A stretch of DNA of 64,000 nucleotides from Desulforadius tongensis (lineage in GTDB: Bacteria > Bacillota > Desulfotomaculia > Desulfotomaculales > Desulfohalotomaculaceae): positions 1-64,000 of the forward strand of contig NZ_JAFBCW010000009.1 of the NCBI RefSeq assembly GCF_016907915.1, in the 5' to 3' direction. The first letter of the stretch is position 1, and every line of letters starts with the position of its first letter. Of this stretch, positions 1 through 64,000 are shown piece by piece. The position numbers and the translations under genes were made by a program. The notes under the pieces were generated by a model. It did not search any database and was not told the origin of the DNA. It saw only the letters and a program-made list of their open reading frames with translations.

Positions 1-342
1 GTTCCTCCAACCTGCCCACCGGGAACTTTCCCGTATAAAGTTAAAGCCGGCGACACCTACTATAAACTGGCACAAAAATACAATACCACTGTAGAGGCCA
101 TAATGAACGCCAACCCCGGTGTCGACCCCAACAACCTGCAGATCGGTCAAACCATCTGCATTCCCGGCACGGTTCCTCCAACCTGCCCACCGGGAACTTT
201 CCCGTATAAAGTTAAAGCCGGCGACACCTACTATAAACTGGCACAAAAATACAATACCACTGTAGAAGCCATAATGAATGTCAACCCCGGTGTCGATCCC
301 AACAACCTGCAGATCGGTCAAACCATCTGCATTCCCGGTAAG
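1..342 (+). repeat. 171-bp tandem duplication inside LysM gene
   Basis: Bases 1-171 and 172-342 are nearly identical at the nucleotide level, differing at only a few positions. Each unit encodes one 57-residue LysM-plus-linker module. The third module (343-522) is clearly diverged. This fits a recent in-frame unit duplication. Confidence 0.9.
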
Positions 343-525
343 CCTGTACCGCCTCCGGGGCCCTGCCCGCGGGGTACATTCCCGTATAGAGTAAGACCGG
401 GCGACACTTTCTACAAACTGGCGATGAGGTACAACACCACCGTAGAGGCTATAAAGAAAGCTAATCCCGGTGTTGATCCCAACAGGTTAAGAATCGGTCA
501 AATTATCTGCATCCCCAGAACTTAA
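1..525 (+). CDS. LysM repeat protein, C-terminal part (5' end outside window)
   Basis: The frame is open from base 1, so the gene begins upstream of the window. The visible part is three LysM modules of about 50 residues, each running from 'PGTFPYKVKAGDTYYKLA' to 'IGQTICIPG', joined by Pro/Thr-rich linkers. LysM domains bind N-acetylglucosamine polymers such as peptidoglycan. Each module carries Cys just before the domain (CPPGTF or CPRGTF) and near its end (TICIP or IICIP), which would allow a disulfide. Such Cys-flanked LysM proteins are common in spore-formers and often act at the cell wall or spore cortex/coat; that localisation is inference. The protein ends 'ICIPRT' with no further domain. 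Internal ATG codons such as 103 are unlikely starts because the repeat is intact upstream. Confidence 0.85.
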   Translation, partial: VPPTCPPGTFPYKVKAGDTYYKLAQKYNTTVEAIMNANPGVDPNNLQIGQTICIPGTVPPTCPPGTFPYKVKAGDTYYKLAQKYNTTVEAIMNVNPGVDPNNLQIGQTICIPGKPVPPPGPCPRGTFPYRVRPGDTFYKLAMRYNTTVEAIKKANPGVDPNRLRIGQIICIPRT

Positions 526-542
526 ATACCCGTGTTAAACCT

Positions 543-579
543 AAATAAGAACCGGTACTTTTCAGGCCGGTTCTTATTT
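543..579. terminator. Bidirectional terminator between LysM gene and recQ
   Basis: A perfect 13-bp inverted repeat (AAATAAGAACCGG / CCGGTTCTTATTT) with an 11-nt loop. A/T tails lie on both sides. It sits between two convergent genes and overlaps the recQ stop codon, so it can serve both strands. Confidence 0.85.
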
Positions 580-2671
580 ACTTGCAATGATACCCTATTA
601 TGGCCAGCAGGTCTCTGCCGTACTCAGATACTTTTTTAGGACCGATGCCGGGAATGCGGCTTAAACTTTCCACAGTTGTAGGCTTTTGCCGGGCAATTTC
701 TTCTAAAACCCGGTCATGAAAAAACATAAAAGCGGGCAGCTGTCTTTGGCGGGCCAGACTGCCCCGGTATTCTTTTAACGCCGCCAGCAGCTCCTCATCC
801 AGCTCTTTTGTTCCGCTGGTTATACTTCCCTGCACTTTGATAGTGGGCACATTTTTTGTCACTTCAACCGGCACAGGCATGGGGTTGCCCATTGAAACTG
901 CCTCCCATCCCTGGGGAGTAAGTTCCAACACCGGGTATTGATCCCCGCCGGTTATTAAATAACCATCACCCAAAAGTCTATCCACCATGGCCAGTATGGC
1001 ACCGACAGTGCGGTTTTTTAATTTGCCATAGTTAGGCAGGAGATGGTAATCCCGGTCGATAATATCCCTAGCTTTGGAACCATGCAGAATAGCAGCCAGC
1101 TTTTTACGTCCCACACCGCGCCGTAACTGTTTTACACAGCGCAGTATCTCCAGCGGTTCAAAGGAAACATCTTCTTCTGCATGATTACCGCTGCAGTTAT
1201 CGCAGCACAGGTGGGGTTTTTGCTTCACTTTTTCACCAAAGTAATCCAGCAGCACCGCCCGGCGGCAGCGGCCGCTGTGAATCCAGTTAACCAGGGCGGA
1301 CAACTTATCGCGCCGGTCAGCCCGGCGCCTTTGGGACTCCTGCAGTATGTCCCGGGCAATCTTAGGGCCCATCTCGGTGGGGCCCGGTTCCACTTCCAAA
1401 TGCTCTGCATTCCGCTCGATCAAGGAGATCACCCCCCGGCGTTCCAGCGCTCCCACCAGCAGTCGCAATCTGTTTTCATCCAGTCCCGCCGCATTTAATT
1501 CAGCCAGGTTCAGCACCGAACGGCCGCCGCGCAAATCTCTTTGATATGCTTTCCAAAAAATCACCATATGTTCCCGGGTTATACTGTCATTGTCAATCAT
1601 CCACTGGTGAAGGGCCCGGTCCCGGGGAGCATAAAAAAGTATACATTTGGCCGGTTCCCCGTCACGCCCCGCCCTGCCCACTTCCTGATAGTAAGCCTCA
1701 AGGCTGGATGGCATACTGAAGTGAATCACAAACCTGATATCCTGTTTATCAATGCCCATGCCAAAGGCATTGGTGGCCACCACCACAGAATATTTGCCGC
1801 TAATAAATGCTTCCTGCACTTCAGCCCGCTGTTCCGAATCCATGCCGGCGTGGTATGGAGCGGCATTGATTCCCAGCTGAGAAATTAAAAACTGGGCCAC
1901 CTCTTCAGTTTCTTTTCTGGTGGCAGTATATATTATCCCGCTGCCCCTTTCTGCAGTTAAAACCTCAGCCAGGGCCTGCAGTTTAGAACTGCCGCCGGGG
2001 AGCCGCCTAACTTCCAAATATAAATTGGGCCGGTCGCTGCCGGCAGCAACTTTGACCGCATTTTCTATCCCCAGCTGCTTCAATATATCCTGCTGCACCC
2101 TGGGCGTGGCTGTAGCAGTAAGGGCCAGCACCCTGGGACGATTGGCAATACTTTCTATGAATTCCCGCAGGTATAAATAATCCGGTCTGAAATCGTGTCC
2201 CCATTGAGATATGCAGTGGGCTTCATCCACCACCAGCAGTGTCAACGGCATATCGGCCAACAGGCTGCTGAAGCTCCTGGTACGCAGTCGTTCGGGAGCC
2301 ACATATATTAGTTTATATTCCCCGCGTTTTATGCCCCGCAGCCTTTCCCGCTGTTCTTCCCTGGTAAGCTGACTGTTTAGTAATGTAACCTGGTGCAGGT
2401 TTCTGGTGTGCAGGCTGTCCACCTGGTCTTTCATTAAAGCAACCAGCGGTGAAATAACCAGCGTTACCCCCGGCAGCATCAAACCGGGCAGTTGGTAACA
2501 AAGGGATTTACCCCGCCCGGTGGGCATCACCGCCAGCACGTCACTGCCGGCCATTACTTTTTCGATAATCTCCCGCTGGCCGGGTCGAAAATCCTCAAAT
2601 CCAAAGTATTTATGTAAAGCAGCCAGTAATTCAGCCAATACAAAACTCTCCTTATGGTTTATTTCTTTCAT
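578..2671 (-). CDS. recQ: ATP-dependent DNA helicase RecQ
   Basis: A 697-residue superfamily 2 DNA helicase that unwinds DNA 3' to 5' in recombination and repair. The N-terminus has the RecQ Q-motif region (FGFEDFRPGQREII). Walker A is TGRGKS at about residue 55, and the DEAH box is VVDEAHCISQWGHDFRPDY at about 147-165. The motif VI region is QEVGRAGRDG near residue 335. A zinc-binding RQC region follows (CRRAVLLDYF...CCDNC), and a C-terminal HRDC-type domain ends the protein (ESLSRIPGIGPKKVSEYG). The domain order and length are normal for the family. It is convergent with the LysM gene and divergent from hcp, so it is probably transcribed alone. Confidence 0.95.
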   Translation of the reverse strand: MKEINHKESFVLAELLAALHKYFGFEDFRPGQREIIEKVMAGSDVLAVMPTGRGKSLCYQLPGLMLPGVTLVISPLVALMKDQVDSLHTRNLHQVTLLNSQLTREEQRERLRGIKRGEYKLIYVAPERLRTRSFSSLLADMPLTLLVVDEAHCISQWGHDFRPDYLYLREFIESIANRPRVLALTATATPRVQQDILKQLGIENAVKVAAGSDRPNLYLEVRRLPGGSSKLQALAEVLTAERGSGIIYTATRKETEEVAQFLISQLGINAAPYHAGMDSEQRAEVQEAFISGKYSVVVATNAFGMGIDKQDIRFVIHFSMPSSLEAYYQEVGRAGRDGEPAKCILFYAPRDRALHQWMIDNDSITREHMVIFWKAYQRDLRGGRSVLNLAELNAAGLDENRLRLLVGALERRGVISLIERNAEHLEVEPGPTEMGPKIARDILQESQRRRADRRDKLSALVNWIHSGRCRRAVLLDYFGEKVKQKPHLCCDNCSGNHAEEDVSFEPLEILRCVKQLRRGVGRKKLAAILHGSKARDIIDRDYHLLPNYGKLKNRTVGAILAMVDRLLGDGYLITGGDQYPVLELTPQGWEAVSMGNPMPVPVEVTKNVPTIKVQGSITSGTKELDEELLAALKEYRGSLARQRQLPAFMFFHDRVLEEIARQKPTTVESLSRIPGIGPKKVSEYGRDLLAIIGYHCK

Positions 2672-2745
2672 TGTAACCCAGCATTTTAAGGTTGTCCATA
2701 AATGTTATCCTACCAACCCCGGCCGCCATTGGCAGCCTTTGCCCA

Positions 2746-2811
2746 TGTGACTAATCTCACTCCGCAGTTATGACCTATATCATACAATAGATTTACTTAA
2801 CCGAGTATAAT
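2746..2811 (+). promoter_or_regulatory. hcp promoter with two CRP/FNR-type operator palindromes
   Basis: Two 16-bp palindromes of the same geometry are visible: TGTGA-N6-TCACT at 2746-2761 and a perfect TATGA-N6-TCATA at 2769-2784. A consensus -10 TATAAT lies at 2806-2811, while the -35 position (2783-2788, TACAAT) is poor. With +1 near 2818 the second site is centred at -41.5 and the first at -64.5. These are class II and class I activator positions for CRP/FNR proteins. HcpR, a CRP/FNR-family regulator of hcp genes in many anaerobes, is the obvious candidate, but that identity is inference. Confidence 0.65.
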
Positions 2812-2872
2812 CAAACCATCGTTAATCAACTGCCCAAAACGCTCTAAATAAATTTTAGGAGGGATTATTTTA

Positions 2873-4198
2873 ATGCTGTCAATATTCAATAAAGAAAAAG
2901 AAAAATTAGCCATGTTCTGCTACCAGTGTGAACAAACACCCAAAGGCGGCTGCACCAAAGCCGGTGTATGCGGTAAAGACCCTGATCTGGCCAGCCTGCA
3001 GGACACCATCATCTTTGCCCTCAAAGGAGCAGCTGCTTACGCCACCCACGCCAGACAGCTGGGCTATACCGATCCGGAAGTGGATGCCATTACCCACGAA
3101 GCACTGTACTCCACATTGACCAACGTAAACTTCAACCTGCAGGAAACTATTAACATGGCCCTTAAAGTGGGTACTGCCACCGTTAAGGTTATGGAACTGC
3201 TGGATAAAGCGCACACCGACCGCCTGGGTATTCCACAACCGGTAACCGTCACTTCGGATAAAATTGAAGGTAAATGCATTGTGGTTACCGGACACAACCT
3301 CTTTGCACTGGAGCAGCTGTTAAAACAGTCTGAGGGAAAGGGAGTTAACATTTACACCCACTCAGAAATGCTGCCGGCCCACGGCTACCCGCAATTAAAA
3401 AAATACCAGCACCTAAAGGGCAACATTGGCAAAGCATGGTACGACCAAAGAAAACTGTTTGAAGAGTTCCCCGGTGCCATTTTGGCCACCACAAACTGTG
3501 TAATGCCCATCCGCGGCAGTTACTCCCACCGCTTCTTTTCCTACGACGTAGCCGGCCTGGAGGGGGTAACCAAAATTGAAAACGATGACTTTACACCGCT
3601 GATTGAAAAGGCCCTGTCACTGCCGGAAGCCAGTGTACAGTCAGACAAAACACTGGCAACCGGGTTCCACCACGAAACAGTTTTAAAGCTGGCGCCGGAA
3701 ATTATCGAAGCAGTTAAGACCGGTAAAATTAAACGTTTCTTTGTCATTGCCGGCTGCGATGCACCGGGTAAGGGCAACCAATACTACAGGGAACTGGCCA
3801 TGTCACTGCCTAAAGAATGTGTAATCCTGACCACTTCTTGCGGTAAGTTTAGATTTAACGATCTGGATTACGGTACAGTACCGGGTACCAACATTCCCCG
3901 CTACATCGACCTGGGCCAGTGCAACAACTCTATTTCTGCAGTTAAAATTGCCGCTGCCCTGGCAGAGGCATTTGAATGCTCCGTGAACGAGCTGCCGTTA
4001 TCCATCGTGCTGTCCTGGTTCGAACAAAAAGCAGTGGCCATTCTGCTCGCCCTGTTCAGCCTGGGTATTAAAAATATCTACATCGGTGCTAAACCACCGG
4101 AATTCATCACCCCGGGTGTACTGAAAGTACTGCAGGATAACTTTAACCTGAAGCTTATCAGTGACCCCAAAACAGATCTGGCAGAAATGATGAAGTAA
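2873..4198 (+). CDS. hcp: Hydroxylamine reductase / hybrid cluster protein (short class III type)
   Basis: Hcp carries a cubane [4Fe-4S] cluster and a hybrid Fe-S-O cluster. It reduces hydroxylamine in vitro and is linked to nitrosative-stress defence as an NO reductase. The N-terminal cluster motif MFCYQCEQTPKGGC...GVCGK is intact. Hybrid-cluster ligand regions are seen at TTNCVMP, IAGCDAPGK, LTTSCGKFRFND and the DLGQCNNS region. At 441 residues it is about 100 shorter than the E. coli or Desulfovibrio proteins (about 540-550), matching class III Hcp, which lacks the second helical bundle. The start at 2873 has AGGAGG at 2858-2863; an internal ATG at 2912 would give the classic MFCYQC start. 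No reductase gene (hcr) is adjacent. Confidence 0.93.
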   Translation: MLSIFNKEKEKLAMFCYQCEQTPKGGCTKAGVCGKDPDLASLQDTIIFALKGAAAYATHARQLGYTDPEVDAITHEALYSTLTNVNFNLQETINMALKVGTATVKVMELLDKAHTDRLGIPQPVTVTSDKIEGKCIVVTGHNLFALEQLLKQSEGKGVNIYTHSEMLPAHGYPQLKKYQHLKGNIGKAWYDQRKLFEEFPGAILATTNCVMPIRGSYSHRFFSYDVAGLEGVTKIENDDFTPLIEKALSLPEASVQSDKTLATGFHHETVLKLAPEIIEAVKTGKIKRFFVIAGCDAPGKGNQYYRELAMSLPKECVILTTSCGKFRFNDLDYGTVPGTNIPRYIDLGQCNNSISAVKIAAALAEAFECSVNELPLSIVLSWFEQKAVAILLALFSLGIKNIYIGAKPPEFITPGVLKVLQDNFNLKLISDPKTDLAEMMK

Positions 4199-4210
4199 CA
4201 AATAACAACC

Positions 4211-4236
4211 GGAGAGTTGGATTCTTCCAACTCCCC
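4211..4236. terminator. Terminator between hcp and hydrolase gene
   Basis: An imperfect hairpin, GGAGAGTTGGA / TTCCAACTCCCC, lies in the short gap between the convergent hcp and hydrolase genes. There is only a weak T tract, so the assignment rests on position and stem. Confidence 0.55.
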
Positions 4237-4241
4237 CTTAA

Positions 4242-5177
4242 TTACGTTTCTAAAATTGATATAATATAATCGGCTATCAAATCCACTTTTAATACCTGTC
4301 TGTGTCCAAAAAGGCTGTCCGGTAATTTTCCCAGCCTGCTGACAGAAATAATGTCCCCTTCTGTAACCGGTTTATCGTTCGTATCTATTAAATAAGCCGA
4401 ACAGGGATTAACAATTAAGTCCTGTTCAGTGGCAAAGGTTGCGATATGTATTCCTTTTTTCTGCAGCCTGTTGGCCACTTCCTTTCTAAATTCTTTTATC
4501 TCTTCTCTAAATTCATTTTCCGAAACTATACGTTTTACCGCGGTACTTCCCCAAATCGAGCCGGTCTGCCCCAGGGCATCTAAAATAAAATCAGGTACAT
4601 TATAAACAGAGCCGATTAATGGCGCATTTAGCGTTACTACCCCTTCTATCCTGTTACTATTTTCCGTATAATACCGGCTTACAAAATCATAAGCCACATA
4701 ACCTCCCAAACTGTGACCTACAAGTATAAACCGGGCATCCGGATGGACAGCTGAAAAATCATCAATTAAGTCATTTAAATGTTTTACACTTATTTCAATG
4801 GGCTGACCGGTATCTTCGGGCCCATATTTATTTGGAAACCAGTTTCCCGCCCTTATTTCTCCCCCGGTATAACTATATAATAGAAACCGGTTATCGTTAT
4901 AATGAAAACCATAAGAAGTAAGCCTTTTTCTAATATGTTCAAATCCCATATTGGTATAACGTGTCCCGTTGCACCTGGTCCCTAAACCGTTTAAAAATAC
5001 TATATAGGTACTGCTGTCTTTAAGGCTCAACTTTTCATACCGCTGTGAAATGTTTTTGGTTTTAGAAATAGGGTTAATTGGGGAATTAAAAACCACTTTC
5101 CTTCCTAAAACAGCCAGCAGAACTATAACCGTAAAAAAAATAAATACATACAATAATTTTCTATGACCGCTCTTCAT
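4242..5177 (-). CDS. Membrane-anchored alpha/beta hydrolase (lipase-like)
   Basis: 311 residues. The N-terminus has a basic start followed by a hydrophobic segment (residues about 8-26, LLYVFIFFTVIVLLAVLG), read as a signal anchor that places the catalytic domain outside the membrane. The nucleophile elbow is FILVGHSLGGYVAYDF (G-H-S-L-G) at about residue 150. An upstream FLNGLGTRCNG segment resembles an oxyanion loop. DLIVNPC and FGHRQVLK near the C-terminus are candidates for the catalytic Asp and His. The fold resembles PGAP1-like or triacylglycerol lipases, but the substrate cannot be told. It is a single gene between two terminators. Confidence 0.7.
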   Translation of the reverse strand: MKSGHRKLLYVFIFFTVIVLLAVLGRKVVFNSPINPISKTKNISQRYEKLSLKDSSTYIVFLNGLGTRCNGTRYTNMGFEHIRKRLTSYGFHYNDNRFLLYSYTGGEIRAGNWFPNKYGPEDTGQPIEISVKHLNDLIDDFSAVHPDARFILVGHSLGGYVAYDFVSRYYTENSNRIEGVVTLNAPLIGSVYNVPDFILDALGQTGSIWGSTAVKRIVSENEFREEIKEFRKEVANRLQKKGIHIATFATEQDLIVNPCSAYLIDTNDKPVTEGDIISVSRLGKLPDSLFGHRQVLKVDLIADYIISILET

Positions 5178-5238
5178 CCCATTTCACCATAGATTGTTTT
5201 TTTATTATGTTAACCTGTGATTTCTTTAAACATGCAGT

Positions 5239-5271
5239 AAAAAAGAGAACCAAATTATCCCTTGGTTCTCC
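5239..5271 (-). terminator. Terminator of threonine ammonia-lyase gene
   Basis: Inverted repeat GAGAACCAA / TTGGTTCTC (5245-5253 and 5262-5270). On the minus strand it is followed by a run of six T, directly downstream of the ilvA-like stop codon. Confidence 0.85.
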
Positions 5272-5289
5272 CTTAAATAAAGAAAAACT

Positions 5290-6498
5290 TTAAACCCTAT
5301 CCACCTTGTACCCCTTATTTTTCAACTCTTTCAACAGCATCTCCAGATGTTCATTATCCTGGGTTTCTATTACCAAGTCCACCCGGGCACAGCCCAATTC
5401 CGCCTCTAAACTAATACGGTTGTGATGAATTTCTACGATGTTTGCTCCCATATCCGATATTACTTTCAGCATCTCCTGCAGCCTGCCCGGTTTGTCCAAA
5501 ACAATGGTGCTTAACTCTGTTTTGCGTCCCGCTTTGGCCAGACCCTTGTCCACAATGCGGGAAAGAACATTAACGTCAATGTTGCCGCCGCTTATTACCG
5601 CCACCACTTTTTTACCCGGCATTTTCACCTTTCCGCTGGCCACCGCCGCCATGGATGCGGCACCGGCACCCTCGGCCACCAGTTTAAACCTTTCCAGCAG
5701 CATTAGTATAGCATTGGCAATTTCATCTTCATCCACCGTCACAAAATCATCTACATACCGGCTGGCAATTTGATATGTTAATTTACCGGGAGTTTTTACC
5801 GCAATACCGTCAGCTATTGTGGCCGCACTGGTTAAACTGACCAGTTTTCCTTCTTCCACCGATTTCTTCATCGACGCTGCATTGCTGGCTTCTACCCCGA
5901 TAATTTTTATATCCGGGTTTATGGCCTTGGCAGCCAGAGCTATTCCCGCTATCAGCCCGCCGCCACCTATGGGCACTATGATGGCATCAATATCCGGTAT
6001 ATCTTCCAGTATCTCCAGGGCAATAGTTCCCTGGCCGGCTATGGTGTGCGGATTATCAAAGGGGTGTATAAACACCGCCCCGGTCTGATTTTGTATTTCC
6101 ACCGCCTTGGCATAGGTATCGTCATAAACATTGCCATGCAGTATTACTTCAGCCCCGTATCCTTTGGTGGCAGTTATTTTAGCCAGGGGAGCCGTTTCCG
6201 GCATTACAATGGTTGACTTAATACCAAAAGCAGATGCTGCCAGCGCCACTCCCTGGGCATGATTGCCCGCCGACGATGCTATTACACCCTTTGCTCTTTG
6301 TTCCGGAGTAAGATTATATATTTTGTTATAAGCACCGCGAATTTTAAAAGAACCCGTCTGCTGCAGGTTTTCCAATTTTAAATAAACTTCACAGCTGCAT
6401 AATTCGTTAATGGGACTGTAAATAACATCCGTTTTTCTAACCACCCCTGCCAAAACCCGGCGAGCAGCTTTGATGTCTTCAAGCGATACGCTGTTCAA
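5290..6498 (-). CDS. ilvA: Threonine ammonia-lyase (medium form, ACT domain)
   Basis: A PLP enzyme that deaminates L-threonine to 2-oxobutanoate, the first step to isoleucine, or degrades threonine. The PLP lysine motif is GSFKIRGAYNK, the glycine-rich phosphate loop is PIGGGGLIAGIA, and a C-terminal ACT domain (about 325-402) probably senses an amino acid. At 402 residues it fits the 'medium' clade with one ACT domain rather than long IlvA (about 510). The frame extends upstream to 6612, but the start is taken as TTG at 6498 because GAGGTGA lies 5-6 nt before it and homologues begin at this point (SVSLEDIKAARRVL). It stands alone between two terminators; ilvA or tdcB are both used as names. 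Confidence 0.9.
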   Translation of the reverse strand: MNSVSLEDIKAARRVLAGVVRKTDVIYSPINELCSCEVYLKLENLQQTGSFKIRGAYNKIYNLTPEQRAKGVIASSAGNHAQGVALAASAFGIKSTIVMPETAPLAKITATKGYGAEVILHGNVYDDTYAKAVEIQNQTGAVFIHPFDNPHTIAGQGTIALEILEDIPDIDAIIVPIGGGGLIAGIALAAKAINPDIKIIGVEASNAASMKKSVEEGKLVSLTSAATIADGIAVKTPGKLTYQIASRYVDDFVTVDEDEIANAILMLLERFKLVAEGAGAASMAAVASGKVKMPGKKVVAVISGGNIDVNVLSRIVDKGLAKAGRKTELSTIVLDKPGRLQEMLKVISDMGANIVEIHHNRISLEAELGCARVDLVIETQDNEHLEMLLKELKNKGYKVDRV

Positions 6499-6612
6499 AG
6501 TTATCACCTCTAAGCTGAAAATTTTTATGCTTATGCTTACCGAAAATATGCCATTTAATGTACACCTGAGGTAAACCGCCGTGTTTCTTATCCCAAAAAC
6601 ATAATACATCAA

Positions 6613-6645
6613 AAAAGACTTGCACGCATTAGGTACAAGTCTTTT
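6613..6645 (-). terminator. Terminator of clpP
   Basis: Inverted repeat AAAAGACTTG / CAAGTCTTTT with a 13-nt loop. On the minus strand it is followed by a T run, immediately after the clpP stop at 6651. Confidence 0.85.
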
Positions 6646-6650
6646 CAGAA

Positions 6651-7241
6651 TTATTTAATTCTTCTTGTAATAACGTTATCAATAATGCCGTACCTTTTAG
6701 CTTGATCTGCACTCATAAAGAAATCCCGTTCGGTATCCCGGGCTATGGTACTAACTGGTTGACCGGTGTGATAGGCCAGCAGTTTATTTAAAGTTTCTTT
6801 CATTGTTAAAATTTCCCTGGCATGAATATCTATATCCGTAGCCTGGCCCTGTACCCCACCTAGGGGTTGGTGAATCATAATGCGGGCATAGGGTAAAGCA
6901 AACCGTTTTCCCTTTGCTCCTGCCGCCAGCAAAAAGGAACCCATACTGGCAGCCTGCCCCATACAAATAGTAGATACGTCCGGTCTAATATACTGCATGG
7001 TATCATAAATGGCCAACCCCGCCGTTACTACCCCGCCCGGCGAATTTATATACAGGTAGATATCCTTTCCCGGGTCTTCCGCCTCTAAAAACAGTAACTG
7101 GGCAATAATCAAGTTTGCCACACTGTCATCTATGGCACCACCGATAAAGATAATGCGATCCTTTAATAACCGTGAATAAATATCATATGACCGCTCACCC
7201 CGGTTTGTCTGCTCAACCACAATAGGTACCAATGCCGGCAT
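6651..7241 (-). CDS. clpP: ATP-dependent Clp protease proteolytic subunit ClpP
   Basis: A serine peptidase that forms a tetradecameric chamber and degrades proteins delivered by ClpX, ClpC or ClpA. At 196 residues it has the normal length. The catalytic triad is visible: Ser in [14 protein letters not shown] (about residue 97), His in MIHQPLGG (about 122) and Asp in [14 protein letters not shown] (about 170). The start has TTATGCCGG preceded by AGGAGG (7252-7247). It is not next to tig or clpX, which are the usual neighbours of a housekeeping clpP, so it may be a second copy. That cannot be decided from this window. Confidence 0.95.
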
Positions 7242-7322
7242 AACTTATACCTCCTTTTCATGTATATATTAGATATACTACATTAGTTATAAAAACGTTA
7301 CCCCATGTTCGGTACCACAGGA

Positions 7323-7670
7323 TCACTGTTTTTTCACGGGTTTGCCTTTGTTTCTACAGCGTTTGCCACCGTGCATACCCACATGCCGAAAATTGCCGCC
7401 CTCTATCCTTATTGCCTTCCCTTGTACCAGCGCCTGGGCAACTTTATTACGAGCAGCAGCCAAAATGCGGTGAAAGGTGGGTCTTGATACCTGCATTCTT
7501 TCGGCGCAAACTTCCTGTTCCAGGCCTTCCAAATCCTTCAGGCGAATGGCTTCCAGCTCTTCCACCGTCAAAGCCATTTCTTCCAGGTTTAGCAAAGGCA
7601 CACCGGCAGGTTTAAAATATGTAATTTCTGGAACGAACTCCACTCTCCTGCATTTAGGTGGTCGCGGCAT
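7323..7670 (-). CDS. DUF134 family helix-turn-helix protein
   Basis: 115 residues starting [12 protein letters not shown], the typical opening of DUF134/UPF0251 proteins. A conserved [22 protein letters not shown] segment is followed by a helix-turn-helix ([22 protein letters not shown]) like sigma-70 region 4, suggesting DNA binding. The start at 7670 is chosen because AGGAGGGGA lies just upstream and the family begins here; the 16 residues available upstream are not conserved-looking. Its targets are unknown. The C-terminus is rich in Lys, Arg, Gly and His and lacks the longer Cys-rich tail some relatives have. Confidence 0.85.
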
Positions 7671-7786
7671 GGCATCCCCTCCTAAAAATATTCTAGTTAC
7701 AAAATGAACGTATGTCAATTATAATCAAGCCATAATTTGTTATTAATAACTCGGTTTGATATATATTATGTGGTTTTTTACAAATT

Positions 7787-7816
7787 TAAAAGGACGTATC
7801 ATTAGCGATACGTCCT
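7787..7816 (-). terminator. Terminator of thr/lys operon after lysC
   Basis: Perfect 10-bp stem AGGACGTATC / GATACGTCCT with a 6-nt loop. It is followed on the minus strand by TTTTAAATTT and placed just after the lysC stop at 7823. Confidence 0.85.
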
Positions 7817-7822
7817 GCCTTT

Positions 7823-9037
7823 TTAAACAGCATCCAGCTCAAACTTTTTGTGAATAGCTTTTACTGCCTTAACTGCTTGATCAGCTTTTACCACACAGGA
7901 TACCTTTATTTCCGACGTGGTAATCATTTCAATGTTAATTCCTTCTTCCGCCAAAGCTTCAAACATAGTAGCCGCTACGCCGGGATTGCTAACCATACCG
8001 GATCCGATGATAGAAACTTTGGAAACATCTTCATCATGGGCATAACGGCTGAACCCCACTTCCCGCTGAATTTCTTCCACCACCGCCAGCGCCTTGCGCA
8101 GGTCATCCCTGGTAATGGTAAAAGAAATATCGTTAACGTTGTTGCGCACCGCACTTTGGATAATCATGTCTACGTCAATATTTTTATTGGCCAATGCTCT
8201 AAAAACACTGTAAGCAATACCCGGTTTATCGGGAACATCATACAAACCTATTCTGGCCACATTGTCATCGTGGGTTACCCCACTGATAATTAAATCCTTT
8301 TCCATTTCACTAACCTCCTGAACAACGGTACCCATACTGTTAAAATCAAAACTGGAACGCACCACAATGGGCATGTTATATAATTTGGCCAGCTCCACCG
8401 AACGGGGATGCAGTACTTTAGCTCCTAAGCTGGCCAATTCCAGCATTTCATCGTGAGATACCGCCTTTAATTTTCTCGCCTCCGGTACCACCCGCGGATC
8501 TGCAGTGTATACCCCGTCCACATCGGTGTATATTTCGCACAAATCAGCTTTTAAAGCCACTGCCAGTGCCACAGCTGAAGTATCCGAACCGCCGCGTCCC
8601 AGGGTGGTGATTTCATTCTCATTAACACCCTGGAAACCGGCCACCACCACAACATTACCCTTATCTAACTCATTTTCTATGCGTTTTGTATCAATATCAA
8701 TAATTTTAGCCTTGCTATAAACACGGTTGGTTTTTACTCCAGCCTGGCCGCCGGTAAGAGACACGGTATTACACCCCAAATCATTTATAGCCATGGCCAA
8801 AAGCGCAATGGACACCTGCTCACCGGTGGAAAGCAGCATATCAACTTCCCGCTCAGGAGGATTATTGGTAATCTCCTTCATGAGGTTGATTAAATCATCA
8901 GTGGTATCGCCCATGGCCGACACCACCACCACCATTTTGTTCCCCGCTTTATAACCTTCCGCCACCCTGCCGGCAACCCTTTTTATGCGTTCCGGGGTAG
9001 CCACTGAACTGCCGCCGTACTTCTGCACTATTAACAT
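7823..9037 (-). CDS. lysC: Aspartate kinase
   Basis: Phosphorylates aspartate to aspartyl phosphate, the first step to lysine, threonine and methionine. It begins MLIVQKYGGSSVATPERI, with the signature K-Y-G-G-S-S-V. The kinase domain has TTLGRGGSDTSAVALA (about 150-165) and the EIYTDVDGVYTADPR segment. Two C-terminal ACT domains (about 265-400) provide feedback control. At 404 residues it is a complete alpha-type aspartokinase. It is the last gene of the hom-thrB-lysC run, 59 bp after thrB, so the operon supplies both the entry step and the threonine branch. No thrC is present here. Confidence 0.95.
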   Translation of the reverse strand: MLIVQKYGGSSVATPERIKRVAGRVAEGYKAGNKMVVVVSAMGDTTDDLINLMKEITNNPPEREVDMLLSTGEQVSIALLAMAINDLGCNTVSLTGGQAGVKTNRVYSKAKIIDIDTKRIENELDKGNVVVVAGFQGVNENEITTLGRGGSDTSAVALAVALKADLCEIYTDVDGVYTADPRVVPEARKLKAVSHDEMLELASLGAKVLHPRSVELAKLYNMPIVVRSSFDFNSMGTVVQEVSEMEKDLIISGVTHDDNVARIGLYDVPDKPGIAYSVFRALANKNIDVDMIIQSAVRNNVNDISFTITRDDLRKALAVVEEIQREVGFSRYAHDEDVSKVSIIGSGMVSNPGVAATMFEALAEEGINIEMITTSEIKVSCVVKADQAVKAVKAIHKKFELDAV

Positions 9038-9096
9038 TACCGCTTATTCACTCCTGCCTAATTTATTCAAATTGAAATTTTAAACTGTAAAAAATT

Positions 9097-9999
9097 CTAC
9101 ATTCTTTCCACAGCCCTGGCACCCACCGGGCTGGGTTCCAGCACCATCACTTTAGCCATAATCCCGTTTTCCCTGAAGGTATCTCTCATTACTTTGGCAA
9201 TCAAATCAAAATTTTCATCTGCAAAAGCAATTAATGTCGGGCCCGCCCCGGATAACACAACCCCCCTGGCGCCGGCCAATCTGGCGGCAGCCAGCACCTT
9301 CTTCATGCCGGGCACCAGTGAAGCCCGGTAACTTTGATGCAGCCGGTCCTCCATGGCATAATTTAACTTGCTTAAATCACCCTGGCACAGGGCCGTAACC
9401 AGCAAAGCCGTCCTGCCTACGTTAAACACTGCATCCTGCAGCGGCACCTGACCGGGCAGAACCTCGCGGGCCCGTTTAGTTGACAGCTGAAAATCCGGCA
9501 CGGCCACCACCGTTTTTAATCCCGCCGGCGGGGCAATATACAGATACCGCACTTCCCCCTCAGCAGCGGTAGCAGCTATAATACCGCCCAGCAAAGCAGG
9601 AGCCACATTGTCCGGGTGCCCTTCCATTTCATTAGCCAGTGCCAGCAATTTATCTTTACTTAGTTTGCCGCCGGATAAAATGTTGGCTGCAACAATGCCG
9701 CCCACAATTGCCGCTGCACTGCTGCCCAACCCCCGGCAAACAGGTACTCGGTTAGTTAGCCTAATTTTTAACCCCGCGGGATTATAATTCACATGCTGGA
9801 ATACCTTGTGCGCTGCTTTATAAACAATATTGCTTTCATCCCGGGGGATACTCGCTGCACCGTCACCATGTACTTCAATGGTCAACCCGGCAGAGGTCTC
9901 ATCCATTTCCACCGTATTGTACAGTTTTAAAGCCATTCCCAAACAGTCAAATCCCGGGCCGAGATTGGCTGTTGTAGCAGGAACCTGAACACGAATCAT
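9097..9999 (-). CDS. thrB: Homoserine kinase
   Basis: A GHMP-family kinase that converts homoserine to O-phosphohomoserine in the threonine pathway. It opens MIRVQVPATTANLGPGFDCLG, the family's substrate-binding start. The ATP-binding motif PVCRGLGSSAAAIVGG is at about residue 86-101 and the C-terminal GHMP motif is GVVLSGAGPTLIAF. The length of 300 residues is normal. It lies 6 bp downstream of hom, so co-translation is likely. All family motifs are intact. Confidence 0.96.
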   Translation of the reverse strand: MIRVQVPATTANLGPGFDCLGMALKLYNTVEMDETSAGLTIEVHGDGAASIPRDESNIVYKAAHKVFQHVNYNPAGLKIRLTNRVPVCRGLGSSAAAIVGGIVAANILSGGKLSKDKLLALANEMEGHPDNVAPALLGGIIAATAAEGEVRYLYIAPPAGLKTVVAVPDFQLSTKRAREVLPGQVPLQDAVFNVGRTALLVTALCQGDLSKLNYAMEDRLHQSYRASLVPGMKKVLAAARLAGARGVVLSGAGPTLIAFADENFDLIAKVMRDTFRENGIMAKVMVLEPSPVGARAVERM

Positions 10000-10005
10000 T
10001 ATCCT

Positions 10006-11298
10006 CTACCCCTCAACACGTATCACGTTAGGTATATCTTTAACACATGAAAGCTGCCTGATATCTGCCAGGGCATCCTGTAAATTTTCCTCTTTTGTTT
10101 CATGGGTAATCAGCACCAGTTCCGCTGTACTTCCTTCCTCATCCTTTTGAATCACCGATGCCAGGCTTACATTCTTATTGCCAAATACCAGGGCAATTGA
10201 TGCCAGCACACCTGGTTTATCAGATACAAGGGCACGTACATAAAAGCGGCTCTTAGTTTCACCCATCGGTTTAATGGGTTTATTATCATAACAGGTGCAC
10301 CCAATAATGCCCGGCACATTCCTCACCAAATCCCGGGCAGCATCCATTATATCCGCCACCACCGCACTGGCAGTGGGCAGCTCCCCTGCTCCCTGACCGT
10401 AAAACATGGTATCACCCACCGCATCTCCCCGGACAAATACCGCATTAAATGCATCATTCACCGATGCCAGCGGGTGTTCCCGGGGAATGAGAGTGGGGTG
10501 AACCCTTACCTCTATACCTTCCTCCGTCCATTTAGCAATTCCTAATAATTTAATAATATAACCCAGTTCACTGGCATAAGCAATATCTTCACTGGAAATC
10601 TTAGTAATTCCCTCTACATAAACATCATCCAAAGTTACCCTGGTATTGAAAGCTATGGATGCCAAAATGGCAATCTTACGGGCAGCATCATAACCTTCAA
10701 CATCAGAACTGGGATCGGCTTCTGCATATCCTTTAGCCTGGGCCTCTTTTAATACGGTATCAAAATCCGAACCTTCCCTGGTCATTTTGGTCAGCATATA
10801 GTTAGTTGTTCCGTTAATTATACCAAAAACCTGTTCAATATTATTAGCAGCCAAACTTTGCTTCATTGTACGGATAATGGGAATACCACCGGCCACACTG
10901 GCTTCAAAGAAAAGATCACAGCTGCCTGCCTCTGCGGCAGCAAACAATTCCTTTCCATGCATGGCCACCATATCCTTGTTGGCAGTTACCACGCTTTTAC
11001 CGTTATTTAAAGCTCGTAATACATAATCTAAAATTTTATTTACCCCGCCGAGAACTTCTACTACAATATCTATCTCCGGATCGTTAATTATCTCATTAAT
11101 ATCGGTTGTCAACATACCGGGATCTATTTTTACACCCCGGTCCTTGTTTAAATCCCTTACCAGTACCTTTTTTATTTCCAACTTTAACCCGATCCTGCGC
11201 TCTATGTTGACGGCATTTTCCGTTAATATGCGGTAAACGCCCCGCCCCACTGTACCCAATCCCAGTAAACCTATTTTTACCACCTGTTTTACCTTCAT
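10006..11298 (-). CDS. hom: Homoserine dehydrogenase
   Basis: Reduces aspartate semialdehyde to homoserine with NAD(P)H. The N-terminal Rossmann motif is GLLGLGTVGRGVYRIL. The catalytic domain includes GGIPIIRTMKQSLAANNI and GIINGTTNYMLTKM followed by EADPSSDVEGYDAARK. A C-terminal ACT domain (about 350-430) probably mediates threonine feedback. At 430 residues it is the usual Gram-positive length. It is 30 bp downstream of the HTH-ACT regulator gene and 6 bp upstream of thrB. Confidence 0.96.
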   Translation of the reverse strand: MKVKQVVKIGLLGLGTVGRGVYRILTENAVNIERRIGLKLEIKKVLVRDLNKDRGVKIDPGMLTTDINEIINDPEIDIVVEVLGGVNKILDYVLRALNNGKSVVTANKDMVAMHGKELFAAAEAGSCDLFFEASVAGGIPIIRTMKQSLAANNIEQVFGIINGTTNYMLTKMTREGSDFDTVLKEAQAKGYAEADPSSDVEGYDAARKIAILASIAFNTRVTLDDVYVEGITKISSEDIAYASELGYIIKLLGIAKWTEEGIEVRVHPTLIPREHPLASVNDAFNAVFVRGDAVGDTMFYGQGAGELPTASAVVADIMDAARDLVRNVPGIIGCTCYDNKPIKPMGETKSRFYVRALVSDKPGVLASIALVFGNKNVSLASVIQKDEEGSTAELVLITHETKEENLQDALADIRQLSCVKDIPNVIRVEG

Positions 11299-11328
11299 AA
11301 TTTAACCTCCACAGTTTACAATAATAAA

Positions 11329-11781
11329 TTAACTCTGACCTACCACATCAACCCGCTGTACACCGTCCAATTTTTGCAGCCGGGTTACCAATTCCTCCAA
11401 ATCGCCCACCAGTTCGGTAGTTTCAATAGACACAGCCACATTGGCCACCCCCTCCTGGGGTACATTTTGGTTAATGGTCAGCACATTACCATGAACATGG
11501 GCAATATTATTCAATATATTCGACAGCACACCAGCACGGTGCTCCAACAACAACGACAGGGTAACTATTTTACCCCTACTCCATTGATAAAAGGGATATA
11601 CCCCATCCTTATACTTATAAAAGGCGCTGCGGGAAAGACCTACTTTTTCCACCGCGTCGTTAACAGTTATAGCCTGTCCCTTACGCAGCAGTTCCTTGGC
11701 CTTAGCCGTTTTCAGTATCGCTTCAGGTAATATATCTTCACGCACCAAAAAATAACGTGGATCTTTACTGCGCAACAACAT
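11329..11781 (-). CDS. HTH-ACT domain protein (PheB/ThrR-like), probable operon regulator
   Basis: About 150 residues. The first half has a helix-turn-helix-like segment (AITVNDAVEKVGLSRSAFYKY) and the second half an ACT domain (LLLEHRAGVLSNILNNIAHVHG). This is the UPF0735/PheB family; a Bacillus member has, as I recall, been described as a threonine-biosynthesis regulator, ThrR. It heads the hom-thrB-lysC operon, which supports a role in sensing an aspartate-family amino acid. The frame extends to a GTG at 11820, but this has no ribosome-binding site and sits at the inferred transcription start. ATG 11781 (or TTG 11778) follows AGGAGG and is preferred. Confidence 0.8.
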   Translation of the reverse strand: MLLRSKDPRYFLVREDILPEAILKTAKAKELLRKGQAITVNDAVEKVGLSRSAFYKYKDGVYPFYQWSRGKIVTLSLLLEHRAGVLSNILNNIAHVHGNVLTINQNVPQEGVANVAVSIETTELVGDLEELVTRLQKLDGVQRVDVVGQS

Positions 11782-11798
11782 CACCCTCCTGTCCCCGT

Positions 11799-11857
11799 GT
11801 GAAGGATATAATTCCTTCACATGCAGACATTATAACACTTGAATATTTTGCTGACAA
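11799..11857 (-). promoter_or_regulatory. Promoter and palindromic operator of the HTH-ACT/hom/thrB/lysC operon
   Basis: On the minus strand a -35 TTGTCA (11857-11852) and a -10 TATAAT (11834-11829) are separated by 17 bp, predicting +1 near 11822. Immediately downstream, at 11820-11799, lies GTGAAGGA-N6-TCCTTCAC, a perfect 8-bp inverted repeat. It falls at about +2 to +23, ahead of the ribosome-binding site. This is a classical repressor operator position, or a 5' stem-loop in the RNA. The adjacent HTH-ACT protein is the natural candidate to bind it. Confidence 0.7.
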
Positions 11858-12238
11858 TAATTAATTTTATTATGCCCCAAAATACAGTTAGAGTTAAGTT
11901 CGTATAATTGTGTAAAAAGGATTTGACTCTAAAAAATAAATGAGCAATTTACAAATTCCCCAGTTAGAAGGTAATTTGGAAAAAACTAAAAAATTATATA
12001 GGCGCTTGTTCCGGTATACAGTTTTCCAGCTAAAAATTTGCACATAAATTCGGACTTGATCTGGTGTTTAAAGCAATAAAATAATATTTGTTGTTTACAT
12101 ACACCAAATTCTATATAACAGGCTTAAATCCCTATTATTAATGTCATTTGTAACCACATGGTATTAGACTATTTCCCCATTAGCAGATATAATATCTACA
12201 ATTGTAACAAGTTTATAAAATTCTATATTTTTAAAAGA
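11858..12238. other. AT-rich intergenic region with probable riboswitch promoter
   Basis: No gene is visible. Near its end the plus strand has a consensus -10 TATAAT at 12188-12193, with a weak -35 (TTAGAC, 12164-12169) 18 bp upstream. Transcription would begin near 12200 and enter the riboswitch. The remainder is AT-rich with no recognisable structure. Confidence 0.5.
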
Positions 12239-12361
12239 ACGCTTAGTTCTCAGACGAGAAGCGGGGGATCCAACTTTTGGGGTGAATCCATTTTTTATTG
12301 GTAGGGCTACCCTTCGGCCCGAACCCGTCAGCTAACCTCGTAGGCGTGGCAAGGGGAGTGT
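12239..12361 (+). promoter_or_regulatory. c-di-AMP riboswitch (ydaO-yuaA type)
   Basis: The conserved core of this RNA class is present: GGGGGATCCAACTTTTGGGG then GTGAATCC, AGGGC...GCCC, and CCGAACCCGTCAGCTAACCT followed by CGTAGGCG. ACGCTT (12239-12244) can pair with GAGTGT (12356-12361) as a closing P1 helix. In known cases c-di-AMP binding promotes termination, turning off cell-wall, potassium and osmolyte functions. A terminator stands about 100 nt downstream. AAGGGG at 12351-12356 is complementary to CCCCTT in that terminator, which could form an antiterminator; this pairing is inference. Confidence 0.88.
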
Positions 12362-12465
12362 ACTGGAATATAATAAAAAACACCAGTATTTCTATATATA
12401 TTCCAGATTATGATAATTTATTCAAAACATATGCCTGCCCTGTGCAGGCCTTTTAAATTATGCCC

Positions 12466-12510
12466 ATACCCCTTGGAATTTTTCAAGGAGTGTGGGTATT
12501 TATTTTTTTA
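12466..12510 (+). terminator. Terminator of riboswitch expression platform
   Basis: The stem pairs ATACCC (12466-12471) with GGGTAT (12494-12499) and CTTG (12472-12475) with CAAG (12484-12487), with a one-sided bulge. A T-rich tail follows to 12510. It stands between the c-di-AMP riboswitch and ablA, so it would cut transcription before the operon. Confidence 0.8.
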
Positions 12511-12572
12511 AAGTAAACATTTTGCATATTTGCATAATATGCAGCTCATGTATTTCAGGGAGGTAAAGACAA

Positions 12573-12698
12573 ATGATACAAATGTTCTTTGAAACTAAAA
12601 ATATTAATCTTAACCAACCCTTCAGTTTTTCTAGTCAGGCTGCCGCAATGGTGTCAAGGGTGCAAAGCAGGCGTCAGCCCTTGTCCTTGGTACTATGA
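12573..12698 (+). CDS. Possible 41-residue small ORF ahead of ablA
   Basis: ATG at 12573 is preceded by AGGGAGG with a 9-nt spacer. The frame encodes MIQMFFETKNIN and then a Ser/Gln/Arg-rich tail ending LSLVL, with a stop 38 bp before ablA. It lies after the riboswitch terminator, so it would be translated from the read-through transcript. Inside it is an inverted repeat CAAGGG / CCCTTG (12656-12661 and 12679-12684). It resembles no family I know and could be a leader peptide or chance. Confidence 0.35.
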   Translation: MIQMFFETKNINLNQPFSFSSQAAAMVSRVQSRRQPLSLVL

Positions 12699-12736
12699 GG
12701 TTAAGTATGAAGTATTATTAAAATTAGGAGGTAATA

Positions 12737-14011
12737 ATGAATATTTTAAAAAACAAATTGTTAAAAATTTCAAATGCCACTGAAGATAATTGGAATGACT
12801 GGCAGTGGCAAATTAGAAACAGGATTAAAACAGTCAACGAACTGAAAAAAATTATATCTCTTTCTGATCAAGAAACCAAAAGCATTGAAAAATGTTTAAA
12901 ATACTTTCGAATGGCTATTACTCCATATTATGCTTCCCTCATGCACCCCACTAACAAGAACTGTCCTATTCGCAAGCAGGCCGTGCCCAGCGAAATGGAA
13001 ACACAAATTAACCAATCTGATATGGAAGATCCACTTCATGAAGATGTCGACTCTCCCGTGCCAGGAATAACTCATCGCTACCCAGATCGAGCACTGCTAT
13101 TAGTTACTGACCAATGTGCTATGTACTGCCGTCACTGCACCCGTCGGCGGATGGCCGGTTCCCATGATAAACCTATGCCAAAGTCACAGGTTGATAAAGC
13201 CATTAACTACATAAGAAAAACCACAGAAATTAGAGACGTAATTATTTCCGGTGGTGATCCACTTACTCTTTGCGACAGCAAATTGGAATATATTCTTAAA
13301 CAGCTTCGCTCCATTGAGCATGTAGAAATTATCCGTATCGGTTCACGTATGCCGGTTGTACTACCCCAACGGATTACAAATGAACTGTGCAGTATGCTAA
13401 AAAAATACCAACCTTTATGGATAAACACTCACTTTAATCACCCTAAAGAAATCACACCAGAATCCACCACCGCCTGTACTAAATTAGCTGACGCCGGCAT
13501 CCCTTTGGGTAACCAAAGCGTATTATTGAAAACAGTTAATGATTGTTCACATATCTATAAAAATCTTGTTCGGCAGCTGGTAAAAATTAGAGTACGTCCA
13601 TATTATCTGTACCAATGTGATTTATCAAGGGGTATCAGCCACTTCCGCACCTCTGTTTCTAAAGGCATTGAAATTATTGAATCACTGCGGGGACACACTT
13701 CTGGTTTATGCATACCCCAATTTGTAGTGGATGCACCCGGTGGTGGCGGTAAAATTCCGATTAACCCCCAGTACATAATTTCGCAATCAGACAGTAAAGT
13801 AATTCTTCGCAATTATGAAGGTAAAATGTTTGTATATGAAGAAACAAATGATAAACCCAGCAGTTGTGATAGCTGCATGACCTGTATGAAAAAAAATAAT
13901 GAAAAATCTGTTGGCCCAGCCAGTCTGCTTATACCAAGTAAACCTAAAAAATCTAAAAATCTAAAAAGCAAGTTGGATAGTGATGGAGTGATAGACGTTG
14001 TTAATAGATAA
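12737..14011 (+). CDS. ablA: Lysine 2,3-aminomutase (AblA/KamA type)
   Basis: A radical-SAM, PLP-dependent enzyme that converts L-alpha-lysine to L-beta-lysine. The cluster motif CAMYCRHCTRRR (C-x3-C-x2-C) is at about residue 130. SGGDPLTL is the glycine-rich SAM-binding segment. Late in the protein DAPGGGGKIPINPQY matches the PLP/substrate region, and three more Cys (CDSCMTC) lie near residue 382. At 424 residues it matches the family. AGGAGG precedes the ATG. The gene overlaps ablB by 14 nt, and together they would make Nepsilon-acetyl-beta-lysine, a compatible solute of methanogens and some bacteria. Base use is more AT-rich than in the neighbouring thr operon. Confidence 0.92.
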   Translation: MNILKNKLLKISNATEDNWNDWQWQIRNRIKTVNELKKIISLSDQETKSIEKCLKYFRMAITPYYASLMHPTNKNCPIRKQAVPSEMETQINQSDMEDPLHEDVDSPVPGITHRYPDRALLLVTDQCAMYCRHCTRRRMAGSHDKPMPKSQVDKAINYIRKTTEIRDVIISGGDPLTLCDSKLEYILKQLRSIEHVEIIRIGSRMPVVLPQRITNELCSMLKKYQPLWINTHFNHPKEITPESTTACTKLADAGIPLGNQSVLLKTVNDCSHIYKNLVRQLVKIRVRPYYLYQCDLSRGISHFRTSVSKGIEIIESLRGHTSGLCIPQFVVDAPGGGGKIPINPQYIISQSDSKVILRNYEGKMFVYEETNDKPSSCDSCMTCMKKNNEKSVGPASLLIPSKPKKSKNLKSKLDSDGVIDVVNR

Positions 14012-14870
14012 GCAATCTGCATTACAGCATAGTGAATCATCATTTAAAATTAAGGCCATGATTGATAAAATAAACCAGCGTATTTGGGTTTCAGATTACA
14101 GCTTTACAGATATACCAGCATTCTCTGAATTTCTATTTAAAAATGCAGCCAAATTTTCGGCACAGAAAATAATAATACCTGCTAGGGAGAAAGATCTAGA
14201 ACCTTTAAAAGAACAGGGCTTTATACTGGAAGGCCGAGCAGAAGGCTTTTTAAACGGCAAAACCGCTTACTTTATGGCCGCCTACCCGGAGCCAAACCGC
14301 CAGTACAGTCCACACTTAAAAAAGAAAATGAGTGAGCTGCAAAAAATATTATCTCTGCCGGTTAAGCCCGCCGGTAAAATACCGGAGGGTTATACCTTTA
14401 GGGATGCCGGGCCGGGGGATGCCCCGGCGCTGGCCGAGCTGTTTGGAAAAATTTTTTCCACCTATCCCACACCGCTGGACAAAGAAAGTTATATATTGAA
14501 GTTAATGAAAAACAGTACCATTTTCCGGTTGGCAGTGCACAACAATGTAATTGCCGCTGCCGGCGCGGCAGAAATGGATATGGAAAACAGCAACGCCGAA
14601 ATGACCAATTGCGCCACCCTCCCCGAACACCGGGGTAAAGGGTTAATGAGTATCATCATACAAGATTTGGAACACGCAGCGGCAAAAAGAGGTATCAAAT
14701 GTTTATACAGCTTATCCCGCTCTTCAGAATTGGGCATTAATTTGATTTTTCACCGTATGGGCTACACTTACAGCGGCACATTAATAAATAACTGTCACAT
14801 ATGCAGTACCTGGGAGGACATGCATTTATGGGTAAAAGCCACGTTTATGGATAAGCCGCTGCCAAACTAG
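13998..14870 (+). CDS. ablB: Beta-lysine N6-acetyltransferase (AblB)
   Basis: A GNAT acetyltransferase predicted to acetylate beta-lysine at the epsilon amine, giving the osmolyte Nepsilon-acetyl-beta-lysine. The acetyl-CoA loop is LPEHRGKGLMSIIIQDLE (about residue 208-225), inside a GNAT core that starts GYTFRDAGPGDAPALAELF. The N-terminal half (to about 110) is the AblB-specific domain (RIWVSDYSF...GFILEGRAEGFLNG). The start is TTG 13998, overlapping the ablA end; ATG 14058 is an alternative. Context makes the call much firmer than the GNAT fold alone. Confidence 0.88.
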   Translation: MLIDKQSALQHSESSFKIKAMIDKINQRIWVSDYSFTDIPAFSEFLFKNAAKFSAQKIIIPAREKDLEPLKEQGFILEGRAEGFLNGKTAYFMAAYPEPNRQYSPHLKKKMSELQKILSLPVKPAGKIPEGYTFRDAGPGDAPALAELFGKIFSTYPTPLDKESYILKLMKNSTIFRLAVHNNVIAAAGAAEMDMENSNAEMTNCATLPEHRGKGLMSIIIQDLEHAAAKRGIKCLYSLSRSSELGINLIFHRMGYTYSGTLINNCHICSTWEDMHLWVKATFMDKPLPN

Positions 14871-14969
14871 GCGCGGAATACCGGGGGAGACAGGATGCCG
14901 TACAGGAGGTGCGGCACCGGTATCTAATCCATGGATGGCAAATATGCCCCGTGAAGGGAGAGTAATAGC

Positions 14970-16103
14970 TTGCAAAAAACAGCCGTAGCTGCGGCCAAGT
15001 GCCCGGCCTATGACAAACTAAAAATAAATAACGCCCTGAACAAATTGATCAACAGTTTAGGAGGAATAGAAAAATTTGTGCAGCCTGGGCAGGTGGTGGC
15101 CGTTAAACCGAACCTGGTTGCTAAAAAGAAACCCGCCGAAGCTGCCACCACGCATCCGCTGGTGGTAGAGGCAGTGGTTAGACTAGTTCAGCAGGCAGGT
15201 GGAAAACCCTTTATTGTCGACTCCCCCGGCGGACCCTCCAGCAGGGGGGTGCTGCGCTCGGTTTACCGGGCCACAGGCATGACCGAAGTGGCTGAAAAAA
15301 CCGGCTGCGATTTAAATTTTGATACCAGTGAAACAGTGCTCAACCACCCCCGGGGCAAAGCGGTGAAGCAGCTGACACTGCTTAAAGTGCTGACAAAGGC
15401 AGATGTTATCATTGCACTGCCTAAACTTAAAACCCACTGCATGACCAGGTATACCGGGGCGGTTAAGCTGATGTACGGGGCCGTTCCGGGGCTAAAAAAA
15501 GCCGAATATCACTTTAATATGCAAAAATTACGGGAATTTTCCCAGCTATTAATTGACATCAACACCCTGCTGCCCGCTTCCCTAAACATCATGGATGCAG
15601 TGGTGGGAATGGAAGGTGACGGACCCACAGCCGGTTCTCCCCGGGAAGCAGGCCTGCTGCTGGCCAGTACCAACCCCTACGCCCTTGATTATATATGTTC
15701 CGATTTGATTGGTATAAAACCGGATTCTTTGGTTTTCATTCAACTGGCCAAAGAACAGGGACTCTGCCCACCCCCGGCGGAAATTGAACTGTTAGCAGAC
15801 CCTTTACCGGAGCTCAACCCGCCTTTCAAATTACCCAGCCACAAAAATGTTGATTTTAACCTGCCCGGGTTTCTAAAAAGATTTATCAGCAGGCTGCAGC
15901 CCAGGCCGGTTTTCAGCCCGGAACTCTGCATGGGCTGCGGAGAGTGTCACCGCTGCTGCCCGGCCGGTGCCATTACCATGGTAAATGGCCAGCCCCAGTT
16001 AACGCTGGATTCATGTATCCGCTGTTTCTGCTGCCAGGAGCTGTGCCCGCACAAAGCTGTGCAGATACACCAGCACTGGCTGGGGAAAAGATTACTGCGA
16101 TAA
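14970..16103 (+). CDS. DUF362 domain protein with C-terminal 2[4Fe-4S] ferredoxin
   Basis: 377 residues. Residues about 30-260 form the DUF362 domain (VAVKPNLV, TTHPLVVEAVV, DSPGGPSS, ALPKLKTHCMTRYTGAVK). The C-terminus carries a bacterial ferredoxin module with two clusters: CMGCGECHRCCP and CIRCFCCQELCP. Such proteins are widespread in anaerobes; their reaction is unknown, though they are presumed to transfer electrons. The start is TTG 14970 with AAGGGAGAG upstream. It follows ablB by 99 bp and could be read from the same transcript, but nothing in the protein ties it to osmolyte synthesis. Confidence 0.85.
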   Translation: MQKTAVAAAKCPAYDKLKINNALNKLINSLGGIEKFVQPGQVVAVKPNLVAKKKPAEAATTHPLVVEAVVRLVQQAGGKPFIVDSPGGPSSRGVLRSVYRATGMTEVAEKTGCDLNFDTSETVLNHPRGKAVKQLTLLKVLTKADVIIALPKLKTHCMTRYTGAVKLMYGAVPGLKKAEYHFNMQKLREFSQLLIDINTLLPASLNIMDAVVGMEGDGPTAGSPREAGLLLASTNPYALDYICSDLIGIKPDSLVFIQLAKEQGLCPPPAEIELLADPLPELNPPFKLPSHKNVDFNLPGFLKRFISRLQPRPVFSPELCMGCGECHRCCPAGAITMVNGQPQLTLDSCIRCFCCQELCPHKAVQIHQHWLGKRLLR

Positions 16104-16150
16104 ATAAGATAACTTTTTCAGGGTAGACCCTCATGCCGGTAAAGACATAA

Positions 16151-16184
16151 AGAAACCTTGGCCGCTTTTTAGACCAAGGTTTCT
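16151..16184. terminator. Terminator between ferredoxin gene and spoIVA
   Basis: Perfect 11-bp inverted repeat AGAAACCTTGG / CCAAGGTTTCT with a 12-nt loop, between convergent genes. It has T-rich flanks but no long T run. Confidence 0.75.
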
Positions 16185-16188
16185 CATA

Positions 16189-17667
16189 CTATATAATGAT
16201 ACAAATTAACCCACCACTGCCGTCATTAACAATGCGCTGCAGAGTTTCCTGCAGTTTTGCCTGGGCATTTTCAGGCATGCGGTGTATTTTGTTTTGCACA
16301 CCTTCGCGAACTAAATCATGCAAGCTCTTACCAAATATCTCCGATGACCAGATTTTTTTCGGATCTTCATCAAATTCATCCAGCATATAACGCACCAGCT
16401 CTTCACACTGTTTTTCAGTGCCAATGATAGGAGTTATCTCAGTAGTTATGTCCGCCCTGATAATGTGCAGTGAGGGAGCACTGGCTTTTAGCTTAACTCC
16501 AAAACGACTTCCCTGGCGAATCAGTTCCGGTTCCTCCAGGTTCATTTCATCCAACCGCGGTGTCACCACACCGTAACCGGTTTCTTTAACCTCGGCAAAC
16601 GCTTCCGCCACTTTATCCCATTCATTTTTGGCCACTGCAAACTCCCGCATCAAACGGAAGATGTCTTCGTCGCCCTTAATTTCATGCCCGCATTCCTCGG
16701 TCAGCACTTTATAAAACAGATCCCGTTTGGCCAGCATTTCAATGGAAGCAGAACCAGTTCCCATATCCATACTTTTAAGATTAACCTGTTCCACAAAATC
16801 ATACCCGGCTAAAGCTTCAACGGCAGTTTCAATGTCCCGCAGCCTGCGCACATGATGTACAGTGGTTTTTACCGCCTCTTCAAAATTATCTCTTAACCAG
16901 TGCTTGGAATCCAATTCTTCAACCCACGGCGGCAGCGAAATACTAACTTCATTGACGGGAAATTCAAAGAGAATCTGCTCTAATATATATAAAATGTCCT
17001 CCTGGCTTAATTCTGCCGCATTAACCGGCAGCACCGGCACATCATACTTTTCCTGCAGTTCCATGGCCATCGCTTCTACTTCCGGGGAGGTGGGACGAAT
17101 ACTGTTCATTAATATAACAAAGGGTTTACCCAGCTCCTTTAGTTCTTCCACCACCCTTTCTTCCGCTTCAATGTAATTTTCCCTGGGAATATCGGTTATA
17201 GAGCCATCTGTGGTAACCAGTACGCCGATGGTGGAATGTTCAGATATCACTTTTCGTGTTCCTATTTCTGCAGCTTCCTGAAAGGGAATGGGGTCCTCAA
17301 ACCAGGGAGTTGTAACCATCCTTGGGCCGTCCTCTTCTTCATAACCAAGGGCCCCTTCCACCCGGTAGCCCACACAGTCCACCAGGCGCATCTTCACCTG
17401 CAGGCTGGGACTGATGACAATTTCCACCGCTTCATTGGGAACAAATTTGGGCTCAGTGGTCATTATGGTACGACCGGCTCCGCTTTGAGGGAGTTCATCT
17501 TTAGCCCGTTCCCTGTCGTGTACATTCTTAATATTAGGAATAACTGTTAAATCCATAAATCTCTTTATAAATGTGGACTTGCCGGTTCGCACACCACCGA
17601 CTACGCCCAAATAGATATCTCCGCCGGTGCGTTCCGCAATATCGCGGAAAAGATCAATTTTTTCCAT
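16189..17667 (-). CDS. spoIVA: Stage IV sporulation protein A, spore coat ATPase
   Basis: SpoIVA polymerises with ATP hydrolysis on the forespore surface to form the coat basement layer. The Walker A motif is GVVGGVRTGKSTFIKRFM at about residue 24-40, in the family-typical opening MEKIDLFRDIAERTGGDIYLG. The length of 492 residues equals the Bacillus protein's. The start at 17667 follows family alignment and the AAGGAGG upstream; GTG 17673, two codons earlier, is closer to that site and also possible. The C-terminus ends GGLICIII, hydrophobic as in homologues. Expression in the mother cell under sigma-E is known for the family; no clear promoter was identified here. Confidence 0.95.
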   Translation of the reverse strand: MEKIDLFRDIAERTGGDIYLGVVGGVRTGKSTFIKRFMDLTVIPNIKNVHDRERAKDELPQSGAGRTIMTTEPKFVPNEAVEIVISPSLQVKMRLVDCVGYRVEGALGYEEEDGPRMVTTPWFEDPIPFQEAAEIGTRKVISEHSTIGVLVTTDGSITDIPRENYIEAEERVVEELKELGKPFVILMNSIRPTSPEVEAMAMELQEKYDVPVLPVNAAELSQEDILYILEQILFEFPVNEVSISLPPWVEELDSKHWLRDNFEEAVKTTVHHVRRLRDIETAVEALAGYDFVEQVNLKSMDMGTGSASIEMLAKRDLFYKVLTEECGHEIKGDEDIFRLMREFAVAKNEWDKVAEAFAEVKETGYGVVTPRLDEMNLEEPELIRQGSRFGVKLKASAPSLHIIRADITTEITPIIGTEKQCEELVRYMLDEFDEDPKKIWSSEIFGKSLHDLVREGVQNKIHRMPENAQAKLQETLQRIVNDGSGGLICIII

Positions 17668-17673
17668 ACGCAC

Positions 17674-18097
17674 TCTCCCTCCTTTGAAATATATAAATTA
17701 TTAACGTTCCTAATCTATATATAAAAAATGCATCCCTCCCCTGCCAAGCAAACAAGGTCAGGACAGCGATTATAATTACTGCCCCTAACCCAGGCACCGG
17801 GTAGTCCCGTTCATGTGTATTTTTTTCCAAAAGCATACAATAACAATATATATATATGAGCGAAAATTAGTATTATGACGGTACAACATAAAAACATGAA
17901 AAATTTACTAACGCACTGGTTAATTGTATGATGCATAGAACCTCAAAAATGATAAATTAATAAATTTTTTTGATAAAAATTACTTCCATTTTGTGGAACA
18001 TTATATCTATATGCAACGTACACTAAAAAAAATGCCCCACTACCTTAAAAATCTACGGCAGCAAGGCACTGTTTTACCGACATCTTAAGTTGCAGAG
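17674..18097. other. Intergenic region between spoIVA and MarR-like gene
   Basis: About 420 bp between divergent genes. It is AT-rich and must hold both promoters, but I see no convincing -35/-10 pair or sigma-E site. A 60-codon minus-strand frame at 17654-17836 overlaps the spoIVA start region and is not taken as a gene. Confidence 0.5.
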
Positions 18098-18772
18098 GTG
18101 AGTATTTTGAAGCAGAAAAAACATTTTCGCCAAAAGCGTAAGCAATCCAAACTAAAAAAACGCCAGAAGTTTCTGCAAGGTGACTTAAATAAAACTATAG
18201 CGTCATTACTTAAGGATCACCCTTGTAAAAATGATCCCCTGCTTGCAGAACGCTGGCGCTTGTGGATGTATTTACGCCGCTTGTATCACAGCCTCGATGT
18301 GGCCTTTGAAAGAGAACTAAAAAGTTTTGTACTGACACCAGCCCAGTTTACCGCCCTTTTAACCATAATTACCATCAAAAAACTTTCTATGAGTGATTTG
18401 GCTGAACTATGCTTATGGAACCGGTCCACCGCCAGCCGCATCACCCATTCCCTGCAAAAGAAAAAATTAATCACCATATCCCCTGTGGACGGTAAGACAT
18501 CAGCTTTAAAAGCCACCGCCAAGGGGCAAAAGTTAGCCGCCCTTTATATGGCCAAGGAAGCGGAATTATTTAAACACAGCCTGATGATCATTACCGGCGA
18601 GGCACTGGAAAATAATGATGTTTATGAATGGTTAAAAAACTCCGTTATACATTTAATTGGAAAAGAGGTTATCGAATATGTGGAAACCATTTACCGGCAT
18701 ATTAAATCGGCCAGTTCACCAGGGCAACCTCTTCAAGCTCCGGTTTGCTGTCCCGACCCATCAGATTCATAA
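18098..18772 (+). CDS. MarR-like winged-helix protein with basic N-terminus
   Basis: 224 residues. Residues 1-30 are extremely basic ([20 protein letters not shown]). Residues about 75-150 resemble a MarR winged helix: [14 protein letters not shown], then [24 protein letters not shown] as the recognition helix, then a wing ([17 protein letters not shown]). MarR proteins are dimeric DNA-binding repressors; the ligand and targets are unknown. The start is GTG 18098 or, better spaced after AGAGGTGAG, TTG 18107. The last 71 nt overlap the convergent gpsA 3' end, which is unusual; the C-terminal tail ([16 protein letters not shown]) looks non-conserved and may reflect loss of an earlier stop. Confidence 0.7.
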
Positions 18773-19736
18773 CTGCTTCCCGGGCTGAAAAGCCTTTAAA
18801 CAGCACATTATACGTTTGCTCTGTAATGGGCATTTCCACTTCATGCACGGCGGCCAATTTTTTGGCCGCCTTGGTGGTACGCACTCCTTCCACCACCATG
18901 CGCACACTTTTTACCGCCTCTTCCAAAGACTTTCCTCTTCCTATCTCTATACCGGCCCTGCGGTTGCGGCTGTGCATACTGGTACAGGTAACAATCAAAT
19001 CACCTACCCCGGTCAATCCGGCAAATGTAAGGGGTGATGCCCCCATAGCTTTACCCAGTCGTGTCATTTCAGCCAGTCCCCTGGTCATTAAAGCAGCTTT
19101 GGTATTATCTCCAAATCCCAAACCATCGGCAATACCCGTACCCAAAGCGATAATATTCTTTAACGAACCACCCAGTTCAACACCCACCACATCAGTATTT
19201 GTGTAAACCCGCATACTATCGGACATAAATAACCCCTGTACATATTCGGCACGCTTTATATCCCATGATGCCGCCACCAATGCGGTGGGAATATCCCTGC
19301 CCACTTCTTCTGCATGACTGGGTCCGGAAAGGGTCACATACCTGCTTTTCTCCCGGGAACCGGTTTCTTCCACAAATACCTCCGACATCCGTTTTAAACT
19401 GTTTTCTTCAATTCCCTTAGCTGCGTTTATCACTGTGGAATCTTTGGCTAAAAATGGTAAAGTGTTTTTTAAAACTTCCCGAAAAGTGTGGGAGGGCACA
19501 CCATAAAGAACTACCCTGCTGCCGGAAACCGCCTCTTCCAGATCGGTAGTACACCTTACATTATCAGGTATGGTTACCCCAGGAAGGTATTTTTTATTTT
19601 CCCTGTTATTATTAATTTCATCAACTGCAAGGGTATTACGCCCCCACATTTTTACATAATGCCCATTTTTTGCCAGCTGTATTGAAAGGGCAGTTGCCCA
19701 GCTGCCCGCACCAACCACTGCAATAGTTTCTCCCAT
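18702..19736 (-). CDS. gpsA: Glycerol-3-phosphate dehydrogenase [NAD(P)+]
   Basis: Makes sn-glycerol 3-phosphate from dihydroxyacetone phosphate for phospholipid synthesis. The Rossmann motif is [12 protein letters not shown], and [15 protein letters not shown] and [16 protein letters not shown] are family blocks; the catalytic Lys lies in [10 protein letters not shown]. 344 residues from ATG 19736, which follows GGGAGGAA by 6 nt. The upstream extension to 19775 overlaps plsY and is not used. It lies directly after plsY in a der-plsY-gpsA run, a conserved arrangement in Firmicutes that pairs the two first steps of phosphatidate synthesis. Confidence 0.95.
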
Positions 19737-19755
19737 TGACATTTCCTCCCAGTAA

Positions 19756-20355
19756 TTAAAACTTTTTCTGGCCAATTTTAAATTCAGTGCCGGTAATTAA
19801 TCTTTTGATGTTGGACCGATGTTTATATATGGCAAAGGCTGCCACAGCAGCTGCAAATACTATATAGGGCCGCTCCATATGCAGCAGGTAAAAGGATACC
19901 GGTATGGATACAGCTGCCGTCATGGAAGCCACAGAAACGTACCGGGTTAAAATCACCGCACTGGCAAACAACACCAAACCAACCAAACCAGACAAAGGCG
20001 AAATAGTGAATATAATACCGGCCCCGGTGGCAATTATCTTGCCTCCCCTGAATTTAAGGAACAGCGGGTAGCTGTGTCCCAAAAGCGCTCCCACCGCAGC
20101 AGCCAGTTCAGCACCGGTACCGCCAAAATACCGGGCTATCAATACGGCTGCGGCACCTTTAGCCATATCAATCAAAAGGACTACCAAACCCGGAGCTGCT
20201 CCTAAAGTGCGCCAAACATTGGTGGCACCAATATTACCACTGCCATATTGTCTAATGTCTATCCCTTTCCAGCATCGGGCCAGCAGGTAACCGGTCGGTA
20301 CGGAACCCAACAAATATCCAATTATTAAGGAAATAATAATATTATATTGAAACAC
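19756..20355 (-). CDS. plsY: Acyl-phosphate:glycerol-3-phosphate acyltransferase
   Basis: An integral membrane enzyme that transfers the acyl group of acyl-phosphate to glycerol 3-phosphate. 199 residues with several transmembrane helices. Family motifs are [23 protein letters not shown] and [15 protein letters not shown]. The third motif reads [10 protein letters not shown] where most homologues have GGKGVATG, a mild deviation. The start is GTG 20355 with AGGTGGAG upstream. It is 19 bp upstream of gpsA, which supplies its substrate. Confidence 0.94.
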
Positions 20356-20376
20356 GGGCTTTCTCCACCTAAAAAA

Positions 20377-21699
20377 TTATTCCTTTTCACGCTTGCGTAA
20401 AATAAACCTGATCGGTGTCCCTTCAAAACCATATGCAGAACGGAAAAAGTTTTCTAAATAACGTTTATACGAAAAATGCATTAACCCGGGATCATTAACA
20501 AACAGTATAAATGTTGGCGGCGCCACACCTCCTTGAATAGCATAAAGTATCTTCAGTCTCTTACCCTTATCCGACGGGGGCGGGTTTTGCTGCACCGCTT
20601 CCCGTACCAGTTTGTTTAGGCTGCTGGTGGCCAGACGGAAGTTATGTTTTTCTGCCACAAAGTCCACCAGTTCCAATATTTTGTTTACCCTTTTCTTGGT
20701 CAGTGCTGATATATATATAGTAGGCGCATACTGGATGAAACCAAGTTCTTCCCGGATATCCTCGTTATACCGCAGCATAGTTTTATCATCTTTTTCGATT
20801 AAATCCCACTTATTAATCACTATAATAATTGCTTTGCCCTTTTCTTCGGCATAACCGGCAATGCGTTTATCCTGCTCGGTAACTCCTTCGGTGGCATCAA
20901 TAACCATCAGCACCACATCCGACCGGTCCACCGCCCGCAGCGACCGGATAACACTGTATCGCTCGGCAGCCAGTTCAATTTTTTTTCTTCGCCGCATACC
21001 GGCAGTATCAATTAATATATAATGTTTGCCATCCCTCTCTATATGGGTATCTATGGCATCCCGGGTGGTACCCGGTATGTCACTGACAATAACCCTTTCT
21101 TCTCCCAGTATGGCATTGACCAGTGTAGATTTACCCACATTGGGCCTGCCAATGACCGCAATTTTAACGGTATCGGGATGATATTCATCTTCTTCAACCT
21201 TCGGCAGCAGTTCCACCACTTTATCCAGCAGATCCCCCGTGTTTAAGCCTTCTGCTGCAGATACCGGTATCGGTTCGCCCAGTCCCAGCTCATAAAAATC
21301 ATAAAAAGGTATTTTACTGGCATCAAAGGTTTCTACTTTGTTGACCACCAGTATCACCGGCTTTTTACTGCGCCGCAAAACCGATGCCACTTCTTTGTCT
21401 GTAGGGTGCACCCCAGCCCGGCCATCAACTACAAATAATATTACATCAGCCTCATCAATAGCCAGCTCAGCCTGGTGTCTAATCTGAGCTGTAAATTGAT
21501 CAATGTCTTTAAATTCTAACCCACCGGTATCTATCAATGTAAATTCAACATTGTTCCATTCGGCATCAAAGTACAACCTGTCCCTGGTTATTCCGGGTTC
21601 ATCTTCCACAATAGCCACCCGACCCTGGACTATGCGGTTAAATAATGTAGATTTACCCACATTGGGACGTCCTACAATAGCCACAATGGGTTTGGGCAT
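20377..21699 (-). CDS. der: Ribosome-assembly GTPase Der (EngA)
   Basis: An essential GTPase with two tandem G domains that assists 50S subunit assembly. Both P-loops are visible (GRPNVGKST at about 10 and 187). Switch II motifs are DTGGLE and DTAGM, the base-recognition motifs are NKVE and NKWD, and a C-terminal KH-like domain follows. 440 residues, normal length. The start is ATG 21699 rather than the in-frame TTG 21702. It opens the der-plsY-gpsA run. Confidence 0.97.
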
Positions 21700-21762
21700 C
21701 AAAGTTCACGCCCTTTCTATTAAGTAAGTTTTTAATTAAAGTTTAAACGCATTTTTAAAAAA

Positions 21763-23076
21763 TTAATCTTTCACCAGTGTTTCTACCAGCTCCAAGGGGT
21801 CATTAACAGGCTGTATCGGAACCCCCAATTTGTTAGAAAGTTCATCCAGCGTAATATCGTCTAAAAACACATCTCCTTCTTGATCTTTAAGCATTACCGC
21901 TGGGATAATTATTTTATCACCTAAATCCTTACCTGGCAATTGCTGTAACAGGTCGCTACCGGTTATCAGGCCGGCTACTGTTACTGATTCCCCGAAAAAC
22001 CTGTTGGAAATTTTATAAAGGTTCACTTTCAGCCCCTTTATTTTATTCAATCTTTTTACCACCGGTTCAATAATTGTATATGCCAGGCTGCCGGTTACCA
22101 ATGCCACTTTTTTAGGCGGGCTTATTTCTTGAGGTAATTTTTGTTCTGCTTCTGCCCACTGGTCCAGGAATATCCTGGTCAATCCAATACCGTTCTCTAT
22201 TTGCGGGTAGTCGGCATAACGTTCATCAGGCGGTATGGGCCTGCCGGACATAATGTAAAATTCATCGGAAGCAAATACAAATGGATAATTAAACCTGGCT
22301 ATAAAATTATCCTGCCAATTTTCAATTTGCTGTACAATTTTTCCGGCCTCTTTCGGTGTAAACCGCCTCAGTCCAGCTAATCCTTCCCGGTACTTGGTAA
22401 GCCCCACCGGTACCACCGCCAGTGAACGCACCTGGGGATATAAATCTACCAGGTCGTGAACTGTACGGCTTAATTCTTCCCCATCATTTATCTCCGGACA
22501 CAGTACCACCTGGGTGTGCATTTCTATACCCGCTTCAGCCAAAGTTTCCAACTGGTACATAATGTTAGCCGCCCGGGGATTAGACATCATTTTCCGGCGC
22601 AGCTGGGGATTAGTGGTATGTACCGATATGTACAGCGGGCTTAAGCGCTGATTGATAATCCGCTGTAGTTCTTCCTCTCTTACGTTGGTAAGGGTAACAA
22701 AGTTGCCATGCAAAAATGAATGCCGGTAGTCGTCATCCTTTACATACAACGATTTACGCATACCGGGAGCCATTTGGTCTACAAAGCAAAAAAGGCATTT
22801 GTTTTGACACCGTTTAATACGTCCCAGGGTTTCGGTGCCAAAATCCAGCCCCAAGTCTTCATCAAAATCCTTTTCTATTTCCATTAACCACTCTTCACCG
22901 TCGGAATTAATTAATTTAACAACTAATTCTTCATCACTGGTGAGAAAGCGGTAATCAATAATATCTCGTACTAACTGGCCGTTTATTTCTATTATTTTAT
23001 CTCCGGGTTCTATTCCTAATTCATCACCAATGCTGCCGGGAACAATGCCAGTAACTGTTAAACCGTTAATAGGCAT
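21763..23076 (-). CDS. DUF512 family PDZ / radical-SAM-like iron-sulfur protein
   Basis: 437 residues. An N-terminal PDZ-like segment (GSIGDELGIEPGDKIIEING) is followed by a Cys cluster (RCQNKCLFCFVDQM, a C-x3-C-x2-C pattern) typical of radical-SAM enzymes, then the DUF512 domain. The C-terminus includes LVTGSLAYTIIEPVVKRLNK. The family is conserved in Clostridia and cyanobacteria; no reaction is established that I know of. The start at ATG 23076 has GGAGG 5-6 nt upstream. It lies just before der in transcription, a neighbour relation that is common in Clostridia. Confidence 0.85.
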   Translation of the reverse strand: MPINGLTVTGIVPGSIGDELGIEPGDKIIEINGQLVRDIIDYRFLTSDEELVVKLINSDGEEWLMEIEKDFDEDLGLDFGTETLGRIKRCQNKCLFCFVDQMAPGMRKSLYVKDDDYRHSFLHGNFVTLTNVREEELQRIINQRLSPLYISVHTTNPQLRRKMMSNPRAANIMYQLETLAEAGIEMHTQVVLCPEINDGEELSRTVHDLVDLYPQVRSLAVVPVGLTKYREGLAGLRRFTPKEAGKIVQQIENWQDNFIARFNYPFVFASDEFYIMSGRPIPPDERYADYPQIENGIGLTRIFLDQWAEAEQKLPQEISPPKKVALVTGSLAYTIIEPVVKRLNKIKGLKVNLYKISNRFFGESVTVAGLITGSDLLQQLPGKDLGDKIIIPAVMLKDQEGDVFLDDITLDELSNKLGVPIQPVNDPLELVETLVKD

Positions 23077-23135
23077 ATTGACCTCCAAATAACGTACTGC
23101 ATAAATTATCTAATACCCGCAAATTTTAGTCAAGC

Positions 23136-23318
23136 CTAGTGCTCAACAATTATCATTACACCGTTTTCTAATTCATGCACCATACCATCGGCTATATTGG
23201 CCAGGGTGCCGGCCATTTTATCCCTTTGTTCGTCATCCTGGGCATAAAAAATGGGTACGCCACCGTTCACAGTTTCTTTGTCAGTGGCAACTGCCGCAAA
23301 GATCCTTTTTTTAGTCAT
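23136..23318 (-). CDS. Small protein: capping-complex subunit for YIEGIA
   Basis: 60 residues (MTKKRIFAAVATDKETVNGG...). It sits 29 bp downstream of the YIEGIA gene in the same orientation, and the sequence resembles the small protein annotated with that family in spore-formers. It is soluble, with no membrane segment. The exact role is not known to me; the name implies a complex with YIEGIA. The frame could start at GTG 23330, but MTKKRIF is the more natural start. Confidence 0.75.
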   Translation of the reverse strand: MTKKRIFAAVATDKETVNGGVPIFYAQDDEQRDKMAGTLANIADGMVHELENGVMIIVEH

Positions 23319-23347
23319 TGAAAACCACACCCTACTTTTACATTTTA

Positions 23348-24259
23348 CTAGTCTGCGGCGGCACGTCCTGCCTTGGTCGCCAGGGGTTTTCTAAACGCCG
23401 TTTCCAGCACCGGAGTACGTCTTACCGATTCTATCAAAGCCTGCATATCCTTTTCCACCGGCATCACGTACAGGGCAACTTTACCGGTATCCGGATCTTT
23501 ACGCAGGATAGGTGTAAAATCAGGAATATCGATATCTTTCTTACTGCCCAATATTACACTAACGGTATGGGCTATTACGTTTCGCTGGCCCATATCGTGA
23601 ATTGTAGCCCTGGCATTGTCATCCTTGGGGTGAATCATTACTGCCAAGCCGTCCTGCAGGATTTTTTTCCGCCTGTCTTTCAAACCGACGTTAAAAATGG
23701 CTATATCATCCACCCAAAGTGTGGCCCCTTCAAAACGCAGCTTGGCCGGCCTTACTTCACATATATCTCCCAAGGTTTTACCGCTCATAAATATCCGGCT
23801 TATTATCATCATAATTGTTCCCACCACTATACCCAGCAGCCAGCCAACGGGACTGTTCATGCCCAGCTGGGTGGCGAGGGCTGTTATAAAAGCGGTACTC
23901 ATCACCAGGTAGTTCCGTCCCTCAAAGGTTCTGGCAATACCTTCAATATAGTCTTTACCCCGCTGAACCAGCTCTGACTCTTCCAGGCTTTCCAGCGTCC
24001 TGCGCTCCTGGTTGCGTATCTCGGAAAACTGCTGGGCTGCCAGGGCCAAAAAGGTAAATGCCGTATACTCCTTGTCCATCAGTGCGGGAACCGCCACTGC
24101 ACCAAGGGCAGAGGCCACAAACCCCAGAGACAAATGTACTATATACCCATGGGGATAACCGGGATACTGGTGATAATCAACACGCAGCAGGACTATCCTG
24201 GTAAGGGTGCCGGTAAGGGTACCAACAATTATTACCAATAGATAGTCCTGCAGTTCCAT
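23348..24259 (-). CDS. YIEGIA family membrane protein
   Basis: 303 residues carrying the eponymous motif (RGKDYIEGIARTFEGRNY, about residue 100). The first 75 residues include hydrophobic helices (LLVIIVGTLTGTLTRIVLL, SLGFVASALGAVAV). Two more follow at about 122-155 (MSTAFITALATQLG, GWLLGIVVGTIMMII), and then comes a soluble C-terminal half. The family is restricted to endospore-formers and so is presumed sporulation-linked; its molecular function is unknown. Its neighbours are spoIIP upstream and its capping subunit downstream. Confidence 0.85.
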   Translation of the reverse strand: MELQDYLLVIIVGTLTGTLTRIVLLRVDYHQYPGYPHGYIVHLSLGFVASALGAVAVPALMDKEYTAFTFLALAAQQFSEIRNQERRTLESLEESELVQRGKDYIEGIARTFEGRNYLVMSTAFITALATQLGMNSPVGWLLGIVVGTIMMIISRIFMSGKTLGDICEVRPAKLRFEGATLWVDDIAIFNVGLKDRRKKILQDGLAVMIHPKDDNARATIHDMGQRNVIAHTVSVILGSKKDIDIPDFTPILRKDPDTGKVALYVMPVEKDMQALIESVRRTPVLETAFRKPLATKAGRAAAD

Positions 24260-24333
24260 AAGCTATTCCTCCTTGTATGGTATGACCAGCGGAGTTAATT
24301 CCAGCCGGTAATTTTTATTTGAAAAGTATTGAT

Positions 24334-25575
24334 CTACCTGTCTTCAGTTTCTTTTTCCTCTTTTCTTTTGGCGGGGGATAATTCTTTCTCGCTTGATGTT
24401 TTTTTGCTACCCACCATTTTTCGTACTGGGGCCATGAAACTGGTCATTTCTTTACCCAAACCGCCCAGTTTTTCAGCGGCACCCTTCAAACTGCCGGTGC
24501 TCATTAAAAGAAAGGCCCCGCCTCCCACCAGTAGAGCACCAATTATCCAGGCCAAAGTTGTCCATCCTGTGCTGCCTGCATCACGGCTGACCTCCGTGCC
24601 GGGTCCACCGACAGCACCGCTCAGCCCCAATACCACAGGTACCGCATCAGCTAACAGAGCAATCCCATCTTCTGCCTTTTCCCGTTTGTTGGTGTGGGTG
24701 CCCACCTCAATGAGCATTGCAGTGGACAACAGGTCCTGGTTATAGTTACCCCTTCCTACAAAAATTTCTTTAACCAATTTAGGATGCTTCTGATTGGTAT
24801 ATGCCATCACCCTTTTAGCAAAGTCTTTATTGGATTGCATTTTAGGATTTTGCTTGCCCACCACCAGCCGCAGCTGGGTTACCTCTTTATTGCCAATTTG
24901 TCTTCTGTAGTAATTAGCATCCGGTATGCCGTCCCGGTGAATATCAAATATGGCAATGGGGTTTCTTTTCATCTGCTCGGTGGCAGTACGCCGGGAACGC
25001 ATGTAGGCATTGTTGTCGTGGGGATCATGCTTGTTTTCACTGTATATTACCTTAACTCCTCTTTTTTCCAGTTCTTGAGCAAACCTTTTGCCCACATTTA
25101 ATATTCCCCCTCTAAAGGGTTTAGACTCCGAACCATCTGTAGGTACGTAAGATTCATCTGTATGGGTTTGGTAAATGGCAACGGGCCGGTTTTGGAGCTT
25201 ATTGGCGGTCACAGGTACCTCTTTAAGATTATTAAAATAATCCACCCAGGCCAGGTAATCCTTATCCATCCCCAGCATTTTGGCGGTGGCCCTGCCGCCG
25301 TCCACCTTACTTATTCTAAAACGCCGGCCGTCATTCTTAATTATTTCATCACCGCTATCAACAAACCGGCACATCTTAGAAACCAAGTTTCCCTTTTCAT
25401 CATAAATTTCTACGGTATTACCCACAATGTGATTCACCTTGTCGCTGCTTATTACAGCAGAAGGACTCCATACAGGCCGGGTAGTTACAGCAAAATCCGT
25501 TACTGCCATGGCCAGCAGTACCACACCCAATGCCAGCATAGCCGCTGCCAGGTGAGTTCTAAATTTATTCTTCAT
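24334..25575 (-). CDS. spoIIP: Stage II sporulation protein P (copy 1)
   Basis: A membrane-anchored peptidoglycan amidase/endopeptidase of the DMP engulfment machine (SpoIID-M-P). There is an N-terminal membrane segment (about 10-28). The catalytic domain spans about 140-330 with YQTHTDESYVP, HDPHDNNAYMRSRRTA, FDIHRDGIPD, VVGKQNPK, GRGNYNQDL and LIEVGTHTN (zinc/catalytic His and Glu). A second membrane segment at about 345-365 precedes a basic, Lys/Glu-rich tail. 413 residues. The start overlaps the DUF1614 stop by one base, so the two are translationally coupled. Confidence 0.93.
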   Translation of the reverse strand: MKNKFRTHLAAAMLALGVVLLAMAVTDFAVTTRPVWSPSAVISSDKVNHIVGNTVEIYDEKGNLVSKMCRFVDSGDEIIKNDGRRFRISKVDGGRATAKMLGMDKDYLAWVDYFNNLKEVPVTANKLQNRPVAIYQTHTDESYVPTDGSESKPFRGGILNVGKRFAQELEKRGVKVIYSENKHDPHDNNAYMRSRRTATEQMKRNPIAIFDIHRDGIPDANYYRRQIGNKEVTQLRLVVGKQNPKMQSNKDFAKRVMAYTNQKHPKLVKEIFVGRGNYNQDLLSTAMLIEVGTHTNKREKAEDGIALLADAVPVVLGLSGAVGGPGTEVSRDAGSTGWTTLAWIIGALLVGGGAFLLMSTGSLKGAAEKLGGLGKEMTSFMAPVRKMVGSKKTSSEKELSPAKRKEEKETEDR

Positions 25576-26459
25576 TATTCTTTCCTCCTTTTTTCTGCCG
25601 TGTCTCTGGTTACGTTCAATCCACCGGCAAGTTCTGTAAAATCTATGCCTTTATCATGCTCATTTTCTTCTCCCCCGGTAAAGGGCATGGTATCATCAAC
25701 TTCAATATCCGCCGCTTCCATGGCCGGGGCCGGTTTTGGCTCAGCTCCAGCCTTTTCATCGTGCCTATTAATTTCAGGCTTTTTTAAACCGGCCAAAAGT
25801 TCATCCGGCCGACCCTCGGTGGCCGGACCGCCCTGCAGTCGTTCCCTTAATTCGCCAAATATTTCAGCCAGTAAAACCGCCACAATACCGGACAATACAG
25901 TTACGTCAAATGCTCCAGCCCCACCTATGGCCACTGTACCGCCGGTGGCACCGCTGCGTACCAACCATACAAAATGAAACACGTCCACCAGCACTACACC
26001 CAAAGTGGCGGCAATAAATGCCGAACGGCGGGAACGGCCGGCCAGGTACCCGGTGATACCAGCAACCAGCGGGTATAAATAAAGGGAGTCAATTACACCA
26101 AATCGTCCCGCCGGCTCCGGCAAACCTCTCATCACCAGTGAACCAACATAGTAAACAACCAAACCGGTAACCACGGTGGCCACTATTGCCCGCACCCACT
26201 CCTTGCGAGTACCCGCCTTGGACAGCAGGTATATGGCCAGTGCCACCGGTATTATGCCGCCTCCCACGTTAATGGAGGCTCTGATGTTGCCCAAGGGCAG
26301 GGGAATGGTTATAAAGCTGCCTATAATGAGGGCTACAATAATACCCAAGGCTGCTTTATCGCTAAGCCTCATTCGATCCAGCACCCGGTGAGCCAATCCA
26401 AAATAAATTAAAAAGGAAACAACTATTAATGCAATTAGACCAAAGGGAAATTGTGTCAT
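25575..26459 (-). CDS. DUF1614 family membrane protein
   Basis: 294 residues. About seven hydrophobic helices fill residues 1-205 (FGLIALIVVSFLIYFGLAH, AALGIIVALIIGSFITI, and so on), followed by a soluble acidic tail of about 90 residues. It resembles the DUF1614 family, whose function is unknown. It is placed between two spoIIP genes and overlaps the start of copy 1 by one base, suggesting a role in the same engulfment or envelope process; this is inference. Confidence 0.8.
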   Translation of the reverse strand: MTQFPFGLIALIVVSFLIYFGLAHRVLDRMRLSDKAALGIIVALIIGSFITIPLPLGNIRASINVGGGIIPVALAIYLLSKAGTRKEWVRAIVATVVTGLVVYYVGSLVMRGLPEPAGRFGVIDSLYLYPLVAGITGYLAGRSRRSAFIAATLGVVLVDVFHFVWLVRSGATGGTVAIGGAGAFDVTVLSGIVAVLLAEIFGELRERLQGGPATEGRPDELLAGLKKPEINRHDEKAGAEPKPAPAMEAADIEVDDTMPFTGGEENEHDKGIDFTELAGGLNVTRDTAEKRRKE

Positions 26460-26591
26460 AAACCTGCCTCCTTAAGCAAAATTAACATTTTTACACTTGT
26501 ATACTACCCAGAAACAAGATATCTTTATTCGTAAAGTTCACCCTCTGCCGGCCCAAATGCGCCCTGGAGCACGGGGGTTTTTATTTATCTG

Positions 26592-27920
26592 TTAATCTTT
26601 ATTTTTTTTTGTGCCGGCTGTTTTTTCCGGTTTGCGGGCCGGTTGTTTAGCCGCTGCCACAATTGCCCGGTGAATAACAAAATACAGGCCATTTAACAAG
26701 CGCTGTACTGCCGGGTGTTTACTATATTCAATTACATACCCGGCTGCCCGCCGGTTAATTTTTTCCACTGCTGCAGCAAGCCTTTGCAGTGCTGATTTTA
26801 CCTCCGGTGAAGATAATTTTTCTTTCACCCAGGCAGCAGCGGTTTCCAGTGTTTCTTCCAGGCTGCCGTTGTTAATCAATAGAAATACTCCTACCAACAA
26901 TACCGTTATCACTATTAACCAGCCGGCAGCGGCCCAACCGTTTTTACCGTGCTGCTCCATCGGCCCCGCTGCAGTCGTTCTGCTCTTAGCTGTTAATCCC
27001 AATACAACCGGCACAGCATCTGCTAAAAGCGCAACACCTACTTTAGCTTCCTCCAGGGTATTGGTATAGGTGCCCGCTTCCAGTATTATAGCTGTGGAAA
27101 GCAGGTCTTGATTATAATTACCCCTGCCCAAATAAATATCTTTAATAATTCCGGGGTGCAGCTGATTGGCATAGGCCATTAACCGTTTGGCAAAATCTAA
27201 ATTGGCAGAGATTTTGGGGTTTTGTTTACCTATCACCAGGCGCACTTTAGCCACCGGACGGCCGTCGATTATCGCCCTGTATTTACCAGCATTTGGAACA
27301 CCATCGCGATGAATATCAAACAAAGCCACCGGGTTGTTCTTTATTAATCCCACAGCGGTACGCCTGGAACGAACGTAGGCGTTACTATCATGGGGATCGT
27401 GGGGAGTTTTATAATACAGTACATTAACTCCCTTGTTCCTCAATGAATCCGCAAACTGCTGCCCCACTTGGTAAATATCTCCTTCAGCCGGTTCCTGGGC
27501 TGCACCGCTGGTTGGCTTGTATGATTCATCCGTATGGGTATGGTAAATACCCACCGGTCTTTTGTACCAATTTTCTGCTGCAGCCTTAACAGACATATTT
27601 TTAAAATACTGCATCCACTGGAGGTAATTTTTATCATACCCCAACAATTTTACAGCAGCCGTATTTTCTCGAACTTTAATTACCCGGTAATGTCTGCCGT
27701 CAGGTAAAATAACCTCATCACCGAAATACACCCGGCGGGATACTTCTGTAATTACTCTTCCTTGGTCATCCCGCAGCACAAAACAGCACCCCACCAGATG
27801 AGTATTGTCTGCAGTGAAAATCCCGGTAACAGCGGAAGAATACCCTTCCCCTGCTAACCCAAATAAAAATGTTATGCAAACCAGTATTGCTGCTGCCACC
27901 GTGCAAAACCTTTTATTCAT
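26592..27920 (-). CDS. spoIIP: Stage II sporulation protein P (copy 2)
   Basis: A second SpoIIP paralogue of 442 residues with the same catalytic blocks: YHTHTDESYKP, HDPHDSNAYVRSRRTA, FDIHRDGVPN, VIGKQNPK, GRGNYNQDL and ILEAGTYTN. The final motif has Tyr where copy 1 has His (GTYTN versus GTHTN). It has an N-terminal signal or anchor segment and a second membrane segment near residue 360 followed by a long basic tail. The start ATG 27920 has AGGAGG upstream; the extension to 27977 is not used. The copies are diverged enough to be old paralogues rather than a fresh duplication. Confidence 0.92.
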   Translation of the reverse strand: MNKRFCTVAAAILVCITFLFGLAGEGYSSAVTGIFTADNTHLVGCCFVLRDDQGRVITEVSRRVYFGDEVILPDGRHYRVIKVRENTAAVKLLGYDKNYLQWMQYFKNMSVKAAAENWYKRPVGIYHTHTDESYKPTSGAAQEPAEGDIYQVGQQFADSLRNKGVNVLYYKTPHDPHDSNAYVRSRRTAVGLIKNNPVALFDIHRDGVPNAGKYRAIIDGRPVAKVRLVIGKQNPKISANLDFAKRLMAYANQLHPGIIKDIYLGRGNYNQDLLSTAIILEAGTYTNTLEEAKVGVALLADAVPVVLGLTAKSRTTAAGPMEQHGKNGWAAAGWLIVITVLLVGVFLLINNGSLEETLETAAAWVKEKLSSPEVKSALQRLAAAVEKINRRAAGYVIEYSKHPAVQRLLNGLYFVIHRAIVAAAKQPARKPEKTAGTKKNKD

Positions 27921-28044
27921 TCCGGCCTCCTGGTGTCTGACATCACTGGTATTTTGTCCTCTTTGAAAAACAATCATGTAAAAGAACAGCAGCGCCTAAG
28001 GCGCTTAAAAATCATTCGCAATTTTCAAACATCGCTTCCTAAAC

Positions 28045-28067
28045 AAAAAACCCGGCATGTATGCCGG
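28045..28067 (-). terminator. Terminator of coiled-coil repeat gene
   Basis: Palindrome CCGGCAT-GT-ATGCCGG followed on the minus strand by TTTTTTG, 18 bp after the stop codon at 28085. A second small palindrome (AGCGCC-TAA-GGCGCT, 27991-28005) lies further on. Confidence 0.8.
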
Positions 28068-28084
28068 ATTAGGTTTAAACCGCT

Positions 28085-29104
28085 CTATTTATTTACTACT
28101 ATACGTAGATTTTCAATTTGTTTTGGTATTTCTTCTTCAACTACCTCGCGCAGCTTAGTAAATATATGATCAGGTACTTCACGCATAAAACTATTCATTT
28201 CACCAAGTTCCCGTTTTAGTTCCGCTTGACCTTGTTCTAATCTATCCAACCGGCCATCCATATCATCCAGCCGGCCGCCCATGGCACCCAACCGGCCATC
28301 CATATCATCCAGCCGGCCGCCCATGGCACCCAACCGGCCATCCATATCATCCAGCCGGCCGCCCACGGCATCCAACCGGCCATCTACACCATCCAGCCGG
28401 CTCTCCACTCCATCCAGCCGGCTGCCCATGGCATCCAACCGGCCATCCATATCATCCAGCCGGCTGCCCATGGCATCCAACCGGCCATCTACACCATCCA
28501 GCCGGCTCTCCACGTTACCCAACCGGCTGTCCACTCCATCCAGCCGGCTCTCCACGTTACCCAACCGGCTGTCCACTCCATCCAGCCGGCTCTCCACGTT
28601 ACCCAACCGGCTGTCCACTCCATCCAGCCGGCCGCCCACGGCATCCAACCGGCCATCCATATCATCCAGCCGGCCGCCCATGGCATCCAACCGGCCATCC
28701 ATATCATCCAGCCGGCTGCCCATGGCATCCAACCGGCCATCCATGTCATCCAGCCGGCCGCCCACGGCATCCAACCGGCCATCCATATCATCCAGCCGGC
28801 CGCCCATGGCATCCAACCGGCCATCCATATCATCCAGCCGGCTGCCCATGGCATCCAACCGGCCATCCATGTCATCCAGCCGGCCGCCCACGGCATCCAA
28901 CCGGCCATCCATGTCATCCAGCCGGCCGCCCATGTCATCCAGCCGGCCGCCCATGGCATCCAACCGGCTGTCCACTCCATCCAGCCGGCTCTCCACGTTA
29001 CCCAACCGGCTGTCCACTCCGCCCAGCCGGTTATCAATGCTGTCTAACTGTTGATTAACCTTATTTAGTTCCCCAAGTATTTGTTTTAAGAGTTTTTCTT
29101 CCAT
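28085..29104 (-). CDS. Heptad-repeat coiled-coil protein
   Basis: 339 residues. A 20-residue N-terminal cap (MEEKLLKQILGELNKVNQQL) leads into about 36 consecutive heptads of the form GRLDDMD, GRLDAMG, SRLDGVE or SRLGNVE. Leu and Met/Val fall at the a/d positions and Arg/Asp elsewhere, which predicts a long rigid parallel coiled coil. A non-repeat C-terminal domain follows (LDRLEQGQAELKRELGEM, then MREVPDHIFTKLREVVEEE). There is no signal peptide or membrane segment, so it is probably cytoplasmic. No function is recognised; such proteins are often labelled only by their coiled coil. ATG 29104 is preferred over TTG 29110. Confidence 0.8.
   Translation of the reverse strand: MEEKLLKQILGELNKVNQQLDSIDNRLGGVDSRLGNVESRLDGVDSRLDAMGGRLDDMGGRLDDMDGRLDAVGGRLDDMDGRLDAMGSRLDDMDGRLDAMGGRLDDMDGRLDAVGGRLDDMDGRLDAMGSRLDDMDGRLDAMGGRLDDMDGRLDAVGGRLDGVDSRLGNVESRLDGVDSRLGNVESRLDGVDSRLGNVESRLDGVDGRLDAMGSRLDDMDGRLDAMGSRLDGVESRLDGVDGRLDAVGGRLDDMDGRLGAMGGRLDDMDGRLGAMGGRLDDMDGRLDRLEQGQAELKRELGEMNSFMREVPDHIFTKLREVVEEEIPKQIENLRIVVNK
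28255..29030 (-). repeat. 21-bp tandem repeat array (coding minisatellite)
   Basis: About 36 copies of a 21-bp unit, each holding a CCAGCCGGC- or CCAACCGGC-like core on the plus strand. Higher-order 42- and 84-bp blocks recur exactly, for example a 42-bp block three times at 28497-28623. The period is a multiple of three, so copy changes keep the frame. All three alternative frames stay open over long stretches as a side effect. Confidence 0.95.
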
Positions 29105-29443
29105 TATCAATAGCTCACCCCGTATTTATCCCATTCAATCCCCCCGTGGGAATTAGCCGGGTGATGGTTTATCATTTTTTACGGGTTTTTTAAGAAGTGG
29201 CTGTAAACATTGGTAAGTAAAGCGGCGATTTTGTTGATCGGACTGTTCTTTGGATGGATATGATCTAAACTTGAAGGCCTTGTACGTGAATTACATCTTA
29301 ATTTGACTGCATCCGTAACAGTATTATACAACTTAAAGCTGCATATTGAAAGTATATTTACTGTATTTCAAAATTCATTGGAACTTTGCCCGGTGTCTTT
29401 ACATACCCGGTTTTTGACTAACTTTAACAGTTATCTTTATACT
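29105..29443. other. Intergenic region upstream of coiled-coil gene
   Basis: About 340 bp without a supported gene on either strand. It should contain the promoter of the coiled-coil gene; I see no clear consensus. Confidence 0.5.
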
Positions 29444-29477
29444 AAAAAAATGGCACGCTGAACGTGCCATTTTTTTA
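29444..29477. terminator. Terminator of ispH-rpsA
   Basis: Stem ATGGCACG / CGTGCCAT (29450-29457 and 29463-29470) flanked by seven A on one side and seven T on the other, just after the stop of the fusion gene. It can act in both directions. Confidence 0.88.
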
Positions 29478-29482
29478 CCTTT

Positions 29483-31531
29483 TTATCTGTTCTTTTCCAG
29501 CATTTCGGTTAATTCCTTGGGCATTACTTCGGCTAAACTTACACCGCCACCGGTATCTGCTTCAACAACAGTTTCCTGCTGTTCCCGGGGTTCCGGTTTG
29601 CCTGCCTGCTTCTTGGGTTTAGAGCGTTCCTTTTTAGCCTCACGATTAACCTCCCGGATAGAAAGGCGAATACGTTTCTCTTCCCGGTCAACCGAAAGTA
29701 CTTTAACGTTAATTTCATCCCCTTCAGACACAACATCTTCCGGTTTTTCCACATGTTCTTCAGCCAGGTGTGAAATGTGCACCAGACCTTCCACTCCAGG
29801 CTCTAGCTGTACAAAGGCACCAAATGGAGCAAGACGCACAACTTTAGCCGGCACAACACTGCCGATTTCATATTTCTCTTCCACATTATCCCAGGGGTTG
29901 GGTAACAGCTGCTTCAAGCCCAGGGAAACCTTTTGATTTTCTTTATCTATCTTTAACACCTTAACTTCTACTTCATCGCCTACATTAACCACCTCAGAGG
30001 GGTGCTTAATGCGGTACCAGGCCATTTCAGAAATATGCAGCAGGCCGTCAACACCGCCAATGTCAATAAAGGCACCAAAATCAGTTAAACGGCGAACTAC
30101 ACCCTTAACGGTTTGACCTTCTTCCAAAGTTTGGAACAATTCTTCACGAGCTTTTTCAGCTTCTTCTTCCAGTACCACTTTGCGGGATAAAATCACCTTT
30201 CTGCGGTTTTTGTTCATTTCAATAATTTTAGCCTTTATGGTTTGATTTAAATATTGGGATAAATCTTCCACATAACCAATCTCTACCAATGATGCGGGTA
30301 AAAATGCACGTATGCCCACATCTACCAAAAGACCGCCTTTAACCACTTCGCGCACTACACCTTCAATAACGGTGCCGTTGTTCATAGCTTCTTCCAAGCT
30401 GTCCCAGTTCTTTTCAATGTCAGCACGTACTTTAGATAACAGGGTTCTGCCTTCGTCGTCTTCAGCCTTTAACACCACTACATCTATTTCATCTCCAACC
30501 TTCACCACTTCTTGAGGGTTGGTGTTATAGCTGCTTAATTCCTTCAGGGGTATAACTCCCTCAGATTTAGCTCCAACGTCAACCAGAACCTCATCTTGAT
30601 TTACTTGAACCACTGTACCTCTCACCGTTTCACCCTGGTGCAGGGTTTTTACCTCTACTGCTTCCCTCATGCCCTCTTCTTGCATTTCCATAGTTTCACC
30701 TAACTCCTTCATCCTACATTTTACCTCCTCAATAACCCAGCTGGGTGTAGATGCACCCGCCGTTAATCCAGCACGTTCAACCCCAGCAAACCAATCGGCC
30801 TTTAGTTCTGCGGCAGTTTCTACCTGGTAGGTGGGCGTACCTGCAGCGCTACAGAGCTTAGTTAATTTGCCAGTATTGGCGCTATTAACTCCGCCCACCA
30901 CTATCATTACATCCACTTTTTGAGCCAATTCCAGGGCTGCTTTTTGGCGCTCTCCAGTGGCACGACAGATAGTATTGCCAGCCTCTACTTTAAAGCCCTT
31001 GTTTTGCAGGGCTTGAACTACCTCATTATAGATTTCCACCGGTTGTGTGGTCTGGGCAACCACAGCCACCCGGTTAAAACCGGAAATTTTTTCAGCCTCA
31101 GCAGCACTATCCACAACAATGGCGCTGCCCCCGGTCCAACCAACAATACCTTTTACCTCCGGGTGTTCTTTATCTCCCACCACCACCACTTGATATCCCT
31201 CAGCGGTATAATCCCGGGCCAACTCTTGTGCTTTACGAACAAAGGGACAGGTTGCGTCTATCACCGTGTGACCGTACTCATCAGCTGCTTTCAGCACTTC
31301 CGGGCCTACCCCGTGAGATCTTATAATCAAATTGCCGGGAGGAATATCTCGAAAGTTTGTTATCGCTTGAATCCCTTCACTGGCAAGTTTCTCCACCACC
31401 TGGCGGTTATGAATGATCGGCCCCAGCGTATAAATCGGGCCGGACTTTTCGTTGGCAGTCTGCCGGGCCATATCAATTGCCCGCTCAACTCCAAAGCAAA
31501 AACCCGCCTTTGGAGCCACAAGCACTTCCAA
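29483..31531 (-). CDS. ispH: Fused IspH (HMBPP reductase) and ribosomal protein S1
   Basis: 682 residues. Residues 1-280 are IspH, the last enzyme of the non-mevalonate isoprenoid pathway: cluster Cys in AGFCFGV, DATCPFV and GNTICRATGERQ, plus NSANTGKL. Residues about 295-635 hold four S1 RNA-binding domains (ETVRGTVVQVNQDEVLVDVG, IEGVVREVVKGGLLVDVG, VKGVVRRLTDFGAFIDIGG, VPAKVVRLAPFGAFVQLEPG). A Lys/Glu-rich tail follows. This fusion is known in several Clostridia. There is no stop or frameshift at the junction. The start is TTG 31531, 5-6 nt after GAGGTGA. Together with upstream plsC and cmk it repeats the common cmk-plsC-ispH-rpsA order. Confidence 0.95.
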   Translation of the reverse strand: MEVLVAPKAGFCFGVERAIDMARQTANEKSGPIYTLGPIIHNRQVVEKLASEGIQAITNFRDIPPGNLIIRSHGVGPEVLKAADEYGHTVIDATCPFVRKAQELARDYTAEGYQVVVVGDKEHPEVKGIVGWTGGSAIVVDSAAEAEKISGFNRVAVVAQTTQPVEIYNEVVQALQNKGFKVEAGNTICRATGERQKAALELAQKVDVMIVVGGVNSANTGKLTKLCSAAGTPTYQVETAAELKADWFAGVERAGLTAGASTPSWVIEEVKCRMKELGETMEMQEEGMREAVEVKTLHQGETVRGTVVQVNQDEVLVDVGAKSEGVIPLKELSSYNTNPQEVVKVGDEIDVVVLKAEDDEGRTLLSKVRADIEKNWDSLEEAMNNGTVIEGVVREVVKGGLLVDVGIRAFLPASLVEIGYVEDLSQYLNQTIKAKIIEMNKNRRKVILSRKVVLEEEAEKAREELFQTLEEGQTVKGVVRRLTDFGAFIDIGGVDGLLHISEMAWYRIKHPSEVVNVGDEVEVKVLKIDKENQKVSLGLKQLLPNPWDNVEEKYEIGSVVPAKVVRLAPFGAFVQLEPGVEGLVHISHLAEEHVEKPEDVVSEGDEINVKVLSVDREEKRIRLSIREVNREAKKERSKPKKQAGKPEPREQQETVVEADTGGGVSLAEVMPKELTEMLEKNR

Positions 31532-31581
31532 ATACAATCACCTCTAAAAAGGTACTTTTAAAACAGAGCACCTGTACTCAC

Positions 31582-32181
31582 TTATTTGATATCGCCTTTA
31601 ACAGGTTTCATCAGGCGTGCAATTTCACTCATAATTTTACAGCTGTATCTCTCCAAGTCCCGGCGGCTTGGTTTATTTCCAGCATACCGGGGTAATAGAA
31701 TGGGCTCGCCAACAGTCAGCTTTAGCTTTTCACAAATGCCCTTGGCCCCGCAGATGCCTATGGGCACAACGGGTACATTATTTTTAAAAGCCAGCATTGC
31801 GGCACCTAAATGGGGCTTTTGCAGTTCACCGCTGGAACTGCGCGTTCCTTCGGGAAAAATTCCAAGCACCTGGCCCTTATTTAATAATTCAGCAGCCTTA
31901 CGCAGGGCGGCACGATCCATCCTGCTGCGCTGAACAGGAAAAGCTTTCAACGCTCGAATCACAGTACCAAAAACCGGTATTTTAAACAGTTCCGCCTTGG
32001 CCATATAGTGAACAGGACGGTTTAACGCACAACCCACAGCTACCGGATCCCAATAACTGGAATGGTTAGAAACCACTATTAAACCGCCTTGGCTGGGTAT
32101 GTTGTCCAAACCCGTTACTTCCCAACGGCGCAGGATTAACAATACCACCCTCATAACAATCCTGGCCAGGTTATAAAACAT
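31582..32181 (-). CDS. plsC: 1-acyl-sn-glycerol-3-phosphate acyltransferase
   Basis: Transfers the second acyl chain to make phosphatidic acid. 199 residues with the catalytic motif NHSSYWDP (H-x4-D, about residue 37-44), the substrate motif FPEGTRSS (about 112-119) and one N-terminal hydrophobic stretch. GGAGG precedes ATG 32181. It lies between cmk and ispH-rpsA in one transcription direction. Confidence 0.93.
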   Translation of the reverse strand: MFYNLARIVMRVVLLILRRWEVTGLDNIPSQGGLIVVSNHSSYWDPVAVGCALNRPVHYMAKAELFKIPVFGTVIRALKAFPVQRSRMDRAALRKAAELLNKGQVLGIFPEGTRSSSGELQKPHLGAAMLAFKNNVPVVPIGICGAKGICEKLKLTVGEPILLPRYAGNKPSRRDLERYSCKIMSEIARLMKPVKGDIK

Positions 32182-32227
32182 TAATTAAACCTCCAAAAAG
32201 TTTTAACCACAGTTTACCCCAAAACTG

Positions 32228-32905
32228 TCATTTACAATCACTTACATTTTCAATATGCTGCACCATCTGCTCTACAACTTGATTGATTGTTAATCCAGTG
32301 GTATCTATAATTATTGCCTCTTCAGCCGGAACAAGGGGATCGGTCTCGCGATTTTGGTCTATATAATCCCGTTGGGAAATTTCAGCCATTAATGTTTCCA
32401 ACGGAACATGATAACCTTTCTGCTTTAAATCCCGCTGGCGCCGCCGGGCCCGTTCTTCAATGGAGGCTGTTAAAAAAAACTTGGCTTGGGCGTCCGGCAG
32501 CACCCTGGTACCGATATCCCGGCCATCCATTACCACTCCACCGGAAGCAGCCATGCTCTGCTGCTGGCGCACCATGTTTTTCCTTACTTCCGGTATCCTG
32601 GCCACCAGGGAAACACGCTGGGATACTTCCGGCTGTCGTATTTTACCGGTTACATCCTCCCCATCTATGAAAACCCTATAATTCTGATTATCGGTAATTA
32701 ATTTTATCATCACTTCGGATGAAAGCTCTGCCAGGGCAGCAGTGTCGTTAAAGTCGTAATTCAACTGCAGGGCCTTCCATGTTAACGCCCGGTACATGCT
32801 GCCCGTATCTATATACAGTAAGCCCAGCTTATCAGCTAAGAGCTTTGCCACTGTACTTTTGCCGGCACCAGCCGGGCCGTCAATGGCAACATTAAGCTTG
32901 CTCAT
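32228..32905 (-). CDS. cmk: Cytidylate kinase
   Basis: Phosphorylates CMP and dCMP. 225 residues with P-loop DGPAGAGKSTVAK at about 9-21, the CMP-binding region DTGSMYRALTWKALQ, VMDGRDIGTRVLPDA and RQRDLKQKGY in the lid. The length is normal. It begins the cmk-plsC-ispH-rpsA group, and a terminator separates it from aroA upstream. Confidence 0.96.
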   Translation of the reverse strand: MSKLNVAIDGPAGAGKSTVAKLLADKLGLLYIDTGSMYRALTWKALQLNYDFNDTAALAELSSEVMIKLITDNQNYRVFIDGEDVTGKIRQPEVSQRVSLVARIPEVRKNMVRQQQSMAASGGVVMDGRDIGTRVLPDAQAKFFLTASIEERARRRQRDLKQKGYHVPLETLMAEISQRDYIDQNRETDPLVPAEEAIIIDTTGLTINQVVEQMVQHIENVSDCK

Positions 32906-33143
32906 ACAATACCTCGCTAACTACAAGATGCTATAATATTCAAATACCTATAGTATTCAAATAAGTATTCAAATACCTTAAGTTGTTTCGACACACCGCA
33001 GCAAATTCCTCTTTTTCGCTGGTAAAATCTTTTGAACGTCCTGAAAAATGTTATATTACTAAGCCCAGCAGCTGCTCACTGAAAAACGTTCACTCCCGCA
33101 AGTGGCTGCCGGGGCTTTTCATTCCCTGCATAGGGGGTAATAT

Positions 33144-33174
33144 AAAAAAGCCTGAAGAAAAAATGTCTTCAGGC
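33144..33174 (-). terminator. Terminator of aroF-tyrA-aroA operon
   Basis: Stem GCCTGAAGA / TCTTCAGGC (33150-33158 and 33166-33174). On the minus strand it is followed by TTTTTTATA, directly after the aroA stop at 33178. Confidence 0.88.
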
Positions 33175-33177
33175 GTA

Positions 33178-34464
33178 TTATTCTACTATAATTGATTTTA
33201 ATACGTTTTCAAACCCAGGAAATGATATATTGATAATTTCTGCATCCTGTACCACTGTTTTCCCAGAGGCCGCCAGGCCGGCCACTGCCATGGCCATACC
33301 GATGCGGTGGTCGCCATGACTTGTGCAAACCGTCCCGGTAAGGGGTTTGCCTCCTTCAATAATCATACCATCGGGCTGTTCCTCTATCTTCACACCAAAT
33401 TTGGCCAGCTCACCGGCCACCGCTGCTATACGATCCGTTTCTTTCACCCGCAGTTCAGCGGCATCTCTGAAAATCGTCTTTCCCTGGGCCACCGCCGCTG
33501 CCACCGCCAGCACCGGTATTTCATCTATTAAACGGGGTATGATATCGCCATCTATAACTGTACCCTTCAGCATGCCGCCCCGCACCCGCACATCTCCCAC
33601 AGGTTCCCCGCTTTCCAAACCACGGTTGGTAATGTCTATACGGGCTCCCATGTTTTGCAGCACTTCCAATATACCATTCCGGGTGGGGTTTAATCCCACG
33701 CCTTCAATGGTTACGTCGGAACCGGGCACAATGGCCGCCGCCACCAGGAAAAAGGCCGCTGAAGAAATATCACCGGGAACGGTAAGTTTCTGTCCCGTTA
33801 GTTCGGGCTGTCCCTGTACAGCAGCCGTACAGCCATCCACTTCCACCCGGGCACCAAAGAGCTGCAGCATGCGTTCAGTGTGATCCCTGGATTTAACCGG
33901 CTCTTCAACCACTGTTTTGCCACCGGCAAATAACCCGGCCATCAGTATTGATGATTTAAGTTGGGCACTGGCCACCGGAGTTTTATAATGAATAGCTTTA
34001 AGTTTACCGCCCCGAACCGCCAGGGGAAGCAGGGTACCCTGCTTCCGGCCGGCAAAACCAGCCCCCATTTGGGCCAGCGGGGTGGTAACTCGCCCCATGG
34101 GGCGGCGGCGCAGTGATTGATCCCCGGTAAGAACACTAAAAAAGGGCTGACCGGCCAAAATACCTAAAAGCAGGCGGGCAGTAGTGCCGGAATTACCGCA
34201 GTCCAACACGTCTTCCGGCTCTTTAAGCCCCTGCAGCCCCCCGCCCTGCACTGTAATCACACCGTTATTTTCGGAAATATCCACACCCATGGCTTTAAAA
34301 CACTTTATGGTGGAAAGGCAGTCTTCCCCCATTAAATAATTTGATATTTCCGTTTTACCCCTGGCCAGCGCGCCAAGCATCACCGCCCGGTGAGAAATGG
34401 ACTTATCACCGGGCACACTAATCCTTCCCCTTAAACTTCTGCATTGTTTTACAGTTAATTCCAT
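33178..34464 (-). CDS. aroA: 3-phosphoshikimate 1-carboxyvinyltransferase (EPSP synthase)
   Basis: Joins phosphoenolpyruvate to shikimate 3-phosphate in the chorismate pathway. 428 residues from ATG 34464, which has GGGGGG upstream; the seven-codon extension to 34485 is less likely. Motifs are [43 protein letters not shown] and [10 protein letters not shown]. It follows tyrA by 32 bp, in an operon with DAHP synthase, so entry, penultimate and tyrosine-branch steps are co-expressed. Confidence 0.96.
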
Positions 34465-34496
34465 TTTGCCCCCCGGTTCTATCAATTTACTGTTAA

Positions 34497-35594
34497 CTAG
34501 CGGACATGGACTTGGTATCCCTCACCCGCTAACAACTTTTCCGCCTTTTTTTGTTCCTCCTCTGTGGCAAAAGCCAGGCGGATGGTACCCCCCTGCCCTT
34601 CTCGTACCCGTAGTATTTCCAGATCGGTAATGTTTACTCCATTCTCCCCCAGCAGTGAGGAAAAATGAGCGATGATTCCCGGTTGATCCGGAACGCTTAA
34701 CAGCACCTCAAACAGCTGCGGCAGGTATCCCTTGCTGCGGGCAGGAAGCGATAAACGGGTTTCCCTGGCCTGCTCCAACCTCTGCTGCAGCCCAGCACCG
34801 TTATCATCCCGTATCAACTGTTCATACTCCTCCAGCACCGCCCGGAAACAGTTAATTACCTCCAGCACCCGGCGGCGATTGCATTGAAATATATCTCTCC
34901 ACATCACCGGGCTGCTGGCGGCAATCCTGGTGGTATCACGAAAACCGCCGGCCGCCAGGGGGATTATATCTGTATATCCCGGCATATCCCTTAACGTGTT
35001 CACCAGCGCGGTGGCCACCAGGTGAGGAAGATGGCTGATTACCGCCACGTTATGATCATGAAGTTCCGGTGACATTTCCACCACCCGCGCTCCCATTGAC
35101 TCCACTAAACAGCGCACGGCTTTTAACGCCGCCCCGTTGGTTTTTGTCGTCGGAGTTAACAGGTAATAGGCATTCTCAAATAAATAGGGGTCGGCTCCTC
35201 TCATCCCCATCACTTCAGACCCGGTCATGGGATGACCGCCCACAAAATACACTTCAGGGGGAAGAACTCTCTCTGCCAGTGCAGTTATTCTTTCCTTAGT
35301 GCTCCCTACATCCGTCACTATGGTGTTTTCTTTTAACTGCCCGGCCAGCTGACATATTAATTTTTCGGTGGTCAGTACAGGAGTGGCCAAAACCACCAAA
35401 TCCGCCCCTGCTATTCCCCGGGAAAGAGAATTTTCCCCTTTGTGAATTGCTCCGGCCGATAGAGCCAATTCAATATTTTCAGGATTGGTGTCCACCCCGA
35501 CAACTTCACTTACCAGCCGGCGGTGATTAAGGGCCAGGCCAAAGGAACCGCCAATTAACCCAACCCCTACAATAACAACCCGCTTAAAAAACAT
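34497..35594 (-). CDS. tyrA: Prephenate dehydrogenase with ACT domain
   Basis: Oxidatively decarboxylates prephenate to 4-hydroxyphenylpyruvate for tyrosine. 365 residues. The Rossmann motif is [28 protein letters not shown] is the prephenate-binding block, and [18 protein letters not shown] carries the catalytic-region His. An ACT domain occupies about 295-365 ([20 protein letters not shown]). ATG 35594 follows GGAGG; the extension to 35633 overlaps aroF and is rejected. It begins 1 bp after the aroF stop. Confidence 0.95.
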
Positions 35595-35595
35595 T

Positions 35596-36618
35596 TTAAA
35601 TTTCCTCCATCTCCCTGCCCACGGCCCAGGCAATAACTCGCAGTTCCGCCATCAGCGCTTTAAAATTTTGCGGCGTCAATGACTGCTTACCATCACAAAG
35701 CGCCTCCGGCGGATTAGGGTGCACCTCAATCAACAAACCGTCAGCCCCGGCAGCCACCGCGGCCCTGGACATATCACCTACAAAACGCCAATTGCCGATG
35801 GCATGACTGGGATCAACAATTACCGGCAGGTGAGAAAGATACTTAATTACCGGTACCGCCGTTAAATCCAAAGTGTTGCGGGTATATGATTCAAAACTTT
35901 TAATTCCCCGCTCGCACAAAATAACATTGGAATTTCCCCCGGCCAAAATGTATTCAGCAGCCATCAACCATTCTTCCACCGTGGCAGAGGGAGCCCGCTT
36001 CAGCAATACAGGTTTGCCCACCTTGGCCACCTGACGCAGCAGGAAAAAATTTTGCATGTTGCGGGCACCAATTTGCAGTATGTCGGCATATTCACTTACC
36101 AACGGCAGGGTACTGGTATCCATAACCTCCGTTACCACCGGCAGGCCGGTGATTTCCCTGACCTCGGCCAGCAGTTTCAGTCCTTTTTCTTCTAAACCTT
36201 GAAATGAATACGGGGATGTGCGGGGCTTATAAGCACCGCCGCGCAGGATTGTGGCCCCACCCGCTTTCACCTGTTCCGCTGCTTCTAAAAGCTGTTCCCG
36301 GCTTTCCACCGCGCAGGGACCGGCCATCACTTGAATATGATCGCCGCCTATTTCAAGGTTACCCACCCTAACAACGGTATCTTCCTCTTTAAATACCCTG
36401 GAAGCCAGCTTAAAGGGATGCATGATGGGAACCACTTTTTCCACACCGGGCATTGCTTCCAGCGCAATATCATTTATCTGGGTACGATCCCCAACGGCAC
36501 CAATGATGGTGCGCTCCACCCCTTTGGATAAATGCACTCGAAAACCCGCTTGTTCCAATTTATCAATCACCAGCTGAATATCTTCCTGGCCGGCGCAATG
36601 ATTCATAATAACTATCAC
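35596..36618 (-). CDS. aroF: DAHP synthase, full length with N-terminal regulatory domain
   Basis: Condenses phosphoenolpyruvate and erythrose 4-phosphate, the first step to chorismate. 340 residues. An N-terminal ferredoxin-like regulatory domain (about 1-70) precedes the KDSA-like TIM barrel: [56 protein letters not shown] and [10 protein letters not shown]. In relatives such as Thermotoga the extra domain gives tyrosine/phenylalanine feedback. The start is GTG 36618 just after AGAGGAGGGG; ATG 36606 is possible. A second DAHP synthase without this domain ends the trp operon. Confidence 0.95.
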
Positions 36619-36675
36619 TGCAAGCCCCTCCTCTGAGCGTTATGGAATTTTACAAGTTATTATCACCCCATTAAA

Positions 36676-36700
36676 CACAAAAAACGCCCTCAGAGGAGCG
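36676..36700 (-). terminator. Possible attenuator hairpin in aroF leader
   Basis: On the minus strand CGCTCC...GGGCG is followed by TTTTTT. The same arm (CTCCTCTGAG) is perfectly complementary to CTCAGAGGAG at the aroF ribosome-binding site about 50 nt downstream, so two exclusive structures are possible. Confidence 0.45.
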
Positions 36701-36719
36701 CAAAAGAACAAATAAGCAT
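36690..36719 (-). CDS. Possible 9-codon leader peptide MLICSFALL
   Basis: ATG 36719 lies exactly 6 nt after GGGGAGGG (36733-36726), a very strong ribosome-binding site. The frame ends at a TGA inside the hairpin arm, so a translating ribosome would cover that arm. It contains one Phe and no run of a regulatory amino acid. The role is inferred from its position in the aroF-tyrA-aroA leader. Confidence 0.4.
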   Translation of the reverse strand: MLICSFALL

Positions 36720-36797
36720 ATTAATCCCTCCCCTACCATACTACCGTACTTCCCTGTTCAAAAACACCTTTTAAAAGGTAAACCATCCTACGCTACT

Positions 36798-36826
36798 ATA
36801 ATACCACAGCATTTATCAACGGGCAA
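36798..36826 (-). promoter_or_regulatory. Probable promoter of aroF-tyrA-aroA operon
   Basis: Minus-strand -35 TTGCCC (36826-36821) and -10 TATTAT (36803-36798) with a 17-bp spacer. This gives a leader of about 170 nt that includes the possible leader peptide and hairpin. Confidence 0.5.
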
Positions 36827-36932
36827 TAATAAATTAACAAAACATTCTCAGGCCCATAAATAAAGTATTTGTAACAGCAGATGTATTGTTATACAATGTA
36901 AACTAGAAAAATTTGTATAGGAGTTGGTCTTA

Positions 36933-38123
36933 TTGAGTGTTATCGCCGGTAAAATAGAAAAGTTTTTATCCGGAGCATCATGGATACGCAAAATGTTTGA
37001 AGAAGGTGACCGTCTGCGTAAAATTCACGGGGCGGATAAAGTATATGACTTTACCCTGGGCAACCCGGTAAACGAACCGCCGGAGAAGTTTCACCGAGAA
37101 CTAAAAAAACTGGCTGACAGCCCCATCCCCGGCATGCACAGGTACATGAGCAACGCCGGGTACCCGGAAACCCGCCAGGCAGTGGCCGAAATACTTTCTG
37201 AAAGCAGCGGTCTGAACGTTACCCTAAAACACGTGGTAATGACAGTGGGCGCCGGCGGTGGTTTAAATGTAGTGCTGAAATCCATTTTAAACCCCGGCGA
37301 CGAAGTCATTGTTTTAGCCCCCTACTTCGTAGAGTACAAATTTTATATCGACAATCACAGCGGGGTAGCCAGGGAAGTAAGTACCGATGAAAACTTTCTT
37401 CCCGATATAGAAGCCATTTCCAGTGCCGTGAACCAAAAAACCAGGGCCATCATCATTAATTCACCCAATAACCCCACCGGTGTGGTATACCCGCCGGCCG
37501 TACTCTCTGAACTGGATAAACTGGTTTCTGAAAAATCCCGGCAGTACGGGCGCCCAATATATGTAATTTCCGATGAGCCCTATGCCAAAATTGCTTACGA
37601 CGTTCAGGTACCCTGTGTATTTAAATACATTAACAATGCCGTTATCGTTACCTCCCACAGCAAAGACCTGGCCCTGCCCGGCGAACGAATCGGTTACGTG
37701 GCAGCAAACCCCAACATAGATAATGTGGATCTGTTAATTGAAGCGCTGGTATTCTGCAACCGCACCCTGGGTTTTGTAAATGCCCCGGCCCTGATGCAGC
37801 GTTTAGTTGCCAATTTGCAGAAAGAAAGCGTAAATATCGAAGAATACCGTGCAAAACGCGATTTACTGTACAACAATCTCACCCAGTTGGGATTTGAAAT
37901 GGTTAAACCCCAGGGGGCTTTCTACCTGTTTCCCAAATCACCGCTGGATGATGATGTGGAGTTTGCCCGGCTGGCCTTAAAACACAACATTTTAGTAGTA
38001 CCGGGCGCAGGATTCGGCAAGCGGGGATACTTCCGCCTGGCTTACTGCATCGATAAAAAGGTAATAGAAAACTCTTTACCCGCCTGGAAAGCACTGGCCA
38101 GTGAACTAAAATTAAAGAAATAA
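36933..38123 (+). CDS. PLP-dependent class I/II aminotransferase
   Basis: 396 residues of fold-type I. The PLP-lysine segment is SHSKDLALPGERIGY (about residue 236-250), with NSPNNPTGVVYPP and SDEPYAKIAYD as cofactor-contact motifs. RLAYCID near the end carries the substrate-carboxylate Arg. It opens IAGKIEKFLSGASWIRKMFEEG. The substrate is not decided; aspartate or aromatic amino acids are likely given that aro and trp genes flank it on the other strand. The start is TTG 36933, 9 nt after AGGAG; TTG 36924 is too close. Confidence 0.88.
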   Translation: MSVIAGKIEKFLSGASWIRKMFEEGDRLRKIHGADKVYDFTLGNPVNEPPEKFHRELKKLADSPIPGMHRYMSNAGYPETRQAVAEILSESSGLNVTLKHVVMTVGAGGGLNVVLKSILNPGDEVIVLAPYFVEYKFYIDNHSGVAREVSTDENFLPDIEAISSAVNQKTRAIIINSPNNPTGVVYPPAVLSELDKLVSEKSRQYGRPIYVISDEPYAKIAYDVQVPCVFKYINNAVIVTSHSKDLALPGERIGYVAANPNIDNVDLLIEALVFCNRTLGFVNAPALMQRLVANLQKESVNIEEYRAKRDLLYNNLTQLGFEMVKPQGAFYLFPKSPLDDDVEFARLALKHNILVVPGAGFGKRGYFRLAYCIDKKVIENSLPAWKALASELKLKK

Positions 38124-38172
38124 CCGCCCCCAAAGTACAGCTACCGGCCGGTTATAAAACCTTACTTAATAA

Positions 38173-38213
38173 AGCCCATATTGTGGAGCAGTTTCATTCC
38201 CACAATATGGGCT
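38173..38213. terminator. Perfect 14-bp inverted repeat downstream of aminotransferase
   Basis: AGCCCATATTGTGG / CCACAATATGGGCT with a 13-nt loop. It lies 50 bp after the aminotransferase stop and could terminate it, but no T run follows on the plus strand. The rest of 38124-38457 holds no gene that I can support. Confidence 0.5.
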
Positions 38214-38457
38214 GTTCCAGCTGAAGTACCTTCCCCAGTTCAACAGCCGCTCACTTAAAAGCACCCGCTCCTGCTGGTTTTCACTGCCCGGCGCGCCATT
38301 CGGGCACTGGAAACTACTCCAATCACCGAAGCAATCATCTGCAGCTTTCATCAAAGATACTAGGTATATTTTCTAATATTTAACAAAAAACATAGTATAA
38401 TAATATAGTATAATATTGTAATGTCGTTTAAATCTCAGTAACAAGGAGTGGTAATAA

Positions 38458-39039
38458 ATGCATGACAGGTTAGTTAAAGAAGTAATGGTTCCCATCAACG
38501 AATACTCCACTATTAACATGAACGCCACCATTGGAGAAGCAATTAAAATTTTAAAGAAAACCTTCAAAAAAGAAGCTAACGATATACTTACCGGTCACAG
38601 GTCAATCATTGTGCTGGACAACAAAAAAGATATAGTGGGAATTCTCACCCTTAGATCACTGCTTAAAGCCATAGAAATGGAAGCCAATAAAAATAGTCCT
38701 TTATCAACCATCGCTTCTTGGGCTTTATTTTTCACCAAAAACAAAATTGGACAGCATGTGCATATACAGGTTAAAGACATTATGAGAAGTGTTGATATCG
38801 CTTACGTGTACGAAAACGAAACCATCACTAAAGCAGTGCACATGATTTTAAGCAAGCAGGTTAACTCATTACCGGTACTGGAAAAACCAGAAGCATCGGA
38901 GTTAACCATGGGTGAATACCCCTTAAATTACAATAAAGTGGTGGGCATTATCAGAACAATTGACATATTTAACATCATCGGCGACATACTGGAACTGGAT
39001 AATGACAAAATAATAACCTTTCCTTCCAAATCCGTTTAA
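38458..39039 (+). CDS. CBS-domain protein
   Basis: 193 residues with two CBS motifs: one from VKEVMVPINEYSTI to IVGILTLRSLLKAI, and a second from VKDIMRSVDIAYVY to VVGIIRTIDIFNII. A CBS pair binds adenine nucleotides or related ligands and usually regulates a partner; here there is no attached catalytic domain. AAGGAG precedes ATG 38458. It is an isolated gene between two terminator-like hairpins, so the partner is unknown. Confidence 0.88.
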   Translation: MHDRLVKEVMVPINEYSTINMNATIGEAIKILKKTFKKEANDILTGHRSIIVLDNKKDIVGILTLRSLLKAIEMEANKNSPLSTIASWALFFTKNKIGQHVHIQVKDIMRSVDIAYVYENETITKAVHMILSKQVNSLPVLEKPEASELTMGEYPLNYNKVVGIIRTIDIFNIIGDILELDNDKIITFPSKSV

Positions 39040-39046
39040 CAACCAA

Positions 39047-39072
39047 AGTAGGGCTCAATAATGAACCCTACT
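39047..39072. terminator. Terminator of trp operon / CBS gene
   Basis: Inverted repeat AGTAGGG / CCCTACT (39047-39053 and 39066-39072) between the convergent CBS gene and the last gene of the trp operon, overlapping the latter's stop codon. No long T run. Confidence 0.6.
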
Positions 39073-39882
39073 CCGGTCTAAAGCATGATCAATTGCTCTC
39101 ACCATCTTTAGAAGCACCGCCAACTCCCGCGGCGTAATAGACTGCTGACCATCGGACAGCGCTTTCCCGGGGTTGGGGTGTACTTCAATCATCAGCCCGT
39201 CTGCTCCGGCAGCTGCTGCCGCTTTAGCTGCGGGAGCAACCAGTTCCCTTCGGCCGGTGGCATGGCTGGGATCAACTATCACCGGCAGGTGAGACAAGTT
39301 TTTCACCGCCCCCACCGCTGCCACATCCAGCGTGTTCCTGGTATAGGTTTCAAAGGTACGGATTCCCCGTTCACACAGTATAACCTGCTGGTTTCCTTCT
39401 GCTAAAATATATTCCGCCGCCAGCAGCCATTCTTCAATGGTGGCCGATAAACCGCGCTTCAACATCACCGGTTTATCCATCTGCCCCACTTCCCGCAGCA
39501 GGGTATAATTTTGCATGTTTCTGCTGCCGATCTGAATGATGTCCGCGTAACGATATACCAGTTCACCGTCGCGCACATCCATAAGTTCAGTAACCACGGG
39601 CAGACCGGTACAGCGGCCCGCTTCGTTCAGTATGCGCAGCCCTTCTTCCCCCAACCCCTGAAAGGAATAAGGGGAAGTACGGGGTTTAAAGGCACCACCG
39701 CGCAGTACATGTACACCCATATCTTTTAATACCGGGGCCAGCTCCAGCATCATTTCCCGGTTCTCCACCGCACAGGGGCCGGCAATAATCAAAGTGTTAC
39801 CACCGCCCACGGCAGCGGTTCCTAAATGTATAACGGTATCCTCTTTTTTGTATTCGCGACTTGCCAGCTGAAATGACGGCAA
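39055..39882 (-). CDS. aroF: DAHP synthase, short form without regulatory domain (end of trp operon)
   Basis: 275 residues forming only the catalytic barrel: [56 protein letters not shown] and [11 protein letters not shown]. Compared with the full-length paralogue at 35596 it lacks the N-terminal regulatory domain of about 70 residues. The frame extends to 39972 inside trpA, but that part is unrelated sequence. The real start is TTG 39882, 7 nt after AGGAGGTG. It begins 14 bp after the trpA stop, so it is the eighth gene of the trp operon and presumably gives chorismate supply controlled with tryptophan need rather than by Tyr/Phe feedback. Confidence 0.9.
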
Positions 39883-39895
39883 AACAAAACACCTC

Positions 39896-40687
39896 CTAAC
39901 CGGACAGGGCAGACTTAAAATCAGCCACCAATCCGGCCACCATACTAACCGCGTTATCAGAATTATTTTCAATTATCTTTACCAGCACACTGCCTGCGAT
40001 AACAGCATCACAATGTCTTGCTATCTGAGCTGCCTGGGCAGGAGCAGACACACCAAAACCAATTCCCACCGGCAGTGAAGTAACTTGGCGTACCCTGCTA
40101 GTTAAATTCGCTATTTGATTATTAGTTTCCTCCCTAACACCGGTAACCCCGGTAACAGAAACACAGTAAATAAACCCTCTGGAAAAGCGGGCAATCTTTT
40201 TCAGCCTGGCTTCCGTAGTGGTTGGTGCCACCAGTTGAATTAAATACAAACCTTTCTCCAGCGCCCGGCTGAACAGAGGAGGGCATTCCTCAACCGGCAG
40301 ATCAGGTACAATCACTCCATCCACCCCCGCCTCAACCGCATGCTGTACAAAATTATCCAAGCCGTACTGCAGGATGGGGTTATAGTAGGACATCAGTACC
40401 AGCGGTACCTGCTCCGTCTTACGAATTATTGTCACTGCCTCTAATATTTTAGCCAGTGTTGTACCCCGCTCCAGCGAGCGCTGAACAGCCTTTTGAATTA
40501 CCGGCCCGTCTGCCAGGGGTTCAGAGTAAGGAACTCCCAGTTCAATGATATCCGCCCCGGCACCGGTCATGGCCCGCACCAGTTCCACCGTAGTGCCAAG
40601 ATCTGGATCCCCCGCAGTAACAAAGGGAATAAAAGCCTTTTGCCCATTTTCTTTTAAATTTGCAAAACAGTTATCTATCCTATTCAT
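39896..40687 (-). CDS. trpA: Tryptophan synthase alpha chain
   Basis: Cleaves indole-3-glycerol phosphate to indole. 263 residues. The catalytic Glu and Asp are in IIELGVPYSEPLADGPVIQ (about 46-64), and the phosphate loop is VGIGFGVSAPAQAAQ. YCVSVTGVTGVREE is the usual beta6 segment. The start overlaps the trpB stop by one base, so it is translationally coupled to trpB, as expected for the alpha2-beta2 complex. Confidence 0.97.
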   Translation of the reverse strand: MNRIDNCFANLKENGQKAFIPFVTAGDPDLGTTVELVRAMTGAGADIIELGVPYSEPLADGPVIQKAVQRSLERGTTLAKILEAVTIIRKTEQVPLVLMSYYNPILQYGLDNFVQHAVEAGVDGVIVPDLPVEECPPLFSRALEKGLYLIQLVAPTTTEARLKKIARFSRGFIYCVSVTGVTGVREETNNQIANLTSRVRQVTSLPVGIGFGVSAPAQAAQIARHCDAVIAGSVLVKIIENNSDNAVSMVAGLVADFKSALSG

Positions 40688-41880
40688 TATACCTTCGCCC
40701 CCACCATTTTGGCCATTGTATTTACATCTTTATCTCCCCGCCCAGACAGGTTAACAATGATAATTGATTCCGGCGGAAGCTGCGGCGCCAGTTTTACCGC
40801 CTCTGCCAGGGCGTGAGCACTTTCCAGCGCCGGAATAATGCCATCGGTGCGGCACAGAAGCTGAAAGGCCTTTACCGCTTCCCCGTCTTCGGCAGAAGTA
40901 TAAACGACCCGGTTAATATCTTTTAGATAGCTGTGTTCAGGTCCCACACCGGGGTAGTCTAACCCGGCAGATATGGAATGTACCGGCAGCACCTGACCGT
41001 GCTCATCCTGCAAAACATAGCTGTAGCTTCCCTGCAGCACGCCGGGTTTTCCCCGGGAAAGGGTGGCACAATGCCGCCCGCTTTCCAGGCCGTGCCCGGC
41101 AGCCTCCACACCAATCAGTTTAACTTCTTTATCCTGCAAAAAAGGATAAAATATACCCATGGCATTGCTGCCCCCGCCAACACAGGCAATTACATAATCC
41201 GGCAGTCTCCCGGTGTGCTCTAAAATTTGCTCCCTGGCTTCAATACCAATCACCGCTTGAAAATCACGCACCATTTCCGGGTAAGGGTGGGGACCGGCCA
41301 CCGAGCCAATGCAGTAATAAGTATTTTCCACATTGGTTACCCAGTCACGAATGGCTTCATTCATGGCATCTTTTAATGTACGGCTGCCGCTTTTTACAGT
41401 AATCACTTCCGCCCCCAGCAGCCTCATCCGAAAAACATTCAGCGCCTGCCGGTGAACATCCTCTTCTCCCATATAAACGCTGCATTGAAATCCAAACAGT
41501 GCCGCCGCGGTGGCAGTGGCCACCCCGTGCTGGCCTGCCCCGGTTTCCGCAATCACTCTTGTTTTGCCCATCCGCCCGGCCAACAGCAGCTGGCCAATGG
41601 TATTATTTATTTTATGGGCCCCGGTGTGATTGAGGTCTTCCCGTTTAAGATAGATTTGCGCTCCACCGCAGTGCCTGGTTAAGCCGCAAGCAAAATACAG
41701 CGGTGATGGGCGGCCCACATATTGATGCAAATAGTACTTAAACCGGTGATTAAACTCCTTATCTTTTTTAGCCAATCGATAACTTTCGCTTAACTCTTCC
41801 AGGGCGGGCATTAATGTTTCCGGCACAAAACGCCCGCCGTAATCTCCAAAATATCCGCGCTCATCGGGTATGGACATCAT
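40687..41880 (-). CDS. trpB: Tryptophan synthase beta chain
   Basis: A PLP enzyme that joins indole and serine. 397 residues. The PLP lysine is in [10 protein letters not shown] (about residue 90), the phosphate-binding loop is [10 protein letters not shown] and the C-terminal motif is NLSGRGDKD. It opens with [17 protein letters not shown], a canonical TrpB1 start. AAGGAG precedes ATG 41880. It is adjacent to trpF and trpA. Confidence 0.97.
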
Positions 41881-41909
41881 TTATATTAACTCCTTTCTGC
41901 CGTGTCTTT

Positions 41910-42548
41910 TCATTCCCTGGTGGTGCCGCAGGGCGGCATGTATGCTCTTCTAATAAACAGGGCAATTTTCTGCAAATCTTTCCTGCTGCCGGTTTCTACA
42001 CCGCTGGAAACATCCACAGCGTAGGGACGTACAGCTTTTATGGCCGCGGCCACGTTATCCGGGGTCAAGCCCCCGGCCAGTATAACCGGGCATTTTACCC
42101 GCACTTCTTTTAACCACTGCCAATTAAAGGTATGCCCGGTGCCCCCGGCGGCACCGGGAGTGTAGGCATCCAAAAGCACCGCTCGGGCCGGGTATTCGGC
42201 TGCCTGCCGCAATACTGTAATATCTTTAACCCGGAAAGCTTTTATCACCGGCAGCCCCAACTCACTGGCGTACCGCGGGGGCTCATCCCCGTGCAGCTGT
42301 ACAAAATCCAAATTACAATAGGCAGCAATCCGGCGCACCTCATCAATAGAAGCGTTAACAAATACCCCCACCCTGCTGACAAAGGGAGGTAAATTTAGGC
42401 TAATCTCCCTGGCTTGATCCGGCGATACCTGCCGGAAACTGGGGGCAAACACAAAACCCAAAGCATGGGCACCGTACTTTACCGCCGCCAGAGCAGTGGT
42501 TAAGTCCTGAATACCGCATATCTTTACCCGTACCCTATGCTCATACAC
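41910..42548 (-). CDS. trpF: Phosphoribosylanthranilate isomerase
   Basis: Amadori rearrangement step of tryptophan synthesis. 212 residues: VKICGIQDLTTALAAVKYGA, GFVFAPSFRQVSPDQA, FVQLHGDEPP and LAGGLTPDNVAAAI are all present. The open frame runs up to 42758, but the first 70 residues are trpC sequence read in another frame. The start is GTG 42548, which overlaps the last 8 nt of trpC and has GGGGGTG 6 nt upstream, indicating translational coupling. Confidence 0.93.
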   Translation of the reverse strand: MYEHRVRVKICGIQDLTTALAAVKYGAHALGFVFAPSFRQVSPDQAREISLNLPPFVSRVGVFVNASIDEVRRIAAYCNLDFVQLHGDEPPRYASELGLPVIKAFRVKDITVLRQAAEYPARAVLLDAYTPGAAGGTGHTFNWQWLKEVRVKCPVILAGGLTPDNVAAAIKAVRPYAVDVSSGVETGSRKDLQKIALFIRRAYMPPCGTTRE

Positions 42549-43335
42549 GGTAATCACCCCCGGCCAGCAATTGTGAAAGTTTAGCAGCCGGATCGGGAGC
42601 AGCCACCAGCGTTTCCCCCACCAACACTGAATGAACCCGGTGGTGGGCCAGTTCAGCCATTTGGTCAGCGTTTTTAATGCCGCTTTCACTGACCACTGTA
42701 ATTTCCGGCTCGGTGATTTGACGGCGTAATTTAAAGGTGGTGGCAATGTCCGTTTCAAAGGTGTGCAGGTCGCGGTTATTTATTCCAATAAGTTTAGCAC
42801 CGGCAGCCAGTGCCCGCTGCAGCTCAGTTTCATCATGCACTTCCACCAGTGCTGCCATACCAAGACTTTCTGCTAAAAGACACAGTTCCGGCAGCCTGTC
42901 ATCGTCCAGCACCGCCGCAATCAGCAGCACCGCATCAGCCCCCAGTGCCCTGGCCTGGTATACCTGGTATGGAGCAATGATAAAATCCTTCCTGAGCAGC
43001 GGCAGTTGAGTATTCCTGCGTATATCAGCCAGGTGCTGCCGGTGTCCGCCAAAAAATTTGCTGTCGGTGAGCACAGATATGGCCGCCGCTCCAGCCCCGG
43101 CGTAGCTGCGGGCCAGGGCAAGATGGTCGAAATGGGGACACAGTAAACCTTTGGATGGGGAACGCCGCTTAACCTCTGCTATCACATTTACTCTCCCCGG
43201 TGTTCTCAGCGCCCGGGTAAAGTCCCGGGGAACGGGTGCCAAAAGGGCCAGCTCTTTTATTTTATCTAAGGGCACCTGCTGCATTTCATGTTTAAGCTCC
43301 TGTTCTTTATGCTGCAGTATGCGCTGCAGTATCAA
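42541..43335 (-). CDS. trpC: Indole-3-glycerol phosphate synthase
   Basis: Cyclises carboxyphenylaminodeoxyribulose phosphate. 264 residues with VIAEVKRRSPSKG (about 51-63), LRKDFIIAPYQVYQA, INNRDLHTFETD and VSESGI. It starts with the typical MILQRILQHKEQEL. The start overlaps the trpD stop in an ATGA arrangement and the end overlaps trpF. Confidence 0.97.
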   Translation of the reverse strand: MILQRILQHKEQELKHEMQQVPLDKIKELALLAPVPRDFTRALRTPGRVNVIAEVKRRSPSKGLLCPHFDHLALARSYAGAGAAAISVLTDSKFFGGHRQHLADIRRNTQLPLLRKDFIIAPYQVYQARALGADAVLLIAAVLDDDRLPELCLLAESLGMAALVEVHDETELQRALAAGAKLIGINNRDLHTFETDIATTFKLRRQITEPEITVVSESGIKNADQMAELAHHRVHSVLVGETLVAAPDPAAKLSQLLAGGDYRV

Positions 43336-44369
43336 AAGCTGACCACTCCTCTGCCGGGCAGTGCAGCGGTAAACCTAACCAACTCTTCCAGCTTAGCAGC
43401 AGCAGCCCCGCTGTCAATGGACCACTGGGCCAGTTTAATACCGGCGGCTATATCCGCCGCCTTCCCGGCACATATCAAGCCCAGGGCCGCGTTTAATACC
43501 ACGGCGTCCCGGCGTGGGCCGCCGGCCCCCTTTAATATTTCCCTGGTAATGGCAGCATTTTCTTCCGCAGTGCCCCCTGCCAGTGCTTCCACCGGAGCCG
43601 GTGCAAAACCGTAATCTGTGGGATTTATGGTATAACCGGTTATCCGTCCCTCCCATACCGCACACACAACTGTGGGACCGGCCAGTGATACTTCATCCAG
43701 CCCCCCAGCACCATGCAGTACAAAGACCCGTTTACTGCCCAACCGGGCCAACACCCGGGCCAACTTATCCACCAAACCGGCGTCATATACCCCCAGCACC
43801 TGGGCCTGGGCTCCGGCGGGATTAGTCAACGGCCCCAAAATGTTAAAAACTGTGCGGATACCAATTTCTTTTCGCGGGGCAGCGGCATGCTTCATAGCCC
43901 TGTGCAGCTGCGGTGCAAACAAAAAACATATGCCGCACTCATCCAGGCACCGGCCTGCCTGTTCAGCTGTTAGGTTTATCCTCACCCCCAGCGCTTCCAG
44001 CAGATCGGCACTGCCGCAGCAGCTGCTGACAGAACGGTTGCCGTGCTTGGCTACTTTGGCCCCGGCACCGGCCAGTACAAAGGCCGCAGTGGTGGATATG
44101 TTAAAGGTGCGCGCACCGTCGCCGCCGGTGCCGCAGGTGTCCACCAGCAAAGGATGCTTACTCTTTACCGGGACAGCTTTCTGCCGCATCACCCGGGCAA
44201 ACCCGGTAATTTCATCCACATGTTCGCCTTTTAAGCGCAGCGCGGTGAGCAGGGCAGCTATCTGAGCTGCGCTGGCTCGCCCTTCCATAATTTCAGTCAT
44301 CACATTCACCGCTTCATTTTCGGTAAGATGTTCACCGGCTACCAGTTTTTTAATTGCCTGTGATATCAT
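43332..44369 (-). CDS. trpD: Anthranilate phosphoribosyltransferase
   Basis: 345 residues from ATG 44369, preceded by GGAGAGGAGAG. Motifs are VDTCGTGGDGARTFNIST (PRPP-binding glycine loop), AKHGNRSVSSCCGSADLLEALG and NILGPLTNPAGA. The extension to 44390 is not used. It overlaps trpC by 4 nt and lies 42 bp after trpG. Confidence 0.96.
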   Translation of the reverse strand: MISQAIKKLVAGEHLTENEAVNVMTEIMEGRASAAQIAALLTALRLKGEHVDEITGFARVMRQKAVPVKSKHPLLVDTCGTGGDGARTFNISTTAAFVLAGAGAKVAKHGNRSVSSCCGSADLLEALGVRINLTAEQAGRCLDECGICFLFAPQLHRAMKHAAAPRKEIGIRTVFNILGPLTNPAGAQAQVLGVYDAGLVDKLARVLARLGSKRVFVLHGAGGLDEVSLAGPTVVCAVWEGRITGYTINPTDYGFAPAPVEALAGGTAEENAAITREILKGAGGPRRDAVVLNAALGLICAGKAADIAAGIKLAQWSIDSGAAAAKLEELVRFTAALPGRGVVSF

Positions 44370-44411
44370 ACTCTTCTCTCCTCTCCTCATCTATTCTCAG
44401 CTTCACTAACG

Positions 44412-44981
44412 CTAACTGATCAACTGCAGATAATTTTTTAAAATATGATGCCCATACCCGGTGAGCACTGATTCGGGGTGAAACTGCACACCGTAAACAT
44501 GATAACGGCGGTGAGCCACCCCCATAATTTCCCCCTCTTCTGTCCAGGCAGTAACCTCCAGGCAGTCCGGCAGTTTTTCCGGTGACAAAACCAGGGAGTG
44601 GTAGCGTCCCCCGGTAAAAGGTACCGGCAGGTTTTTAAACAAACCGAAACCCCTGTGCATAATGGGCGAACTTTTGCCGTGCACCGGTTTGCCTGCCCGC
44701 ACCACCCCGGCACCAAAGGCCTGCCCGATTACTTGATGGCCCAGGCACACCCCCAGGATAGGAATCTGCCCGGCTAAATGCTGCACCAGTTCTAAACAAA
44801 TGCCGGCTTCTTCCGGCCTACCCGGTCCGGGAGACAATATAATACCGGCGGGTCTTAACTTTTTTACCCCATTGACAGTAATTTGGTCATTACGATACAC
44901 CTCAACCCTTTGACCCAGTTCTCCCAAATACTGCACCAGGTTGTAAACAAAGGAATCATAATTGTCAATTACCAGCAGCAA
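44412..44981 (-). CDS. trpG: Anthranilate synthase component II (glutamine amidotransferase)
   Basis: Supplies ammonia to TrpE. 189 residues: LVIDNYDSFVYNLVQYL, the oxyanion region SPGPGRPEEAG, the nucleophile Cys in ILGVCLGHQ (about residue 79) and His/Glu in GVQFHPESVLTG. The start codon is TTG 44981, overlapping the trpE end by 17 nt. Because trpG is inside the operon, it differs from Bacillus subtilis, where it lies in the folate operon. Confidence 0.95.
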   Translation of the reverse strand: MLLVIDNYDSFVYNLVQYLGELGQRVEVYRNDQITVNGVKKLRPAGIILSPGPGRPEEAGICLELVQHLAGQIPILGVCLGHQVIGQAFGAGVVRAGKPVHGKSSPIMHRGFGLFKNLPVPFTGGRYHSLVLSPEKLPDCLEVTAWTEEGEIMGVAHRRYHVYGVQFHPESVLTGYGHHILKNYLQLIS

Positions 44982-46458
44982 GGGGAATCATCCCTCCTCT
45001 ACCATCAATTATCCCCAGCGAGCGGGCCATGGCCGCTGCCTTATTCAATGTTTCCCGGTACTCGCTATCCGGGTCGGATTCCGCCACTATACCGGCCCCA
45101 GCCTGGAAATAAGCCCTTCCCCGGTAAAAAACTATCGTGCGAATGGCTATGGCAGTATCCAAAACACCGTTAAATCCAAAATAACCAATGGCCCCGGCAT
45201 AAAGGCCGCGCCTTGTGGGTTCCAGCTGGTCAATAATTTCCATTGCCCTTATCTTCGGCGCCCCGCTAACAGTGCCGGCGGGAAAACAGGATTTTAAAGC
45301 CTCCACCGGAGTGTTTTGTTCATTTAACTTTCCCTTTACATTGGATACCAGGTGCATCACATGGGAATACTTCTCCACCTGCATAAACGCATTCACCTTT
45401 ACACTGCCCGGCTGGCACACCCGCCCCAGGTCATTGCGTCCCAGATCCACCAGCATTACATGCTCGGCTCGTTCCTTTTCATCGCTCAACAAATCCGCGG
45501 CCAGGGCTTTATCTTCCTTTTCATCCATTCCCCTGGGGCGCGTGCCGGCGATGGGCCGGGTCTGCACCACGTTATTTTCCACCCTCACCAGCATTTCCGG
45601 GGAGGCACCGGCAATAGAAATGTCTTCTAAATCCAGGTAATACATATACGGTGAAGGATTCAAACCACGCATACGGCGGTATACATCAAAAGGAGAACCG
45701 GAGTAATGGCAGGCAAAACGCTGGGAAAGTACCACTTGAAAAATGTCACCGGCGGCAATATATTCCTTGGCCCGGCGCACGGCAGCGGTAAATTGCTCCT
45801 TTGTACAGTTAGACGTCAATTGACCTGCCGCCGGCTGCGCCGGTAATTTCAATGAATAACTCTGCCGGAGCAATTTTTCAATCTGCTCCAACACCCTTAC
45901 AGCTCTCCGGTAATCCTCCCGGGCATCAGCACTTACCCTGCTGTTTACCACCGCGGTTAATACATGGCGAAGATGATCAAAAATTATTATCGTTTCACAA
46001 AATACAAGCAGTACATCCGGCAGCTGCAAATCATTTTCTGCCCGCCGGGGCAGGTTCTCCAGCGTGGCTGCCACATCATAGCCCAAATAACCCACCGCAC
46101 CGCCGTAAAACCGCGGCAAACCCGGTAAGCTGGGGCAGCGGTATTGGGCCAACACTTCCTCCAACAAATTCAATGGTTTACCTGTCAGCGTTTTAACTGC
46201 ACCGTCAAAGGTAAACTTTGTGCTTAAACCATTGCTGCGAAATACAGCAAATGGATTCAGCCCGATAAAGGAGTACCTGGCTGTTTGCTCATTTCCTTCT
46301 ACGCTTTCTAACAGGTAAACCGGTTTAAGCACTCTCATCTTTTGGTATACCGTTACCGGTGTTTCGGTATCCGCCAGCAGCTGCCGGCAGACCGGAATTA
46401 GGTTATAATGCCTGCTTAAATTAACAAATTCTCTCTCATCAATCTCATTAATTTGCAG
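44965..46458 (-). CDS. trpE: Anthranilate synthase component I
   Basis: Converts chorismate to anthranilate with TrpG. About 497 residues. The feedback motif LLES (VYLLESVEGNEQTARYSF) for tryptophan is near the N-terminus. The chorismate-binding core follows: NPSPYMYYLDL, ASPEMLVRVENN, GTRPRG, DLGRNDLGRVC, CFPAGTVSGAPKIRAME and ETLNKAAAMA. The start is uncertain: the frame runs to 46542 through the leader terminator, and no ATG, GTG or TTG is well placed. CTG 46458 lies 8 nt after AAGGAGG and fits the family's N-terminus. GTG 46467 abuts the ribosome-binding site. Confidence 0.93.
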   Translation of the reverse strand: MQINEIDEREFVNLSRHYNLIPVCRQLLADTETPVTVYQKMRVLKPVYLLESVEGNEQTARYSFIGLNPFAVFRSNGLSTKFTFDGAVKTLTGKPLNLLEEVLAQYRCPSLPGLPRFYGGAVGYLGYDVAATLENLPRRAENDLQLPDVLLVFCETIIIFDHLRHVLTAVVNSRVSADAREDYRRAVRVLEQIEKLLRQSYSLKLPAQPAAGQLTSNCTKEQFTAAVRRAKEYIAAGDIFQVVLSQRFACHYSGSPFDVYRRMRGLNPSPYMYYLDLEDISIAGASPEMLVRVENNVVQTRPIAGTRPRGMDEKEDKALAADLLSDEKERAEHVMLVDLGRNDLGRVCQPGSVKVNAFMQVEKYSHVMHLVSNVKGKLNEQNTPVEALKSCFPAGTVSGAPKIRAMEIIDQLEPTRRGLYAGAIGYFGFNGVLDTAIAIRTIVFYRGRAYFQAGAGIVAESDPDSEYRETLNKAAAMARSLGIIDGRGGMIPLAAGN

Positions 46459-46494
46459 CTCAATCACCTCCTTGCATGATTTAAAATGAAAAAC

Positions 46495-46524
46495 AAAAAA
46501 ACCAGCACTCAAGTAGAGTACCGG
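46495..46524 (-). terminator. trp leader attenuator (intrinsic terminator)
   Basis: Minus-strand stem CCGGTACTC / GAGTGCTGG (46524-46516 and 46510-46502), with two G-T pairs and a 5-nt loop, followed by seven T. It lies between the trp promoter and trpE. Its 5' side and loop overlap CTCTACTT (46518-46511), which can instead pair with the upstream GGTAGAG as an antiterminator. Confidence 0.9.
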
Positions 46525-46544
46525 TCTTCCGCCAAAAGACACAC

Positions 46545-46599
46545 CTCTCCCTCTACCTCAGCTCAACTAAACTCAACTAATCTCCACTCATCTCAACTA
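46545..46599 (-). promoter_or_regulatory. TRAP (MtrB)-type binding site: eleven (G/U)AG triplets in trp leader
   Basis: In the mRNA sense the triplets are UAG 46599-97, GAG 46594-92, GAG 46589-87, GAG 46584-82, UAG 46579-77, GAG 46574-72, UAG 46569-67, GAG 46564-62, GAG 46559-57, GAG 46553-51 and GAG 46547-45. Eight spacers are 2 nt and two are 3 nt. Eleven repeats with 2-3 nt spacers match the eleven-subunit TRAP ring of Bacillus. The last three triplets contain GGUAGAG, the 5' half of the antiterminator that pairs with CUCUACUU in the terminator, so bound protein would favour termination. The mtrB gene is not in this window. Confidence 0.88.
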
Positions 46600-46638
46600 A
46601 AAAATCCCTTATTCAGTTCTTACTAAATTATAATTATA

Positions 46639-46667
46639 TAATTAACACAAAAGTTATTACCAGTCAA
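46639..46667 (-). promoter_or_regulatory. Probable trp operon promoter
   Basis: Minus-strand -35 TTGACT (46667-46662) with a 17-bp spacer to -10 TAATTA (46644-46639). This would start transcription about 30 nt before the first (G/U)AG triplet, close to the arrangement in Bacillus. The region is very AT-rich and TATAAT at 46638-46633 is an alternative -10. Confidence 0.5.
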
Positions 46668-46740
46668 TTAAAAAAACATTCAGCAGTACATTTATTGTCA
46701 CAAATTTTATGTCATTCCATATGTTGGATAAAAAACAGGG

Positions 46741-47076
46741 GTGATCTCGTTGTTAAAATGGCTGCCAAAAATCACTAAAAGGAAAACCCCTTTAGCTAAA
46801 TGCAGGCCCCCTCACATGCAGGAAGACGAAATTGAACTGCAGTTGGAGGACATTAAGATAAAGTTAACCAGAAAGCTCAATATACCGGTGCCGCATGAAG
46901 TTACAATTGTCATTCCCAGGGTAGAGCTGCGCCACCGGAAATATAAAAACGGAAAACTGGTGGAGGAAAAAGAACGCATTTATAACAGTATTACCGTGGT
47001 ACACGCCCCAAGACACCGGTTGGAAAAACCGCCCGGCCTTGGCAGCCCGGCAGCGGAAAAAGTTAACCAAAAGTAA
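46741..47076 (+). CDS. Hypothetical basic protein between trp operon and aroH
   Basis: Up to 111 residues from GTG 46741 (or TTG 46750, better spaced after AGGGGTGAT). It is basic, with a patterned middle part: QEDEIELQLEDIKIKLTRK then VPHEVTIVIPRVELRHRKY. That alternation of hydrophobic and charged residues suggests a small beta-rich protein. I do not recognise a family. It is not MtrB/TRAP, which is shorter and has a different sequence. It is divergent from trpE and convergent with aroH. Confidence 0.5.
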   Translation: MISLLKWLPKITKRKTPLAKCRPPHMQEDEIELQLEDIKIKLTRKLNIPVPHEVTIVIPRVELRHRKYKNGKLVEEKERIYNSITVVHAPRHRLEKPPGLGSPAAEKVNQK

Positions 47077-47096
47077 ATGCATCAAGCCCGCAGCAT

Positions 47097-47471
47097 TTAT
47101 TTTCCCGCCCAATCCGGCCTTAAGCTAACCGCTTCTCTTAAATAAACATGTTTCACTTCCTCTTGGGCCACAGCGGTGTTTACATGCATCATTACCCTGA
47201 TACAGCGGGGCAAACTGCCCGGTACATCCAATTCTTGGGCACAAATCATAGGCACGTTGTCCCAACCCATTTCCCGGGCCGCCCGGGCCGGAAACTGGGC
47301 ATTTAAATCTTTGGTTACCGTAAAAAACACACTACAAATGTCTTCCAGCTTCAAATGGTTCTCCCGCACTATGGCATTAAGGAGTTCCCGAATAGCCTCT
47401 GTCATATCCTGGGAGGTGTTTTTTTCTACGGTAATGGCACCACGAATACCTCTAACCTTTACCTTTCCCAC
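47097..47471 (-). CDS. aroH: Chorismate mutase, AroH type
   Basis: A monofunctional trimeric chorismate mutase that makes prephenate for tyrosine and phenylalanine. 124 residues with VRGIRGAITVEKN (active-site Arg), SVFFTVTKDLNAQFPARAAR (Arg and Glu/Asp region) and ICAQELDVPGSLPRCIRVMMHVNT. It supplies prephenate for TyrA encoded at 34.5-35.6 kb. It starts 36 bp after the HutP-like gene. Confidence 0.96.
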   Translation of the reverse strand: MGKVKVRGIRGAITVEKNTSQDMTEAIRELLNAIVRENHLKLEDICSVFFTVTKDLNAQFPARAAREMGWDNVPMICAQELDVPGSLPRCIRVMMHVNTAVAQEEVKHVYLREAVSLRPDWAGK

Positions 47472-47507
47472 ACTACCACCCTCTCATACGCCCTGAAAAT
47501 AAGCCTT

Positions 47508-47939
47508 TTAGCTGTAAGAAACAGCCCTGTGCCCCAAACCAATGGCCACTTCATCCATGTGCAGCAGGCCAACCCCAAAAAATACCGCTACAATTACATG
47601 ATCCCCCTGCCGGGCAATACCAATTTTGCCTCCTACATTAAGTCCCACCGCCTTGGGCATAACCATTGACAGGGCTTCCCTGGTGGCCCCGGCCACAGCC
47701 CCTTCATCGGCATGAATTTCCCTGATTACCCCTTCCCGCTTGGCTGCCACCACAGCCCTCTCGATAATTTTACTTACCGATGAAACAAAATCCCCGCCAT
47801 AATCCACCGCGGCAGTATGAATATTTTCCTTTAAGTATTTATTTTTATATTCCCTTTCCTGTTCTCTGCTTTCACTAAGGGCCATTTCTATGGCCACCTT
47901 GGCAACTTTACGACTTCCCCGCAACGGAGCCTTTGACAT
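47508..47939 (-). CDS. HutP family RNA-binding antiterminator protein
   Basis: 143 residues ending in VIVAVFFGVGLLHMDEVAIGLGHRAVSYS, resembling the HutP family C-terminus. The N-terminal half (SRKVAKVAIEMALSESREQE) is helical. Bacillus HutP is a histidine- and magnesium-dependent hexamer that binds NAG-containing mRNA and prevents termination in the hut operon. No histidine-degradation gene is in this window, so the target of this member is unknown. ATG 47939 follows GAGGTG; the 12 upstream codons to 47975 run through a hairpin and are not used. It is probably co-transcribed with aroH. Confidence 0.75.
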   Translation of the reverse strand: MSKAPLRGSRKVAKVAIEMALSESREQEREYKNKYLKENIHTAAVDYGGDFVSSVSKIIERAVVAAKREGVIREIHADEGAVAGATREALSMVMPKAVGLNVGGKIGIARQGDHVIVAVFFGVGLLHMDEVAIGLGHRAVSYS

Positions 47940-47966
47940 ACCCTTCACACCTCTCCTAACTAAAAT

Positions 47967-47986
47967 GCACTCCATAAACGGAGTGC
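47967..47986 (-). terminator. Hairpin between patatin gene and HutP-like gene
   Basis: GCACTCC / GGAGTGC with a 6-nt loop, followed on the minus strand by ATTTTAG. It may terminate the patatin-like gene or form part of the HutP-gene leader. Confidence 0.5.
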
Positions 47987-48042
47987 TGCTAAACTGAGGT
48001 TATTATATTACAGCAGCTGTTAAAAATCAATTACTGCCGCGG

Positions 48043-48948
48043 TTAGTCAAACCATTTTTGTGCAATCCACCTGATGGCCGGCTGCAGATCAATTTTTTGA
48101 GCAATAGATACCAAGTAAGGAATCTTTTGGTATTCATCCAGGGCAATTACACCGGGCAGCATGGGATTTAAGCGAAAGTACTGGTCAACCAGGAACTGGG
48201 AAGTAAAAAGGGCATCGGCCTCAACATCGCCATCGAACAAAATATTGAACAGCGGAAGAGGCGGACGGAGATTAAACATCCACTCCAGGGCACCCCACCT
48301 GCGGGTGTCGGCATTAATTTTATGGGGGGTATACCCGGTACCCATGGAAAACAAATAAATGTTTTCCAGTTTTTGTTTACCGGCATTTTTGCATATGGCC
48401 ATGGCAATGGCCGCCGTACTGGGATTATTGGCTATTACACCTCCATCAATATGATTATGGTGGGATGGAAAGTAAATTGGTGCCGCACTGCTGGCCAGGG
48501 CGACATCTATTACATACTCGTCCTTTGTATACGAATAGGGAAAGTTATTGTATAGAACAGGCCTCCACCTGATAAAATTACCACCGTCTACCCGAAAGGA
48601 AGGCACAAGAACACGACGCTTTAAATCCTTTAGGCGCAGTCCGGGAGGAAAAATAACACTGAGCACCCTTTTAAGGTGTTCATTGTTATATTTGGGTTTA
48701 AACAAAAATATATGCTTTGGGGTAAAGATATACCTTGCCGTCTCTTCAGAATACAGGTCAATAAGTTCATCAACGGATAAGCCATAGGCCAGAGCCAGGG
48801 CAATAAATGATCCGCTGGAAGTACCGGCAAAAAAATTTGTTTTTTTTATTAGTTCAGGAAACCGTTTATTTAATCGCTTTAACAGGTTGACTGTCAGCGC
48901 CCCGCGCACTCCGCCCCCATCAAAGGTCATTATCCTGTACTTTGCCAT
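48043..48948 (-). CDS. Patatin-like phospholipase
   Basis: 301 residues of the patatin/cPLA2 fold with a Ser-Asp dyad. The oxyanion loop is DGGGVRGALT (about residue 10-19), the nucleophile elbow is GTSSGSFIALALA (G-x-S-x-G, about 43-47) and the catalytic Asp is in HIDGGVIANNPS. There is no signal peptide, so it is probably cytoplasmic and may hydrolyse membrane lipids from inside. The substrate is unknown, and it has no partner genes that would suggest an anti-phage role. Confidence 0.9.
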   Translation of the reverse strand: MAKYRIMTFDGGGVRGALTVNLLKRLNKRFPELIKKTNFFAGTSSGSFIALALAYGLSVDELIDLYSEETARYIFTPKHIFLFKPKYNNEHLKRVLSVIFPPGLRLKDLKRRVLVPSFRVDGGNFIRWRPVLYNNFPYSYTKDEYVIDVALASSAAPIYFPSHHNHIDGGVIANNPSTAAIAMAICKNAGKQKLENIYLFSMGTGYTPHKINADTRRWGALEWMFNLRPPLPLFNILFDGDVEADALFTSQFLVDQYFRLNPMLPGVIALDEYQKIPYLVSIAQKIDLQPAIRWIAQKWFD

Positions 48949-49131
48949 GCTATTTCACTCCGGTTTTAAAATGCAATTTTTTTAGTCTATGCATAACCAA
49001 GCAGTTGTGCAACCATCATATCGCCGGAATCACTACCGCACTTTCCCCGAAAACCAACCTTAAATTTATTAACGTCACCGGTGGTTCACCCGTATCATGT
49101 ACTGATGATAATAATTAAGAGGTGATTATTA

Positions 49132-49374
49132 ATGAACTACAAATTTAGAGAAGGGGAAACCGGGGAACAGAATAATATTATCCAAGATCCCAAATTGTTT
49201 TTAACAATGCTGGTTCTTTTTTCCCGGCCCGGTATGGAACAGCAGCTGGAACAGGCTATAACCATGCTCGAAGGTATATCCAATACCATACGTACGCTGC
49301 GCCAGGGAGCCGACGCCCTGTTTACCAGCCTTAAAGAAGCCCAACAGCAAATGCTTACCCTGCCGAAGAAATAG
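49132..49374 (+). CDS. Small hypothetical protein, 80 residues
   Basis: ATG 49132 preceded by AAGAGGTGAT. A polar start (MNYKFREGETGEQNN) leads into a helical, partly amphipathic stretch (FLTMLVLFSRPGMEQQLEQ ... LFTSLKEAQQQMLTL). It has no membrane segment and no family that I recognise. It is flanked by a terminator downstream. A good ribosome-binding site and normal codon use support it as a gene. Confidence 0.6.
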   Translation: MNYKFREGETGEQNNIIQDPKLFLTMLVLFSRPGMEQQLEQAITMLEGISNTIRTLRQGADALFTSLKEAQQQMLTLPKK

Positions 49375-49419
49375 CCCAAATAATAACCGGCAGCAGCACG
49401 GTTTAATTTAAAAAATTTT

Positions 49420-49464
49420 AAAACCCACCGTTCTTCCTGTTCCCGGGAAATTACGGCGGGTTTT
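49420..49464. terminator. Bidirectional terminator
   Basis: Stem AAAACCCACCGT / ACGGCGGGTTTT (one mismatch), with an internal CCCGGG palindrome in the loop. It lies between the convergent 80-residue ORF and the YjcZ-like gene, with A/T tails on both sides. Confidence 0.8.
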
Positions 49465-49495
49465 AAAAAGTTACCCTTTATTTATAAGCTGTATT

Positions 49496-49615
49496 TTATT
49501 TTTGCTCGTATGAACCGTAACCGCAGCCGTATCCAGGTGTGCCTAACAGCAGCAAAATCAGAATCAGGAACACAATAAAGGTCGGGTCGTAACCATATCC
49601 ACCGTAGTAACCCAT
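49496..49615 (-). CDS. YjcZ-like small sporulation peptide, 39 residues
   Basis: Found by reading the minus strand: MGYYGGYGYDP, then a hydrophobic helix FIVFLILILLLL, then GTPGYGCGYGSYEQK. A Gly/Tyr-rich N-terminus followed by one membrane helix is the pattern of the YjcZ family of sporulation-associated peptides. GGAGGTCGAGATA precedes the ATG with good spacing. The Gly/Tyr-rich tail after the helix is less usual for that family. It is probably made late in sporulation; see the sigma-K-like promoter. Confidence 0.75.
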   Translation of the reverse strand: MGYYGGYGYDPTFIVFLILILLLLGTPGYGCGYGSYEQK

Positions 49616-49654
49616 TATCTCGACCTCCTTTTTTGATTTTAATCAATGACATCA

Positions 49655-49677
49655 TATGTTGGGCAAGTAAAAAGTGT
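49655..49677 (-). promoter_or_regulatory. Possible sigma-K-type promoter of YjcZ-like gene
   Basis: On the minus strand, ACAC (49677-49674) lies 15-17 bp upstream of CATATGAT (49658-49651), resembling the AC / CATA-N3-T pattern of late mother-cell promoters. The start codon is about 40 bp downstream. Confidence 0.35.
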
Positions 49678-49861
49678 TACAACAATTATTTCGTTGATTA
49701 TACCCCGGCTGCTTTATTGATTATCAAGAATAGATATCAATAATCACTCATAATATTTTCTAAATATAAAATATATTTCGACATATTTCCTGAAGGTATC
49801 TACCCGGTGATTATCAAATTACAGGCCCATGGCCAATAGTTTATCCATGGGGGTAGAAAAA

Positions 49862-52054
49862 ATGAAAGATACAGGCAAAACCCAAGAACAAATCATCAGT
49901 CAGTTATATAATACACTGATGAGCGTCAGGGAAGGGTTAATATATTTTGATACAAAAATGAAAGTTTTGTGGGCCAACAGGGCAGCAGGGGAATCCATTG
50001 GTCTTACTCCCGAACAATTAGTAGGACATCACTGCTACCGGTTATGGCAAAAGCAGGTCAACCCCTGCCCAAACTGCTCAACCTTTAAAGCATTAAAGAC
50101 CGGTCAACCGCAAACGGGTGAAATAATTACCCCTGACGGCAGGGCGTGGTTCACCCGGAGTTACCCCGTCAAAGACAGCAAAGGCAGTGTAAGGGGCATC
50201 TTTAAGATCACAATGGAAATAACCCAGCACAAAAAAATAGAAGAAGCACTAAAAAAAGCTAAAGAAGAGCTGGAAATAAAAGCAGCTGAACGTACAGCGG
50301 AATTAAAAAAGGCCAACAGGAAATTACTGCTTGAGCTTGAGGAACGTAAGCGAACGGAGGAAGAACTGCGGGCCGCCCAGCGGCAGCTTTTAGACATCAT
50401 TGAATTTCTTCCCGACGCCACTTTCGTCGTGGACAGCAGCAGAAAGATTATTGCCTGGAACAGGGCTATTGAAGAACTGACAGGAGTACATAAAAATGAA
50501 ATTATCGGTAAGACCGATTACTCCCAGGCTCTACCTTTCTACAATCCACCAGGGCCAACCTTAATTGATTTAATATTTTCCAATGACAAAGAAGTAGAAT
50601 TGAAATACGATTATGTAACCAAAAAAGGAAATACATTGTTTGCAGAAACTTATCTGCCCTTACCTGAAAAAAAGGAAGTATTTTTATGGGTGGCAGCATC
50701 ACCCCTTTTGGACAGCAGCGGGAAGCTGGTTGGGGCTATAGAAACAATGCGGGACATTACCGAGCGCAAAAAAATAGAAAACCAGCTGCAGCACCTGGCC
50801 ATGTACGATTTTTTAACCGACATCCCCAACAGGTATTCACTGGAGAAGCATTTAAAACGGGCAGTGGCAAAGGCAAAACGGGGGGAAAAAAGTGCCCTTC
50901 TCTTCATAGATTTGGACAATTTCAAGCTGGTTAATGATGCCCTGGGGCACGCTGCCGGCGACAGGGTGTTAATTACACTGACCAACCTTTTAAAGAAGAG
51001 CCTGCGAAAAAAAGATCTTTTCTTCCGTTTTGGCGGCGATGAATTCGTTGTACTGCTTGAGAATACTTCCGCCGAGGAGGCCAAGATAGTGGCTGAAAAA
51101 CTGCGCCGGGTGCTGGATGACGGCCAGTTATGCCTGTCGATATATAGGACTAGTTTTAACCTCACTATCAGCATCGGTATTGTTATGATCGACGGAAATT
51201 TTGACCCGCAAAAAATTCTCTCCCTGGCAGATAACGCCCTTTATTCAGCCAAAGAAGAGGGACGAAACAAGATTATATTTATGCAGCCCGGCAAGTTTAT
51301 CGGCGCTAAACAATGCACAGCTAATAAATTAATTGATTTGATTAAAAAAGCTCTGCATGAAAACAGGTTTACGCTTTTTTTCCAACCCGTTGTTAAAATA
51401 GACAGCGGAAAAATAATTCACCACGAAGTATTATTAAGACTGCCCGGTGACGACGGGAAGCTGATTGCCCCGGGCCGCTTTATTCCCGCGGCTGAACGCT
51501 CCGGCCTGATTACGGAAATAGATCGCTGGGTGATAAAGAGGTCAATAAAAATGTTCCGCCAAAACAAGAACTTAAATCTTTTTATTAACCTTTCCGGCAC
51601 CAGCATAGGAGACGATTCGCTGCTGGAATTTATCAAAAATAATATCTGCAGCAGTGGTATAGACCCCTCCCGGGTTGGTTTTGAAATCACAGAAACCGCC
51701 GCTGTAAAGAATTTATCGCTGACAGAGCGATGGATTCAAAAAATTAAAGATTTAGGTTGTAATTTTGCCCTGGATGATTTTGGGAAAGGATTTTCGTCGT
51801 TTTCTTATCTCCGCCTGCTGCCGGTGGATTACCTTAAGCTTGATGGTTCTTTTGTCCGCAACATTGATAAAGACCTCACCCACCGGGCGCTGGTTCAGGC
51901 CATGAACGCCATAGCTCAAACCCTGGACAAGAAGACAATAGCTGAATTTGTTGAAACCGAAGATATATTGAAAATATTACTGGAAATGGGAATAGATTAC
52001 GGGCAGGGCTATTATCTAGGCAGGCCTGTTCCTCACCCTACTCACCTACCCTGA
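49862..52054 (+). CDS. PAS-PAS-GGDEF-EAL cyclic-di-GMP enzyme
   Basis: About 730 residues, cytoplasmic. From the start: a PAS domain (about 10-115, with CYRLWQKQVNPCPNC giving Cys that could bind a cofactor), a coiled coil (KKAKEELEIKAAERTAELKK), a second PAS (about 175-300), GGDEF (about 310-470, motif FGGDEFVVLLE intact) and EAL (about 485-730). In the EAL domain the signature is EVLLR, not EALLR; other catalytic motifs (ITETA, LDDFGKGFSS, KLDGSFV, AEFVET) are mostly kept. Both synthesis and breakdown of c-di-GMP are possible. ATG 49862 after GGGGGT is preferred; 49829 is an in-frame alternative. Confidence 0.92.
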   Translation: MKDTGKTQEQIISQLYNTLMSVREGLIYFDTKMKVLWANRAAGESIGLTPEQLVGHHCYRLWQKQVNPCPNCSTFKALKTGQPQTGEIITPDGRAWFTRSYPVKDSKGSVRGIFKITMEITQHKKIEEALKKAKEELEIKAAERTAELKKANRKLLLELEERKRTEEELRAAQRQLLDIIEFLPDATFVVDSSRKIIAWNRAIEELTGVHKNEIIGKTDYSQALPFYNPPGPTLIDLIFSNDKEVELKYDYVTKKGNTLFAETYLPLPEKKEVFLWVAASPLLDSSGKLVGAIETMRDITERKKIENQLQHLAMYDFLTDIPNRYSLEKHLKRAVAKAKRGEKSALLFIDLDNFKLVNDALGHAAGDRVLITLTNLLKKSLRKKDLFFRFGGDEFVVLLENTSAEEAKIVAEKLRRVLDDGQLCLSIYRTSFNLTISIGIVMIDGNFDPQKILSLADNALYSAKEEGRNKIIFMQPGKFIGAKQCTANKLIDLIKKALHENRFTLFFQPVVKIDSGKIIHHEVLLRLPGDDGKLIAPGRFIPAAERSGLITEIDRWVIKRSIKMFRQNKNLNLFINLSGTSIGDDSLLEFIKNNICSSGIDPSRVGFEITETAAVKNLSLTERWIQKIKDLGCNFALDDFGKGFSSFSYLRLLPVDYLKLDGSFVRNIDKDLTHRALVQAMNAIAQTLDKKTIAEFVETEDILKILLEMGIDYGQGYYLGRPVPHPTHLP

Positions 52055-52080
52055 AAAATGGTATCCCGTGTTTTAAAAAC

Positions 52081-52124
52081 AAAACCTACCGTAATTTTAC
52101 CCGCAGGGCAGTACGGTAGGTTTT
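52081..52124. terminator. Terminator between GGDEF-EAL gene and activase gene
   Basis: Perfect 13-bp stem AAAACCTACCGTA / TACGGTAGGTTTT with A/T tails on both sides, between convergent genes. It can serve both. Confidence 0.9.
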
Positions 52125-52129
52125 TAAAA

Positions 52130-52894
52130 TCAACCAATATTTCGGGCTATAATGGCGGCACCCAACGCGCCAATTATTTGGGGCACCGGGGGTACCATCA
52201 CCTCTACTCCTAATTCCCGGGCCAGCATTTCTCTTAATAACCTGTTTTGAGCCACGCCACCGGTAAAGGTAACATTGACATTTTCTTGTATCGAACCAGC
52301 CATGGTGGATACGCGTTTGGCAATGGATTTTAATAAACCAGCTACGATACTCTCCTTTGCCGTTCCCGCCGCCAGCAGGCTGATAACTTCCGATTCGGCA
52401 AAAACGGTGCACATGCTGTTGATGTTAACCGGCTCTGCCGGCGGTAACCGGTCCAGCTGATCCAGTTCCAGCCCCAAACCGTTTACCGTTACCTGCAAAA
52501 ACCTGCCGGTGCCGGCGGCACACTTGTCGTTCATTAAAAAGTTAATTACCTTACCCTGTTTATTTACCAGTATCACTTTGCTGTCCTGGCCGCCGATATC
52601 TATTACCATTTTGTTTTCCGGAAAATAGTAATTGGCTCCCATGGCATGGCAGGATATTTCAGTAACAGCCTTATCCAAGAAATCTAAAGCCACCCGGCCG
52701 TAACCCGTACCCACCACCCTGTGAATGTCTGCAGCGGTAATTCCGGCAGCATCCACCGCCCTTTGTAAAACCTCTTCTCCCGCTTTTTGGGGACTCCAAC
52801 CGGTGGGAATCATTGCCCAGCCTAAAATCTTTTTATCTTTTAGTAAAACCGCCTTAGCTGCGGTAGAACCCACATCAATACCTGCTGTAATCAT
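52130..52894 (-). CDS. ATPase activator of 2-hydroxyacyl-CoA dehydratase / double-cubane reductase
   Basis: 254 residues of the ASKHA fold (BcrAD/HgdC family): phosphate-1 loop AGIDVGSTAAKAVLL, phosphate-2 VIDIGGQDSKVI and the cluster Cys region MNDKCAAGTGRFLQV, with a second Cys in NSMCTVFAESEV. These homodimers hold one [4Fe-4S] cluster and use ATP to push one low-potential electron into the partner. The partner is encoded directly upstream (4-bp gap). Length and motifs are complete. Confidence 0.92.
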   Translation of the reverse strand: MITAGIDVGSTAAKAVLLKDKKILGWAMIPTGWSPQKAGEEVLQRAVDAAGITAADIHRVVGTGYGRVALDFLDKAVTEISCHAMGANYYFPENKMVIDIGGQDSKVILVNKQGKVINFLMNDKCAAGTGRFLQVTVNGLGLELDQLDRLPPAEPVNINSMCTVFAESEVISLLAAGTAKESIVAGLLKSIAKRVSTMAGSIQENVNVTFTGGVAQNRLLREMLARELGVEVMVPPVPQIIGALGAAIIARNIG

Positions 52895-52898
52895 CTGG

Positions 52899-54170
52899 TT
52901 ACTTAATCATCTCCAAAAAGGCTTCTATTCTGGTCTGCAGCTGACCTGCATCCTCATCGCTGTAGTCACTCTCAATGCGCATAACCGGAATACCGGCCTC
53001 CTGCAGCGCCTTTTCCACCAGGTGGTATTCAACACTGTAGGATTGGCAGAACTGCAGTGAGTAATATACCACACCGTCGGCCTTATATTCTTTCACCTGG
53101 CGCAGAATGTCATCAATGCGGCCGGTGTTCGGTGTATAACAGGCACAGTTAATATTCAATGCCCGCCGGCTTATTGCTTCCACCTGCTCATTTAAGCCGG
53201 TTTTTGTTTCATCTACCAGGGTTTCAAAACTCCTGGTGCCGGTACATGATTCTTCACATACCACCACCGCACCGCTGCTCTCTATAATGTGGTGCATCTT
53301 CCAACTGGGCAGCGGCATTGGGGTGCCGGTAATCAAAATCCGCGGCGCACCCTTGGGCGCTGCACCTTCACCTTTAGCCACTCTATCTTCTAATTCATCG
53401 CAGAGGGCACTTGTTTTTTCAATAAACCGCTCTGGGTCGTCAAAAAAGCTCAACTGGGTAATCAGCATGGCATCCTTGCCGCTGATCGGCACCGGGTCAT
53501 GCTTGCGGGTGTCATATAACCGCTGCAGCACTTTCCGGCGCCTGTTGGCCAGTTTTATTGCTTCGCTGAGACTTTCCGGAGTAATGGTAACACCGGTTTC
53601 TGCCTCTACCTTTTCTTTAAATTTGTATACCTCTTTTAACCACAGCTCTTTATCTGCCTCACCTTTTTTCTGCGGCAGTTCCATCACATAGGTGGGATGA
53701 TACTGGGCTAAAATTTCCCAGGCTTTTTTCTTGCCGTCACAGGTGGTTTCACCCACCACAAAATCTGACACTTCAAAATAAGGGCACAGGCCGCCCAGTT
53801 TAAAACCAAGGGATGATTTAATTAACGGGCATAGTGACCGGGGTAAAACCTTTTCCCCAATGGGTACGGAATACTGGGCCCCGGCACACAAACCTATACA
53901 GGCACCGCCGGCGGCCAAAACAAACTCCTCCGGTACAAACACACAAAATGAAGAAACCACTTTTTTACCTTCAGCCTTTTTGTCCAGCAGTTCTTTTACC
54001 CTCAAACCATGTACCTCTGACATAACAAAGTCAAAGTATTCCATTCCCGCAGGACGTTTTTGCTGACTAACAAACAATTCGCCGTAAATATCCGGTACCG
54101 CTGCCAAAAATTCATCGTGTTTTTCCAAATCCATACCCAGGTCTTGCCACATTTTTCGATAATCCGCCAA
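52899..54170 (-). CDS. Double-cubane-cluster anaerobic reductase (HgdB/FldC-like)
   Basis: 423 residues of the 2-hydroxyacyl-CoA dehydratase D-component family. Only one such subunit is encoded, beside its ATPase, whereas true dehydratases use two different subunits. That matches the double-cubane-cluster protein (DCCP) described from Carboxydothermus, an [8Fe-9S] enzyme that reduces small molecules such as acetylene. Candidate cluster Cys lie in SFCVFVPEE, GACIGLCAG, SLCPLIKSS, GLCPYFEVS, ETTCDGKKKAWE, CEESCTG and QFCQSYS. No CoA-transferase or acyl-CoA dehydrogenase gene is nearby. The physiological substrate is unknown. Confidence 0.78.
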   Translation of the reverse strand: MADYRKMWQDLGMDLEKHDEFLAAVPDIYGELFVSQQKRPAGMEYFDFVMSEVHGLRVKELLDKKAEGKKVVSSFCVFVPEEFVLAAGGACIGLCAGAQYSVPIGEKVLPRSLCPLIKSSLGFKLGGLCPYFEVSDFVVGETTCDGKKKAWEILAQYHPTYVMELPQKKGEADKELWLKEVYKFKEKVEAETGVTITPESLSEAIKLANRRRKVLQRLYDTRKHDPVPISGKDAMLITQLSFFDDPERFIEKTSALCDELEDRVAKGEGAAPKGAPRILITGTPMPLPSWKMHHIIESSGAVVVCEESCTGTRSFETLVDETKTGLNEQVEAISRRALNINCACYTPNTGRIDDILRQVKEYKADGVVYYSLQFCQSYSVEYHLVEKALQEAGIPVMRIESDYSDEDAGQLQTRIEAFLEMIK

Positions 54171-54301
54171 CGCAAAACCCCTCCTAAAATTTTTAACTCC
54201 CGTACAATGTTCTATACAAACGAATAATTACCTGTTATGCAAATTATAAAATAATATTATAACAAATCACAAAACCATCCTTAATGCCCCCTGGTTATAA
54301 A

Positions 54302-54334
54302 TATATAAGGGGCTGTTAAACAGCCCCTTATATA
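54302..54334. terminator. Strong terminator hairpin
   Basis: Perfect 14-bp stem TATATAAGGGGCTG / CAGCCCCTTATATA with a 5-nt loop. It lies directly after the stop of the 156-residue membrane protein gene and upstream of the reductase pair. Confidence 0.85.
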
Positions 54335-54805
54335 TTAGTTTCGTTTTAATTTAACGGTACTTACAGTTGTCAGCTGACCTTTAATTCTTAATTGTTTATC
54401 CACCACCGGTTCAACCACCTCCCCGGTGGTATTTAACACCCTTACTATTACTTCACGATTGTAAAAGCTGCCGTCAATTTCCACCACATCACCGTCATGC
54501 ACCGGTATTGTCACATACCGGTGGTTAAATTGGCCTGCTTTGTCACCGTTCACCAATACGCTCAAACGGGGCAGCGCGCTGTAATTTTCCAAGTACAGCG
54601 TTATGTGCGGTTCGCTCCAGCGAACGGAAGTGGAATTTACGGTGGCGGCGGTATCAGCCCCCACCATGGCCGTTACCGTTCTAAAGGGATCATTCACCAC
54701 CAGTGCCTGTACCACCACCAGCAGCACTGCGGTGAGGATAACCAACCTCATAATAAATTTTTCAGCTTTTTCCATTATTCCCGTTGTTGACCTGCCGCGC
54801 CGCAT
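54335..54805 (-). CDS. Hypothetical single-pass membrane protein
   Basis: 156 residues. A basic N-terminus (MRRGRSTTGIMEKAEK) is followed by one hydrophobic helix (about 19-37, RLVILTAVLLVVVQALVV), then an extracytoplasmic domain of about 115 residues rich in beta-type sequence (ITLYLENYSALPRLSVLVNG, YVTIPVHDGDVVEIDGSF). GGAGAG precedes ATG 54805. I do not recognise the family. It lies head to tail after the 153-residue protein, with which it may be co-transcribed. Confidence 0.6.
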   Translation of the reverse strand: MRRGRSTTGIMEKAEKFIMRLVILTAVLLVVVQALVVNDPFRTVTAMVGADTAATVNSTSVRWSEPHITLYLENYSALPRLSVLVNGDKAGQFNHRYVTIPVHDGDVVEIDGSFYNREVIVRVLNTTGEVVEPVVDKQLRIKGQLTTVSTVKLKRN

Positions 54806-54866
54806 ATAACAACTCTCCTTTTAAGCGGTTTGTTGTTATATATGCACAGCCTTGTCAAACTATTCC

Positions 54867-55328
54867 TTAACGGTTGTACTTGCGCTCCAGGTATTCGCGG
54901 TAGTCCTTCATTTCTTCGGAAAAACGGAACAACAGGCGCTCTATTTCATAGTTAGAAAGCTGTACCTGGGCCGGTTCCAATATTTCTACTTTGCGAAAAT
55001 CTTCCCGTACTACAAAGCGCAGCAAATCCTGCAGCGTATCTGCGGCCACCATTATTTCCACCGGTGCATAGGCAATTTCAGTATGGTTGATGTCATCATA
55101 AACTGTATACACCTCAATACTCATGTCTATATCTTCAATGGAAATGCCCTGTATCGGCACGTTGCGAAACATGGCCACCTGTTGGTCTCTAACTTCTTCG
55201 GCCGCTTTTTCGGTATTTCTGCCTCCAAAAAATAATCTGCCCGGTTTGCCAATCCCTTTAAAATCAAGCCGTATTTTCGCCCGTACCCCGCCTTTCAAAT
55301 TTTCTTCACCGTTTCCGTTGTTATTCAA
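54867..55328 (-). CDS. Conserved-looking hypothetical protein, 153 residues
   Basis: A soluble protein with a Gly/Asn-rich start (MNNNGNGEENLKGG), a beta-rich middle (DIDMSIEVYTVYDDINHTEI, APVEIMVAADTLQDLLRFV) and a charged helical end (ERLLFRFSEEMKDYREYLER). TTG 55328 lies 7 nt after AGGGGGG. No catalytic motif and no family are recognised. Context (sporulation and envelope genes nearby) gives only a weak hint. Confidence 0.6.
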   Translation of the reverse strand: MNNNGNGEENLKGGVRAKIRLDFKGIGKPGRLFFGGRNTEKAAEEVRDQQVAMFRNVPIQGISIEDIDMSIEVYTVYDDINHTEIAYAPVEIMVAADTLQDLLRFVVREDFRKVEILEPAQVQLSNYEIERLLFRFSEEMKDYREYLERKYNR

Positions 55329-55411
55329 AAAACGTCCCCCCTAAGGTTCGTCTAATTTCAACAATCAGGTATATAGTAATTCTGTTCGGTGAAGAAAAAT
55401 CCTGCTGTCAT

Positions 55412-55651
55412 TTACCATTCAATATCCTTGGCCCCGCACACCGGGCAGGTATCAAAGTAGTGCTCCGGGTCTTCATAGGCTTCTTGGGCATCATCAAGAC
55501 TGGCCCCCTGGCATTCCATAGTGGTCAAACTGCCGTCTTTTTTAAAATTTGCCACCAAACCGTAAGGGGGAGCATTGGCAGTATCTGAAGCCGGTGGAAA
55601 TAAAGAAGATGCCAAACTATTATCATTACCACAGCGCCGGCAACGAGGCAT
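55412..55651 (-). CDS. Small zinc-ribbon protein
   Basis: 79 residues. It starts MPRCRRCGNDN and ends CPVCGAKDIEW, so two CxxC knuckles separated by about 55 residues can bind one zinc. The middle is polar with an acidic stretch (DDAQEAYEDPEHYFD). ATG 55651 follows AAGGGAGGA; the 23 upstream codons lack a ribosome-binding site. The function is unknown. Confidence 0.7.
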   Translation of the reverse strand: MPRCRRCGNDNSLASSLFPPASDTANAPPYGLVANFKKDGSLTTMECQGASLDDAQEAYEDPEHYFDTCPVCGAKDIEW

Positions 55652-55735
55652 AAGCAATCCTCCCTTAAGTAATCGGTGTGATATTAGATAATATGGCATC
55701 TTTTGTAATACGATATACATTTATCAGCCGAAAGA

Positions 55736-56503
55736 TTATCCCCTTTTATTACGGGCGTTTTTTCTCCCTTTCGGCTTGGATCTTTTAATACCTGCAGCTT
55801 TAAACAGTTCCCTCAGCTGGGCATTGTTTAATTCCCGCACTTCACCGCTGGACATGTTGCGCAGTTCCAGCGGGCCTATGCGGGTGCGTACCAGTCTTTT
55901 TACCGGGTGACCGATATATTCACACATGCGGCGCACCTGGCGGTTTTTACCCTCTCTGATGGTAATTTCCAGCAGCGCATTGCCATCTTTTATGTGCGTT
56001 AAGTATACCCTGGCCGGAGCTGTCACCCCGTCTTCCAGCTTTACCCCGTTGGCCAGCCTTTCTAAATTGTCCAACGTGGGCACCCCTTCCACCCTGACTT
56101 TATAAGTTTTGGCAATTTGATGCTTGGGATGGGTAAGGGCTTGGGTCAGCTCCCCGTCGTTGGTCAACAGCAGCAAACCCTCGGAATCATAGTCCAGCCG
56201 CCCCACAGGGTAAACCCGTTCTTTTACGTCTTTAAGCAGGTCCATTACCGTTTTCCGTCCTCTTTCATCGCTGACGGTGCTCACGTAACCCCTGGGTTTG
56301 TTCATCATCAGGTAGACATATTTTTCCTTTTGTTTTATCCAGCGGCCATCCACCTGTACCTTATCTTTATCGGGATCTATTTTGGTGCCCAGCTCCCGCA
56401 CCACTTTACCATTAACTTTCACTCTTCCTTCTAATATCAGTTCTTCGCATTTCCGCCGGGAGGCCACCCCGGCATGAGCCAAAAATTTTTGTAACCGTTC
56501 CAT
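55736..56503 (-). CDS. rluB: 23S/16S rRNA pseudouridine synthase (RluB/RsuA family)
   Basis: 255 residues. An S4 RNA-binding domain (about 1-60, MERLQKFLAHAGVASRRKCEE) precedes the synthase domain with catalytic Asp in VGRLDYDSEGLLLLTNDG (about residue 100). REGKNRQVRRMCEYIGHPVKRL is the family's C-terminal motif. The tail is very basic (IKRSKPKGRKNARNKRG). ATG 56503 after GGGGG is preferred to 56515. It lies just downstream of spmA/spmB in the same direction, as in many Firmicutes. Confidence 0.92.
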   Translation of the reverse strand: MERLQKFLAHAGVASRRKCEELILEGRVKVNGKVVRELGTKIDPDKDKVQVDGRWIKQKEKYVYLMMNKPRGYVSTVSDERGRKTVMDLLKDVKERVYPVGRLDYDSEGLLLLTNDGELTQALTHPKHQIAKTYKVRVEGVPTLDNLERLANGVKLEDGVTAPARVYLTHIKDGNALLEITIREGKNRQVRRMCEYIGHPVKRLVRTRIGPLELRNMSSGEVRELNNAQLRELFKAAGIKRSKPKGRKNARNKRG

Positions 56504-56593
56504 ATTATCCCCCATTACAATCTATCCTAAGAACATATACTGCCCGGTATTAATACCGGGCATACTGACTTCTACATCAAACTATAAATTCCT

Positions 56594-57130
56594 TCAAGTA
56601 GTAAACATAACATGGGCAATAAACAGTGAGGCCACCAGTGTGGTTATGTCCGCACAAAGACCTGTGGCCACGGCATAGCGGTACCTGCGCACTCCCACAG
56701 AGCCAAAATACAGTGTTAACACATAAAAGGTGGTGTCGCTGGTGCCCTGCATAGTGGATACCAGCTTGCCGATAAAACTATCCGGCCCGTGGGTTTTAAT
56801 TAAGTCTGTGGCAATACCCAGTGCCGCCCCACCGGACAGCGGCCGCATTATGGCATGGGGCAGCACTTCTGCCGGAAAACCCACATTATCTAACAGCGGC
56901 GAAAAATAATCTGCCATCAGCTGCATTGCTCCCGAAGCGCGAAAAACACTCACCGCCACCAGCATGGCCACCAGGTAGGGAATAGTTTTTATGGCTGTGG
57001 AAAAGCCCTCCTCGGCCCCTTCCACAAAAGTTTCAAAAACCGGCACCCTTTTGATAAATGCGATCAGCGGTATCACCAGTAAAACAACGGGGATGGCCCA
57101 GCGTGATATTTGGTTGATTAATTCAAACAT
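56594..57130 (-). CDS. spmB: Spore maturation protein B
   Basis: 178 residues, a multi-pass membrane protein of the nucleoside-recognition/Gate family. With SpmA it is needed for full spore core dehydration in Bacillus and Clostridium. MRPLSGGAALGIATDLI and STMQGTSDTTFYVLTLYFG are family blocks. ATG 57130 follows GGAGGAG; the extension to 57178 overlaps spmA. It is separated from spmA by one base. Confidence 0.94.
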   Translation of the reverse strand: MFELINQISRWAIPVVLLVIPLIAFIKRVPVFETFVEGAEEGFSTAIKTIPYLVAMLVAVSVFRASGAMQLMADYFSPLLDNVGFPAEVLPHAIMRPLSGGAALGIATDLIKTHGPDSFIGKLVSTMQGTSDTTFYVLTLYFGSVGVRRYRYAVATGLCADITTLVASLFIAHVMFTT

Positions 57131-57131
57131 A

Positions 57132-57722
57132 TTAACTCCTCCGCCAGTTATATATTCTTCTAAACGTACGGTCAGCAATTATGGCCACCGTCATTCCGCA
57201 GGCGGTGGCAAAAATGGTGGTGCCAACTATGGCGGTGGGATCCTGGGAACCATACATCAGCCTGATACCAATTATTGTAGTGGGTATTAAAGTTAAGCAG
57301 GATGTATTTAACGCTAAAAATGTACACATGGCTTCAGATGCTGTTCGGGAGTTGCCGTTAAGTTTTTGCAATTCCTGCATGGCTATTAAGCCCATGGGTG
57401 TGGCGGCATTAGAAAGCCCCAGCACATTGGCCGACAGGTTCATTACAATGGCGCCCAGCGCCGGGTGATTTCTGGGGATGCTGGGAAACAGAAAAGCAGT
57501 AACCGGCTGTACCAGCCTGGCCAGTGCCTTGACTAAACCGGCGGCTTCTGCCAGCTTCATAATTCCCAACCAAAAGGTCATAATGGCAATGAGGCTCAAA
57601 CTAACTTCAACCGCTGTATCCGCTCCCTCGAAGGCGGCTTTTGTTATCACTTCTATGTTTCCCTGGGCTCCGGCCACAACTATGCTCATTACAATCATGC
57701 CCAACCATATGTAATTAACCAA
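57132..57722 (-). CDS. spmA: Spore maturation protein A
   Basis: 196 residues, multi-pass, Gate-domain family: MTFWLGIMKLAEAAGLV, NLSANVLGLSNAATPMGL and ALNTSCLTLIPTTIIGIR are typical. The start is TTG 57722 after GGGGGTG with 6-nt spacing. It is the first gene of spmA-spmB. Confidence 0.94.
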   Translation of the reverse strand: MVNYIWLGMIVMSIVVAGAQGNIEVITKAAFEGADTAVEVSLSLIAIMTFWLGIMKLAEAAGLVKALARLVQPVTAFLFPSIPRNHPALGAIVMNLSANVLGLSNAATPMGLIAMQELQKLNGNSRTASEAMCTFLALNTSCLTLIPTTIIGIRLMYGSQDPTAIVGTTIFATACGMTVAIIADRTFRRIYNWRRS

Positions 57723-57819
57723 AAAAACACCCCCACTGCTCGCCAGTCTTGTCCTTTTTAAAAGACTATGACTGCGGGGTATTAATTAGAACAAAAAATG
57801 TACAAGGCAGGTATTACAT

Positions 57820-57847
57820 TTAAAAAGACGATCCCTCCCGGATCGTC
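57820..57847 (-). terminator. Terminator of histidine kinase gene
   Basis: Stem GACGATCC / GGATCGTC (57827-57834 and 57840-57847). A T run follows on the minus strand, 7 bp after the stop codon. Confidence 0.85.
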
Positions 57848-57853
57848 CATACT

Positions 57854-59959
57854 TTATTCAGCAGCGGGTAAAAATATAGAAAACCTGGTTCCTTCCCCCG
57901 GTTTGCTGTACACATCAACATAACCGTTGTGCTTGGCTATTATGGAATAGGATACAGATATACCAAGGCCGGTGCCATCCTCTTTGGTGGTGAAGAAGGG
58001 AGTACCCAGTTTTTCCAGCTGTTCTTCATCCATCCCCGTACCGTTATCTTCTATATCTATCCGCACCTGCTTTAAATCAGGTAAGTAAACCGTTCTAAAT
58101 ACCAACCGGCCCCCGTTCTCCATGGCGTGGATGGCGTTTTGGCCCAGGTTTAAAAGTACCTGTTTTATTTGATTACTGTCCACACTACAACGGGGCAGCT
58201 CATCATCCAGTTGATTAACAATACTGATATTGTGTATTTTGGCATGCCCATCAAGCAGTAAACTTATATCTTTTATAATATTGTTCAATGAAAGCACTGC
58301 TAATTTGGGAGACCTTGGGCTGGCCAGCTGTAGGTAACTGTACAATATCTGTCTGACCCGCTCCAGTTCGGATGAAATAATATCCAGGTACTGTGCTTCC
58401 TTCTTTTGTTCCTTTGTTAATTTGGCCCGTATTAGTTCTGTAAACCCGCTAATGGTGGTGATGGGGTTTTTAATTTCATGCACCAAACCGGCCGCAATCT
58501 GACCCACTTCAGCCAGCTTTTGCTGGTGAAAAAGCATTTTCTGCTGGCGCTTTAACTCGGTAATGTCATCCAGCACTTCTATGGCCCCTAAAAACTGCCC
58601 GTCTTTAGAGTGCAAAAGCTCCGAACTGCTTAGAAATACTCTTTTCTCCCCGTTAATTTCCACATTAACTTCCCGCAGCCTGTATCCTTTGCCATACTGC
58701 AGCGATTTAGTGATCAGCCTGTCTTCCTCCGGCCAGTGGGGAATAACCTCTTCAATATTTTTACCAATGGATTTTTGAGCATCAATCTGCAGTACCTCTT
58801 CAGCCCGCCTGTTAACTATAGTTAATTTCCTTTCATGGTCAACAGCTAAAATAATTGAGCTGGTAGAATCTATAAAAGCATTGGTAAAAAGCTGCAGTCT
58901 TTCTACCTCCTGCTCTAAAGAAAGGTCCCTGAAAATTATAAGCACGCCGTTTAATTGATCTTCAGTGTAATTAAGCGGGTAAATATCTGCAGTTATATCA
59001 ATGAAACAACCATTTTTCTGACAAAGTTTTTTCTTTATACCAATGATCCGGCAGTTATTTTTTAATATTTGGGTGACGTGGGAACCCGTATCATCTTTGG
59101 GAAAAAGTAATTTTGCAATTTCCAAACCACTTTTACCCTGCAGTTCGGCCAGACAATAGCCCGTTATATCCGCTGCCGCTTTATTTATAAATTGTAACTT
59201 TCCATGCTCGTCGTATATAAATATACCCACCGGCATATTGTCAAACATATTTGATATAAACTGCAGGCTCTCCCGCCTCTGCCGGTCTTTAATTTTTTTA
59301 TTTTCAATCAATTTAACTTCATTAGTAATTGCCTGGGCTATGGATATTATTAAGCTAAAACCGAATACAGGCATGATATAGCTTGGAGTAGCAAGCAATA
59401 CTACCCCTATTAAATCCTGATGCAGGTTAAAAATCGGTGCACCAAAGCAGGTATACTGTTTAAACTGCTCTATGTAATGCTCATGGCCAATAAAATATGT
59501 TGGTTTTTTTGTATGTAATGTTGTACCAAGGGATGTGTTGCCGGTAATATCTTCTGTAAAACAAGCCCCGGGAACAATATAGCTATCCGGGCTGCTTAAT
59601 GTTTTTTTATCACACCTAACTTCCAGCAAGTACCCTTTGCTGTCGGCAATGACTAAATGATATACGGGAAACGTATTTATTGCTGTTTGTTCAACGATAT
59701 CTAAAAAAGGCTTGGCCGCCCGCAGCATATCTTTATTTTTATTAATCGCCTCCTCAAGCTCCTGCCTGGTATATAACCGCTTTCTAGTTATCTTTTTACA
59801 ATTTACATTCATTTCTTTACAGCGCTGCCAGGATTGTAAAACTTCCGGCCTTAGAAAAAATTTATCTATCGCCAGTCCGGCTATAAACCTATCCTTTTGA
59901 GCAGCAATTTGTTCTTGAACATTTTCATCTTCAAGGTTGACATAATAACTACCAGACAT
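57854..59959 (-). CDS. Multi-domain sensor histidine kinase (GAF-PAS-PAS-HisKA-HATPase)
   Basis: 701 residues without transmembrane segments. Residues about 1-225 resemble the sensory half of AcoR-type activators (RPEVLQSWQRCKEM and a GAF-like region), an uncommon attachment to a kinase. Two PAS domains follow (about 250-360 and 370-475). The phospho-acceptor is in LVHEIKNPITTISGFTEL (about 490-507), and the ATPase domain has NLGQNAIHAM, DNGTGMDEEQ and GTGLGISVSYSI. Orphan kinases of this kind often feed Spo0A in spore-formers; that target is inference. No response regulator is adjacent in the same direction. Confidence 0.88.
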   Translation of the reverse strand: MSGSYYVNLEDENVQEQIAAQKDRFIAGLAIDKFFLRPEVLQSWQRCKEMNVNCKKITRKRLYTRQELEEAINKNKDMLRAAKPFLDIVEQTAINTFPVYHLVIADSKGYLLEVRCDKKTLSSPDSYIVPGACFTEDITGNTSLGTTLHTKKPTYFIGHEHYIEQFKQYTCFGAPIFNLHQDLIGVVLLATPSYIMPVFGFSLIISIAQAITNEVKLIENKKIKDRQRRESLQFISNMFDNMPVGIFIYDEHGKLQFINKAAADITGYCLAELQGKSGLEIAKLLFPKDDTGSHVTQILKNNCRIIGIKKKLCQKNGCFIDITADIYPLNYTEDQLNGVLIIFRDLSLEQEVERLQLFTNAFIDSTSSIILAVDHERKLTIVNRRAEEVLQIDAQKSIGKNIEEVIPHWPEEDRLITKSLQYGKGYRLREVNVEINGEKRVFLSSSELLHSKDGQFLGAIEVLDDITELKRQQKMLFHQQKLAEVGQIAAGLVHEIKNPITTISGFTELIRAKLTKEQKKEAQYLDIISSELERVRQILYSYLQLASPRSPKLAVLSLNNIIKDISLLLDGHAKIHNISIVNQLDDELPRCSVDSNQIKQVLLNLGQNAIHAMENGGRLVFRTVYLPDLKQVRIDIEDNGTGMDEEQLEKLGTPFFTTKEDGTGLGISVSYSIIAKHNGYVDVYSKPGEGTRFSIFLPAAE

Positions 59960-60279
59960 AAGAACGCCCTCCTAAAATATTTAACAATTAGCCAATTGCC
60001 AAAATTAATAATTTTTATTCCCTGTGAAATATTACAACTCCTTTTTATCCCCAAACTAAATTCCCAGGATTTTGTATACAAAAATTTTATTCAAATTTTC
60101 TGATTTCATGGGCAAAATTCCTTTTAAATAGTCGCATAATGCCTTAAAATAGTAATTAAAAGCCCGGGAAATGAAATAATTGGAAAAAATTTTACATCCC
60201 CCGGGCAGGTAAAAACCCATAAAGTGCATTTTAAAGCACAAAGGAAGGACTATCAGTCGACAGTATATAAAAAAAAGGT
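59960..60279. other. Divergent intergenic region with GC-rich hairpin
   Basis: No gene is visible. An inverted repeat GCCCGGG / CCCGGGC at 60162-60168 and 60200-60206 stands out in otherwise AT-rich DNA. It may mark the end of the neighbouring transcript or the border of the AT-rich agr cassette. No LytTR-type direct repeat was recognised. Confidence 0.5.
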
Positions 60280-60288
60280 ATGATAACA

Positions 60289-60747
60289 ATGGATAAAATG
60301 CCCTTATTGGCAATAATATTTTACTCTGTACCAGAAAGTTATTTAATTTTCATATATGGTTTGGTAATTATTGGGGAAAAAGTTGATTTTAAAAGAGTAA
60401 CCACAGCGGTATTGACTTCCGTTGTAGCTTCTTATTTTGTTCGATTGCTGCCATTTCCCTTCGGAATACATACTTTAATTGGAGTTATTGTAGTATTTAT
60501 CATATTTTCTTTAGTACTTAAAGTTTCGTATAAGTATAGCCTTGTTGTAACAATTGTTAGTTTAGGTACACTAATATCATTAGAAAATATTTCTCTATAT
60601 TTTATTGAGTATAAATTAAATATAGGTAACTTAACTGAACTCTGGAGTGATACAGTACTTAGAATATTAACTGGTTGGCCCCATCTTATAATATGGGCTT
60701 TAATAATTCTTTTCTTATACAAGAAAAAAATATATTTTAAATTATAG
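60289..60747 (+). CDS. Small polytopic membrane protein of agr-type locus
   Basis: 152 residues from ATG 60289 (ATG 60280 abuts the AAGGT). About five hydrophobic helices fill the protein (LLAIIFYSVPESYLIFIYGL, IGVIVVFIIFSLVLKV, YSLVVTIVSLGTLI, HLIIWALIILFLY). It is in the position and orientation of an operon with the following short histidine kinase, whose own membrane part has only two helices. Together they would equal the helix number of one AgrC-type sensor, so it may be a detached sensor domain. I recognise no family by name. AT-rich codon use is shared with the next three genes. Confidence 0.65.
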   Translation: MDKMPLLAIIFYSVPESYLIFIYGLVIIGEKVDFKRVTTAVLTSVVASYFVRLLPFPFGIHTLIGVIVVFIIFSLVLKVSYKYSLVVTIVSLGTLISLENISLYFIEYKLNIGNLTELWSDTVLRILTGWPHLIIWALIILFLYKKKIYFKL

Positions 60748-60778
60748 GTATATATTATGAAAGTTAGTGATAGCAGTT

Positions 60779-61633
60779 ATGGGTAAAAAAAATATTTTAG
60801 AATTTATAATTATTTTTATCTTACTAGAAACTTTTTTTATAACTTTAGCATCTAGAAGTTTAAACTATTATCAACAGCAAGTCTCTCTTATAAACCTCTT
60901 ATTCGCCATCATTTCTGCTTTAAATTTCTTTTTTACCATTATTGCAATTCGACACTTTATAAGTAATTGTCATGATATATTATTAACATCCCAAAAAGAT
61001 AATACTAATTTAATAAATGAGAACATAAATTTAATGCGTGCTGAAAGGCATGAATTTATTAATCACCTACAGGCCATATACGGGTTAATTGCAAACGGTG
61101 AAAACGAAGAGGCAAAAAGATATTTAGAAGATATATCTACAGCAAGCAGACTAAACAGTCTGTTGTTAAAGATATCTAACCCTACACTCCGTGTAATACT
61201 TCAAAACAAAATTTCAATTGCTCAAAAAAAAGGAATTGACATACAAATAAATGTTGAAGGCAACCTAGAAAATTTCATCTTAAAACCTTCTGCAATTACT
61301 GCCGTGTTTGGCAACTTAATAGATAACGCTATCGACGCAGTAAAAACAATAGATGATAATTCTAAAAAATCTATTAGTCTAGATATTGGAGAAACAGAAA
61401 ATCATTATTATTTTTGGATTGCAAATACCGGACCGCCTATATCAGAAGATATTCAAAAAAAAATGTATGAACCTGGTTTTTCAACCAAACACAAAAGTAG
61501 GGGCTATGGATTATCAATTGTTAAAAAAACTGTGGAAAGTTATGATGGACAAATAGTTTATGATAGTGACTCTGCCGGATTTTCTGTAATTATACCCAAA
61601 AGACCAAAAAAGGTGAGTTGCTATGATACATAA
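60779..61633 (+). CDS. Short AgrC-like sensor histidine kinase
   Basis: 284 residues. There are two N-terminal membrane helices (about 6-25 and 33-58), a coiled linker, the phospho-acceptor motif RAERHEFINHLQAIYGLI (Spo0B/AgrC type, about 104-121) and a GHKL ATPase domain with NLIDNAIDAV, ANTGPPI and STKHKSRGYGLSIV. AgrC proteins usually have six or seven helices before the kinase; this one lacks most of them. It starts 31 bp after the membrane protein and overlaps agrB by 11 nt. GTG 60767 is an alternative start. Confidence 0.85.
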   Translation: MGKKNILEFIIIFILLETFFITLASRSLNYYQQQVSLINLLFAIISALNFFFTIIAIRHFISNCHDILLTSQKDNTNLINENINLMRAERHEFINHLQAIYGLIANGENEEAKRYLEDISTASRLNSLLLKISNPTLRVILQNKISIAQKKGIDIQINVEGNLENFILKPSAITAVFGNLIDNAIDAVKTIDDNSKKSISLDIGETENHYYFWIANTGPPISEDIQKKMYEPGFSTKHKSRGYGLSIVKKTVESYDGQIVYDSDSAGFSVIIPKRPKKVSCYDT

Positions 61634-62219
61634 ATACTCTGTACAATTGGCAAAATATTTAAGTTATGAGCTAAACCTTGATAGAAGCAGACAAGCGGTG
61701 ATAGCATACGGTTTAGAGGTTTTAATTGGTGGGACAATTAAAATATTAGTTTTCATTTCTATACCATGGTTGTTTGGCATATTTCCTCAGTTTATAGCCG
61801 CATTTTTAAGCTCTGCTTTTTTAAGACTTCCCTCAGGTGGAGTACATTGTTCAGCCTATTACAGATGCTTAATATCTTCTTTACTATTATTCCTATTTAT
61901 TGCAGCAATATCAAAGTATCTTGTAACTTTTAAATTACCTGTTCACTTTTTCTTATGGTTTTCACTTTTAACTGCACTTATTACATTTATTAAGTTAGCA
62001 CCAGTTGATGTTAAGGAAAAGCCCATTCGCTGTGATACAAGAAGAAAAATCTTAAAAATAATTTCTTGCTTAATGCCGTTTATTTATCTTGTTGTATTCA
62101 ATATTTTTAACCTTTCAAGTGATATTATATTAGCCAGCAGTATGTCTATTCTTTTTCATACCTTCACACTAACTAACTTAGGACACAAATTCTTTCGTTT
62201 AGTAGATAAAATATTATGA
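61623..62219 (+). CDS. agrB: AgrB-like autoinducer processing protease
   Basis: 198 residues, integral membrane. AgrB cleaves the C-terminal tail of AgrD and forms the thiolactone or lactone ring. The catalytic His and Cys are seen in LPSGGVHCSAYYRC: His then Cys seven residues later, the same spacing as His77 and Cys84 of Staphylococcus aureus AgrB. Several hydrophobic helices surround it. It overlaps the kinase gene and is followed 13 bp later by agrD. Confidence 0.93.
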   Translation: MIHKYSVQLAKYLSYELNLDRSRQAVIAYGLEVLIGGTIKILVFISIPWLFGIFPQFIAAFLSSAFLRLPSGGVHCSAYYRCLISSLLLFLFIAAISKYLVTFKLPVHFFLWFSLLTALITFIKLAPVDVKEKPIRCDTRRKILKIISCLMPFIYLVVFNIFNLSSDIILASSMSILFHTFTLTNLGHKFFRLVDKIL

Positions 62220-62232
62220 AAGGAGGCTGGTT

Positions 62233-62355
62233 ATGAAAAAATACTTTTTAAAAATTATTGTTGGACTAGCTAGCATGGTAGCATATATAGGTATTTATCC
62301 AAGCAGTTGGGTTAGTTTATATCAACCCGAAATTCCAGAAGATTTAATCAAATAG
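62233..62355 (+). CDS. agrD: AgrD-like cyclic peptide pheromone precursor (serine type)
   Basis: 40 residues, with GGAGG 6 nt before ATG 62233. It has three parts, as AgrD does: an amphipathic N-terminal helix (MKKYFLKIIVGLASMVAYIG), a pheromone region (IYPSSWVSL) and an acidic tail (YQPEIPEDLIK). There is no Cys anywhere. Aligning the IPEDL of the tail with VPKEL of Staphylococcus AgrD places Ser25 where the ring-forming Cys would be, with ring residues Ser-Trp-Val-Ser-Leu. A lactone instead of a thiolactone is therefore predicted, as known for a few staphylococci. The exact cut sites are inference. Confidence 0.85.
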   Translation: MKKYFLKIIVGLASMVAYIGIYPSSWVSLYQPEIPEDLIK

Positions 62356-62367
62356 CACCGTTAAAAG

Positions 62368-62395
62368 GGACAAAGGATATCTAAACCTTTGTCCC
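62368..62395 (+). terminator. Perfect 10-bp hairpin between agrD and response regulator
   Basis: GGGACAAAGG / CCTTTGTCCC with an 8-nt loop. No T run follows, so it may reduce read-through or protect the upstream mRNA rather than fully terminate. Confidence 0.55.
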
Positions 62396-62419
62396 GCACT
62401 TATCTGGGAGGGGAAATCA

Positions 62420-63118
62420 TTGAAAATCATATTAGCTGACGATAACCCCAGGGAAATGGCATACATAAAAAACTTATTAAATAACGAAAAAGATATTAAA
62501 ATAATCGGCGAGGCCGTTAACGGCCGGGATGCCCTGGAAAAGATTAATAAATACAATCCAGACGCCGCTTTTTTAGATATTACCATGCCCGGCATTACCG
62601 GTTTAGACGTAGCGAAAAAAGTTGGTAATAAATTAGTGATCGTTTTTATAACCGCCCATAACAATTATGCCGTTGATGCCTTTGATATCGGGTCAGTGGA
62701 CTATCTTTTAAAACCCATTGAAGAAAAGCGGTTTAAAATAACCCTGCAGCGTATAAGAAAGTGGTTGGCTAATAATAATCATGTGCAGAGATTACCCATT
62801 AAAATTAAGGGTGAAACAATACTCCTTAAAAGCAGTGAAATCATCTTCCTGGAAAAGGAGCCCCTCAGTAAAAAAGTGATTATTCATACCAAAGAAAAAA
62901 AATACAAAATTAACGGCACTTTAAGTGACTATGCAGTGAAGTTGAAAGATGCGGGATTTGTTCGTTCACATAAAAGTTTTATTATCAACACTAAAAAAGT
63001 AACTAAAATGATTCCCTGGGGAGACAAATCATATTTAGCGGTGATGAACGGTACCAAAGAAGAGGTTTTAATCAGCCGCAACTATGCCCCGGTTGTAAAA
63101 TCAATGATTACCAATTAA
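62420..63118 (+). CDS. LytTR-family response regulator (AgrA-like)
   Basis: 232 residues. The receiver domain (1-120) has acidic pocket LADDN, phospho-acceptor Asp in AAFLDITMPG (about residue 54), Thr in VFITAH and Lys in DYLLKPI. The C-terminal LytTR DNA-binding domain (about 130-230) has the family pattern EIIFLEKE ... FVRSHKSFIINTKKV. The start is TTG 62420 with GGAGGGG 6 nt upstream. It follows the agr cassette in the same direction and is its likely output, although its base composition is closer to the host average than that of the cassette. Confidence 0.92.
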   Translation: MKIILADDNPREMAYIKNLLNNEKDIKIIGEAVNGRDALEKINKYNPDAAFLDITMPGITGLDVAKKVGNKLVIVFITAHNNYAVDAFDIGSVDYLLKPIEEKRFKITLQRIRKWLANNNHVQRLPIKIKGETILLKSSEIIFLEKEPLSKKVIIHTKEKKYKINGTLSDYAVKLKDAGFVRSHKSFIINTKKVTKMIPWGDKSYLAVMNGTKEEVLISRNYAPVVKSMITN

Positions 63119-63152
63119 CCTTTAACAACAAAACTGCCTTATTTTAAGCAAA

Positions 63153-63178
63153 AAAATAAGGGGATGCCCCCTTATTTT
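63153..63178. terminator. Bidirectional terminator
   Basis: Perfect 11-bp stem AAAATAAGGGG / CCCCTTATTTT with a 4-nt loop, between the convergent response regulator and ytfJ genes. Confidence 0.9.
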
Positions 63179-63597
63179 CATATTACGGGTGTATCTGTCC
63201 CCTGTTCTTTATTTTTATCCCTATTACATATTGCCTGTAATTTATCGATCAGATTGGGCATCATATCAATTAAACGGTCATACATAGCGTTGCCATCTAC
63301 CGGCAGCAATCTTATTTGACCGTTACCCACCACCAGGAAGCCCATTGGCTGAACTGATACACCGGCTCCGCTTCCTCCACCAAAGGACGGCGGCGGGGAT
63401 TCCTGCCCCCTGCCTCCTTCACCGGCTTGGTAGTCGCCACCACCGGCTGCAAATCCACAGGCCACCCGGGAAATAGGTATTATCACACTGCCGTCAGGGG
63501 TTTCTACCGGGTCACCCACTACAGTGTTTACATCTACCATTTCTTTGATGCTCTCCATGGCATTTTTCATTAAGCCTTCAATTGGATGTTCGCTCAA
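63178..63597 (-). CDS. ytfJ: YtfJ/GerW family sporulation protein
   Basis: 139 residues: MSEHPIEGLMKNAMESIKEM, then TVVGDPVETPDGSVIIPISRV, a Gly-rich stretch (GSGAGVSVQPMGFLVV) and GNGQIRLLPVD. This is the family of Bacillus YtfJ (GerW), a forespore protein needed for normal germination in some species. It lies just downstream of the DUF2953 gene, an arrangement also seen as ytfI-ytfJ in Bacillus. Confidence 0.93.
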   Translation of the reverse strand: MSEHPIEGLMKNAMESIKEMVDVNTVVGDPVETPDGSVIIPISRVACGFAAGGGDYQAGEGGRGQESPPPSFGGGSGAGVSVQPMGFLVVGNGQIRLLPVDGNAMYDRLIDMMPNLIDKLQAICNRDKNKEQGTDTPVI

Positions 63598-63628
63598 TTA
63601 CTTCACCCCCTGTTCCACTTATAAAAAC

Positions 63629-64000
63629 CTATCTTTTAGCTAACAGTATTTTTGTACCAGTAACCATAATATAGCCGATACGTACTTCAAATATGCAGTC
63701 AATATCCATAATTAATTCATTGTTGTTAAAATTAGGGTGAATTTCCAGCTGCGGATGCCTGGGAGGGGGATTAATAATTTTAAACAGTCTGCTCAATAAT
63801 ACCGTTTTTCCGGCCCAGGCCAAGCCGGTTGTTACACCGGTGACGGCCGCATCTCCCATACCGAATTTTGTGTACCACTTTAAATACCGGCAGTGCACAT
63901 GACTCAATAAGTATTTAATTATTGGCCAGTAACGATGATACGATTTTTTTTGCCTATTAATTTTATGCTGTATTTTCTTCCAATTAAAAGGTATTTTTAA
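63629..64000 (-). CDS. DUF2953 family protein (5' end outside window)
   Basis: The frame stays open to base 64000 with no stop, so the gene starts beyond the window; TTG 63907 is only an internal codon. At least 123 residues are visible: a basic N-terminal part (NWKKIQHKINRQKKSYH), SHVHCRYLKWYTKFGMGDAA and a hydrophobic segment (VTGVTTGLAWAGKTVLL). These match the C-terminal half of DUF2953, a membrane protein of spore-formers paired with ytfJ. The function is unknown. Confidence 0.85.
   Translation of the reverse strand, partial: LKIPFNWKKIQHKINRQKKSYHRYWPIIKYLLSHVHCRYLKWYTKFGMGDAAVTGVTTGLAWAGKTVLLSRLFKIINPPPRHPQLEIHPNFNNNELIMDIDCIFEVRIGYIMVTGTKILLAKR

Follow-up and report, generated by a model that had tools for sequence, protein, structure and literature searches.

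A TRAP-type attenuator and a putative second TRAP site in the tryptophan operon of Desulforadius tongensis, with related arrays in its class

The trp operon and its leader

The window, that is, the whole 64,000-nt stretch of Desulforadius tongensis DNA that was analysed, carries a tryptophan operon on the minus strand, with the gene order trpEGDCFBA. The trpE open frame (positions 44965–46542) and trpG, encoding the glutamine amidotransferase of anthranilate synthase (44412–44981), are followed by trpD (43332–44369, with its AUG at 44369–44367) and by trpC, trpF, trpB, and trpA (39896–43335), at whose starts there are no triplet arrays of the kind described below. Two DAHP synthase-like (aroF) genes (35596–36618 and 39055–39972) lie on the trp strand downstream of trpA, also without TRAP arrays. 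Elsewhere, the window contains a c-di-AMP riboswitch (12230–12361, plus strand; Rfam RF00379, 106 bits).

Upstream of trpE, an array resembling a TRAP-binding site occupies positions 46599–46545 of the minus strand. It was recognized by reading that strand and by a scan with a simple chain model, from which all array bit scores given here are derived. The array consists of 11 (G/U)AG triplets, 8 GAG and 3 UAG, in the order TAG tt GAG at GAG tg GAG at TAG tt GAG tt TAG tt GAG ct GAG gta GAG gga GAG, with spacers of 2, 2, 2, 2, 2, 2, 2, 2, 3, and 3 nt; the tally of 11 holds when an overlapping UAG at 46555–46553 is skipped. Its score is 35 bits; when the 64-kb strand was dinucleotide-shuffled 200 times, the highest score was 13.5, and none of 20,000 local shuffles reached 34 bits. 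In the 2.57-Mb genome, exact matches to the four-triplet pattern are confined to two places, both within the trp operon. The initial annotation had counted eleven triplets, 8 GAG and 3 UAG, with 2-nt spacers except for two of 3 nt, and both the minus-strand sequence and the scan bear this out (eight 2-nt and two 3-nt spacers).

The array is followed by an intrinsic terminator, located by folding at 46525–46495 (minus strand), with a 10-bp stem, a 5-nt loop, and a T7 run. The stem-loop ACCGGUACUC-UACUU-GAGUGCUGGU (46525–46501) reaches 10 bp with G-U pairs included, rather than the 9 bp first described, whereas the seven T of the run (46501–46495) had been described correctly; A-U pairs flanking the stem lengthen the fold to 15 pairs. 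Constrained folding placed the 5′ strand of an antiterminator, AGGUAGAG, within the array at 46558–46551, and folding together with a swap test (see below) placed its 3′ strand, CUCUACUU, at 46518–46511, where it overlaps the 5′ arm and loop of the terminator. These strands form 8 bp, one more than in the GGUAGAG-based pairing proposed initially, but the pairing and its exclusivity both stood: because CUC at 46518–46516 is used by the antiterminator and by the 5′ arm of the terminator, the two structures are mutually exclusive. The presence of a TRAP-type array and attenuator at the trpE leader is confirmed.

On the upstream side of the array, an AT-rich region (46667–46627, minus strand) with TTGACT at 46667 and TATAAT at 46638–46633 and 46632–46627 was tentatively assigned as the promoter; at the start coordinate of the initial annotation, the promoter search gave one weak consensus match, no better than in shuffles. 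The true trpE start is probably near 46467–46456, downstream of the leader, with the Shine-Dalgarno (SD) sequence AAGGAGG at 46473–46467. No in-frame ATG or TTG was found between 46473 and 46456; candidate starts are CTG at 46458 and, within the SD, GTG at 46467.

MtrB and the conservation of triplet arrays in the class

TRAP, a textbook RNA-binding regulator, is the ring protein that works the RNA switch of the tryptophan operon in Bacillus, and to our knowledge it has been studied almost entirely in that genus. A search of the rest of the genome for its gene, mtrB, as proposed in the initial annotation, located the gene outside the window (G000:C17; E 5.8e-41). The encoded protein exceeded the cut-off of the NCBIfam equivalog NF009724 (143.6 bits vs 117) and was close to solved TRAP chains. 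At locus L001, mtrB sits between dnaE-like and accD-like genes, with no adjoining folE-type mtrA, which is its neighbour in B. subtilis. The equivalents of K37, K56, and R58, which are RNA contacts in B. subtilis MtrB (PMC7430163), are intact, and EKLDKG and AIKIRG motifs are present, in the MtrB of the window genome and in the class members examined. Position 60 differs: in B. subtilis, Glu60 is reported to be important when TRAP induces termination (PMC7430163), whereas the window genome has Arg, and the other sequences examined have Arg, Lys, or Gln. Anti-TRAP (PF15777), which the initial annotation had also suggested looking for, was not detected in the genome, where only two sub-cut-off matches were found, both in one DnaJ-like frame of 378 aa.

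The class sample, made up of relatives of Desulfotomaculum, comprised 113 genomes from 55 genera, and mtrB was found in 105 of these genomes and 53 of the genera. For the array scan, 100 stretches were taken, mostly trp operons, and arrays near gene starts were counted if they scored 12 bits or more. Antisense strands and shuffles served as controls; reversed sequence was useless for this purpose because GAG repeats are palindromic in reverse. At this threshold, 155 arrays were found on the sense strand and 1 on the antisense strand. An array preceded trpE in 77 of the 87 testable class operons; in 68 of these, an intrinsic terminator comes next, frequently with the form CCGGYRCTCATTTGAGTGCCGG. 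The spacing in these arrays is mainly 2 nt, and the conservation of triplet spacing in related trp leaders, on which the initial annotation had staked its reading, is therefore borne out. Its statement that the likeness to Bacillus extends to the number of triplets holds for the window leader (11) but not for the class, in which counted runs range from 4 to 11 and many leaders have just 4–8 counted triplets.

Arrays were also found at the starts of trpD (40/98), trpG (10/87), and trpA (2/83), compared with about 0 in shuffles. Nine operons of family f4 have an array 77–142 nt before trpG; eight of these arrays are accompanied by a terminator and thus make up a second complete attenuator. At loci L087, L089, L092–L095, and L102, trpE and trpG are separated by a TRAP-like attenuator that is complete and the second of its operon. 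In family f6, another array lies close to the start of trpA (L110, 6971–6993; L111, 6842–6864; trpD-forward coordinates), and two stand-alone trpB loci of the same family have both attenuator and SD arrays.

Outside the class, mtrB was present in 6 of 37 genomes (Kroppenstedtia and five of Planococcus type), and the same six genomes have arrays near a trpE-type gene (Fisher's p of approximately 3e-6 with all six counted and 6e-5 with the five that meet the preset limit). Within the class, three genomes have neither mtrB nor trp arrays, and some mtrB-bearing genomes have arrays at other targets only. The exception is a genome with a strong trpE array, in whose 99% complete assembly no mtrB was found. 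Where class trp operons lack arrays, most have T-boxes (seven operons, with tandem T-boxes in one), and among the class trp operons examined, T-boxes replace TRAP arrays and never occur together with them. One genome has a T-box trp operon, yet carries mtrB and arrays at trpP and iorA. A T-box reads tRNA charging, not free tryptophan; like TRAP, it senses the tryptophan supply at this operon in related genomes, and the two forms of control stand in for each other there.

A second array at the trpD start

The initial annotation described a single array, that of the leader; the description of that array was sound, but a second array, at the trpD start, was overlooked. The scan identified it as the sole other array in the window (44414–44371, minus strand; 26 bits), with nine triplets (5 GAG, 3 UAG, and 1 AAG). 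The array spans the trpD SD, from the trpG stop codon, which supplies the first UAG, to a final GAG that stops 1 nt short of the trpD AUG, so that a triplet array overlaps the SD of a tryptophan gene. Arrays at the trpD start occur in about 36 class operons from 10 families. In 35 of the 40 detected, the array ends between −1 and +4 nt relative to the start codon, most commonly with the G of a GUG start doubling as part of the last triplet; none of these 35 is followed by a terminator. Judged from the sequence, this layout is that of translational repression by occlusion.

The trpG site of B. subtilis also has nine triplets, one AAG among them. TRAP controls the translation of B. subtilis trpG according to Yang et al. 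(1995), as cited in PMC3913778, and the trpD array resembles that site in overlapping a ribosome-binding site, at which translation would likewise be blocked by occlusion; it differs in preceding trpD, within the trp operon. The effect of TRAP on B. subtilis trpD is only indirect and relies on translational coupling to trpE, with which trpD overlaps by 29 nt (PMC2311275), whereas here trpG separates trpE from trpD, and trpD has an array of its own.

Alternatively, the leader attenuator could be the sole TRAP target, with the trpD array no more than an extended purine-rich SD that has no regulatory role. The array does overlap a GAGGAG-type SD in a purine-rich context, its score was matched by 3 of 20,000 local shuffles, and several mtrB-bearing families (f2, f5, and f15) lack it. 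However, UAG triplets and strict 2-nt spacing are not features of SDs, and 39 of the 243 triplets in trpD arrays are UAG. Moreover, the same criterion returned 0/329 at the starts of trpC, trpF, trpB, and aroF, although these genes need SDs too. The trpD arrays also keep a conserved register relative to the start codon, and neither the T-box operons nor 15 operons from outside the class have them. We consider this alternative unlikely and a TRAP-mediated block of translation at the trpD start likely.

Regulatory reading and the wider set of array-bearing genes

In the proposed mechanism, tryptophan-bound TRAP would wrap the eleven-triplet leader array and block the AGGUAGAG/CUCUACUU antiterminator, the terminator would form, and transcription would stop before trpE. 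When tryptophan is absent, the antiterminator would form and RNA polymerase would read through. On transcripts that escape termination, TRAP would bind the nine-triplet array at the trpG-trpD junction and cover the trpD SD up to the start codon, which would block trpD translation. The predicted folds are consistent with the leader part of this scheme. With the array blocked, constrained folding retained the terminator, and for a transcript ending just before the 3′ arm of the terminator, the predicted minimum-energy fold was the antiterminator.

Since GAG can pair with any CUC, RNAduplex comparison against shuffled arms said little about the antiterminator, and terminator arms were instead swapped between leaders. 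Arrays paired better with their own terminator arm than with foreign arms (Wilcoxon p 0.004, a value that is not fully independent because the sequences are related), and only 2% of foreign arms paired better than its own with the window leader. The pairing partners are GUAGAG and CUCUAC in the window genus and commonly AUGAG and CUCAU elsewhere.

It might be argued that TRAP binds the leader but that the strong hairpin terminates regardless, so that TRAP acts mainly on the translation of trpE or trpD. For the full-length leader, the terminator fold is indeed favoured over the antiterminator fold in prediction (−37.9 vs −30.6 kcal/mol), and read-through therefore depends on co-transcriptional folding. 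Nevertheless, until the 3′ arm has been transcribed the antiterminator is the most favourable predicted fold, throughout the class its partner strand fits the leader to which it belongs, and the attenuator layout is conserved in most trpE leaders with arrays; hairpin-driven termination independent of TRAP thus seems distinctly improbable. Control of the leader by another regulator, such as a T-box or leader peptide, with the triplets incidental, is nearly refuted: T-boxes do regulate the trp operons of some class members, but only operons without arrays, the Rfam search gave no match in this leader (T-box RF00230 included), and eleven spaced triplets, a terminator, an antiterminator, and a genomic mtrB occur together.

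We therefore favour tryptophan-activated TRAP attenuation of the trp operon at the trpE leader, with a probability of roughly 90%, in which TRAP binding, its tryptophan dependence, and its effect on transcription are inferred from the features above. The initial reading of the leader as a TRAP attenuator is supported to this extent. The B. subtilis trpEDCFBA leader has 11 (G/U)AG repeats with 2–3-nt spacers and mutually exclusive antiterminator and terminator structures, with the regulatory protein encoded by mtrB (PMC3913778), and the leader upstream of trpE described here resembles it in each of these respects. The two systems differ in that trpG lies inside the operon here, and in that the terminator combines a strong hairpin with an uninterrupted run of T, in contrast to the weak intrinsic terminator that serves as attenuator in B. 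subtilis (PMC3913778). For the TRAP-induced hairpin that sequesters the trpE SD in a B. subtilis-type circuit, single-sequence fold prediction gave no convincing counterpart, most of the SD staying open in the predicted fold; the genome search yielded no anti-TRAP, the antagonist in such a circuit.

Beyond the trp operon, arrays selected by pattern led mostly to tryptophan genes among the matches listed, which lends independent support to their being TRAP sites. Genes for TrpP-type ECF transporters had arrays at 23 of 24 class loci, and at several of them an attenuator is combined with an SD site. At eight loci where a TrpP-type gene is accompanied by an ECF ATPase gene, an attenuator-type array was noted, often with a second array over the SD. 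TrpB2 genes had arrays at 17 of 30 loci, mostly at the start codon, and iorA (indolepyruvate ferredoxin oxidoreductase) had them at 10 of 30, including the window genome. There, a third TRAP-like array with a terminator (L286, 1303–1407; G000:C4) lies upstream of iorA, which starts at 1501 in an operon of iorA, iorB, and a third, CoA-ligase-like gene; this arrangement suggests tryptophan control of an aryl-acid pathway. The matches listed also include arrays at stand-alone trpB genes, single cases at a TrpX-like binding protein (below the NCBIfam cut-off) and two permeases, and one array inside an unrelated coding sequence.

Taken together, the TRAP regulon of the class is probably an extended one. 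Each trp operon would have up to three sites (the trpE attenuator, a second full attenuator before trpG in some families, and the trpD start-codon site), and attenuator and/or SD sites would be present at trpP/ECF transporter genes, iorA, trpB2, and stand-alone trpB, with the trpD site directly replacing the translational coupling of B. subtilis. The attenuator alone is of a known type; what looks new is the conserved site at the trpD start, the attenuator before trpG, and the longer list of targets. In the open-access literature, we found no paper on TRAP arrays in this class or on a trpD-start TRAP site, although mtrB may already have been noted in bacteria other than Bacillus. The occurrence of such arrays throughout a class of anaerobes, where an operon can have several sites and more kinds of genes are targets, provides dozens of natural variants on which rules can be tested, such as those for triplet number, strong versus weak terminators, and residue 60. 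Furthermore, it assigns a role in tryptophan metabolism to poorly annotated genes, namely those of the TrpP-type ECF transporters, the iorA-iorB operon, and TrpB2.
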